This document shows, in pieces, positions 1 to 64,000 of a stretch of DNA of 64,000 nt (positions within the stretch are counted from its first letter, which is position 1; the number at the start of each line of letters is the position of its first letter). The notes under the pieces were generated by a model. The model made no database searches. It was not told where the DNA came from and worked only from the letters and a program-made list of their open reading frames with translations. The position numbers and the translations under genes were made by a program. Source of the DNA: Emydura subglobosa (lineage: Eukaryota > Chordata > Testudines > Chelidae); assembly GCA_007922225.1 (NCBI GenBank), contig ML680037.1, forward strand, positions 2,524,876 to 2,588,875. The letters are read 5' to 3'.

Positions 1-1899
1 GGTCCCAGATCTCGGGCTCCTGCCGTAGCCTGGAAGTCTGCACAACAATGAAACAGCCCTGTGAACCTGAGTTGGCTGGCACGGGTCAGGTGTGGGTTTT
101 TCTTATCCGTACTTAACTTTAAGCATGTACTTAAGTTCCATTGAAGTCAATGGGGCTTCTTTAATACAGCTGCTTTCCTGAAATGGAGGCTTATTTTTTA
201 TCCATTTGCAGCACAGTACATGTGGTTCCCCTTCTTCCCCCTCCTCCTCATCCCCCTCCTTTTCTTTTGCCAAGGCAGCTTTCTGAATAAGTGTTTTATT
301 CTAGAGTAGCTGCAACTAGGGCCAATGAGAGTCTGTCAACATCAGCTCAGGAAGGAGGGAGCAGAGCTAGTCCTGGGAGCATGTGAGCATGCAGGTGCAC
401 ATGGTAATCCCCAAGATTAGTCACGCGACCTCAGTACTTCCCACATGGCAAGAAGCAGTCAGGGAGGGAAACGCTGGGGCCTGGAGACAGAGGTTAGTTA
501 GTGTCTGTAGCAGTAGAGGCCTAATTCCTGCTTCCCTCCTCCTATAGTCTAGAGGAGTGAGGATCTCCTCCCCTAGTTTTGGGGTGGGGAGAGGGAATGA
601 TGTTTCCACAATAGGGAGAATTCCTGGTAAATCTCTCCCCCTCTTAAGATTCAGGGTAGACACAGAGTGAAGATTTCAACACCCTCCCTCCCCACTGCAG
701 TTCTTTCTGATGTAAGTCTCTCTCTCTCTCTCTCTCCCTCACTCCACTGGATGAGAGGCGGAGCAGCAAGAGAACATGTGCAAGGTTTATGGAGGGAAGG
801 GTGATCAGCAGGGGGCATGGGAGGAAAGAAGCAGTAGGGAAGTATATGTATGTGGAGCACAGGATTATGGGGATATGGATATGAGGGAACAATGGGGTGT
901 GAGTGTGTGTGGGGGGGGAGTAGGACCAGGGGAGTATATGTATGAGGGTGGCAGAAATTTGGGTGCAGGCAAATGTGTGAGGGGGGCCGGAATGAATGGT
1001 GGGGAGCGCCAGCGTGGATGAGGGGTTAAAGGTTTGGGAAATGAGTTGATTAGGGTAAGACTTTTCCCTGCACTAGAGACAATGTGTCCGTCTGGGCAGC
1101 TCTCAGACGTCCTACAAAAATATGTAGGAGTAATTTTGATCTTTTAGTGACAAAACTGCTAAGTTTTGAATAGAGTGTATAGATACTATAGAAGGAGGAA
1201 TATTAGAAATAAATGATAGACAGATGAAAATATAAATAGGATTATGTTAGACATTGAGTTGCTTGCTACCAGTCCTGATTTTCATGGCTATTTTGTGGGG
1301 ACACTTAAATAGACTTGAATTCATTGCATTATGATTCATTGCACAGTTGGAATCGCTGATTAACATTACATTGGCCTGTGGCATCCTGTGCTGATGCACT
1401 ATCACATCAGGACAATGTCATGCAGCTGTCATCTCCTGATGACATCATGATACTATAATATTTTCTTGTCAGGCAAGTGAAGGAAGGCAGCCCTCATACT
1501 TGAGCTCAATGTGATAAGGTGGCTATCCTCCTTGAGTCAGCTGTTCCTATGTTCTGAACTTGTAATCCTGACTGTACGTTTATTGCTACATGTGTGTGCG
1601 CTTACATGTCGGAGAGTATGTCAGAAAGTCATAAAACTCACGGGCCAACACTCACAGAAGTTCCATTAGGAAAAGTCTTTGGGAGAGGAATTCGAGACCA
1701 CCAAAAGAGAGAGTAACTAAATGAATAATTAACATGCAACTGGAAAAAAATCACACATTTCCTGCACAAGTCTGGGACTTCAGTAAAGTTTTTATTCTGC
1801 ATATTAAAGCACTGACACTTCATGTCACCCGGGTAAGGTGACCAGTTGTGTCCTACAGGGATGTGCTGTTTGAAGAGCTGGCAGGCTGAGCAATGCTTC
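1..1899. other. Intergenic DNA, no gene seen
   Basis: I see no convincing coding exon here. Short open frames lack splice context and family features. A CT dinucleotide run lies at about 717-737 and a purine- and G-rich stretch at about 780-1020; both are low-complexity. The left end may hold the downstream flank of the minus-strand gene that follows. Confidence 0.6.
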
Positions 1900-1905
1900 T
1901 TTATT
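1900..1905 (-). terminator. Polyadenylation signal overlapping the stop codon
   Basis: On the minus strand the sequence is TGAATAAAG: the final A of the TGA stop is the first A of AATAAA. Used as such, it would give a 3' UTR of only about 15-30 bases. A second AATAAA lies about 110 bases downstream (around 1790-1796) and could be used instead. Confidence 0.5.
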
Positions 1906-4900
1906 CATTTTTTGCTTCCTTTACCACCCATTGCTAAAAGAAAAATAGACATTTATATACACAATAACAACCTTAAATTATGTGTCTTTAAGGTAAAGGT
2001 AATTTATGGAATATAGAGCCTTTGATATCTGATCAGCTGTTCAAAACCTGCCCAGGTGTAACTCTGAAAACTGCTCAGTGACTTACGTAAAATGAGCTGG
2101 AGGCATCAGTCCAGTTTCTAGTGTAGCACAAAACCCACCACCATAATTAGCACCCTGGTTGGCAGTCTCACCAGAAAGGGCAGGTGATGCATGGGCCGTA
2201 GAGAATGAACTACACAGTACTTCCTCACACTAGGACTGGTTCTTCCAGCCAGGTCTGGGCTGAGGTACATTGGCAATGTAGTGAGAAGAAGCTTACACTT
2301 GTGTTAGCCACTTTCTGTGGCTAAGTGAAAATTCCACACCCCGCTCCTACCCTCTCCGCCCCCGAACCAGCAGGGGGATTCCCCTTCCAGGGACCCCCAG
2401 CCAGGGAACCAGGACTCATGCAGTCCCCCAGATTCACTTATATGGGGAGTGGGAGAGAGAAACTCTAGGCAGAATTAGCTCATGGGAGCAAAGAGACCCT
2501 CTCCCCAGCAGGGGCAAGCAGTGGAGGCCATAACAATAGCTGCAACAGCTCCTTTGGAACTTTTAGACAGTGATGTCATTGGACTTTATCTTCTCCTGGA
2601 TGTATCTGGGCAAGTTTTACTCTTTGCTGATTGGCTACTTGCTAAAGACCCTCCCAGTGCTGCAAGTTCACTTTGTGCCTTCCATCCTCCTCTCTATACT
2701 TTCCGTCTTCTTTCCCCCATCAATATTGTCCTTCCCTAACTTGTGAGGCAAACCCTCAACCAGAGCCAGAGCTGCTCATTCAGCTACAACGATTCATCCC
2801 TCCAGCAGAGCTTGCATTGTCTCATCCCTGAGGCATGCTGACGCAGCCTATCCCTGGGCAGGCCCCAGGTCAGATGACCCCACAAGCGCAGTATTTCACT
2901 CTTACCACCAGAGCCAAAAGGTAGTCAGTGCAACAGCACCACTTGGCTAGGAATCTCCTGCAGTCTTGTGGTGTTGCAGACTTCCAAGGCTTCCAGCCTG
3001 TCCTCAATCCTCTCCCTGTTCCTGCCCCAGCTTTCCCCGAGCTTTGTCCATGCCCTATTCTGACTTTGCTCCAGCCCTGCATCCACCTGCTGACCCCCAG
3101 ACCTTTGGACAGATTCCAGCCTGGCTTGGACCTTCGGCCTGCTTCTGGACTCTGACTATGATCCTGATTTGGCTTGCTACGGACTCGGTTCCCCATTCTG
3201 ACCCACAGCCTGCCTCTGGACCCTGGTTTCAGTGCTGCCCTCAGCCCTACATCTGGCTTCGTCATGGTAGCTGGCAGCACAGCTCTACTAAGACTTCTAG
3301 AGATGCTAGCAGCTGGGCTGTGGAAACAGTATTAGCAACAGTGGGAAATTTTACAGATTCCATAGCATGAGTGTGGCCTCATAGAGAAATTATTCCCTGT
3401 TCCAATGTGTTGCCAATGCATATGTAACCCAAAACTCTATTGGACTTTTTTTTCTGCCATAGCAAATATCAAAGTTTGTAATGCAGCCCCAGGCCAGTCT
3501 CAGCATTATGGCTTTCCAGTAGCGTTCCAATTTCTGCTTCTGATTGAAATCAAGTAACAAGCAGTTACTTCAATCGTTCAATGCAGTGGCTTTGCTTAGC
3601 CACACCTGTTCATATGATCACATTTAAAGAAGTATATGTTGACATTTCTGAATGCTCAGTAAAAACTTTGATTTAATTATAAATAATAAGAGGACTTTAA
3701 CTTACAGACAGACTGGACGGTGGCTGTTGTACCGCCCTTTGGTGTTCCTCCTCCATGAGACCGAGCCTCTTGGGACATCATTCCAGATGCCTTAGATCCA
3801 CCGGAGATCCCACTACTGGTGAAACCAGATGAATGGGTTGAGCTTTTGGCACCTGCAACAGTGACAAAGATAGTATTAATGAGATCTCCTGTCTGGAAGG
3901 GGCCTCATCCGACAGTATGGCATTTTAAAGCTATAAAAGACTTAAATTCTATAAAATGTTTCAAATAGGGATATCAAAAATAAATGCAAAGAGATGGATA
4001 GTTACTCATCCCATTCCACCAATATGCAAGAATTTCAGCAATGAGCAACTCTTTTGGCTGCTGCTGTTTCCAGGGTGGAAGGACATGGTCCTATTTAGAA
4101 ACCAAGTCTGTAGCATTTCCATGGTGATGTGGGTGTACCATCTTGAATGGGCCAGTTAATACATCTCTTCTAAGTAGAAGTCCTCAGATCTAAAAGATAA
4201 ACTACAACTCCAGGATGAAGAGGTGGTTAACAACTCCGTTCCTTTAGCTCAATGGAACTTTCTACAATAAAGGACTATGGATCGTCAGAAGCCTCACCAC
4301 CTTCCATTTGCAGTGTAAGGTGCATTTCTTGGACTTTGCATTCTCCAAGATAAATATATAGCAGCATATTTCTCTAAATATATTTTTAAAAATCCAAAAC
4401 AAATCACTCCACTGCACACACTTCTCTCCCTAGGAGTGAGGATGAGAGAACAAACAACATGTGACATGTGTAGTCATGTAGCTTAATGCCCGGCTGGAAG
4501 GTGCTCAAATACCATGGTGAATGCAGTATAAAAACCTATAGTGACTAGAATAGAGTAATACTGAACACTATTCTGATGCTGATACAGACTGAAACGCTCC
4601 TCTGCAAATGTTCATGCTGGGGTAAAGGTGTGTGTGTGTGGGGGGGGGTCTAAAGAGGTCATACCCAGGAGGAAAGGCTAAAAACTGAATTTTATTGAAC
4701 AAGGAATTCCAATGAACACCTGTGCAAGGGAGACTAAAACCTCTCGCTCTCCCCCGGGCAGGCATGGCAAGCTCTACACTGCAGAGAGCCAAGGCAGTCA
4801 CTGACCTTGGTGGCGTTATGGGGCTAATATTTGCACAAGGATAAGTGCTATTCTGGAACATATCCAAAAGGCACAGGTCAGATTTCCTTTAGCATCAGGC

Positions 4901-6468
4901 ACGCATCCTTCTCTTCTCCAGAAATGTGTTTTCCAAAAACACACATTTGATATACTCACTGCAAACCTATACTCTCTGCTAAAGTTTTAGTTCCCTTCTA
5001 TGCCTCTGAATGAATCTCAGCAGATAGAGAGTGATAGGAATTCATTCCTTTGCCTTGCGCTCACCATCCTCATCCTCCCCACAGTGGTCACCATTAAAGA
5101 GTTAACATTTGCCACTGGTTATCACACCAGACTGTGTTTGAGATACCACAGAAGTCACACCCAACATCCAACCGCCACCCTGATTACATCCACTTTCTTA
5201 TTGCTGGGAAAGCCTCACTCCAAACTATGAAGTATCACTATAAGCCATGTCCCTTTCCTCCCCCGCCCTCCCCACAACTGAGTCAATCCCAAATTTTGCT
5301 AATAAAAAAACAACCAAAACTGCATCAGTCAGCCATCACAGGACAGATTAGGTTTTTCACTGTTCTTATATTCAGTTATTATTTTGGAAAGATGCCCATA
5401 TTTTCCTAAGGTATGGAATTGTTAATGGTTTATTTCAGCAGAAGCTGAATGTAATTTCATGGGACAAAGAAAAGGCACTTCAGTAGCATAAGGGCATGCT
5501 CCCTGTCGAATGTCAAAAGCCTGCTGTGAACACTGGAAAGGTGACAGTTTCTCAGACAAAAGGTTAGAAGAATCCTTTATAATGGAAAGTGGTAGGTAAC
5601 CTAAAAATATGGGTTGCTAATATCTCCCACTAAAATATATGTTTTTAAGGGTGCCCCTTGTATGTGAGTGTGTGGTATATATGTAAGTGTCTACAGTTTG
5701 TTAGAATACATATACCATATTTCCCCATGTATAAGATGCTCCCATGTATAAGACGCACCTTAATCTTGGGGCCTGAAATTTGAAAAAAAAGTATTACGGT
5801 AAAAAAAAATCTACAACCACTGTATAAGACGCACCTAGTTTTTAGACCCCAAATTTTTCGAAAAAAGATGTGTCTTATACATGGGGAAATACGGTAGTTA
5901 TCAGGGCACTCACACACACACACAGTGGGCACCCTTAAAATCTTACCACTTCTGGCATCATTTTCAATACTATGGATATTCCCTATCAATAAAATAGAGA
6001 ATTATCACAAATAGAGTTGTCTCAAATCTCATAAATAATGTTTAAATGGGAACTTTTGAAGGGTGTGCGCTGTAGCTCTTTGTATGCATGTGTATACACA
6101 TACATACATAATCGGTTCCATTAACACCTCAGTTATATTGGTCAATCATTTTTACTTCAAGGAAAGTGGTAAGTGAGAAGCAAATATTTGAGAGCTTATT
6201 TTTTAGGGCAGAATTGTATAATCAATATTAGGTTCTTTTTAACCCTCCTTCCTCAGGTGGAGTAGCCTTTTAAAGCCTTTAATTTCTTTTCTATGTAAAA
6301 GAAGAAATTTCAGCTCATACCCATATGCTGCAGGGTAGAAGTAGATCCTCCAGAAGGCACACCTCCTCCATGGTTCCTTGCCTCATTGGACATGATTTCG
6401 GAGCCAACTGAGCCTCCTTTTATCCCATCTGGGGTATAACCAGCACTGTGGACGTTTTCGTCTGACAT
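1905..6468 (-). CDS. Small two-repeat SMP/LEA-like protein, 3 coding exons, 107 aa
   Basis: Exons (minus strand): 6468-6321, 3852-3706 and 1933-1905; both introns are phase 1. The first donor is GTATGAG and the second GTAAGT. The acceptors end in TGTTGCAG and TTTTTCTTTTAG. The ATG has A at -3. The predicted protein starts MSDENVHSAG, ends MGGKGSKK and is Gly/Ser-rich, hydrophilic, with no membrane segment or signal peptide. Residues about 10-48 and 59-99 are homologous repeats: GYTPDGIKGG matches GFTSSGISGG, and MSNEARNHGGGVPSGG matches MSQEARSHGGGTPKGG. The second repeat reads EAR-xx-GG-xx-P-x-GG-xx-A-xx-QS, the spacing of the plant and fungal seed maturation protein domain. I infer a soluble SMP-like protein; the function is unknown. 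Conserved exon repeats, clean splice sites and a TATA-like box argue for a real gene. I do not recognise it as a named vertebrate gene. Confidence 0.75.
1934..3705 (-). other. Intron 2 of the SMP-like gene, with LTR-like DNA
   Basis: This 1.77 kb intron has GT and AG ends on the minus strand. Its middle (about 2330-3370) is C/T-rich and GC-richer than the flanks, with repeated CTG/CCTG-type wording such as tcctgcccc and gactctgac, resembling reptile retroviral-type LTR sequence. The open frames there look accidental. I could not find LTR ends or a target-site duplication. Confidence 0.4.
5643..5940. repeat. Outer inverted repeat enclosing the foldback element
   Basis: TTTTAAGGGTGCCC at 5643-5656 is matched by its exact reverse complement at 5927-5940. 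A TG-rich arm (about 5661-5680) faces a CA repeat (about 5907-5923). The inner element at 5713-5896 sits between them, making a two-level palindrome about 300 bases long. Confidence 0.6.
5713..5896. mobile_element. MITE-like foldback element with ~24 bp terminal inverted repeats
   Basis: The left end reads TACCATATTTCCCCATGTAT; the reverse complement of the right end reads TACCGTATTTCCCCATGTAT. The match runs about 24 bases with one mismatch. The outermost TA could be a TA target duplication, as in Tc1/mariner-type elements. Two further direct copies of TGTATAAGACGCACCT lie inside. There is no coding capacity, so it is a non-autonomous DNA element. Confidence 0.7.
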
Positions 6469-6521
6469 CCTTCCTTCTGCTTTTCTGGACTGAAATGAGC
6501 TCCTGTGTAGAGCTTGTGTCC

Positions 6522-6529
6522 TATAAATA
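6522..6529 (-). promoter_or_regulatory. TATA-like box of the SMP-like gene
   Basis: On the minus strand this reads TATTTATA inside GGGGTATTTATAGG, 54-61 bases upstream of the predicted ATG. Transcription would start near 6490-6498, giving a 5' UTR of roughly 25-30 bases. A focused TATA promoter, unlike the CpG island of ALG2/SEC61B, suggests tissue-restricted expression (inference). Confidence 0.55.
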
Positions 6530-6530
6530 C

Positions 6531-7400
6531 CCCTCTAAGGACTGGCTTCAGTACAGGGGAAGAAACGAAACTTACTTGCTACAGTTTCAATTACTTGAAA
6601 ATGAAACTGATCACAGCTCTGTGAGTCACTTCTGTGATAACTTTTTTCATTGATTATTTTGCTTCACACCCTGATATTACATATGTAAGGAGTGGAGAGT
6701 ATAACTGCATGGCTCCATTCTGTGGCTATATTATTTGTAAAGGGACATACACTAAATGCATAAAGTTATTTTAGCAATTAGGATGCGGGAAAAGTGGACA
6801 GCTCACTCAGCTTCTCTCTCTCCTTGCAACTGCTTTGGAAAGAGATCAGATAAATCCACACTTCACATATGCTGATTTTGTCTGTCTCTGTGTTGTTATT
6901 TGTATTGCAGTAATATTCAGAGGCCCCCATAAGGATCAGGGCTCCTTGTGCTAGGTGTTGTACAAACAGAGTAAAAGACATTCTTTGCCTTGAAGAACTT
7001 TCAACCCAAACTAAGTGTTGGTCTACACAGGGAAGTTTACCAGCAGAACTATACCAGTATAACTCCAGCCCGCTGACCCAATTTTGTTTGAGATTCTAGA
7101 CCCTGACTAGAAAACCCCTAACTCTGGGCAAAAGCAGATCTGGCCTAATCTGTTTATTCCTTCAGGGCTGACTGAGTTCAGATTCTCCAAGAACAATCAT
7201 CACTCAGCTGCTGAGAAATTTAAATAAGGCATCACTGTAGTTTTTATAACATGTTTTAAAACCATTATTTTGCCTGTCAAGAGACCTCTTCAGCTCACAG
7301 TTTAATAACAATTTGTCTTGGGGTTGTCTTCATCAACCTTTTAACTGGGAGCCAAATGCTCTAGCCACTTAAGCTACCATGGATAGTCCCTGTTACCATC
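6531..7400. other. Intergenic DNA with a transposon-end fragment
   Basis: No gene is seen. At about 7017-7045 the sequence TTGGTCTACACAGGGAAG resembles the terminal repeat of the Harbinger-related region whose right end is near 16951-16968 (TTGGTCTACACTGCGAAG read on the minus strand). It is probably a decayed terminal fragment. Confidence 0.35.
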
Positions 7401-10048
7401 CCTTCTGCCACATTTACTCCAACCCCTTAAATGTTCTTATGCACATTTCATCTGTGACTTATCTTTGTGTCCCCCTTCCATTTGAATCACGAGGGGACTC
7501 CTGGTGGGGGTCCAGAATCTCAAATAAAAGTTGGTCAGTGTGCTGGCTTTGTGCACTGTCCTTGTGATCACATTCAGCAGCAGCTTGCTTTCAGGACAGG
7601 GTCTGGTGTCTCAAACACCAATAGTGTCAGTGTATTTGTTTCTTCAGCTCCCAAAACTTGCTCACATAACTTATCGTCATGAGCCATCTGAGTGCTGGTC
7701 TTGGTGAGGCTTGATTCAAGCAACTTTTAGGCATCTCCAGCTTTAATCATCACACCTTTTCAAAGACAGCTCATCCTCTTTTATACAGTGGTTGTGCAGA
7801 ACTTACTTAGCCAATAGTTTAGGGACAGTGCTTCAGAAGTCTTCATTTCTATGGAAGGAGGACCTTCTGGCTGGGTCATAGTAGAATGGGGATGGTTGTC
7901 GACAGGGAAGGAGGTAGGGCGAAGATACTGGCAAAATTATTTTTGTATATTTTATACTTGGTAGGTTACAGTTTATCAAAAACAAAAGGCATATAGCCTG
8001 TTCCTCTGACAGGGGCTCCAGGTGCTTGTGTGTGTACGGTGGGCATATGGGCAGTCTGGTTTCTGGGCCAGCACAAGCTACCTCTGAATCTCCCTGTTAG
8101 GGGGAGCACTCAACTCACATGAGCACCTCCCGTCGGCTGGGTGTGAACCTGAACACACTCTCTCTGCTCGCGGTGCCGCTTGTCGGCCCTTGCCCTCATC
8201 AGGTGGCTCTTCAATGGCTCAGTGCTCTGGCTAAGTCACACATAGTGTTACCTCAGAAGGGGTTTCATCCATTTCACAAAGGTCCAACAGGGACTGCTGC
8301 CATGCCCTTGCTGGGGTCTGCAGCCCTGTTTCTGGGCTTAGTACTCAGCCCTTTCTGGGGTAGCTTTAACTCTGTCCCTATCCTGTTTTTCAGCACTTCC
8401 CTCAGGGCTTTCTCCCTGGAGAGTTTGTCCTCACTAGTTCTCTGGTGTCCCTTTAACTCCTGTCTTCACGTGGGCCTCTGAACAAGCCTTATCCCCTCTT
8501 CAGGGCTTAGCCGCTTTCCCAGTGGCCAGTGGGGGGACTCAGGTCTGCCTTAGTGGATGACAACTGAGGATGCCAGATTTAGGATAAACTGCCGAGAAAT
8601 AGGGCAGGCTCACCCCAGACTGATGGTATCATTAGATTATACCAAGCCAAGAACAAAAGAAACTTCTGTCTCACCACAGAGTTAACAAGAAGTCAAAGAT
8701 GCAGTCTCCTTAGATATTCCAATCCTTATTTCATCAGCCAGACACTAGACTCTATAATGAGTGGTTAGTGAAAACCAAATTTCATCACATATAGGGTCCT
8801 TCCAGTCTCAAGAGATCAGCCACTTAGCCAGGTGAATATATAACTCAGATTTTACCCAATAATCACACTGTGGCCAATCTTTAGTAACTAAAATCGAAGG
8901 TTTATTAATAAAAGACGAGATGAGAGATAAGATGGTTAATAGATCATATACATACAAGTAATCTTTCAGTGTTCATAAATCAGGTATGTAGCAGTGATGT
9001 TATAGACTACAGGCTTGTAAAGTCTCCAGTAACTTCCAAAAGATTGGAAGAGCTGCAGTCCCTCAATTAGAATGCTCGCTTCAGTTGTCAGTCCAGAGTT
9101 CAGAGACTCAGAGCAGGAAAGAGGCAACATGGAGATGATTCAAGGGTCCTTTATACCCTCGTCCATCTGCTTGGAATTTTACAGTCCCCAAGCAAAGCTC
9201 ACAGCACAATTTGTGGCAAGTTATAGGCACAAGATGGAGTCCAGGGTCACATGAGCATATCACATGCCCTTACATGACTGCCTCTGTGAGCCAGCAAGCC
9301 ATTATCCATATTCTGGCTGAGGCATCCATAGGAAGGCTCACCAGGCAGGACAAGCTTCTTCTATGGTCCATTGAGAGAGTTAATTGCCTTTGGACCATCA
9401 ACACAAAGCTGTCTCGTTCAATGTAGATTTTACCTGGTGGTTGTTACCCCAGGAACAAACATGTCTGGGATACAGATATATATAGCCAATATTCATAACT
9501 TCAGATACAGTGATGATACATGGATTTAAAAAGGCTAATCACCTTTAGTGAATCATAACTTTTCCATGACACCTTATATGATAGACAACTGCAACAAAAC
9601 TTGTACAAAGTATAACAGTGGCATTATTAATTTTATAAATGGTCATATTTCAATCATATAACATCATTCCAGGCATGCCCACTACTCTGGGTCCAACCCA
9701 GGGACGCTATACATAGCAGCCACCTACTGCTTCACTTTAATAGTTACTGCTGTTATTCTCTGGGCTGCTTCCCACTCTGTTCCATCACCCTATTGGGTTC
9801 TGTTCCCTGTTGGAGCAGGGTCTCTCCTAGGCCTCCTTGCCTGGAGAGTTTCTCTGTCTTCCAGTCCTTCTTCTCCCTTCTGGTCCCAGCCAGCAACTGA
9901 CCTACACAGGCCCTGCAGCTCCTTTTAACTGAGTATGCTGGGCTCTGTCTGCTTTCCTGCGCAGGCTTTCAAAGTAGGTCTGCAGGACCTATCTTTACTG
10001 CTCCTTTTCTGGGACAGAGTGTGGTAGGACCACAGGGCCTCCAGCAAG
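7400..10048. repeat. LTR-like repeat debris
   Basis: No gene is recognised. Stretches at about 8150-8560 and 9720-10040 are C/T-rich with GCTGCTTC and CCTGGAGAGTTT wording. The stretch at about 8870-9710 has the overall texture of the solo LTR at 52981-54086, including an AATAAA on the minus strand near 8900. I could not define ends or a target duplication, so retroviral LTR origin is only likely. Confidence 0.3.
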
Positions 10049-10466
10049 AGGCTACAAAAGGATCACAAGGGACTCTTCACCGACATTGATGTGGGGTGAT
10101 CTGGAAAAGTGCATGACGTGCACATCTTTAGGAACTGAGATCTGTTCAAAAAGATGCAAGCAGGCACTTTCTTCCCAGACCAAAAATAACTATTGGTGAT
10201 GTTGAAATGCAATAGTGATCCTGGGGGACCCTGCCTACCCCTTGCTCCCCTGGCTAATGAAACCCTACACCAGGCACCCGGACAGCAAGAAGGAGATGTT
10301 CAATAATAGGCTCAGCAAGTGCAGAATGGTTGTGGAATGTGCATTTGGACGTTTAAAGGCTCGCTGGTGCAGTTTATTCACTAGGCTAGACCTCAGTGAA
10401 AAAAACATTCTAGCAGTTATCTCTGCATGCTCTCTGCTCCATAATGTCTGTGAGACAAAGGGGTAG
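10049..10466 (+). pseudogene. Harbinger/PIF transposase C-terminal fragment
   Basis: From 10215 an open frame reads ILGDPAYPLLPWLMKPY, then MVVECAFGRLKARW and SACSLLHNVCETKG. These are the conserved C-terminal blocks of PIF/Harbinger DDE transposases (HARBI1-like), including the E of the DDE triad in VVECAFGRLK. Upstream, KGLFTDIDVG followed by a stop, and GKVHDVHIFRN, are the preceding block, so the N-terminal part survives only with stops and frameshifts. The first half of the protein is absent, and LTR-like DNA abuts on the left. An AATAAA at about 10715 could be the old polyadenylation signal. It is a dead relic. Confidence 0.8.
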
Positions 10467-11533
10467 AAGTTCCCATTGGGTTGGGTCATGGAGGCAGATA
10501 GTTGGCTGCCAATTTTGAGCAGCCAGACAGCAGTGCAATGCTGAGAGCCAAACATGGAGCGCTGCACCTCAGGGAAGCCTTGAAAAATCAGTTTTGCAGT
10601 GAAACCTAATATTTCTGAAAAATCTGTGTTCTGTCTTCCCTTCCCATCACCCACCCATTCTCCAGCAGTACAGCATGTGATACCTCCCCCCACCAGCGCT
10701 AATCCCTGTGGTCTCAATAAAGAAAGAGTAATGATCTGTAAAGCCGTAAATTTGTATTGTTGGTCGTTTACAGTGGAGGGAAAGAAAGTTATTTCAACAC
10801 TATGCATGCATTGTATTGGGGCTGTGAGGAGACACAATGTTTCAATGTGCAAACAGCAAACAACACAGTCCCATTTCTTAAAGAGGCTGGCGCCTCTTTC
10901 TGCTCCCCTCACCTGGTGTTGAGTGGAGCACATATGGCACCCTGCTCAACCTCTTCCTAGATTGCTTGGGGTGGGAGCTAGGAAAGAGTGCGTGAGTTGA
11001 GAATTTTTCAGGGGCTGCAGAGGGAGTCTTGTTATTCAAATAACAAATGTCACAGGATCTTTTTTAGGGGATAAGGCAACAAGCCACTTTTATTGGTACA
11101 GAGGGGGTGTGTGTGTGGGGGGGTGAAATTCCTCCGAGTGAAACCATATGTGGGCACCCATCTCGCGACCCCTAACACCCATCGCAGTCATGTGCTATCT
11201 TATAACTTGTGGTTTATGTACCCCAAAAAAACCTCCCATGGCAGAGGAAAAGAAAACCAATTGTATGGAGCAGGTACTGAAAATTTGCACCATCTTCCCT
11301 AGGTGACCATGGGTGATATCAATCTCCTAAGGGTAACAGAGGTGGAAAGGGAGGATTTACTGCAAGCATCTGGGTACAGGCCTGGCTCTTATGCTGCTAT
11401 GCTGTGTTCCGCAATGATGCCTGCACAATTAAGAAGAGAGTGGCGGGGAAAAGTGTCCTATTGCAGTGGAAGAAATAAGGCTGCTCTCCACAGAAACCTT
11501 CTGCAAAGGATTACAAAGTACCTAAATGAAAGT
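10467..11533 (+). other. Harbinger-region downstream DNA with a second open frame
   Basis: This follows the transposase fragment. A plus-strand frame at 11303-11533 reads TMGDINLLRVTEVEREDLL, then REWRGKVSY and HRNLLQRITKYLNES, and is cut exactly where the DIRS element begins. Open sequence in a compatible frame resumes at about 15907 beyond the insert. The protein is unrecognised; it may be an accessory reading frame of the element. Confidence 0.4.
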
Positions 11534-11908
11534 TCTTCTTCGAGTGATTGCTCATGTCCATTCCATTATAGATGAGTGCACGCCAGCATGCACGGTTCCC
11601 AAAACTTTTTTCCCCTTAGCAGATCCCATAGGGCCAGCTCTGGTGCTCCCTGGAGTCCTGCGCACATGCCACAGTATATGAGGCACTGCCGGCCTCACGG
11701 CCCCTCAGTTCCTTCTTTCTACCCATGACGGTTGCTGGAACTAGCCTTGCTTTCTGCAAGTACCATTCCCCATTGTTCAAACTCTTTGTTATTCGGAGTA
11801 CTTTAGTTAGTTTTAAGTAGTTTTTAAGTAGTGTTAAGTTTAGTTAGTGTTAAGTCCCTGAGGGACTTAGGGTGGTCGGGCCAAGCCGCGGTCGCCTGGA
11901 TTTAAGCC

Positions 11909-12313
11909 GTGTGCCTCCTGCGGGAAGGCTTTCCCACTCAACGCCCCCACAATTGGTGCCTTAAGTGCCTGGGGGAAGAGCACAGGAAGGATAAATGTAA
12001 AATCTGCAGGGCTTTTAAACTGCAAACTCAGAAGGACCGAGAGATCCGGTTAAAAGCCCTGCTCATGGAGGCAGTGCTCCGCCCGCTGTCCGAGCCGTCC
12101 CACTCCACCTTGGCACCGAGCTTCACCTCGGTGCCAAAGAAGAAGAGACAGCACGCGGAGCGCAGACACTCCCCTGTGCCGTCGGTACGGGCAGGGTCGA
12201 GTGCAGAGATGCACCGGCCATGGCCCGTCAAGCTTTCTCTGGTGCCTGCATCTCCGAGCAGGGAGCCTCCCTGGACTCCTGGAAGTGGGAGAGTGCCCCT
12301 GCCAACGCCGTGA
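11909..12313 (+). pseudogene. DIRS Gag N-terminal cysteine-rich segment
   Basis: The frame carries a Cys/His array: a CxxC-like pair at the start, WCLKCLGEEHRKDKCKICRA, then basic and Ser/Pro-rich sequence (VPKKKRQHAERRHS). In reptile DIRS elements such an array precedes the Gag core. The frame is lost after 12313 and picked up in other frames to 13313, where Ser/Pro-rich fragments such as HHSSDEELDPMEGPS appear. Confidence 0.55.
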
Positions 12314-13330
12314 CACCGTAGGCTTTTCAGACGGCAAGAGCCGTGTTGGTCTTGCCCACGCCACCTCCGTCCCCCCTCTGCCGAGGGAGAAGGGGCTGGT
12401 TTCCCAGGGCAAACTCGCGTTGGGTCCCCCCAAAGGGTGGTGCAGATTCCCCGGTATGAGGAGGAAGATCTCCCACCAGGGAGTAGAGTGAGGATGCTCC
12501 CTCAGCAGTTGCTCCAGGTCAGCATCGTCAAGCCAGCCTCCTTCGACTTGGGATGTGGAGTTTCCCTCTCGGCGCTGATGTCAGTCCCTGGCACTGGAGG
12601 CAGTGCAGGCCAAGAGGCGGCACTGGTCAAGATCCACTAGGCGACGCTCAGACAGCTCCTGCCCGCATCCCTGGCACCGAGTTTGCCTGCACTGAAGTGG
12701 TGCGGAACCTGGTCGCCATATGAAGACCACGCACTGTGCAGTCCCCGACGTGGAACCCGGTTGCCAGAGTCAGGCTCAGCACCACAGAGTTCGGAGTGGC
12801 GCCAGTCTCGGTCACCAAAGGGTAAGCGGTACCGCAAGTCCTCAGTGCAAAAATGACTCTCCAGTACCTCGAGCTCCTCAGCGTGCACCTCTCCTCACCG
12901 GCACCGTTTGCGGCGACTGAGGCAGTCCTCATCATCCTCCAGCTCGGAGGCAGTCAGCCCCAGCTTGGCCCCAGGTTCAATGGCCGCAGCAATGGCCACA
13001 GCAATGGCCTTATTAGGCCCCATGGGGCATCCAAACAGGACAAGGGCCACAATCCATCCTGTCAGTGGGGGTTCGGTCCATGCCTCTAGATCAGGAGAGG
13101 GCCCATAGACACCACTCCTCGGACGAGGAGTTGGACCCCATGGAGGGACCCTCTACGGGTGCATCCCTTAGTCAGGTGAGGGAACATCCGCAGGACACGC
13201 CTCTGCAGTCCTCTTCCTTCTCACCGGACGAGGCAGTCTTCCGGGTCCATATGGTGCTACTGGAGGATTTCAGGGCGCACCAGGAGCTGCTCAAGAGGGT
13301 GGCTGGAGGTTAAAGAGTTAGAGGAGGCCG

Positions 13331-14353
13331 ATGATACCTTCTTCAATGTGCTGGTGGTGGCTGCCCCAGCGAGGGTGGCCCTACCAGTCCATGACAGGAT
13401 CCTCAAATTGTAAAGGCCCTGTGCAAACCCCTTCCTCAGTTGCCCCTAAGTCGAAGGTAGTCGAGAAAAAGTATTATGCCCCGGACGAAGAGTTCGAGTA
13501 TTTGTTTACTCACCTTGCCCCGGGAACCCTGGTGGTAGATGCAGTCAACCAGAGGGACAGGCAAGGCCAGCCAGGTTCCACTCCCAAGAACAAGGACAGC
13601 AAGAAGCTGGATTTGTTTGGGAGAAAAATTTATTCAACGGCAGCCCTGCAGTTCAGGATTGCCAATCATCAGGCCCTCCTGGGTAGATACAATTTTAATT
13701 TGTGGGACTCCCTCAGGTGGTTTGCTGAAGCCCTGCCACAGGACCAGGCTACAGACTTCACCATCATCCTGGATGAAGGAATCATGGTGGTTAGGGCAGT
13801 GCTCCAGATGTCCAGTGATGCTGCTGACTCGGCGGGTAGGGCCAAAGCCTCCAACATTGCCATGGGGAGGTGCTCGTGGCTGCAATCCTCGGGCCTATCC
13901 CAGGAGGTGCAGCAATCGATTCAGGACCTCCCCTTTGATGGGTCGGCTCTATTCTCTGATCAGACCAATGCAAAGCTGCACAGTCTGAAGGACTCCATAG
14001 CCATGCTTCGCTCCCTGGGCCTGTACATGACCCAGGCTTCCAGGCGGCAGTTCTGGCCCCAGGCGCAGCAGCAGCCAAGGCCTCCATCTAGGCCCTTTCA
14101 ACCCTATAGAAATAGGGACAGTAATAAGGGGTTCAGAAATAGAAATCAACCCCCCAGCTCATCCTCAGCCCCGCAACAGGGGCCCCCCGGGGGGGGGGGT
14201 GTCGGACAACAGTTAATCAGCTCACTTCAGGTGTTTATCCTCCCCAGCCACATGCGTTTCTCCATCTCACGGTGGCTGGCTCCCACTAATGTGTCGAGCA
14301 GACACCCATTGGACTGGGTGGTCACAGTTCCCTGCCTGTCCTATCCTTCCTAG
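13331..14353 (+). pseudogene. DIRS Gag core, LAP2-alpha C-terminal-like
   Basis: About residues 40-215 carry the blocks KKYYAPDEEFEYLF, FGRKIYSTAALQFRIAN, LLGRYNFNLWDSL and ALPQDQ, followed by a basic, Gln/Pro/Arg-rich tail near 14050-14150. These match the family of DIRS-1-like Gag proteins from which the LAP2-alpha C-terminal domain was domesticated (published knowledge, recalled). The core is still open over about 800 bases, suggesting fairly recent insertion. The frame then passes a run of 11 G at about 14189-14200 and ends at 14353 in sequence that no longer fits Gag. It is part of a broken element, not a host gene. Confidence 0.65.
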
Positions 14354-15300
14354 ACTGGTGGCGGACTCCCCAGGCAATGATGAAAGGTGTTCCGTTTGAT
14401 GAACTGGTCCTGTCGGTCATCCTAATTTCTGACACTCTCGATGTAGGATGGGGAGCCTGCATCAGCGTCAACTCAGGGAGTGAGGAATGAAGAGGCGGAT
14501 AGCCTCAGCAAGTCATTCCTACCCCGCCACGACGGGCAGTTGCACCCGGAGGTGGTGGTGATGATCTTCCAGAAGGGGGGTGTTCCCCAATTGGACCAAT
14601 TTTCATTGGCCTGGAACACGAGGTGTCCAAGATTCTGTTTGCTCTGGGGTCACGTGACTGGGTCGATTTCCGACATGTTCCTCATGAACTGTTGCACCTG
14701 GACCTGGACCCCCTGCACCTCACTGCCTGGAGGCCCTGTGGCTGATGGAGGGAGACAACTCCTGCTTCGCAGCAGGAAACCTTCTACACAGGCATGTATT
14801 GAGCTAAGTGGAAATGGTTTACCTCTTAGATGGAGTCTGGGGCAGTCTGTCTAGCCTATCGCCTTAACAGGTGACCCTGGAGTACCTGCTCCAGCTAAAG
14901 CTCCAGGGTCTAGCGCTGGCCTCTCTGAAGGTTCACCTGGTGGCCATTTTGGCCTTCCATCAGCAGCTAGAGGGGAGACCATTGTTCTCCCATCCCATGT
15001 TGGTCAGGTCCCTTAAGGGGGTGGAGAGGCTTACCCACAGGTTTGTGACCCGGGGCCTCCCTGGGATCTCAATTGGGTCCTCTCGAGACGCACGGGGCCC
15101 CCCTTTGAACCCATGGCTTCATGCCCCCTGCTCATGCCTTCAGGGAAGGTAGCCTTCCTGGTGGCCATTACCTCGGCTAGGAGGGTCTCCGAGCTTAAGG
15201 CCTTGCCTCAGAGCCCCCTTATACAGTATTCTATAAGGATAAGGTGCAGTTGAGGACACATCCAGCCTTCCTGCCCAAGGTGGTTTCCCAATTTTATGGT
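14354..15300 (+). pseudogene. DIRS RNase H and tyrosine-recombinase remnants
   Basis: In shifting frames I see MKGVPFDELVLSVIL, DVGWGACISVNSG and then NEEADSLSKSFLPRHD with LHPEVV, the RNase H part of DIRS polymerases. From 14871, VTLEYLLQLKLQGLALASLK and LVAILAFHQQLEGRPLFSHP resemble the N-terminal part of the DIRS recombinase. Stops and frameshifts separate them. The reverse transcriptase that should lie between Gag and RNase H is almost entirely absent, so an internal deletion is inferred. Confidence 0.55.
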
Positions 15301-15595
15301 AACTAAGATAATCTTCTCCCCATATTTCCCAAACCGCACGGTTCAGAGGAGGACAGGAGATGGCATCTCCTCATGGGTTACATCATGCAGCAAGTTCTGC
15401 AACCAGCAGGCAAGGAACCAGGAACCATCACAGCGCACAACCAGAGCTCAAGCGCCATCGCCCAGCAGGCAACAGAGGACATGAGATTCGGCAGAGCCGT
15501 GCTGAGGGCAGCTCACCGGTAACTCCTACCCACCTCCAAGGTATTGCTTGTTAGTCACCTATAATGGAAAGGACATGAGCAATCACTTGAAGAAG

Positions 15596-15909
15596 AAAAC
15601 TAGGTTACTTACCAGTAACTGATGTTCTTCGAGATGTGTTGCTCATATCCATTCCACAACCCATCCTCCATCCCCGCTGCAGGAGTTGGCAGAAAGAAGG
15701 GACCGAGGAGGTGTAGGGCCAGCAGTGCCTCATATACCATGGCATGCGCGCGGGACTCCAGGGGGCACCAGAGCTGGCCCTATGGGATCTGCTAAGGGGA
15801 AAAAAGTTCTGGGAACCATGCACGGTGGCGTACACTCACCTATAATGGAATGAACATAAGCAACACATCTCAAAGAACATCAGTTACTGGTAAGTAACCT
15901 AGTTTTTCC
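15596..15909. repeat. Foldback formed by two inverted copies of the DIRS terminal sequence
   Basis: ACTAGGTTACTTACCAGTAA followed by CTGATGTTCTTCGAGATGTG begins at about 15599. Its reverse complement, with few changes, ends at about 15905 (CATCAGTTACTGGTAAGTAA). The two arms of about 60 bases enclose about 190 bases. The right end of the DIRS element therefore contains its own internal palindrome in addition to pairing with the left end. Confidence 0.65.
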
Positions 15910-16059
15910 TGGAGATATCCATGGAGGATTCTTGGTGCGTCGCTGTGCACATAAACATTCTTTTCCGGGTGAACTAACAATGAGGAAGCCCATCCCCACC
16001 ATCACACTCATTTTTTTTTCCTGCTGTGACAAGAAGCTGGACTGGGGAAATAGACACAG

Positions 16060-16587
16060 AAATAAGATTTGCAATATAGAGTCACCAGATGTGCCTTTCT
16101 CAGCATCTTGGTCACTCACGGTGTCCTGAGTTTGGCAGGGTTGTCCTGGGGTTAGAAACAGCTCCTGGCTTTCAGGGAGAAGGGATTCCCCAGTCATCTG
16201 GCTCCTGTTTTCCTCCTCCTCCTTGTTCATCCTGGATTCCCCTGAGGTACCTATGCTGCGTGGTGGTACAGTGGTGGGGTCACCACCAAGAATTGCATGC
16301 GGCTCCTTATAAAAATGGCATGTCTTTGGTGATGAGCCAGAACGACTGTTCACCTCTTGAGTTTTCTGATACGCCTGCCTCAGCTCTTTGATTTTAACAC
16401 AGCACTGCTGTGCGTACCTCCTGTGCGCCCTTTCCAACATGTCGTGCAATATCTTTTCGTAAACATTTAAATTCCTTTTGCTGGCTCGGAGCTGAGCCAG
16501 AACAGACTCTTCGCCCCACAGATCGATGAGATCCAAGACCTCTGATCGACTCCAGGCTGGAGCACGTTTGGGGCGTGCAGTCACCAT
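16060..16587 (-). pseudogene. Myb/SANT-like DNA-binding protein of the Harbinger region
   Basis: The ATG at 16587 starts MVTARPKRAPAWSRSEVLDL. It is followed by a Trp-containing tri-helical region (residues about 10-95: LIDLWGEESVLAQLRAS, IHDML-like KILHDMLERA, QCCVKIKELRQAYQK), typical of Myb_DNA-bind_4/MADF-like domains. An acidic, Glu/Ser/Thr-rich linker comes next. Such proteins accompany PIF/Harbinger transposases and bind element ends (family knowledge). After about 16060 the open frame continues to 15880 but stops resembling protein and finally reads into the DIRS terminal repeat, so the native C-terminus is lost or the gene has a further exon. It lies tail to tail with the transposase relic at 10049-10466, which is on the opposite strand. 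Confidence 0.65.
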
Positions 16588-16599
16588 GATCAGTTCTAC

Positions 16600-16968
16600 T
16601 GGCAAGCTCTCTCCACGCTGACAAAACAGGAAATGGGAATTCAAAATTTCCCGGGGTTTGAGGGCAGGGGCTGTTTCCTGTGTACGTGGCTGCAGTGCAG
16701 CAGAATGTGACCGTGCAGAGCGGTCACAGCAGAGAACTGTGGGATAACTCACAGAGGCCAATTACAACGAATTACGCTGTGCTCCACCTACACTGCTGCT
16801 CATTCAACCCAAACAATTCGATTTCAGCACTACGCCACTTGCGGAGGTTTTATTTCATCAAACTTTCCCGCGATTTAAGTTGACAGACCTGACCAGCCAG
16901 TGAAGACACATACATTATGTGGTCGATGGAAGCCTCATTCTGTCGACCTACCTTCGCAGTGTAGACCA
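16600..16968 (-). mobile_element. Right end of the Harbinger-related element (5' region and terminal repeat)
   Basis: Upstream of the Myb-like start the minus-strand DNA ends outward in TTGGTCTACACTGCGAAG near 16968-16951, a terminal motif that recurs near 7017-7045. I infer this is the terminal inverted repeat. The matching left end is not found beside the transposase relic, which is truncated. Confidence 0.45.
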
Positions 16969-16969
16969 A

Positions 16970-18033
16970 GTTTATGTTACAGTGTTTTTCATCCCAGTCA
17001 GAAATGACCAGTCTTGCAGTTTTCCCACAGTATATATACTCATTCCTCATGATGCCTTTGAGAAAGGTTATTTAGTTACTATTTCTGACCCCTGTGAAAC
17101 AGATAGTAGAAAAATCGGAAAAACAGGAGTGGAAATATAATGCCTAATGAGGCTGAGGATAGTTTATGCATTTACTCATGTTAAAGCAATGACAACTGAT
17201 AAAGACTGGCTACAAAACTGTTTCACTAAAAATGATATCAAACTTTTGTTACAGTTTCCTAAAAACCCAGAGCAGCTTTCTTATCCTCATGCCCTGTTTT
17301 TCACGTTACCTTTGAAAGTCTGTTAGTGTATGTGCGTGCGCATGCACACGTAAGTGTTTCATGGTTTTTAATTTCTTTTTTTGTATTTTGCTAAATGTGC
17401 CAATAAGTTAATAATGCAAAATATTTATTGCTAAAGCATTTAATATACACTGAATCTTAAGAAAAACATTGTGTTTGTATCTACTACCTCTCAAATACTA
17501 AAATATATATTTCCCTAATACTTCTTTGCTGTTTTTATTTATTACATCCAAGTTTAATCATTTTAACTAATCTGCATTTCATACTTTAAATTCTGAGAGT
17601 TATAGATTTACCTTAACAAAAAGGGCACAGTTCATAGAAAGAGAAGTAAACTGTGTTATCAACTCTTTTATATAGAATAGTTTAAACTAGGCCTGTGTTT
17701 TTAATTGTGCGTGTGTATTAATCAATTTTACACTGTTACAGTTCCTTTAAATTAGCCTTTGTGTGTGTGTTTTGTATAAAATAATGCTGAAAAATAAGTA
17801 TGAATGTGTGTGTTGGACAGTGGGTGACTTTATTTATAAAATAATATGAAACTAGTCTGAATATATGCTTAAGGGAGTTTATCTATAAAACAGCATACAA
17901 ATTGGCTTGAATATATGTGTAATTGTTCTGGGAAAGAGGACGGAATGAATGTTGGCGGTCTGTGTGCATGCATGTGTGTGTTTTGTATGTTTTTCTGATC
18001 TTTCTTGCTTGGCTGACAGTCCTAAACTTTATT
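16970..18033. other. AT-rich intergenic DNA
   Basis: No gene is seen. Short alternating purine/pyrimidine runs (TG and GTGCGCATGCACAC near 17330-17350; TGCATGCATGTGTGTG near 17965) are present. Loosely repeated TTATAAAATAAT/TGAATATATG units run from about 17700 to 17930. Confidence 0.5.
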
Positions 18034-18120
18034 GGCCAAATTCTGCCCTTACTTACACCGAAATCTCTCCATTAAAGACAATGGGAGTTACAATCATGTA
18101 GCTGAGGGCAGAAATGGGCC
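18034..18120. repeat. 87-bp foldback repeat (GGCCAAATTCTGCCC ends)
   Basis: The left end GGCCAAATTCTGCCCTTACT pairs with the right end, whose reverse complement is GGCCCATTTCTGCCCTCAGC. The centre holds AATGGGAGTTAC. This is a short non-autonomous interspersed element of a type common in reptiles. Confidence 0.55.
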
Positions 18121-18299
18121 TAAGAAGAGATGTCACTTCCTTCACGGTTTGCTTGTTCATATATAGAAACAAATAGATTAATCTGATTTGCAAAATGTTA
18201 GTGGGGATTCTGCATGTGTTCCTACATTCCATTTTATACTTCGGTAAAATTGTATTGGCAATGTTTTTATGCTGTATATTGTTTCAAAGTCTGCTTAAA

Positions 18300-18450
18300 T
18301 GCTCTGGGTGGCACATTTGTACAGCCCAGGCTGGAGCGTACATTGATGCAGCTTCACTGCTCCGCTGGATTAAAGCTGGCTTGTTGTGTCCACTTGAGCT
18401 GCCATGACGCCCTGCAATTGCAGTGTAGACGTACACATACCCTAAGAGTA
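18300..18450. repeat. MITE fragment ending GCAGTGTAGACGTACACATACCC
   Basis: The right end read on the minus strand is GGGTATGTGTACGTCTACAC, then TGCAATTGCAGGGCG, a terminal-repeat style seen repeatedly in turtle DNA. The left end is not defined. Confidence 0.4.
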
Positions 18451-18497
18451 AATTGGTGTAAGAAGATGTAAGCTCCACTGAAGTCAAAACAGTTAAG

Positions 18498-18720
18498 GAA
18501 CACAGGAAATGCCACACTGGATCAGGCCAGTGGTCTATCTAGTCCAGCATCATATCATAGGTGATGGCCAGGACCATCTGTTTCCAAGGAAGGTGCTAGA
18601 AACCCTACATTAGCCAGTTATAGGATAATCTGCCTTCCGGGAAAACTTCTTACTAGCCAACTCTAGTTATTGGGGGTTAAAGCCATGAATCATGAACGTT
18701 TACATCCCTTTAAAAATCCT
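18498..18720 (-). mobile_element. CR1 LINE 3'-end fragment
   Basis: Read on the minus strand, the segment contains GCTGGACTAGATAGACCACT and CCTGATCCAGTGTGGCATTT, the CR1 3'-end wording also seen on the plus strand at 31880-31945 and 36780-36815. It is diverged and without coding capacity. Confidence 0.6.
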
Positions 18721-19851
18721 TGATTACTTATAATATTTACTGTGTGGATACTCTTGTTATACAGATAAAAACTGAGTCCTGCTGGAACCCTGCTAGGCTC
18801 TTGGTCTCTGACGTGCACAAATAGAAATAATTACACATGGCGCAAGTTTAATTAATCTTTTGATTTTCCTTCTCCTGTCAGAATTTTGATGAGTTACTTG
18901 GAGCTGGATAATACTCTTTCAGAGCCAGGATATGAAAGCTAGATTCAAAATGCTTATTTTCCCTGCATATCTCTCAGCCAGGGTTCAAATTGGGCCAGCT
19001 TGTGGCAGCGTGGAGAACCATGACTATTTTCTTGAGGCTGCCATCTTGTGCTTCAGAATCTGAGCTTTCAGTTTCTTCTTATTATTATTATTATTTTATT
19101 TTAAAGCAAGCTTTCAGTTGTGACTGGGTGAAACAGCCAGGAAAGGGGGAAGGGCTACCTGTTTGTCATATGACCCTGCAGAGGATTGTAGGGGGTCCTC
19201 CTTTCAGGACAGAGAGGCAAAGGGGAAAGGTCTCTGGGGGCTGCAGCCTGCTTGGGGCAAGGGAACTGTTTGGTTTTATGCAACAGTTTTGTTTTTGGGC
19301 CCCCACAAGTGGCTGGTTCTTAGGAGAATATTCCTACTTATTTATTTTTTCCCAGTCTGACCACTGGAGCCAACAAGCCAGAAGGAAGAAGAGCATAGGG
19401 GAGGGGACATATGACCTGAGCCAATTTAAGGAGCCTGAAAGAGCCCAGAGACACATCTGAGCCCCACTGAGGGGGGAGCCATTCGATGGATACCAGAAGA
19501 GTGCATATGATTGTATTTAAACATCTGTAAAAATTCCTGTGAATGGCATCTCATTTTGTCATCTCAAGTGGGTGGAGTTTTGTTTGCGGGCAGGACTTTG
19601 AAGAGTTCAGCTTCACTTTTTTTCCAAATTGACCCCTGGTTTCAGTACATCTTATGCTTCTCTACACAGTGATAACTCATCTTGTCATGTCCTATTTCTC
19701 AACCTGTGAAAATACAATAGTCAAAGAGTTTAACTTAAAAATGTATTTGATCAATTGCATTGTGGAGACCCTGTACTTCCAAAGCAAATATACTGAAAAA
19801 ACTCTTAGATTCTCAGATTGAAACAAAGGGTTTGGGATCTTTAAATTTTAT
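18721..19851. other. Intergenic DNA, nothing recognised
   Basis: No gene is seen. A TTA microsatellite lies at about 19078-19097. The open frame around 18990-19460 has no recognisable domain. Confidence 0.45.
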
Positions 19852-20088
19852 GGGCCAAATTTTCAGCAATAGCCTCACAATGTATGCAACTACATTTTTA
19901 CGTGTGCAGTTTCAGGCACTGGAACTTTTATACCTGTAAACCGAATAGTTGGATGTTTAACTATTTGACTGTCGTATGGAAAACCAAGTTCTTTAATGTC
20001 TAAAAATATGTGCGGTCAAAAGTGCATTCTGTTTTATGGAGACTGCAAAATCATAGGCATGGTTGAAACCACTTTGAAAATTTGACCC
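19852..20088. repeat. Foldback repeat with GGGCCAAATTTTCA ends
   Basis: GGGCCAAATTTTCAG at 19852 pairs with the right end, whose reverse complement is GGGTCAAATTTTCAAAG (up to about 20088). About 237 bases, non-coding. Confidence 0.5.
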
Positions 20089-20399
20089 AGAGGCATCCTT
20101 TCCATCTTTGGTTTCTTTACAAATATAATAGCAAAGGAAACAGATGTACATGTGATTTTTGTATATTTCCCTAGGGAATGATCTGATTCACTTGTGTGTG
20201 TGTGGAAATATATTGTATCTTTTTAGTATGTTTTCCTTGAAGTCCTGATTGATGTGCCACTTAGGTATATTTTGCTCATAATGAAGCTTGGCAGCTGATC
20301 GCAAATATTAATCTCTGCATACCCTGCTTTTGATAGTCACCTTTTTCATTCTAATAACACTTTCATTGAAGTCACTTTTTCATAAACATTTTCCCCATA

Positions 20400-21230
20400 A
20401 ACCTCTATTTAAAAAGAGATTATTCAAACAGCTTTTAAACAATTAGTCTTTTGAGGGGTTTAATTGGAGAAAATAAACCTGTAGAGAATCTAACTGAACC
20501 AAAGATCTCCAGCATCCAAGATTATCTATCTGTCACCTTCTGACCTATTTCCTTCACACTACCTTTTAATTTTTGTAGCAATTATAGTGTATATGGATAA
20601 TACCTATTAGCATATTTATGGTCATTGCTTCATATTTATTGTCTGCACAACTCATTAATCTTCATCTAGTGTGTGGGGCTGACAGCTCAATCTATTTTGC
20701 AATCTCTGGGCAGCAGCCATATCCAAAAAGCCTTTGTTTCTCTGTAAATAAACTGTGTTCAGGCGCAGAGGACAATGGTGCATCATACAGTGATTGACAC
20801 AAGCCATGGCTGCTAATCAAAAGTAGATTTTATTACCAGCTGAGTCAAGTGCGTTATGGGGCCATTGTTCTAGTGCTGTCAGGGCAAGAGCATACGTAGT
20901 CAGTCACCTCCTCAAGATGGGTTGATTGTTCTCCAAGATTAGACAGAGTTGCCTTATTATCCATCCTAGACAACAAGGCATCTCACCCAAACAGACGCCT
21001 TTGCAGAAACTGCCTGTACGTTGAATTGATTTGAATTGCTAATGCGTAATCTGTCCGGCACAGATGTGCAATGAATATTTGGATGTTGTTTTGCATGTCA
21101 GTTGAGAAGGCTGAATGATGAGGTGATGATTATTCAATGATTGGTACTGGACACTCGCCAACAGTTGAGTTTGAGCACTCACACTGACAGTAATCAGATC
21201 AGCTTCCAAAGTCTCTTTCTTTCAGTTCGG
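20400..21230. other. Unique-looking non-coding stretch, possible conserved element
   Basis: I recognise no repeat family and no exon here. The segment is rich in homeobox- and SOX-type words: TGATTGACA at 20791-20799 (PBX/MEIS-like), TGACAG at 20680-20685, several ATTGTT and TAATTG-like sites. It could be a distal enhancer; this is inference from composition only. Confidence 0.25.
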
Positions 21231-21479
21231 TGACAATTTATGTTAGAAGATAACACAACTCTCTCATTGCTAACAGAGTTGGCAGTAATTTGCATTTTTT
21301 CAAATAATTACATTTTTCACTTCACCCAAGATAAGATAGATGTAGGCAATATGCAGCTGAGGTATATATTCCTAGACACTTGTAGACCAACTTCATTTGA
21401 AACAGAAAGCTGTTCTGAGAAGTCCAAAAATACATTTTCATTCTTTTTTCAGAATCCTAGATGGCACGTGTTTCGTTAG

Positions 21480-22600
21480 TTATGAAACTGTGTACTTTTA
21501 AAGATGCAGATATAGTGGGAGAAGGTAGGAAGATTGTTATGAAAACATACTAGAAAAGTCATCCAAAATGACAAAATACTAATCATAGGTGTTAAAAATG
21601 TGAATATGACACTATGCCTGAGCTAAAAGATTAAAAGGGTACCTTCTTGGGCTGGTGTGATACAAATAGTGCTTAGTGGTTTTTATTTCTGGTCTTATCA
21701 CATGTCATCAGCAAGACTAACACTACACATGAATGAAAGTGGATACTTTATAATGATTCAGACCTGAAAAGCAGAAAAAAATGTACATTTAGGATACAAT
21801 AGTTTAGCAGCTACTTTTAGACTATTGTCAAACTCAAACAGATGTAGACACCTCTGTTTTTTCAAGACACCTCAAGCTTTATTCTTGATACTTTTTGCAT
21901 TAGATCCCTAGTCACAAGCTTGCACATAATGCACCTGACTGACAGGCCAGAGCTAGTAACTCCATCTGCTCAGTGTCCTCAGCCATGAACCCTTTCTTGC
22001 ACTTAGGCACCTAAACCAGGTCAGTTTAGTTAGCCTGTGCTCTAGCAGCTGAGACTGTTCCATGCACTTTCTTTCTCTGTCAATAGATCATTTTCAATAC
22101 CTCTCTCATGCTTTACCCTACGTTTCCCTCTGCCCATGACAGTCTTTTATGTGGGTGCTGTACTGCCCTCTCGCACCTATCAGTGGCTTGCATCCAGTCT
22201 CCTGCTGCGGGGTCTGACTGGTATCAGGTCATAGGCATGATCAGAACATGGCAACAGGATTAGGCCCCCTGGCAAGATAAGCATTCTTCTCCTCCTCCCC
22301 ACTCCCCTTTGAGAATCCCACTTCAGGGCTTGCAGGTCTTTGGGTTGGGGCAGGGCTCCAAGCCGATCATAAGCCATGGGGCCACGTCACTGTTCTGGCG
22401 CCTTTGTGAATGTCAATTGGCAGAAACGTAGGTGCCTAAAGGACTTAAGTGTCTATGGGATTAGGTGGCACCTGAACAGTGGTTTTGAAAATGTCAGTAG
22501 TGCCTAAATGGTGGACTTAAGTGCCTAAACAGGCAGATAGGTACCTAAATACATTTGAGGATGTGGGCCTTAACACCCAGACTGTGTCTTAATCACAAGA
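21480..22600. repeat. Intergenic DNA with repeat of the AGGCACCTAAA type
   Basis: No gene is seen. The part at about 21930-22570 carries repeated TTAGGCACCTAAA, AAGTGCCTAAA and AGGTACCTAAATA words. It ends near 22571 in GAGGATGTGGGCC, resembling the element at 24881-25991. Confidence 0.4.
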
Positions 22601-23210
22601 CCATTGTTCGTCCCTGAAAACGAAAACTTTTATTTGCCAAAGTATCATGAGCGGCACATGACTCCTGCCTTTAGGGAGGCTGCATGGGGAGGCACCAGCT
22701 CGGACCGTGGTCCCTCCCCCTACTCTACCCCTCCCACTGAGGCCCCACCCATGCTCCGCCCCCAGCCCCGCTTCCACTCGGCCCCCTTCTCCAAGAGACG
22801 CAAGCGGCGGGCAAGGAGGCCTCAGGAGACAGGTCCCAAGACCCTCCCACCAAAGACATCCAGAGCCTGGCTTGTGCCCGACCTTTCTGGGGCCTGGTGC
22901 TGGGTGCTGAGGGGCTGCACGGGTCACCAGCTGTCTGTACAGGACCAGACGAGCGTCCTGCACTTTGAAGCTGGAAGTCGAGCAGGTCCGGGAGCAGTGA
23001 AGCGTCCGCTTCTTGCCTGGTGTCCCTGATGATCCGAGGAACCCCGGTGCAGGGCTCACGCCACTCCTTGGGCAGCTGCAGCAGGACAGAGTTGGGGGCA
23101 TGGCAGAGAATCAGTGTGGGGAAGTGCTTGCAAATGGTCCTGGAGGTGGGGTGCTCCTGAAACACCTGGGGTCAGGGACTGACTGTGGGGGCTCTCCTTA
23201 GATAGCGAGG
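22600..23210 (-). repeat. GC-rich unclassified segment, possible retroelement fragment
   Basis: This block is much GC-richer than its neighbours. On the minus strand a frame contains HFPTLILCHAPNSVLLQLPK and GVPRIIRDTRQEADASLLPD, which looks protein-like but matches no family I can name. It is out of place in composition, with no splice sites that convince me. It may be a LINE or other retroelement piece. Confidence 0.3.
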
Positions 23211-23993
23211 AAGGCAAGGGTCACAGTGGGGATAGGCACAGGCTGAGGACGTTGGTAAAACTATATCATCTGCTGATTAAAAGTTCCATTTGGTCTCTGG
23301 TTTATAATCTTCCCACATGTGAAAATCTCTTAACTAACTTCCAGCCTTAAGTGATATGCATGCTTATAGCCAGAATATTTGAAAGAAAAAGATGTAATAA
23401 TCAGTTCCTGGAATCTGTGGGAACAGGGGCAAAGACAGGAGTGAGACAAGATATTATGATAATAAATCCTTCAGGAACCTAGAGGGCAAGCTCATGAAGC
23501 CAGAAGATTAAGTATATATGCCGCTAATTGGTTGTAGCTCTCCCCCAAGACATCATAAAGCTTCCTCTGCAAGAAATGTGGTGGAAGTAAATATAAGCGG
23601 TGAAGAAACTGAATTACTAGGTAGAGTATTACTTACTTGTTACAGTGCTGAGCTCCTTGCTGCTATTCAAATGTATTCAAAATTGCTTATTGACTGTAAT
23701 CCCACTGCCAAATATGCTAATTGTGAACATTACATAATGATTTTCATATATATCAAGCTTTAAAACCAGAGTTCATTGGTTCACAGACACTGGATGAGTA
23801 ACTCAAGGATATGGCACAACGTAACAAACAATAGGAAGTTGAAAGGGAAGTCTGACTCTCTAGCGAAGGTGCAGGGTGTTAGTACTCATGTACAGCAGGC
23901 TTAGCAGTGCTTAGCAATCATTTAAATTGAGCGATATGCCCAGGTACTTTTGAAAATTTGCAAGATGTCTATTTACATCTTTAGGCATCTAAA
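23211..23993. other. Intergenic DNA, nothing recognised
   Basis: No gene or defined repeat is seen. A short piece before the next element (about 23935-23993, AAAATTTGC and TTAGGCATCTAAA) resembles the flanking repeat type. Confidence 0.45.
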
Positions 23994-23995
23994 TA

Positions 23996-24864
23996 CAGTA
24001 GAACCTCAGAGTTACGAATACTTCAGGAATGGAGGTTGCTCGTAACTCTGAAATGTTCATAAGTCTGAACAAAAAGCTCTGGCTGTTCTTTCAAAAGTTC
24101 ACAACTGAACATTGACTTAATACAGCTTTGAAACTTTCCTGTGCAGAAGAAAAATGCTCCTTTCCCTTTATTTTTTAGTAGTTTACATTTAACACAGCAC
24201 TGTACTGTAGAGCATGAGGATTCTTTCCCCAAGAATCAGGCAGCACAGATAATCCTGACGAGGTTTAGACACGGCACCAGGAAGACTGACAAACAGCTTT
24301 AAATTCATGGTATTACAATAGTCACTTATATATACTTTTTTATCAATTAAGCAATCCATTTAAGTTTCTTCTATCTATTCACTTATGGATACAGATATTG
24401 TTCCACCCAGAAAGAACAGACATGATAGTGACAGCTACAGAACATACGTACTGAGATACTCTAATTACATCAAAGAATCCATGACTACAATTGGGGTGGG
24501 GGTCAGGGTTGGGTGGAGGAGAAAGGTCCTTACAAATAGGAGGCTATGTGCTAGAGGGCTTGTAAGGAATGTGCTGTTCTCATTGTGAGACAGAATCACT
24601 GAGTGGATATCTGGCCTTCCGAGTTATCAGGTATTTACATTCGCCATTGTCCTTGAGGCTTTGGTGTTCCTGCCTGTTAGTTATGTGCGTTTCGGCCTGC
24701 AGTTTGCTAGCTGAAAATTGCCTCAGGCCTAACAGTACTGGATTTCCTTTTATTTATTTTTTTTGTCTCTGTTGCTGCCTGATTGCATACTTCGGTTCCA
24801 AATCAGGTGTGTGGTTGACCTGTCAGTTCATAACTCTGGTGTTCGTAACTCTGAGGTTCTACTG
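23996..24864. mobile_element. Tigger/mariner-like non-autonomous DNA transposon
   Basis: The termini are CAGTAGAACCTCAGAGTTAC at the left and its exact reverse complement GTAACTCTGAGGTTCTACTG at the right. Each is flanked by TA, the Tc1/mariner/pogo target duplication. The second half of each terminal repeat (GAA/TTC then AACTC) is repeated inward. The 869-bp body has no transposase, so it is a deletion derivative. Confidence 0.8.
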
Positions 24865-24880
24865 TACCCTTAGTCTCTCT

Positions 24881-25991
24881 GGCCCAGATTTGTAGATGTA
24901 TTTAGGCACTGCTCTACTCAGTGTTGCAAGGCCAAATACCCAGATCCTCAAAGGCTTTTAGGTGCCTCTCTGCCTCATTAGACACCAAAGTCCTTCATTT
25001 AGGCACCACTGACATGCTCAAAACTGCCGCTCAGCTGCTTCCTAACCCCGCAGGTGTCTAAATCTCCTAGGTTTCTGAGTTTCTGCCGGTTAGTGCTTGC
25101 AAAGGAGCCTGAGCCCAGATGCCACCCCACTTGAGCCACAGGTCAATCTAAAGCCCACAGGCCCTGAAGTGGGATTTTCAACTAGGTGGGGGAATGCGTA
25201 GCTTGTCAGTAGGGCCCAATCCTGTAGGCGTGCTCTGAGCATACCTATGACTTGATACTTGTCAGACTCCACAGCAGGAGGGCCAGATGCAGACCACAAT
25301 AAGGGGAGAGGCAGCACAACACCTGCACAAAAAATAGCTGGGGGCACAGGGAAATGTAAGGCAAGTGTGAGAGAGGTATTGAGTGAGAGCAGGAGACAGA
25401 GGAAGACCGATGGCTTTGGCTGCCAGAACATGAGCTGACTGTGTGTCTGACCTGGCTTAGGTGCCTGCTTCCAGAAGAAGGTTCACCACTGAGAATCCCA
25501 AGTGGAGGAAGGCACCTAACTCTGGCCAACCAGCCAGGCCAACCAGCTCAGCTGCTTAGGTACCTAAGCCCTCCTCTTTTCCCATCACTTCTTCTTGGCA
25601 TTCCACTCCTAGCTAGCATATGCAGCTCCCCACTCAGCTCGCTGGCTTCTGTGGCTCTCTTTTTTAGGCTCCTAACTCTCCTTGTGCATTGTATGGGGGG
25701 CCTGGGTGCCTAGCTCAGGACTGAGGATCCCACTAGCCAGCAGGCCACCTAGGGTTTAGGTGTTGCAATGCTGAATGCAGCAAAGGCTAACTACCTTTGA
25801 GGAGCTGGATCCAAGTGACCTAGACATCTGGGTCTTATTTTCAACAGTGATTTAGGCACATCAGAGGGAAAGTCGCACTGAATGTCAATGGGACGTAGGC
25901 TCCTCAGGCTCAGATCCTCAAGGTATCTAGGCACCTCACTCCTTGCAATGCTGAGCAGAACAATGCCTACATACCTTTGTAAATCTGGGCC
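24881..25991. mobile_element. 1.1-kb non-autonomous element with GGCCCAGATTT ends
   Basis: The left end GGCCCAGATTTGTAGATGTA and the reverse complement of the right end (GGCCCAGATTTACAAAGGTA) form an imperfect inverted repeat of about 30 bases. The interior repeats TTAGGCACC/GGTGCCTAA words in both orientations and has no credible ORF. The small foldbacks at 19852 and 60825 share the GGCC(C)A-AATTTTC/AGATTT end style. Confidence 0.5.
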
Positions 25992-25999
25992 TGTCTGAA

Positions 26000-26416
26000 A
26001 TGGAGATAATAGCACTTCCCTGTCTCACAGTGGTGTTGTGAACATCAATCCATTAAAGATTGTGAGACATTCAGATGCTATAGAAATGGGGGCCTTATGG
26101 ATACCTGCAGTAGATAGAGAGATTGCAAATGCTACCACAGGTAAGTACTTGTGACAGTATTCACACTGGAAGTGCTCTTGTGGCCCTTTGAAATGGTGTT
26201 GATATAATTCACACTGTCATGCAGGAGGATGGGTGAAATCTCATTGAAGCTGGTGGGCGTTTTCACTGCCCTTCATTAAGGATAAATGTAAAAAATCATT
26301 TAAATTCCTTAATGGACTAGATAGCTGAAACAATAGGAGCCATCTCCCAAAACACAGGCCATGCAGGGCTGGTCGGGAATCTGAGCTATGTGGGTGGAAA
26401 GGGTGTGTGACATGGT
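26000..26416. other. Intergenic DNA, nothing recognised
   Basis: No gene or bounded repeat is seen. Confidence 0.4.
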
Positions 26417-26740
26417 GTGGGGAGAAAACAGGCTAAGTCAGCCCCTGCCACTGGAGCCCTAACCCCCATCCGTGACCCCACAAAGTCGTGGGACCTCCTC
26501 GTCAACCTCCTCCTTGTCTTGGCCAAGGCGTCCATCTACAACACCAGAGAGAGGAGATTGGCTGAGGAAGTGCTCTGTGACTGTGGGGCCTCCTTCCATT
26601 CCTTCGTCTGCTCATGTATCTGGGCAGAATTCCTCTGGGCCATGTCCACTGACTCATTGGCTACCTTGGAGGAGCAGTGGGCACAGTCCAGGGTTCTCTG
26701 CTTGGTGTCCCCGTCAGGTTCCCTCCGTTTAGCCCTTTGA
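26417..26740 (+). pseudogene. Possible LINE-type C-terminal fragment, unclassified
   Basis: The frame contains IRDPTKSWDLLVNLLLVLAK and ASIYNTRERRLAEEVLCDCG, and ends SPSGSLRLAL before a TGA at 26738. NxLLxLAKxxIYxxR wording recalls the C-termini of some non-LTR retrotransposon ORF2 proteins. The family is not identified, and no upstream reverse transcriptase is attached. Confidence 0.35.
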
Positions 26741-27269
26741 CCTTCATGCCTGTCCCTGTTTTTTTTCATTTGTTGTCCCCCGTAATTAGTTGAGGCCAGG
26801 TTCAGTGGCTCCCCGCCTCAGGCTAGGGAAGGAGCTTTCTATTTGTATTGGTTTTGTATTGTATTTCTATTGGTACTCAAATAGTACTGGAGCACTAATT
26901 GAGGGGAATTGGAAGAAGCTGAGTAAGCCTGCACGGAGTGGGCTGATGAGGAGCAACTGCCAAGCTTGTTAGCAAGCCACTATAAAGGCTCAAAGGAAGG
27001 CAGTGCAGGTGTGGGGTGGCAAACTGCCAGAAAAGGGAGAAGCAACAGAAGCAGAAGGGTGAGTGTCCCTGGAACAATGAGGCCCCTGGGGCTGTTAGGG
27101 TGTATTGAGAGATGGTGGTGGGTGACAACCTGTAAATAAAGAGCACTGATGGGAGCATGAAGTTGAAGTCTGCAAGTGGTTTTTGGGAGTGGAGGACCTG
27201 AGAAGAGGGGGGCCTTGCATAAACCCATTACAGGTCTCCCTTGGAACTGACTTAAAACACTCCTATTTG
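26741..27269. other. Intergenic repeat-like DNA
   Basis: Follows the LINE-like fragment. An AATAAA occurs near 27134, and TATTGTATT-type wording near 26850. No gene is seen. Confidence 0.35.
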
Positions 27270-27372
27270 ATTTCTATTTCATGCATCTGATGAAGTGGGT
27301 TGCAGCCCATGAAAGCTTATGCCTGCAGAAATTTGTTAGTCTTTAAAGTGCTACAGGACTCTTGTTTGTTTT
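27270..27372 (+). repeat. Interspersed repeat fragment (GATGAAGTGGGTTGCAGCCCATGAAAGC type)
   Basis: The segment reads GCATCTGATGAAGTGGGTTG, then CATGAAAGCTTATGC and TTTGTTAGTCTTTAAAGTGC. This is a block I recognise as a very frequent interspersed repeat in turtle and other amniote DNA. Non-coding. Confidence 0.6.
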
Positions 27373-28560
27373 TACTGGAGGCTGGGTATTTTGGGATGGA
27401 GCTGTGTGTGTATATATGGCAGATAATCAACAAAAACATCACAGAAGCATAGAGGGAAGGCAGGAGGAAGCACTAGAGACAGCCCTAGAAGCATTTGTAG
27501 TGTGATCCTGAGGAAAAAGATGAAAGGTTTTGGTTGAGTACTTGTTGGAAAGAAGCTTCGAACTGTGAGCAAAGAAACTGTCTCCTGCTATTTGATTCCC
27601 ACTGTGCCCAGGGAAACAGGACCTTTTTGTTTATTTACAAAGAATGTATATAGACTGTCAAAGAAATACCTGATTTCATTGTTAATTTCTTCTAAAGGAA
27701 CAACCCTCTAGGCCCTGATTATTGGTTAACCACTCTGGTCAAAAGTGGAAACAATAGGTTTGTCAAACAATTTCAAATGTTTGTGGATAAATCTTAAGGA
27801 GAAAAGAGATCCCTCCCATTTATAAAGCTAAGGTCATCCAATCGTGGAGGAGACACAACATCTTTTGACTTGGAGTGTGTGATCAATCACACAGCACAAA
27901 CTGAATAATTATTTCCATTGACTTCAGTGGGTTTTGAATCAGGACCCAGATAAACTATTTACTGCAAATACAGGGATAATGCAAATAGAGGGATAATACC
28001 GTCAGCCACTCATTGCAAGTGCAAAGGTGGCAGAGTTAAAATATTAGAATTTGCTTACCTATTATCAGTGCAGAGAAAAATCTTCTGCAATGTGATTTGG
28101 GGCTAGAAATATTATCTATATTACACAACATGAGTATTTCAGCAGAATGGACTATTTGGGTGTTAAAAACTTCTGAGAATAAGACAGATTTGTTGCCAAT
28201 ATGAAGTCAATTGGCAACACTTTCATAATGTGCATATCCCACAACCATCAGTATTTCTCCATGTCTGAATTTGACTTTGAGCAATCTACTGTGGGGTCCA
28301 ATAATGGGATCCATCTAAAACAAAATAGAACCAGATTGCTGGCATGTAAAAGAGTTTTTAAACTAAGGGCTGGGGGAAAGCCAACAGGTGCCGAGGACCA
28401 CACGGTTCAGGCAGAGTCATCTCTTAGGGGAGGATTTATTAGAATGGATGCACTATATTCTAGTAAAGAGGAGAGGACAGAAGCTGATAAAGGACAGGTG
28501 GGAATTGAAGAGAAACAGTCAAATGGGAAGAGTCCCATTCAATTACATCACATGAAGGTA
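27373..28560. other. Intergenic DNA, nothing recognised
   Basis: No gene is seen. CATTGACTTCAGTGGGTTTT near 27918-27937 is a common reptile repeat word. The open frame at 28201-28560 has no recognisable domain. Confidence 0.4.
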
Positions 28561-28584
28561 GCCAACTAAATTTTGACAAATTTT

Positions 28585-29206
28585 ATAAGTACTTATATGC
28601 AAATACTGGAAGTCTAAATACTAAGATGGGTGAACTTGAATGCCTGGTATTAAATGAGGATATTGATATAAAAGGCTGCACAGAAACTTGGTGGAATGAT
28701 GATAATCAATAGGACTTGGTAATACAGGGTACAAAATATATAGGAATGACAGAGTAGGTCATGCTGGTTGGGGCGTGGCACTGTGTGAAAGAAAGCACGG
28801 AGTCAAATACAATAAAAATCTTAAATGAATCAAACTGTACCATAGAATTTCTAATGGATAGAAATTCTGTGCTTGAATAATAGGAGTATAGCATCAGCAG
28901 GGGCATAATACTGGCCACCTGACCAGGATGGTGACGGGGAATGTAAATTGCTAAGGGAGATTAGAGAGGCTACAAAAACAGAAAATTCGATAATACTCTC
29001 TTTTTTTTCTAAACTGAAATCGCAACCATACATAAAATGTATAGGATCTAAATTAGCTGTTATCACTCAAGAAAGAAATCTTGGAGTCATTGTGGATATC
29101 TGAAAACATTTGCTCAATGTGCAACAGCAGTTGAAAAAGCTAACAATGTTAGGAACCTTCAGGAAAGGTAGGGCCATGTTTACTCTAGCATTTATGTCAG
29201 CAAAAC
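28585..29206 (+). mobile_element. CR1-like LINE remnant (endonuclease-like part plus 3' part)
   Basis: From about 28590 a frame with stops reads LYANTGSLNTKMGELECLVL, then IKGCTETWW, reminiscent of the N-terminal endonuclease of CR1-type LINEs (ETWW block). From about 29040, AAATTAGCTGTTATCACTCA, CTTGGAGTCATTGTGGATA and TCAATGTGCAACAGCAGTTG are CR1 3'-coding sequence. It runs into the assembly gap. Confidence 0.55.
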
Positions 29207-29216
29207 NNNNNNNNNN
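29207..29216. other. Assembly gap (10 N)
   Basis: Ten consecutive N interrupt the LINE remnant. Its true length cannot be known from this sequence. Confidence 1.
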
Positions 29217-29330
29217 TATGCTCTAGTAATTATTTTGGGGGAAGTTCTACGGGCTGTGCTATACAGGAGGTCAGGCTAGATGATCACCAGGGTTCCTTCT
29301 CACCTTAAAATCAATGAATCAGCATGCCCA
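29217..29330 (+). mobile_element. LINE 3' end after the gap
   Basis: AGGTCAGGCTAGATGATCAC and CCTTAAAATCAATGAATC are a LINE 3'-terminal block. The same block occurs in the opposite orientation at 54838-54905. It probably belongs to the same insertion as 28585-29206. Confidence 0.5.
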
Positions 29331-31410
29331 GGTTTGTTTGTGGACTTTCACAAATATTCACTAAAAATACTTGAGATTTGTTTTATAGTCAGTGAATCTG
29401 GTACTGATCATTACCCCTTGGTATAACTAAGTGACAAAAAAATCACAGATGACATGATGATATTTGGCATTACTTCTTGATCTGTTCACAGTAAGACATA
29501 GATCAGGACGTCAATATGATTTGGAGCTGAAGTACTGGAGAGGAAAAAGAATTTTCTCATGGACCAGGGCTGGTGACAGAGTATCCTCCTGTAGCTCATA
29601 TTTAAGACATGTTTAGCATTTGGTGAATGAACATCCATTCTCAGATAAACAGTCTGTTCTAGAACCCTCCATTTGTAGCATTTTGTATGATGTCTAGATT
29701 CCCTATGAGAGGATCTTCTCAAGGGCATGCAGAGGCATTTCTTTCTTTCCTTTGAGATCTGTATGTGTTGTTTTGGGGGTCTCATCCTACCCATTGCAAG
29801 AGGAATTAAAAACTTAAATGAACTGGTAACACTTCAATTTAATGCTAATTTTAAAATAGGGTTAATTTTCAGCATTAGTTGTAAGCTCTCTGGGGCAGAA
29901 ACCATCTTTTTGGGGGGCTGTGTGTACAGCATCTTGCACAGTGGGGCCCTGGTCCATGTAAGCCACTGCCACAATAAAAATAACAATAATAATAATGTTA
30001 AAGATACACACTGTGCTCAGTTAATGCACAGGTCTATGAATACATAAAGACTCTTCAGAATCCCTGTGCTTATCTGGGGGAGTCTCTTTGCATATGCTGC
30101 ATTTTATTTTTTGCCAGTGTTCTGTTTTGGGCTGTTCACTTATCTACGCAAGCACCAACCTTGGAATGTGCACACTTATATAAGTGTGTTTCAGAATTAC
30201 TGCGTTACAGGCTTCCCCCGCTGGTGCAGAAGGAGCTGGTCCCTCCTGTGGTGAGAAACAAAGCTATTGCTACCACCTTCGGAAGACTGTTCTGGATAAA
30301 AGCGTGAAGAGCCTTTGCTACTGGCTGCAGTGACACCCATGAAGCCTGAACTCTGCTCTTAGCCTTGCTACAGTTTGAGAAGCAGCTGTTCACTACCTCT
30401 GTTAGTTTTCTAGAAACTTAGAACTAGAAACGTATCCTGTTGTTAACCCAGAGCTGCAAAGTTCAGTGCAAGCTCCATTTGTGATGTTTTACACAAATTA
30501 CTTAATAAACTCATTTGCAAGTTAGCACATTTCCATAATTATGAACTTCTGTTTTTTAAAAAATGGCACGGTTGTAGTATTTGTGAATGGCAACCCTGGT
30601 GAACAGTCTTCTGTTTCCTTGTGGGGCAGTAGCAGGGCATGCTACTCACACGCAGTGTGCTGCCCACGTACTACAGCCCTGACACGAGTCGGAGGGGACT
30701 TAGTCCAGGGGGAAAAGAGATTGTTCTGTGTCTCTGGCCCACACAGTTCTTGCTATCTCTGCAAGACGCTACAAAGTGCAGTGGTGAGTTGGTGCTGTGA
30801 GATGTTCATGGGAGCTGGAACTGAGACTCAAGCTCAGATTGAAGGAAAGGGAGAAAGTTTGAGGGAGATGGGGTTGTGAGATGCTATCCCAGTTCTGCCC
30901 CTGCTTTTCCATTATCCTACTTCATACAGCCACCCAAATTCTGTTCCAGTTTCCATTATGTCCCCTTTTTAACTTTGTACACTTAGGTGGTAAAAGCAGA
31001 AGAGTGTGTTTTGTAGGGAGGTGGGGGGAAAGATATTTTTTTGAAATCTGGAGCAGAGTCCTGTGTATTTCATAGCCATGGAATTTGCCCTGGAATTCAT
31101 CCCTTGTATTAGAAGTATGCTCCAGAATTGCAGCTTTCATTACATAATAATTATAAAAAATTCTCTCTTGCTGTAATGTTTGTGAAGTTAATCTTGAAAA
31201 CATGAATCAAGTGTAAACTGATGCAGTCTTGCCTCCCTGAATCTGCAGACAGCATGAAACAACAGCTCTAAGAAGCATGAAATCTCCCATTCATTTCAAT
31301 ATATTGCTAACTCTAAAATCTAAAAATGACAATTTAAATCCCAATGTTAACTGTTTCACTGTTGGTCACTTTAGCAGAAACATTTTAAGGTTATGGTACA
31401 GCTTCCTTAG
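29331..31410. other. Intergenic DNA, nothing recognised
   Basis: No gene is seen on either strand. A short AAT-rich microsatellite lies at about 29975-29997. Open frames here (for example 30541-30879) show no domain. Confidence 0.45.
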
Positions 31411-31970
31411 AAGGAGAGATTAGAAAGACTGGGACTTTTTAACTTGCAAAAGAGATGACTAAGAAAGGATATGATAGAGGTCTAAAAAATCTTGACTAGT
31501 GTGGAGAAAGTGAATAAGGAAGTGTTATTTACTCCTTCACATAACACAAGAACCAGGGTTTACCCAATGAAATTAATAATCAGCGGGTTTAAAACAAAAA
31601 CAAAAGGAAGTATTTTTTCACACAATGCACAGTCATTCTGTGGAGCTCTATGCCAGGGGATGTTGTGAAGGCCAAAATTATAAAGGTGTTCAAAAAATAA
31701 CTAAATATGTTCATGGAGGACAAGTCCATCAAAAACTTTTAGCCAAGATTGTCAGGAATTCAGCCCCATGCTCTGGGTGTCCCTTGCCTCTGTTTGCCAG
31801 AAGCTGGGAGTGGACGACAGGGGATGGATCACTTGATAATTTCCCTATTCTGTTCATTCCCTTTGAAGCCTCTGGCACTGGCCTCTGCCAGAAGACAGGA
31901 TACTGGGCTAGATGGACCATTGGTCTGACCCAGTATGGCTATTCTTATGTTATGTTCTTAAACTTCCAGC
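31411..31970 (+). mobile_element. CR1 LINE 3' end
   Basis: Begins around GAAGGAGAGATTAGAAAGAC, passes TTCACACAATGCACAGTCAT and TGTGGAGCTCTATGCCAGGG, and finishes GGGCTAGATGGACCATTGGT, CTGACCCAGTATGGC and TTCTTATG repeats. These are the standard CR1 3' untranslated and terminal sequences. It is 5'-truncated, as usual. Confidence 0.85.
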
Positions 31971-34348
31971 TAACGTACATAACCCACAATCCCACACTGC
32001 CTCCCATGCCTGTCCAGCTTCCAAAATTTAGGTCCAACTTGCCCTGGAGCACATGGAGCCTTGACTTAGGGCAGCAGAAAGGGTAAAACCATCACTGGCT
32101 AGATCACTTTTGACAGGGGTTGAATTGGGGAGACAAAAGTAGAGGTATTCTTCCAAGCTCCACCCACAAACTAAGCTCTGCCCACTGGAGACAAGAAAAT
32201 GAAATGTCAGGCAAGTTAGAGTGTGCTGAGGTTCAAAATATGATAATGTATGCTCTCAAGGGCTTTTCTGGGCTTGGTCTTCCCCTCAGTGGGGCTCAGA
32301 TACATTCATAGGTTCTCCTGGGCTCTCTGCGCCTGGCTGTCCTTGGTGGGACTCTACCGCCCTGCTAGATTTCCCAGTTTGACGTATGCTTGGTGGGGCT
32401 CAGGAGGCATGCTGGGCTTTGCTTTGTACTGATGGAGTAAAAAAGTAAGTGGTGGTAATCTCTCTCCCAAGTACCATCCACCTGACGTATCAATATGAGA
32501 TGGCACTCCCACTAGATTGCATATATCCTCATAGTATATTGCTCCCTCATCTTGTAAAATGTACCCAGTGTAGCTAAGGATCTGATCCTGCAAACCCTGT
32601 GATTGGATTTAGTGCTTACTACCAGGCATAGCCACATTGACTTTACCTAGCAATAAACCTCATTTCAGGATCTGGCCCTAAGCCAGAAACAAAGTACTGA
32701 ATAGAAATGAAAAAAAGACATGACGCTCTTACAATTGAATTTATGCACACATGTAATGCCAAGATTTACACTTAATTCTTCATTTGCTGTTGCCAGGGAA
32801 TAAATGAAGATATCATTTTTCATACATTGTAGTTTTTGTTGCACAGTGCAGAAGTGTGTTCGTATAATTGTAAAAGTAAATTTGTATTACATTAAAATAT
32901 GGTATGTGCATTTAATTGTATTACTGATTGTTTGAATAAGTCCATGTATGCTTATTTTCCAGTGTCTTACTTGAATGTCTCATGTAAAGTTTTGAAAAAT
33001 TAGCAATTGTGTGATTGTTAGATTGGCGTTTCTGTTTTTCAATTTATGATCAGTTCTATTTTTAATAGTTCTATTAGTTCACCTCAGATTCATAGGAGCA
33101 AACTTGTTGGCCTTTCCGCATGACAAGTAGTGCTAAAACTTGGACTCATTTTGGTTAATCTGCAAAATATACAGCACTGTAGAACTGAACTTTCAAAAAC
33201 CAATCTAAACTGACCTCTGATTCCTTTCTCTTCAGGTCACATGTGCTGCTTTAACCATAAAGGCATACAAAGGTGATTATAATTAAAATATCTTTCTGCT
33301 AACTGTGCTAATGTTCTTGTTATTGGGTATGTTAGTTGCATAATACCATATTTTCTCTGTAGTCTATAGCCATTGTTTCATTGAAAAATCCCTCTGTAAT
33401 ATTAACTATATAATAAATTACAATTCAAAATAAAATATCAGCAGTTTTGAGAGAGAATAATAAAGAAGAATAAAGTTTAACAATATGATAATGCAACATG
33501 AGGTTTTATAGTTTCTATATAAATATTAAAATCTATAATTTTTTATATTGTGAAAAGTAGCATAAAACAGTAACGAAAGAAAAAAGAAATCAATGTTATG
33601 AGACTAGTTTAACCTGAGTGTATGGTTACTCCACGTTGCAATTTCTTTTCATGGTCTGAAAAATGGCGTAAAAAAATAATTATTTTGAATAGTTTATTCA
33701 TAGTTCATCTTATTTACCATCAGTGGTAGAAGCAAACTAAGTAAAACTGCTGTTTTTCACTTTGCAGATTAGGATATTAGAAAGTGGAGAGACCGTAAAA
33801 TCAAATTGCTCTCTCTCTTCTTTTGTTCACTTTCAGCATCCCCCCATACCCATTCAGTGAGAAAACATTTTCCTACTTCCCCTCCACATAGTTATCCCTT
33901 ATTCTGCTTAATATGCTTTTTCTCTTCATTGGTGTCGTCTAATAAACTGGGGTTGTATGCAGGCAAGCATCTGAGTTGGAGGATTTCCCCTTGCAACCGC
34001 TTTACTCTGGTTTCATCTTCTCACCCATCAGCTCTTATATGGGGTGTGAGGTATGAATTTAAATCCTTTATTAAGGATCAGATCCTATAATTGATTTTCT
34101 CACAAAACTGCTAATGCCTTCCATGGCAAAACTGGGCCTTATTAATATCAGTATCTTCTTTAGAGGCTATCTCCCGTCATTGTGCCTCTGTCTTTCTGTG
34201 CCTTTACTCATTCTCTCTCTGGTACTTGGTCTTACTGTCTCTCCTTTTTGTCATCTAACAAATGTATATGGCATGTGTAAGAAGTTACTCATTTTTAAAA
34301 CTTTAAACAAAACAGAAAATATGAGCACAAAGAATGCACATTTCTAAC
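31971..34348. other. Intergenic DNA
   Basis: No gene is seen. A short foldback-like repeat (AAGGATCTGATCCTGCAAAC ... TTTCAGGATCTGGCCC) lies at about 32577-32680. The rest is AT-rich and unique-looking. Confidence 0.45.
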
Positions 34349-34790
34349 CTGTAGTCCTGGGTCATTATAAGGATCTGGGAACTAGAATCCAAGTCTGTAG
34401 AATCTAGTAGAGACAATATTCCCACAGAGCTAGCAGGAGGCTATGCAGAAGTACAGCCAAAGTACAAGGAGTACTGCCCAAGAGACCCAGAGTGATGGTA
34501 CCCTGCAGCCCTATGATTGGCCAAGCACTCTGTTTAACCCCAGGGGTTGCCTCAGAAAGTTGTTTGGGCAACCACACAGATTTTGGCCTGCTGTAATGCC
34601 ACATTCAGCTTGATCTCCTATTCACCAGTCTGTACTTACCTTGCCTCCTGATTCCAGCCTGGTACTACCTCTGATCTCTGATCCTGGCCTGACTCTGACC
34701 CTGACTCTTTCCATTTCTCCAACTTCTGCTTGGCGACTACTGTCCCTAGAGACTTCCTATACCCTGGCTCTCATAGTGCCAGTGATGTAT
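34349..34790. repeat. LTR-like fragment
   Basis: C/T-rich DNA with TGATTCCAGCCTGGTACT, GACTCTGACCCTGACTC and an upstream CCTATGATTGGCCAAG (CCAAT-type box on the minus strand) resembles retroviral LTR sequence, as at 2330-3370. Ends and target duplication were not found. Confidence 0.35.
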
Positions 34791-35778
34791 GAATAAAAAT
34801 ATAAATTTAGGAATAAAAATAATACTTTAGAAATTGTCATCTTGGAAGCGCTACACTTGCCTCGTTAGTTTGTTAATGTAGTCTAGAGATAGCATAACAA
34901 ACTGGTTCTGTGAAAATAATATTTCACATCTGTATGACAGGTTGGTTCTTAAACTGTGGTCCCTGGAGCATCTCCAGATAGTTCAGGGAGCTGTTTCTGT
35001 TCAAATGGCAAAGCATCTGCTAATGGAGCAGTGATGTTTCCTGCGAATGATGGCACAAACCAAATCTCTTTTTGGATTTCCAGGGGGAAAAATCAGTACC
35101 AATTAATGTACAGTACTGTACCAATGGAGAGGAAATAAATTGCACAGACACAAAATAAGGGGATGTAATCAAGCATTTGCATCATTCAAAACAGAGTTTA
35201 TTTTAAACTTTTCTTCATAATGTTGTCTTCATGTTGTTTTTTTACGTTTTTAAACATGGAAGCTGCCAAGGGAAGGCATGGGATCGGGATGAAGAAGTAT
35301 CCAAGAGAGCACCTCTGTTTTAAAAGGTGGTCCATAATCTGAGATTTCAGAAACCTTGTACCTTTAGTCTCAAAGTATAGGCCAAACATTATATACCTGA
35401 TTCATCTCACCAGTACAAAGCCGAGTCACTTTTTGTCACGCACAGCAACTGTATTCAGTAATTTAGGATAGAAAATAAAGATGAATACTTTAGCCAGTGG
35501 AAATGCCAGGGGAATTTACATAGGCTAAATGTTCTAACCAATATTGGAATTCACCCAGGACATGCACAAACATGGCTTTAACCCTCAGATACTCTGGGTC
35601 AGATTCATCTGCCGAATGTGACATCAGTCAGAAAACAGTGAGAGCAGAAAATTTCCGCACATTAATGATGTCAGTGAAAGAGCGCTGACTCATATTTAAG
35701 TGTTTAATCATAATAAAATAATAAACAAATTACTGATTCACCTTGGAAAATAGATAATTCCCGTGTGCATTTCACAGA
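34791..35778. other. Intergenic DNA, nothing recognised
   Basis: No gene or bounded repeat is seen. Confidence 0.45.
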
Positions 35779-36032
35779 GGTCTTGTCTTCACTAGGAAAA
35801 CAAGGTGTGTCCTTTACTCATTACCTCACTAAAAGTAAAATCCTAGTGAAGGACAAGCCAGTTTGCATATGAATTAGCAGGTTTGAAGTACAGACTGTGA
35901 GGGAGCCTACTCTTTCCCTCCATCTATTAATTATGTGTAAACTACAGATTGCCTCCTCTTTATTAGGATTATACCATGAGTGAGATAACTCAAGTTAAAT
36001 ATATCCCTTTTTATCCTAGTGAAGACAAGGCC
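35779..36032. mobile_element. 254-bp non-autonomous DNA transposon
   Basis: GGTCTTGTCTTCACTAGGA at 35779-35797 pairs with TCCTAGTGAAGACAAGGCC at 36014-36032: 19 bases with one mismatch. The interior also has TACTCATTACCTCACTA and matching inverted words. Non-coding; I could not confirm a target duplication. Confidence 0.65.
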
Positions 36033-36449
36033 CTTAAACGACTAGCTAATCTCCAGATTTTTATTTTGGGGAACTGGGCTGGGTAGCAGGAAAGTTTGCA
36101 ATCTGCTGGAAGTTGGCACTGTGTTGGGACTCATGCTTGCACCCTGCTGCGATTCCCCCATTCTATTCATATCTGACCTTCCAATATACCGTTCTCCCCT
36201 CCTACTAGGCTGGGAACCAACAATGGCTAGCTTGTGCACATCATGACAGACAGGGCAGGGAACAACTGACACAGAGCTTCCACCGACTGTGTGGGAAGAC
36301 GGGGCTGGCAGCAGGGGAGAAATGAAGCGCTGTTTCAGATTTTCTTTGAGCGGGGAAGGGGTTGGAGTAAATCATTGTCTTTGTTGCATGGAGACATGGA
36401 ACAAGACATGGGAAGGAAGGCAGCTCTTGTGGGGAGCAGCGAGAGGGAA

Positions 36450-36826
36450 TCAAAGCAAACATATTTTTCCTCAGGCAGAATGAGGAGGACAAATTGCAAA
36501 GCCAGCTTGTGGAACTCATTGCCATGGGATGTTGAGCAGGCCAAATGTATAACTGGGTTTTTAGAAGTTTTAGATAACTTCAAGGAGGATAGGTTCATCA
36601 ATAGCTATTAGCCAAGATAGTAAGGGATGCAACCCCACTCTCTAGGTGTTCCTAAACCTCCAGCTGCCAGATGTTGAGATGGGACAAGGGATAGATCACT
36701 TGATGGATGGATGGATGGATCAGTCTTGTTCATTTCCTCTGAAGCATCTGGCACTGGTCACTGTCAGAAGACAGGATACTGGGCTAGACGGACCATTGGT
36801 CTGGCCCAGTATGGCATTCTTATGTT
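36450..36826 (+). mobile_element. CR1 LINE 3' end
   Basis: Contains TTGTGGAACTCATTGCCATG, GGATAGGTTCATCAATAGCT and GGGCTAGACGGACCATTGGT, then GGCCCAGTATGGCATTCTTATG. A GATG microsatellite (about 36700-36721) has grown inside it. It is 5'-truncated. Confidence 0.85.
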
Positions 36827-39800
36827 CAATTAAACTTGCCTTCACGCTTCTGAATGATTTAGGATCCTTTAATAAGGCCTGGTAGGCAGCATAGGAACAG
36901 ATCCTCAGGCTTTAGCCAGGGAAGTCTATGGCAGCTGTGGAGGGAGCATACAGCCCAGGACAGTGTTTCTTTTTAAAAAGCATACAAATTCTAAGTATTA
37001 TATGATGAAATCTGCTCACTGTATAGTTTCATAAAACTACTTGTAAGTTCTGATTTTGTTTTTTCAGTGCTTATTTATGGTCCTGATCCTATAAACACTT
37101 ATTACCAGTCACAAGTACTTGCTTCCAGGAGTAAAAGTCATGGTAGCAAGCGCTGCATTCAGTAGTATTGGCTGGATTGTTCCCTATTTGCTTAACCCTA
37201 GAACTTGAAAAACCCATGGCAAAAAGAAGTTGGAGGTGATAAATGAGCTGACTGGGGCCAGATCACCTAGAGCTGCTGGCTTCTTCTCCTGAGGCAAATG
37301 AGCAAGCCTGTGAGTGCTGGTTAGGTTACTGCTTTTTTGAGAGATGGGGAGGAAGAACAAGGAGCAGAGAAGCTCAGGTGCTTACAGTTTTCTCACGAGG
37401 GAAATCAAAGAACGAGAGCAGGGAAGCTATTTCTTTTAATGGGAACAAAAAGCAGAGCTAGGAGCCTATAAGAAGATGGCTGCAAACAGGTGTGAGAAAC
37501 TGGGTGCATGTTAGTGGGTGTGTAGTTGGCATGCAGGTGTGACCGGAGCAGATGAATGTGAGGTGGAATGAGAGGATAAATTTAAATATAGGATAGACTG
37601 AAAACTCTTTGGGGAGAAAAAGAGACATAATGTGTAGGGGAGACTGTAGAGAACAGAAAACCACATAGTGGGGAGGAAAAGGATATGATGGGTGGAGAAT
37701 GCAGAAAAAAATATATGCTCTGTAAGAGGAAATAAAAAGCAGTGTGAAACACAATATAAGGATCAGGAGACAGAGAAATGTACTTTAAAAAATGTATTAA
37801 AAGAAAACTAATTGACAATGCTACAATGATGGAGTCCACAGATGTTTTGTTCCTTCAAATCACAGGGACATGGTATTTTGGGGGCTCAGTGATGCAGATG
37901 TTTTCAAGTGGGCTGGTAGGTGTCAGGGAAATTTTTCTATCCCTGGATGATAACACTATGTTAAACTACTTCAATGCCAAAAGCTTCCTGGGCTGAACTG
38001 GGACAGGTCCTCCATCCCTTCTAGATGGTACAGGCCTTTCCACTCAAAGGTAAGTGTGAAGTCTTTGGTCCATGCTCCATCCCAGCTGCTGTAGTCCATA
38101 TGATTAAAAGCTCACCATGGACCATTATTGACTTTAGAAGTACTGCGTGCCAAAGACTGCGTCTGCTGAGCCAAATTCCACAATAGTCCTTGAGGATGTG
38201 AGAAGCATCACATAGACTGGGTCAGTGTGGAGATGAAGAGCCATTCTTGTCTGAGAAGTGACAGCACAAAACAAAGGGATAATGAAGACTCTTCAGAAAA
38301 TGTGTATGTATTGAAGTCCTCTTACAGGAATCACTGTAGCTACGAAGCTTTTCCTGTTCAAACCAACAGGAATGAAGTTATACCTGCTCACATCCATTGA
38401 CAAATGTATTCCTCATATAAAGAGCTTATATATAAAGCTTTCTAAAAGAAAAGGCACACAGAGATTTTAGATGTCGGCTTTGACAACGTTCTGAACTGAC
38501 ATGGGGTTTTTTCCTCCTCCTTTTGGCTTTGACGCTAAAAATACTAGTCCTTGGCATGTTTTTTCATTAGTGGCTTCATTCCTGGTTTTAGAAAAATACT
38601 AGCTGTGAAAATTTCCTTTTGTTTGAAAACTATGATACACTATGGTGGGAAGTATTTACTAATTCCTAAAATATAATTTACTTTAAGGAAATAAGAATAC
38701 AAGAAAATATTTTTTAAAATGTCTGAAGTTTCTAATAAGCGGTTTAAAATCTCTTTAGCTGGAAAAGTGTAAACTGAATTTCCTCCAAAATTTCAGGAAA
38801 AAGCCCTTTTTCTCCTAAGAGTCTATCTTAAATTTTGAAAACATAAGTTTATATTTTTCTTTTTTTAAAAAAAGGGGTATTTGTAGTTAAACCCTGGTTA
38901 CATTAATTATTCCCTAATGCCTTTGCAGTTGTCACAGAAAGAGGATAACAATCTATACGCAATACAGTTCATCACCCCAGCAACACTGAAACTGTCGGTG
39001 ATAAACAATTGCATCATTGAACCAGGGTTGGTGCAAAGTCCAGCATCCAATTTCAGCTGAGTATATAGACCACTGACAAGTTTGTATGACTCATCTTAAA
39101 TTCAATAAAATGCTGATAATTTAAAGTTGAAACTGTCATTGATAGCAGCTATCTAGTAGGTATTGGTGTACTTAACACTCCATGTTATCTATTGTCAAGC
39201 TCTGTGAGATGTTAGATGTAAATTATGCAGCAGGAGGCCTGGATTTGTGTGGAAACAGGCACCAACCACCCCAAACTCTTTCCTCTTCAACTCTCTCACC
39301 ATCCATATCAATTGGCTCCTGAAAGTCTATTCACTGGAAAAGGTGCCTGCTTAGCAGAGCATTAAAGTCCAGCTTCCCCTTCTTCCTCTTACTAGTCCTT
39401 TTTACTCATTCACTGTTACGTTAAGGTATGAAAAGTTTATATCAAGGCTAGGCAATTATTTTCATCAAGGTCCAGATATCTTGGTCAAGGTATAGTCAAG
39501 GTCCAGATTCCAGAGAAATATTTTTCACACTGCAATACCAATAACAATAAGCAAATAAAACATTTTTGCAGTCTGTTCAAAAGTATTTGGCCCATGTTCC
39601 GCCTATTGACCACCCTGCTTTACATGTTTAAACTTTGTCAGCTTAAAGAGTCAGTGAATGGAAAAGAGGTGAAGAAGGAAGGCTGAGGCATAAGGGACAG
39701 CAGACCACTGTCTGCATGGAGGGGGCTTACTGCAAGGACACACATCAATGGTAGAGTAGGGAATAGAATCCACGTCATCTGACTCCCATTCCAGTGCCCT

Positions 39801-41778
39801 AGCTCCTGCAGCATGCTGCCTTCATTGAATTATATTTAGTTAAAAACTGAGGAAGGTAAAACAAACCAAAAAACTTTACAGTAGAAGCTAGGCTGCAGTT
39901 TTAACAACTGAAAGATTAAAATTTCTGCAAAATTCAAACAGCAATTAAATTTTAAAATCTGAGAACTTCTACAGCCAGCTTGGAATAAAAATTAACTATC
40001 CCAAAAATGTACACACAATGTGGTACAGAGACCCCATATAGAATAAGTACAGAACCTTAACCTCAAAATATGAGGAAATTATGCAAATTACATATCCATT
40101 TACAAAATTAAATTCAATTTTATTACATTACATAAGATTATAATATTGTAGATGAAAAACCATCTAGGACAACAAAGTTCAATAAAGTGAATTGAGCCTG
40201 CAAAGATCAATAAAATAAAATAATCTGAGGTATTTATAAAATCAGGTATTCCTTGTCCTGAGAATGAGTTATTGTATTATGGACTTAACATTATTTCCCC
40301 TCAATAGGATTTTAGACCAAAATACAACTTTAACTTGTATACAATGCATAAAATAATAACTTAGAAGCAAACTTCTGGCAAGCCACTACAACATCTAACA
40401 GAATATAGTCCCTTAGTATCTTTTCAAGTGATGTTCTGATACATTGCACTGTATGAGAACCAATACATACTAAACACAGCTAAGGCCTGCTCCCAACAGA
40501 AGTCTGCTTGCAGAGAAGCAAAATCTACATCTAAGGCTGTTCTTCAACTTCATGCATCTATTTGTTCTCCATATGTCTTAATTTTCTAAAACCAAAAATG
40601 AGGCCTGTATATTTTTCTCATTATGACTTCATCCACCACCTTAGTTTTAAAAGGTGTAACTGAGCTTTTATGCATACATACATACATACAATCATACTAC
40701 TTTCTCTTTAAAAAAAACCCACAATTTTTGAAGTTTTCATGGTGGGAAATATTAATTTAAACTACCATTTTTGCACAACCCAGACTATGGGATATATCTT
40801 TACAAGGAATGGAAGAAAATTGTCAAAATTTTTTCACACATCTAGCTGATTATATGGGGGAACAGCAAAGGAAAACTGTATCAAGACATGCTTTTAATAG
40901 GCAAAATGAAATGTAGTACTTTAAATACATCTTTATTTGTTCCTGATTATTTTTACTGTAGCAAGATGCAAACCCTATTACCCATATAAATTTATAGGAA
41001 ATATAAAAATTAGCAAAAATAATTTGTCACTGAAACTTTGGGGTCAGAAATTATATTTATATTTTAAAAGCTCTTAATTATAATAGGGTAATCTACAGTA
41101 GAAGTATTCAATATGACATCTGATATTCAAGCAGCTTTCAGGGACTTTTGAGAGGGAGACGGGGTTAAATCCTGACCCCCATTTTGTCTAAGGGATTTTG
41201 ACTTTCTTGGTTTCATCCTTCTCTCACCTCCCTCTACTACTGCTCCAAGAACAACAAACAGCTAAGTACTGGGATTATGACATCAGAGGTGATCCGGTGA
41301 TACAATTTAAGAAAAGTTCATAGACAAATATAGTTTAAGACTGTTCAAGATCACCAGACTAGTGGCTAGACATTGGAAAAAAAACCACACACTCTTGGGA
41401 CTTTATTGTGTATGTATAGCTCATTGGCTTTTCAATGACCATGTCCACACCAGAATTGGTGGAGATCTGGCAAAGCCTTTCAGCAGAAATTCGTTCAGAT
41501 GGAAAATTATAGTTGAGTATTACAACAAAAAGATTGCCCTGTAAAGTTAATTTTTTTCTTTAAATTTTCTTCTCTACACTTCCTATGGAAGTTAATATTA
41601 TAATGTAATAACAGCATATAACAATATTATATAACAGTATCAAAAGTGTAGTTTAAAGATTAATTCACATTTTCTAAATATTTCAACATACTTGTGCTAG
41701 TCTATGTTTGTTTAACCAACAGTTTCATATATAAATGACAAATATTACAAAGCAGAGAGTTACACTATGGAGGGTATG
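36827..41778. other. Intergenic DNA downstream of ALG2
   Basis: About 5 kb with no gene recognised. A CATA microsatellite lies near 40671-40690. On the minus strand the first AATAAA after the ALG2 stop is at 41402-41407, about 370 bases downstream, so the ALG2 3' UTR probably occupies at least 41400-41778. Open frames here show no domain. Confidence 0.45.
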
Positions 41779-43664
41779 TTATTGTGTTAATCTACATATG
41801 TATTGATACAGCTGTTCTGTAAATGCTTTTGATGAAAATTTTTCTGAAACTCTGGCTCTTCCAGCTGCTCCCATTGTATTTTTTAAGGCAGGGTCTTTCA
41901 CAAATTTTTCCATGGCCTCAGAAAATCGTGTTGGAAGAGGGTCACACAAAAATCCTGTAACATTATTTATAACAGATTCCAAAGGACCACCTGAATTAAC
42001 TGCTATGACTGGACATCTCATATACATAGCCTCCAAAGGAACTATGCCGAAGTGTTCATTGCTTGGTGTGTAAAGCACACACACAGAGTTATTAAGAAGA
42101 GAGATTTTTTGTTCATCTGTAAAAGACCTCACAAAAGTGACTTGCTCGCTAATATTAAGCTTGGTTGAAATATTCTTTAGCTCTTCATAGTGTTCCACGT
42201 TTTCCAAAACCCTTTCGTCATAACCCCCGGCCAAAACTAAATGAACTTCATTCCACTCTTGAGCATCCAGTCTTCCACGAAGATCATGTAACGCTTCCAG
42301 AGCTAATGCTAGGTTTTTTTTCCTTTCAAATCTATTGATTGAAAGAAACAAATATTTTTTCCCTTTGGGAATTATATTAGCTATATCTGCAGGAACAATT
42401 GTTTCAAAGCTACTGACATGCAATGAAGGGTATAGGACATCTGGTTTAATGTGATTTAAGGTTTTAAATGTATCCCTGAAGACATTTGCTGTAAAATTGC
42501 TGTTGACAACAATGCAATCTGCCATGCCAGTAGTGTACTCTTCCAGCCAGTCAAGCGGAGCTCTATAGATGCGTTTAAGGAAAGATTCTCTCTTGGTCAG
42601 AAGCTGATCAGGAAAGTGACAGTAAAACAAAACCTTCTTATGAGTTCTGGCCAGTCTGAGAATTGGGATACAAGCAGACACCTAGATAAACCAGAGAGGG
42701 AAGGAGAAAATAAGAGAAAATATTATTTAATCCCAGTTTCTACAATAAAATCTATTCTGGAGCTACACCTACAGATTCAAAAACAAAATTTTAACTATGG
42801 GGAAAACGTGGGTGTCTGGTCAGTTTTACCGAATCTGTGTTTACTATTACCGATGGGCTGCTGCAAAGGGTATTTCAGATGACGGCGACAACCCGTCTCT
42901 CATGTACGCTACCAATACGCACACACCAGCAGAGCACCTGATCACAGCACTGTGGTGATGGGTCCCATACACGGGCTTGCACCCGAGCTCCAGCCCCTTC
43001 CTGTGTATGGGGCACACAGCAGCAGCCCTGCCCCAGCTCAGGGCCCTTGTTAACCAGCTCCCCCGATGCCGGGGTCTTCAGGGCTGCCACCCCCCAGGCT
43101 AGCAGGGCTCCTTCCTCCCCACCTGCCAGGTGACGGCCCCGACGGGATGCGGGAAGGCCTGGGGCGGGTGAGGGGCTGCGCCAGGCTGGCGAAGGGGAAC
43201 CCGTTCTTCGCGCTGGGTCCTGCCCAGGAGCTCGGCCCCGGGCTCGGAGCAGCAGGGAGCGGGTCCAGGCTGGGCGCTGCTGCAGGGGAAGCCGCCAGGG
43301 CTGGGCCGGTGTGTCAGGGGCTACCTTCCCCCGCACGCACCTGGTCGCACACGACCACGTCCACCTCCTCCCCGCTCAGCAGCAGCACGTAGAGCGCCAC
43401 GTAGGCCATGCGCAGCGCGGCGCAGAGCGCCTGGGCCCGCCCGAAGAGGCTGCGGGGCAGCCAGTCCCCGGCGCTGCGCACCGCCAGCCCCCGCGTCTCC
43501 GAGAAGCAGCGCGCGGGGTCGTAGTGGGCGGTCCAGATCTGCACGCGGCAGCCGCGCGCCCGCAGCGCCAGCGCCGCATCCACCACCAGCCGCTCTGCGC
43601 CGCCCAGGCCCAGGTCCGGGTGCAGGAACAGCACGGAAGGCCCCGAGTCTGGCCCCGCCGCCAT
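41779..43664 (-). CDS. ALG2: Alpha-1,3/1,6-mannosyltransferase ALG2
   Basis: Two coding exons, 43664-43341 and 42681-41779, joined CAG to GTG across a GTGCGT donor and a TATCTAG acceptor, give 408 residues; the human protein is 416. ALG2 is a GT4-family enzyme that transfers mannose from GDP-mannose to Man1GlcNAc2-PP-dolichol on the cytosolic face of the ER. Visible marks are PSVLFLHPDLGLGGAERLV near residues 9-27 (the N-terminal GGAE loop), a hydrophobic stretch near 85-98, LSINRFERKKN in the C-terminal Rossmann half, AGGYDERVLENVEHY, and the EX7E motif EHFGIVPLE at 317-325. I chose the ATG at 43664 because it has A at -3 and G at +4 and fits the family N-terminus. An in-frame ATG at 43718 would add 18 residues. 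No disruption is seen. Confidence 0.97.
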
Positions 43665-44269
43665 GCTGCCGCGTGCAGCCTCCCTCCAGCCCCGCCCCCC
43701 GCCGGTCACTGCCTTCACAGGCGGCGCGCGGAGGGAAAAGAGGCGGAGCCCGCCTCGTGGGGAAGTGTCAAGTGATCCTCCTAGACCGGCCCAGCAGCCA
43801 CGTGTCCCTGTGCAGCGCGCAGGCGCAGCTCCGCCCCCTGTCTGTGGGGACGGCTAGGGACACATCAGCCTTAAATTAGTCTCTATAGGCCGTAGGTGTC
43901 CTGGCGCTGCCTGCTGCCTTAGCCCGTGCATCCTGCGGTGTCTCTGTTTCAGGCGGGGTTCGGGCAGAGAAAGGGACCAGGACTCTGGCAGCAGGAGCCC
44001 TGGGCTGGGATAGCTGCTCGGGAAACTGTCTCCAACCCTCTCTGAGCAGTCAGGCAGTGCTGTAGTCAACCGCGGGGGGGGCCTGGCAGGAGGCGAGCCG
44101 CCCGTGACGGTCCTGGGGCGGGGCGAGGCAGCTGCTACGCTGGACTTCTGCAGCGGAGCCGGGCCCGGGCGTTCTACTACACTGCAGCCGCAGCGAATTT
44201 TGGAGACTGCAGAGTTCTGATTTCTGAGCCCCGCGCGCGCTTCCCCGCCTCGAGCCCGGAGTCGCTGCC
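43665..44269. promoter_or_regulatory. Bidirectional CpG-island promoter of ALG2 and SEC61B
   Basis: The two start codons face away from each other across 605 bp of GC-rich, CpG-rich DNA. The CpG-rich zone runs from about 43060 to 44720. There is no TATA box. GGGGCGGGGC at 44115-44124 is an Sp1-type GC box. GCCACGTGTC at 43797-43806 contains a CACGTG E-box with the ACGT core used by bZIP factors such as XBP1. The same head-to-head pair exists in human, so the arrangement is old. Confidence 0.85.
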
Positions 44270-52265
<7,996 letters not shown>

Positions 52266-52519
52266 ACTCAACTGCATCCGTATGTCTGCCAATATAAAAC
52301 GTACATCTTGGACCAAAAATATGGAGGAATTTGTTTGTTCATGGAGAGAGAATATTTGGAAAGCTTCCTGTTTAGCTATTGAGGGAGTCCCTTGTCACTT
52401 TTATTTGGCGTTGGTGTTGAATGAAATATTCAATTTTTCTCTTTTGTGCAGGTTTTGAAGCCTTTCTAGAATGGTCATTGTGTGTCTGCACCTGTAGACT
52501 TACAAATTACAGGTCTTGC

Positions 52520-52525
52520 AATAAA
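52520..52525 (+). terminator. SEC61B polyadenylation signal
   Basis: AATAAA lies 255 bases after the SEC61B stop, preceded by TCTTGC. A second AATAAA at about 52618 could serve as an alternative site. Confidence 0.6.
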
Positions 52526-52809
52526 ATTTGTATACATAAATGGAAGTAATGTATTCTTTATTCCTCTCTCCCCTGCCCCCTAAAATGGAATTTTATATAC
52601 TGTACAATGTATGTAGAAAATAAAATCGTACATCAGAACTTTTTGGAACAAAATTTGTGGAAGATATGAAAATATTTGAAATGACACATGCGAATGTACT
52701 TGGTCATTAAACCTACTGTGCTAAGGGTGCTGGTAGATTACATTATCTTTGATACGGAATGCCATATCAAAGATGTGGTGCAATCTGCTTATATCCTACA
52801 AGGGACAGA

Positions 52810-54320
52810 ATAAATTTCCTGAATATAATGAAACTAATAGGCAGCAGGTTTAAAATAAACAAAAGGAAATATTTCTTCACACAATGCACAAAGTGTGGAA
52901 CTCTTTGCCAGAGGATGCTGTGAAGACCAAGACTGTAACAAGGTTAAAAAAGAATTAGATAAGTTCGTGGATAATAGGTCTGTGATGGTATGCAGAACCC
53001 CTGGCCTATAGCCTGGGAGCTGTGGAACTGCTGGGTGCCCGTATCAACTATTTAGCTAGAGGCGGGCTCTCCAGCATGCTCTGGCTGATGACACGCAGTC
53101 TTTCCAGATTCTGGTATCATCCAATCTGACAGCAGGTGGTGACACACAGCCAACTTTGTTCCATGAATGCTTTCCCCAGCCCCTCATGAATGAACAATAG
53201 AGAAGCACCAGCTAGCTCCCCCGCTCACGACTATACTGTCTTGCTTGTTCAAAAGCCTGACCATTGAAGTTTATTGTCCAGTACGCCCTTCCTTCAAAGT
53301 GGAAGAGACATGCTACTGCTTTTCTTACTGAGCTAAGATTTGCTTAAACACTTGACTCAAACGCACTGGTTAAGATAAAACATTAAATGAGTTTTATTAG
53401 TTACAGAAAAGTAGATATTAAGTGATAAGTTGAAAACCTAAAGAGACTAGAAATAGTTATTAAAGGAAGAATAAAAATAAGAACACAGTCTAAATTCTAA
53501 CAGGATTTGAATCTGGAAATCTCACTTTGAGAGGTGGCATAAGCAGGCTACAAATTTTCAATTCACACAGGTAGACAACGAGTGCTTTGTTTCCCTGCCT
53601 AGGACTCCCCTCTCTGTCCACAGTTTCTTATCTTTCAGCTGTTTCTCCAGGTCAAGGAGTAAAGACAAGTGATATTACTACTCCCAGCTTGTTGGAATAG
53701 TCCATGCATGTGACTGGGCATACTGCTCTCCATTGGTCAATGAGTACCCCAGTGTGAACATGCTCTTAATAGTGATGCCTTCACTGTAAACTGTGCCTCC
53801 TAGTGGATTGATGGCCTATTAGCACATCTGGCCACTTCATTGTTGTACCTGAAAAGCTGGTTTAGGTGTTTCCCACCTCACAACGTGTTCTAGGAGCATT
53901 TACAAAAATATTTTTATATCTTCCCATATAATGATAGCATATACTGTCCAAGAGAATATTAACGTTTAGCAGATCAAGACCTTTAAAATGATATCAAACA
54001 AGGCATACGTTGTACAGAACATATAATTATATGACGGTGGTGAATATGGAAGTTTCTGGGGTATTGCTTTCAGCTGCAGAGTGTCAAGGTCAATCAGTGG
54101 CTGTTAGCCAGGATGGGCAGGGTTGCAAAACCATGCTTGGAAGTGTCCCTAGCCTCCCTTTGCTAGAAGCTGGGTATGGGCAACGAGGAATGGATCACTT
54201 GATGAGTACTTATTCTGTTCATTCCTTCTGAAACACCAGGTATTGGCTGCTGTCAAAAGACAGGATACTGGGCTAGATGGACCATTGGTTTGATCCAGTA
54301 TGGCTGTTTTTATATTCTGT
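52810..54320 (+). mobile_element. CR1 LINE 3' end, split by a solo LTR
   Basis: The left part (52810-52980) holds TTCACACAATGCACAAAGTG, GGAACTCTTTGCCAGAGGAT and GATAAGTTCGTGGATAATAG. The right part (54087-54320) resumes with CAATCAGTGGCTGTTAGCCA and ends GGGCTAGATGGACCATTGGT, TTGATCCAGTATGGC. The two parts are consecutive in other CR1 copies in this window (compare 36580-36620), so the 1.1 kb between them was inserted later. Confidence 0.85.
52981..54086 (-). mobile_element. Solo LTR of an endogenous retrovirus-like element
   Basis: The insert begins TGTGATGGTATGC and ends GCAGAGTGTCA, that is TG...CA. It is flanked by the perfect 5-base target duplication AGGTC (52976-52980 and 54087-54091). 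It is 1106 bp, has no coding capacity and sits inside a CR1 copy. On the minus strand CTAATAAAACTC near 53390 supplies an AATAAA signal, so I infer minus orientation, with lower certainty. A provirus recombined to one LTR is the simplest reading. Confidence 0.8.
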
Positions 54321-57300
54321 CGATGACTCAAATAATCATTTAAGTGAGGCAAGCTGTAAACTACTTCAGGACATTTCATGTCCCCTGCCCCTCAAATCCT
54401 CCCCAGAAAATCTAGAAATGTTTTGAAAAGATTAGAGAGGCTAAGAAATAAGTGGAAAGAAACTTAAAATAAAATCCCTTGCAAACAATCTCAAATACAG
54501 TTAAGACTAGCAGATAACACTTAAAGTTCCTGTGCCAATTTTGGACAACCGAATAGCCTTTTCCCATCCACTCCTCCTTCCCCAAACGCATATATGTCTC
54601 TTCTATCATTACAGTTACTCATATTGCACCTTGTAAATGCTTATGATTGAGAACTGGTTCACTTATCTGTTCTCAGTATTGGGTAGAATGATGTTAGCCC
54701 ACTGCCTATGCTGAGGCTCCTTTTTGAAGTTGCCTAGCCAAGGGCACTTAAACTTGTTGTGGGAGAACCTAAATATATGCTTTTGTGGCTTCTTTGATAT
54801 GTAGCCCTGAGCTGTCTTCGGGCAGTAGACTACAGCAGCATCATAGACTCATAGACTTTAAGGTCAGAAGGGACCATCACGATCATCTAGTCTGAACTCC
54901 TGCACTTTGAAGGCCTCAGAACCTCACCCACCCATCTTTTTCTCTTTGAAAACTCTTGGCCTGGAGGCTGATAACTATTTTTAAAGTGATAATACAATAG
55001 AGAAGGGGCAAGTATCTCCTTTTTGTCTGAAGAGACATCTGGCAACTTAATTATACATGCATTTCTGTTAATTAGGGTTGGAGCCCCGTTGTATTGGGGG
55101 CTGTACAAGAACTGCTAGAGACAGTTGGGGAGCTCACATTCCAAAAGCGGCAAGAACAGATCAATAGAAAAATAGATTTTCAGTGATAAGTTGCAAAGGC
55201 TGGGGACAGAAATCTAATGCACAAGTGAATGAACATGGAATTGTTTCAGCAAATGCATTAGTAAAAGGATGTATTTCAGGAAAGCAAATTCTGGGTCATC
55301 AAGTATTCAGAACACAGAGTGCAGTAGAAACAAATATTTAAGTCTAACCGGCTAATAAAGTTAGAGAATCCAAAACCACAACAATTAGTTCTACCGCAGG
55401 CCTAGGTGCTCAACGGCAATAAGCTACTATGGCTGCGCAAAGCACTGCTTTCAGATGTGAGGCAAAAATACCCAGTTTTGGAAATGAAAATGGAGGAATC
55501 ACTTAAACAGAAATACTCAGTCTGTTAAGTAAGGCCTGTACCCAAGGGGAAAGGATTGCAAAATGACTTCATATTAAGGGGAAGTAAGAAAGTTATTTGT
55601 ATCAGGAAAAATTGATAGGGAAAAAATAGATCTGTTAGACAGAAAGGTGAAATTCACACTGGCTCAGCAGGTTGCAATAATGAACTCTTGTTTAAACTTT
55701 GTGTTCATAAAGAAAAATATAAAAAAAGATTTGTGCAGCTAGGAAGGCACACTAATCATTGACACAGAACAGGAAAAGGAGTATGTGGAAAATAAAAACA
55801 TCCAAGTCAGTTGGACTGCTGGACATGGACCCTACCTAAAGGAAAGTAAATTTACCAATTTTCTTATTTGGGGGAGAGCGGAGAGAAATAATGGACAACT
55901 AGGAGTTACTGAAAGAGTGAAGGAAAGCAAATGTTTTTAAAAAAATCCTTACAGCTACAGTTCCATAAATCTAACTTCCCCCCAGTAAAATCATGGAAGA
56001 AACAGTAAGGAATTACTGACTACCCAAACTGTGGTGGAATTATGAGCAGCAAACAGTATGTTTTTGTATTTAAAAAAAAAGATCATGTTAAACAATTGTG
56101 TATGTTATAGAATTACAGTTTGTGGACAAAGGAAATGTAGTTGATTTTTACAAAGCATTTCAGATTAAATAAATCTGAATTGAAAAATCAAGTTGGCTTG
56201 GATGGAACAGAAGTAGTCTGAAAATTTACAGGAAGATAGGAGACAAAGGAAAATGAAAAATTGATTAAGTAGGGAAGAAGGGGAGAGAGTTCTCTAGTAT
56301 ATGCTATTGGCCTCACCAACGGTAAGCACTGAAACATCCTGTGTTTGCACAGATCTAATAATTTTAATATGCAAATAATTGTAATAGGTTCCTTATGTTA
56401 TGGGCTTATAAAAGATACTGTGTGAAACTACTACTGACTCTTTAAATACAGAAGGAAAACTTTTAGTCAACCAAGTCCAATTTGCATGGTTTTTCCTATA
56501 TGAAGATCTGTTGTATGAACTAGAGAATGCTATATTTGAATTTAAAGCCCTTGCTAAGTTTTTAATTGATTTTTAGTTCTCAGTGGCCTAAATCCTGAGT
56601 TCCTTTCTCTGAAAAACACCCCATCATGCCAATGGGCTTTTGTCTGAGTAAAGTTCTGCATCATTTTTAAACTTTCTAGGAGCTATTCTTTTTCCAGCAA
56701 TGCAGTTGTAGACCACCCTATAAGCCAAAAAAAAAAAATATATGGATTTTTAATTAAAGCATCAGGAAATTTATCATTAAGCTTCCTTTAGCAATCTTAC
56801 CTATTCCCTTGGTAACACATGTTTAGAGCTAATTTGTATCCTGTGCTGTGTTGGGAGCCACTTTTTTCAAGAAACCACTTGAAGAAGCTGCCATCTGACA
56901 GACTACGTATCATAAGCCTTAGAGAGCATTTACTTTACATCAGCATCTAGTCTCTCAGCCACTTAGCGTGTATCCTAAGGACAGTGCTAAACAGTAGCTG
57001 GATGTAGATAGGGGCACGCTATGGTCTGGTTCAGAGGAAGTGACCATCACATTCCCTCTTGGTGTGCAGCAGACACCACCCATTTGGTTGATTTAATCTC
57101 TCCTCTCCACACACATGCACATCATACCTCATTTGGAAGCTTTATGTCTACTTTAAGGTGAGATTGATGTGGAGCTGTCAGGTGTGCCATTATCATAGAA
57201 ATAGGGATAAACAATGACACCAACACAGTAAAATGCCCATTTTGAAATATTTGCTTTTGTTTCTGACTGACTGTGTGTCATTTCAAGACATAAAATTGGA

Positions 57301-57400
57301 TTTCTTGGTGAACTCAAAGTATGACAGCAACAAGCTCAAGGGTAAAACAAATATAATAATGTGTACAGGTATCATTGAAATGTAATAGCACTGGTGACAT
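54321..57400. other. Intergenic DNA
   Basis: About 3 kb without a recognised gene. A reverse LINE 3'-end block (CTCATAGACTTTAAGGTCAG, ACCATCACGATCATCTAGTC) is at 54838-54905. A poly(A) stretch lies near 56728-56740. Confidence 0.45.
54838..54905 (-). mobile_element. LINE 3'-end fragment
   Basis: Read on the minus strand it gives GACTAGATGATCGTGATGGT and TGACCTTAAAGTCTATGAG, matching the plus-strand block at 29270-29325. Short and non-coding. Confidence 0.6.
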
Positions 57401-58772
57401 TACTAGTCAATATCATTATCATCTTGTTCATCATTATGATCTGTGTTGAGAGTGTGCTGGTTACTGCAGTCTTCATTGCCTTGACATGTACACAGTTCCA
57501 TGCACGGAAGATTATTCTGACTACAGACACAGTTGATTATGCAGTGACCCCTACTGGTGCAGGCACAGATAAAGTTTTGTAGAAGTTCAGATGCCATTGG
57601 GCCCTTGAAGCATATGGGAAGTTGTTCATCATCCATGTTTTTCCATCTATATAACAATGGTGATCTAATATCCAGTTTTTCTCTGCACGAAGACTTGCAA
57701 ACCTTTGTTTGCCAAGATGTCCTTTTGACATGCTCTTCAAAACTGTCTTCACAGGGTGGGAGTTTGGCCAGTGACTTGCCTTTTTTGATGGCTAGATTGA
57801 GGGGCAAGCAAATCAGGTCTCCTTTCTTTCTCGCTCTGGTCATACAGCACTTCTATGAGCCTCCTTGCTGCAGGAATTGTGGCTTGTCCATCACTCTCTC
57901 GCAATTTGGCAGGATCTCTGAAGTGGTAAGTTTCCATTGTTTTGACATTAAACACAGATATTTCTTCCCATTACCAAATAGGCTTGAGACAGAGTCACAT
58001 CCTGTTAATGTGTGTACAGCAGGAAGTATATTGCAGAAGTCAGGGAGTGACCGGATCACAAATCACATGCACAGGTATGAAGTGACGCTTGTCAGTTGTG
58101 CTGATAATGGTACTTGATTGAATCCACATGTTATTCCATGTGTTCTCTTTTTGGAAAGTAGTGAATAGCAAGGACCAAAACATCTGTACTAGGTAACCAG
58201 ACTACTATTGTCCTTTGACACCAAGAGACCTAAAAGCCATATTGGCACATACACCTTTCAGAAGCATCCTTGTGTCTGCTTCCTCTTGAATACTGTACAA
58301 GTCTTGTGTTTCTTCAGCACCTCTACTGGTGATGGATTTTGCTACTTCACCTCTGGAAAAGCTTCCAGCAAGAAGGAGTGTTTGTGGTGGGTGTGCTACA
58401 CTTTCAGGTGTACTTTGAACCATATATTCCCAGAGGAATTTTACAAGTGACTGTTGGATGCCATGTTTAGAAACTTTTTCCATGGAGGTGCAAGGCATCC
58501 ACCTGGTATTTCTTGCATCTATCCTTAGATCCTGTCCAGTGCTGTTGTTCTGCAGTTTTCAGAGTTATTAGAAAATTACCTTTGTCAAATCCTTTTAGGA
58601 CCTGCCTCAAGTACTCAGCAGCCAATTCATCGAATGTGTGGAAATTGTCTTCAGCCATCATTTGTATTACAGCCTTGGCATTTCTGATATGTACTGTGGT
58701 TTCTTTGTTGCATGCTCTTAACTCATGGATTCTTTCAGCTTGAGCTTTCAGCTGATACCCTAATTCAGCTTT

Positions 58773-58926
58773 TCATGCAGTGTTGTAGCTGTCTCAGAAT
58801 ATTAGAGAGACAAAGTGGGTGAGGTAATATCTTTTATTGGACCAACTTCTGTTGGTGAGAGAGACAAGCTTTTGAGCTACACAGAGATGGTCCAATAAAA
58901 TATATTACCTCATGCACCTTGTCTCT
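58773..58926. mobile_element. SINE/MITE-like insertion with target duplication
   Basis: CTAATTCAGCTTT occurs at both edges (58760-58772 and 58927-58939). Inside, TAGAGAGACAAAGTGGGTGA at 58803 pairs with the right end, whose reverse complement is TAGAGAGACAAGGTGCATGA, forming a foldback. TGTTGTAGCTGTCTCAGAAT precedes it. The GTGTTGTAGC...AGAGAGACAAGGTGGGTGAG wording is a frequent turtle and crocodile repeat. It interrupts the gene at 57403-62158. Confidence 0.75.
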
Positions 58927-59253
58927 CTAATTCAGCTTTGTCTGTTCTTCTCATTGTTACATCATCATGGAAGAGGGACATAAACACAGGTCCTATTGGG
59001 TGACTAAGGACAGTTGCCATTGAAACATCATCTCTACATTTTGCTAAGGACAGGGCTCTGCAGAAAACAATTTCTGGACTGATAGTTGCTGTGATTGTCC
59101 CTCCCTTGTTGGGACAATTTGGTCTTCTTGGTCATGTCAGGAAATGTTCTGATGCCAGATTTCTTGACTGTGCTGAAGAAGTGCTCCTCTCACAAATCTT
59201 TCCATTTGTCCTTCACCAACATCTGTTGTTCTCAGCAGAGATGCATACATCTA

Positions 59254-59354
59254 ATGTTACATGCAGTCCAGTAGGTATGTTGCTAAGCACCTCTGGATGT
59301 GATTCAGAGTCAAAGGGTTTGTCATATTGTTGATGACATGGTTGGGAAGAGCTG
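59254..59354. repeat. 101-bp direct repeat, left copy
   Basis: Begins ATGTTACATGCAGTCCAGTA and ends near GTTGGGAAGAGCTG. It matches 61686-61786 with about four mismatches, all transitions. The two copies flank 2.33 kb of inserted DNA inside the broken transposon-like gene. Confidence 0.9.
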
Positions 59355-59370
59355 ATATTATCATCTATCG

Positions 59371-60408
59371 GTTACTTCTGGGGAAATTCTGTGCCAAAAA
59401 ATTTAAAAATTCTGCACACAATATTTTAATATTCTGCAAAATTCTGCATATTTTATTTGTCAAAAGAACACAATATAATCATGCTATTTTCAATTATTTT
59501 GGTAATTTATTTCAAAATACCAGTCAGCAACTACAATACAGATGACAAGAAAAGATTCAGGAAATGTTTTTTGGTAAATAGATTCCTTACTAGGCATATT
59601 AATACAGAACATTGAGTAATAATTCATTTAAACTACAATACAGAAATGTATTTCCCACAACCCACAGAAGCAGTGCAAAGGCTTGGGAGAGTCAGTGGTA
59701 GTGGAGGAGCTGAGGGAGAGGGAAGTAATTGCTGGGAAGGAGCCTGGGAGTGAACATGGAGGTTTGTTGGGTGTGGGTGGGAAAAGTATGGAACAGGAGG
59801 TTTTTTGGGGGGAGGGGAGGGATTGTTCAGGAGTTATGGAGCCTCCCCTATGCAGTCCCTGGTTGACCCCTAACCTCTCCATTTCAGTCAGACACATTTG
59901 CTCATCTTCATGTTTCCCTGTGCCCACTCCTCATCCTCATGTGTCTTTGCACCCCCCACTCAGCCACCTCCTCCTTCATCCCATGTGTCCCTGCACCCCC
60001 ACTCAGCCACCCCTCTCTTCCTGTCCTCATGTTGCCTTGCATTCCCTCTTTTTCAGTCCCTAGCTCAATGCTGTCACCTCACTAGATGCTGTGCCCTGAA
60101 TGCCCCCCCCACACTAGCCCTCTGAACCCCAGTCTGTGTGATCCCCCAGCAGCTCCATGTGCCTCGCTTTCTCCGTCTCCCGCATATCCTGTGCCTCCTC
60201 ATCTGACCTCTTCCCCCTCCCTCTCTGTGGCTCCCTCTCCAGCCCAGAGCCATCTGCCCCCTCTTCAGGCACCACAGCAGTCCCTGGTGGGTGAAAGGTG
60301 TTATTGCAGTGCCTCTCCAGCAGAATGTATTTTCTGTGGGAGGAAAAATATCTGCAGGGAACATGAATTCTGTGTGTGTGCAGTGGTGCAGAATTCCCCC
60401 AGGACTAA
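59371..60408. mobile_element. 1-kb non-autonomous element with TTCTGGGGAAATTCTG ends
   Basis: The left end TACTTCTGGGGAAATTCTGT and the reverse complement of the right end, TAGTCCTGGGGGAATTCTGC, form an imperfect inverted repeat of about 22 bases. The interior (59880-60260) is C/T-rich with repeated CACCCCCACTCAGCCACC words and no credible gene. ATC(A/G)GT on both sides could be part of an 8-base hAT-type duplication, not proven. Confidence 0.55.
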
Positions 60409-60824
60409 TCAGTACCATAAGCAGTTTAAATCTCGTAGGACAATACTATAACAACAAAGCAAAAACATTAAATCCCTTTACCCGAACTAGGTAAACTTTG
60501 CTCTGCTCTGCTGCTGAAGCATAGTTCAACTAAGATTGTCTAAATGGCAATACACAATTATCTTTTAGATATTTCCAAATCTGGTTTGCCACATCACATT
60601 ACGTTTCACCCAAACTAAAAATAAATGAAGCTAAACTAAACATCTTAATATAATCTATAGGCCAAAATTAATATTATGTTCACTTCAAATGAAATAAATA
60701 AGAAAGGATTATTGCTGGACTATCTGCATTTGCCCAGCTGGTTAGAACTGTTACAGCTACTCCTTTAACATTTTGGAGCTCACCAGTCCATTACATTTCA
60801 TATACAAACTAAGTGTTAGTCTTA

Positions 60825-60935
60825 GGGCCAGATTTTCAAAGGTATATAGGCTCCTAACTTCTACGGAAATCAGTGGATTTCAGGGACTGCTTTCAGTAGA
60901 CGTTAGGAGCCTACGTATCTTTGAGGATTTGGGCC
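60825..60935. repeat. 111-bp foldback repeat
   Basis: GGGCCAGATTTTCAAAGGTA ... GGCTCCTAAC pairs with GTTAGGAGCC ... GAGGATTTGGGCC. It is almost wholly palindromic, with a centre at CAGTGGATTTCAGGGACTG. Confidence 0.65.
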
Positions 60936-61259
60936 ACTGTCCTTTAATGTTTTATTGCCCACGTTTCAGTGGGGCTTTAGAGACTTCTATCAAGGGGTTC
61001 TGTAGTTTTTTTAGTTTTATGCAAATAATCTTCTCTGAAAAGACTACCAGTCCAGCCAAGAAAGTGCACCCACCTATCACCATCTGGGTGCGTTTAGGAT
61101 TCTTTCAAACATTAACAGTACTGGCTCTTGAGATGGACCATTTAAAAAGTGTTGAAATCTTGAGATAACAAGTTTTGGATTCATGGGAGTTTTATCTTTT
61201 TTATGAGAGTTCAATATAAGGAAATATCATAATCTAATATAACACATTTTGGACATGTC

Positions 61260-61580
61260 TGGCATATATGAAAGAGTCCTGCACTTAGGGTAGAAGAATC
61301 CCATGCACTGCTACAGACTGGGACTGACTGGCTAAGCAGCAGTTCTGCAGAAAAGGACCTGGGAATTACAGGGGACAAGAAGCTGGATATGTGTCAGCAG
61401 TGTGCCCTTATTGCCATGAAGGCTAATGGCATATTGAGCTGCATTAGTAGGAGCATTGCCAGCAGATCAAGGGAAGTGATTATTCCCCTCTATTCAGCAC
61501 TAGTGAGGCCACATTTGGAGTATTGTGTCCAGTTTTGGGTCTCCCATTACAGAAAGGATGTGGACAAATCGGAGGGCAAC
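61260..61580 (+). mobile_element. CR1 LINE fragment
   Basis: Contains GCAGAAAAGGACCTGGGAAT, ATGTGTCAGCAGTGTGCCCT, GGAGTATTGTGTCCAGTTTT and CATTACAGAAAGGATGTGG, all standard CR1 3'-region wording, for example the CEYCVQFW-like reading (HLEYCVQFW). Both ends are truncated. Confidence 0.8.
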
Positions 61581-61685
61581 AAGTCCGCTCACTATAAGCA
61601 GATTTGGGCTTCTTTCATAAGCCAGTCACTTGTTACCTTCATGAGTTGTGTATTGTGGGGTTTGGGCTTATTTTGTGCTTACCTG

Positions 61686-61786
61686 ATGTTACATGCAGTC
61701 CAGTAGATATGTTACTAAGTACCTCTGGATGTGATTCAGAGTCAAAGGGTTTGTCATATTGTTGATGACATGGTTGGGAAAAGCTG
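61686..61786. repeat. 101-bp direct repeat, right copy
   Basis: Second copy of the duplication at 59254-59354. Read on the minus strand both copies encode the NHVINNMTNP stretch; upstream coding sequence continues only from this copy, and downstream coding sequence only from the left copy. Confidence 0.9.
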
Positions 61787-62158
61787 TAATATGCTGTTCA
61801 TCGCACTTCAGTGCAGAGGCAAGGACTTGTGTGTGGACTTTGTGTTCACTACTTCTTGTTAAGCCACTTCTTTCTCTTCTGGCTTTTGTACACTCAGGGC
61901 ATGTCTTGTGAGGGTCCATCTGACAAAGGCTGACCTCTCTACTGCCATGTAGCTCACATGGTGCGGTTTCATGGAACAGGGGAGTGGCAGGGGCAGAGCA
62001 ATGCCATGGAGGTAGTGCTCCTGTTTAGGGCTCTCCTGTGTTTTCATCATCTCTATTAAAGTAAGGATAGGAAATGATAGTTGTGCCAATCTCAGTTTTT
62101 CATTAAAGTCTACGACTGCTGGCAAAAAGTCTAATTCCAAGTCCTTGCTAGAAATCAT

Positions 62159-64000
62159 AGAAGATATGAAATACAGTATCTCACCTTTCCATATTTCCAG
62201 TTTCTGGTAACTAAATAATATGTTCTCAACAGCATTTTCTAAAATATTTGGGAATCTGTATTTTTAGACAGTGAAGATTGTTTTAAGTCTGGGATTAAAC
62301 AGTTAACACTTGCATTTATTTATTTTTAAATGCTCCAGACTTGACACTTTTTTATGAGGCAAGATGCTGTCTTATGGCCCTCCTGTTATTTAAACTTTTG
62401 GGTGGGCAGAATAAACCCATTCCCAGGTTTTTCACATGTAAATAAAATTTTAAAATATGTGTATTATAAATCTGAAATTTAGATGCAATTATTTAATTCC
62501 TTACCATTTACCAAATCCCTTTATCTTCCAAGAGGTCCACAGAGGATTCCTATAGGTGCTCCAGGAAGTTCCTACATCTTCACCATGGCATGATTCATAA
62601 ATGACAACCTTTCTGATGTACACAGCATCTAAATGAAGAAAAAGGTAATATTCCTATGGTCTTGCAGGTGCATCATCATTAAAAATGGAAAATTCTAACG
62701 TCTCCCTTTTATCTTACATCTCTAATGGAAATACCCTATAATCTATGTGATTCCAAAAATCTAAACCAAGTAGGAGGTTCTGAGAAATTTAGCTGAATAA
62801 AAATTAATAAACATGGACATTGCTTTGCAAGCAACAGGATGTCTTTCAAACCCTGGGAGGGCCTGGTCTGTCCTTTCAAAGGACAAAGCAAGATGACAGA
62901 TACTGACTGTAGAAGCTTTAACTTGCATATAGTTTTAGGAAGTAGATCATCAGCTGTGTAAGCTGACATAGGGCCATCAAGTTCTGCTCTTAAGAATATT
63001 AGATTTGTTATATAAATTATGTCTTAATGTGACTGGAAGATGTGCAATACACAGAATAACCTAGGATGATTTATTTTAATGGACTGATTGCTTCTTAGCC
63101 TTCTGGGATGGACTTCTTTTGTGGCAGTAAAAGTACACAACAACGTGCAGTAGGGGGAGTGAGGAATGACTTGTCTGAAGCTGTCTGATGCTATAAGGGG
63201 AATTTGAAATAAGGAGATATAGAACTGGGTGGTTAGTGGTTAGTTTGTATTGCATTTCTCCTACTACTTCTTAAGAAAATCCATGATCTAAACAAGTTCT
63301 TAATTAATCTATGTATCTAATCTAATCTAATCTAATTTATTTTATTACACAGGACACAGTAGTGATTCAAAATTAGGGACCATATCTGAGAATCTTGCTT
63401 AAACACAGTTTCAGCATAGTTCCAGCAAAATGGTTCTAGCATAGGAGGGGACCAACCTGTTTTAGAAAAAAATATTAGAAACCATGTTGTATCCTAGGTA
63501 AATCAACCAGATCATCAACCAAATGTGGCAAAGTATTAACAAAAAAATTAATAACATGCAAAATGTTTATAAAGGCATATGAAAGCTTTTTAAAAAGCTC
63601 TAAACTGCAGAGAATTTTGTGATAAGATGCACAATTATGTGACCATCATCTTAAGAGTTTTCAGTTCAGTTAAATTATTTTACTGAGCTATCTATTCTCA
63701 TAAGAGCATCCCCCAGATGCTGGGTCACAACCACTTGTCCAGACCTTTTTCAAGTAAGATGCACTTAAACATGATAAAAATCAGAAAACACTTCCAGAAA
63801 CTGAAAAATCAGACTGTTGATCCTGTGTCACTGATAAATAGGCTGCCTTGGATAATCTTTCAGCATGTTTGTTGTTGTTGAAAGGGCTACATAGAGGACA
63901 ATTGCTCAAGTACATGAATTCATTAGGTAAATAAATCTGTTTCATACTGAAACAGTTCTTTGTTTGGAAGCAGCATGATTTTTTTTCTTTTATCACATCA
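62159..64000. other. Intergenic DNA, nothing recognised
   Basis: No gene is seen on either strand. A TCTAA microsatellite lies at about 63316-63336. Confidence 0.5.

What the first reader, a model, noticed from the sequence alone, without database searches (positions are those of the whole stretch)
1900..6530. Unrecognised compact three-exon gene for a 107-residue repeat protein
Splice signals alone assemble a complete minus-strand gene: TATA-like box, ATG with A at -3, two canonical introns in matching phase, stop and AATAAA. Each exon is too short to stand out as an open frame, so automated calling could miss it. The protein (starts MSDENVHSAG, ends MGGKGSKK) is not one I can name. It lies on the side of ALG2 where TGFBR1 is expected from human synteny.
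Basis: partly seen in the sequence, partly recalled or inferred. Interest (0 to 1): 0.85.

Follow-up and report, generated by a model that had tools for sequence, protein, structure and literature searches.

The report
Soluble-type turtle interferon gene (IFI6/IFI27 family)
The small three-exon gene is real but not unrecognised: it is the turtle copy of a gene annotated in birds as IFI6, an interferon-linked antiviral gene, and its one mildly surprising trait is that, unlike the mammalian proteins of that family, it seems to have no membrane-spanning stretch.

Summary
"Unrecognised" is wrong. Pfam names it Ifi-6-16 (E=1e-20); [quoted passage not shown] Chicken IFI6 (107 aa) is cloned and reported antiviral (PMC10687481, PMC7140832). 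A perfect ISRE-type site lies 129-140 bases upstream of the ATG, the only one in the window, so interferon control is likely.

What stands out: the family's framework residues are kept, but 14 of 40 domain columns are markedly more polar and none markedly more hydrophobic. No membrane segment is evident. The domain exon is duplicated, and bichir has the same two-repeat form. The same genome carries ordinary hydrophobic family exons on another contig. Bird "IFI6" is therefore probably a separate soluble paralogue, not the counterpart of mammalian IFI6. The proposed mechanism (cytosolic dsRNA binding, tuning of MDA5-MAVS signalling) is inferred, about 0.25.

The parts
6597..6608 (+). Perfect ISRE-type site GAAAATGAAACT (reads AGTTTCATTTTC on the gene's strand), 129-140 bases upstream of the ATG
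   Evidence: Only match to GAAANNGAAACT in 64 kb; mean 0.17 expected, and 16 of 100 shuffles of the whole window hold at least one, so it is the place that speaks
6562..6608 (.). Cluster of four GAAAC/GTTTC half sites, including GAAACGAAACT at 6562
   Evidence: Densest 60-base stretch among 162 half sites of the window; the next best hold three
6522..6529 (-). TATA-like box TATTTATA
   Evidence: Read directly
6321..6468 (-). Exon 1, coding part (ATG to phase-1 donor): Ifi-6-16 repeat 1
   Evidence: tblastn 100% at 6468-6319; own-genome Pfam match here
3853..6320 (-). Intron 1, GT-AG, phase 1; holds a short inverted-repeat element at 5713-5896
3706..3852 (-). Exon 2: Ifi-6-16 repeat 2, phase 1 at both ends
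1934..3705 (-). Intron 2, GT-AG, phase 1
1905..1933 (-). Exon 3, coding part: end of the protein (SMGGKGSKK, first residue shared with exon 2) and stop
   Evidence: the tail is present in 22 of 25 rows of alignment A1
1791..1796 (-). AATAAA, likely poly(A) signal (another AATAAA at 1900-1905 overlaps the stop)
   Evidence: which one is used is not known

Best explanation
This is a functional, probably interferon-inducible gene of the Ifi-6-16 (IFI6/IFI27/ISG12) sequence family: the turtle orthologue of the gene annotated as IFI6 or IFI27L2B in birds and turtles. It arose by duplication of the family's domain exon, and its domain columns are polar where ordinary members are hydrophobic, so that it should make a small, basic, soluble protein rather than a membrane protein. 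Most likely working: infection or interferon drives IRF/ISGF3 factors to the promoter ISRE; the protein accumulates in the cytosol and limits virus replication, probably by binding double-stranded or viral RNA and tuning MDA5-MAVS signalling. Shown here: gene structure, family, relatives, loss of hydrophobicity, ISRE sequence. Shown by others for chicken IFI6: induction, cytoplasmic staining, antiviral effect. Inferred: interferon control in turtle, solubility, RNA binding and the signalling step. The confidence below is for identity, family and polar character; for the RNA/MDA5 mechanism I give about 0.25.
For: Pfam PF06140 E=1e-20 and a match in 41 of 41 aligned relatives. A 99% identical annotated protein in Emydura macquarii. 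The solved IFI27L1 (2loq; human, recalled) matches the family profile at 7e-8. Exons 1 and 2 end at the same codon position and phase as 4 of 4 ordinary family exons of the same genome. Promoter ISRE and half-site cluster. Chicken IFI6: 324-base CDS, 107 aa, 10.18 kDa, chromosome 2, cytoplasmic staining; overexpression inhibits and knockdown promotes avian reovirus replication; IRF1 and IFN-beta fall on overexpression and rise on knockdown (PMC10687481: section 15, part 1 of section 20, and passages). It is among the top 15 genes induced by MDA5 and poly(I:C), and its overexpression restricts H5N6 (PMC7140832, passages); it is among the transcripts most induced by IFN in DF-1 cells (PMC13259848, passages). 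Human IFI6 binds poly(I:C) and interacts with RIG-I partly through RNA (PMC9923010, passages). pI 9.5 and mean hydropathy -0.66.
Against: No expression data from any turtle. The chicken IFI6 sequence was not fetched: its place in this group rests on length, mass and on peafowl, duck, goose and megapode relatives. Cytoplasmic staining does not prove solubility: transfected human IFI6, a hydrophobic protein, was also described as cytoplasmic. The chicken signalling data are mixed: MDA5 and MAVS expression rise with IFI6 while IFN-beta falls, and several other factors change the same way in both experiments. The chicken interferome paper mentions IFI27L2 and ISG12-2 as interferon-regulated but not IFI6 in its main text (PMC4974698, passages), so names may be mixed. 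RNA binding is known only for the hydrophobic human protein. No structure could be predicted. The ISRE could not be compared with other turtles, and looser GAAANNGAAA sites are common in the window (13 against 4.4 expected).
Confidence: 0.93

Rival explanations
1. It is simply the sauropsid orthologue of mammalian IFI6, diverged under viral pressure, and still works as an ER or mitochondrial membrane protein.
For: Database names. PMC10687481 calls avian IFI6 highly variable and the part similar to IFI27L1 the transmembrane region; the review PMC11545081 states an ER location for IFI6 (passages).
Against: No hydrophobic segment: best 19-residue mean 0.04 here, against 1.74, 1.86, 1.70 and 1.15 in four ordinary family exons of the same genome; 109 of 109 near-full-length relatives (of 121 fetched) stay at or below 1.05. 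The protein is 75% identical between turtle and a caecilian, which is not fast evolution. The five hydrophobic members (four turtle, one IFI27L1) form one group apart from the 24 polar repeats (97/94). Human IFI6 itself was not placed on the tree, and the tree has only 40 columns.
Confidence: 0.12
2. It is a decaying pseudogene or a chance splice model with no protein product.
For: No reads were available; very short exons.
Against: Intact relatives with the same two-repeat layout in birds, turtles, crocodile, caecilians and bichir; dN/dS about 0.23 between the repeats; intact splice sites.
Confidence: 0.01
3. It is an animal relative of plant desiccation proteins (LEA, seed maturation protein, SMP) that works as a protective hydrophilic protein.
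For: The polar repeat gives weak SMP hits (PF04927): E=0.017 for this protein; 17 of 41 relatives hit at E<=1, best 0.015; crocodile 0.31. Gly/Ser-rich and hydrophilic.
Against: This protein scores 15.9 bits, under Pfam's cut-off of 22. The four ordinary hydrophobic exons and the bichir protein give no SMP hit. Shared composition could cause it.
Confidence: 0.04

Closest known systems
Bird IFI6 / turtle IFI27L2B-type proteins (for example Emydura macquarii P0001, Pavo P0017; probably chicken IFI6 of PMC10687481)
   Same: Two repeats, same length where complete, same tail where the model reaches it (52 of 109 near-full-length proteins; 53 of the 109 are 98 residues long and stop after repeat 2)
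   Different: Nothing of note; this is the same gene in another turtle genome (one residue differs from Emydura macquarii)
Mammalian FAM14 family: IFI6, IFI27, IFI27L1 (2loq), IFI27L2
   Same: Framework columns G-F-T..G-I...S.A...MS..A...GGGV..G.....Q as seen in 2loq; interferon link
   Different: Described as hydrophobic with putative membrane helices, and 2loq has one matched stretch; this one has two domain copies and is polar throughout
Ordinary hydrophobic Ifi-6-16 exons of the same genome (G000 C20: L001-L004)
   Same: Same domain, same splice position and phase
   Different: Hydrophobic (mean +0.86 to +1.41), on another contig, three of them within about 14 kb
Polypterus senegalus P0112 (database name 'keratin, type II cytoskeletal 2 epidermal-like')
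   Same: 105 aa, polar, two repeats, 52% identity over the whole length
   Different: More diverged; its gene structure and neighbours were not seen

Membership tests
Pfam PF06140 Ifi-6-16 | Score above the curated cut-off (29.1 bits) | tested here: met
   73.8 bits, E=1e-20, two stretches
Pfam PF06140 Ifi-6-16 | Domain exon ending in phase 1, one base into the codon after (L/V)Qxx | tested here: met
   Exons 1 and 2 here and 4 of 4 ordinary exons of the same genome; that this marks the family is our observation, not a published rule
FAM14 in the strict sense (hydrophobic membrane proteins IFI6/IFI27) | Hydrophobic segment(s) able to span a membrane | tested here: not met
   Best 19-residue hydropathy 0.04; usual threshold about 1.6 is recalled. 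One of the four ordinary exons (L004, 1.15) also falls below 1.6 on the exon peptide alone
FAM14 in the strict sense (hydrophobic membrane proteins IFI6/IFI27) | Interferon inducibility | tested here: inconclusive
   Perfect ISRE upstream; no expression data for turtle; chicken IFI6 is induced
Orthologues of bird IFI6 | Two-repeat layout, shared tail, closest relatives in turtles and birds | tested here: met
Orthologues of bird IFI6 | Same chromosomal neighbours | not tested
   No bird genomic DNA was used; chicken IFI6 is reported on chromosome 2
Pfam PF04927 SMP (LEA) | Score above the curated cut-off (22 bits) | tested here: not met
   15.9 bits

The most novel reading that the evidence does not exclude
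Bony vertebrates carry an ancient, slowly evolving, soluble branch of the IFI6/IFI27 family, formed before ray-finned fish and tetrapods split by exon duplication and a systematic switch of hydrophobic domain positions to polar residues (or the reverse switch in the other branch). Birds and turtles use it as a main interferon effector in the cytosol; it is absent or lost in mammals. Bird IFI6 would then be misnamed, and results for mammalian IFI6 (ER or mitochondrial membrane) should not be transferred to it.
Probability: 0.5. Interest if true: 0.5.

Novelty: new variant of a known kind. Interest (0 to 1): 0.33.

Why it matters
The gene as such is already annotated, so as a discovery claim it is ordinary. 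The variant matters because chicken IFI6 is among the most strongly induced antiviral genes in chicken cells and is interpreted through mammalian IFI6, an ER or mitochondrial membrane protein. The sequence says that the turtle and bird protein is unlikely to sit in a membrane in that way, so its mechanism would have to be worked out afresh. It may also be a natural case of a membrane-type repeat turned soluble (or the reverse) with the framework residues kept.

Tried and rejected
The search of the window's genome for the TGFBR1 family (PF08515) did not complete, nor was one with the protein itself; only the PF06140 search was (after one search failed). A scan with recalled TGFBR1 motifs found nothing in the window, 100 kb to the left (L010-L015; L026-L029) or 100 kb to the right (L016-L025, only); motifs across a 10-kb cut would be missed, so the synteny claim stays open. 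The bacterial promoter scan found nothing and says nothing about a vertebrate gene. The plant SMP resemblance stays a lead only; a paper search for the two family names together found none. No paper describing bird IFI6 as a soluble or non-orthologous paralogue was seen among the listings of the ten searches made; the library lacks most subscription journals, and only some listed papers were opened. No mammal or squamate was seen among the named hits (77 of 77 listed, 120 of 138, 16 of 16; some hits carry no species name), but the search needs shared 5-residue words, so this is suggestive only. Hydropathy over relatives used 109 of 121 proteins; 12 were dropped for length or missing start. The tree used 11 of the 121 proteins, the window and five hydrophobic members on 40 columns; repeat 1 was not recovered as one group, and bichir repeat 1 sits oddly on a long branch. 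My first splice join was one base short at exon 2 and gave a wrong tail; one search is right. On checking, I lowered the mechanism from 0.3 to 0.25 and the novel case from 0.6 to 0.5, because cytoplasmic staining was also reported for human IFI6 and the chicken signalling data are mixed.
Full report
Observation. The window was read on the minus strand. Exons 6468-6321, 3852-3706 and 1933-1905 join to a 324-base frame for 107 residues; both introns are GT-AG and lie in phase 1. The TATA-like box is at 6529-6522, the A at -3 is there, and AATAAA stands at 1905-1900 and 1796-1791.

Is it a gene? Yes. The protein scores 73.8 bits against Pfam Ifi-6-16 (cut-off 29.1, E=1e-20). A protein search lists 77 relatives; [quoted passage not shown] So the window comes from a turtle close to Emydura (inference), and the gene has been called and named there already. 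The alignment search lists 120 of 138 hits: mostly birds, with turtles, Crocodylus, two caecilians and the bichir Polypterus, and some unnamed fragments. The claim that it is unrecognised fails.

Anatomy of the protein. Exons 1 and 2 each hold one copy of a repeat of about 40 residues. The copies align over 43 residues with a score that none of 2000 shuffles reaches. Between the copies dN is 0.42 and dS 1.85. Both exons end at the same codon position and phase as 4 of 4 ordinary family exons of the same genome. The gene thus most likely arose by duplication of the family's domain exon. In a tree of 24 polar repeats and five hydrophobic members, repeat 2 forms one group including bichir (95/97) and the hydrophobic members form one group (97/94); repeat 1 is not resolved as a single group, and the root is a midpoint only. 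Repeat 2 holding bichir and tetrapods together suggests that the duplication predates their split.

The striking part. A Pfam scan of the window's own genome gives six places: two are these exons and four are ordinary hydrophobic members on contig C20; the tool says such counts are lower bounds. Column by column, 14 of 40 positions are more polar in window-type repeats by over 1.5 hydropathy units, and none is more hydrophobic by that much (ten polar repeats of five species against five hydrophobic ones). The best 19-residue mean is 0.04 here, against 1.74, 1.86, 1.70 and 1.15 in the four hydrophobic exons. Of 109 near-full-length relatives (of 121 fetched) none exceeds 1.05. The protein therefore has no evident membrane segment. 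Its calculated pI is 9.5.

Control. The perfect ISRE-type site GAAAATGAAACT at 6597-6608 is the only one in 64 kb and lies 129-140 bases upstream of the ATG. The whole window would hold 0.17 by chance and 16 of 100 shuffles held at least one, so it is the place that makes it telling. The looser GAAANNGAAA pattern is enriched over the whole window (13 against 4.4 expected) and is not specific to this promoter. The densest cluster of GAAAC/GTTTC half sites is also here, four in 60 bases, with three as the next best. An ISRE-like site also lies close upstream of a hydrophobic member's exon.

What is known. Chicken IFI6 was cloned: 324-base CDS, 107 residues, 10.18 kDa, chromosome 2 (PMC10687481, section 15). 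Peafowl protein P0017 computes to 10.28 kDa. Transfected chicken IFI6 was seen throughout the cytoplasm, overexpression inhibited avian reovirus, and MAVS, IRF1 and IFN-beta expression shifted (passages and part 1 of section 20). Its overexpression restricts H5N6, and it is induced by MDA5 and poly(I:C) (PMC7140832, passages) and by interferon (PMC13259848, passages). The chicken interferome paper names IFI27L2, not IFI6, in its main text (PMC4974698, passages), so the names in chicken may be mixed. The 2023 paper equates the part similar to IFI27L1 with its transmembrane region, and a review places IFI6 in the ER (PMC11545081, passages). Our sequence result speaks against both for this protein, provided chicken IFI6 belongs here, which was inferred and not tested with its sequence. 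Cytoplasmic staining does not decide: human IFI6 was described so too (PMC9923010, passages).

Mechanism. Human IFI6 binds poly(I:C) and interacts with RIG-I, partly through RNA. Chickens lack RIG-I, so MDA5 is the natural candidate in birds. In chicken cells IFN-beta and IRF1 fall when IFI6 is overexpressed, while MDA5 and MAVS expression rise, so negative feedback fits only in part. I give this mechanism about 0.25.

Against and open. No turtle RNA evidence, no structure, no bird or mammal genomic DNA, no placement of human IFI6, and no chicken sequence fetched. TGFBR1 was not found nearby by motif scan. Glycosyltransferase frames that fit ALG2 are at 41779-42681 and 43314-43718 (the second below Pfam's cut-off), with a SEC61B-like end at about 44933 on the plus strand (recalled motif). 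Weak SMP hits are a lead only.

Verdict. An ordinary, already annotated gene, correctly spotted by eye. It belongs to a polar, two-repeat branch of a family known for membrane proteins, and that branch seems to deserve its own name and mechanism.

Noticed in passing
window 5713-5896: Short element in intron 1 with near-perfect inverted ends (24 nt, 96% complementary) and internal GTATAAGACGCACC copies; looks like a MITE-type insertion.
   Followed up: partly
window about 44933 (+), beside 41779-43718 (-): A SEC61B-like C-terminal coding end lies head to head with the ALG2-like glycosyltransferase gene, as in human (motif and human order recalled).
   Followed up: partly
window 15880-16761 (-): 293-residue open frame with a Myb/SANT-like DNA-binding domain (PF13837, E=1e-15), of a kind multiplied in reptile genomes (recalled).
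   Followed up: partly
window 13331-14353 (+): 340-residue open frame without a Pfam match at E<=0.01; looks gag-like by eye.
   Followed up: no
P0112 (Polypterus senegalus): A database protein named keratin type II is a polar two-repeat Ifi-6-16 protein (PF06140, 65.6 bits).
   Followed up: yes
L004 1701-1711 (same place as L009 about 6102): An ISRE-like GAAACTGAAAC site sits just upstream of the domain exon of a hydrophobic family member on C20.
   Followed up: no
window, 13 sites: GAAANNGAAA is about three times commoner in the window than in shuffles (13 against 4.4, none of 100 shuffles as high).
   Followed up: no
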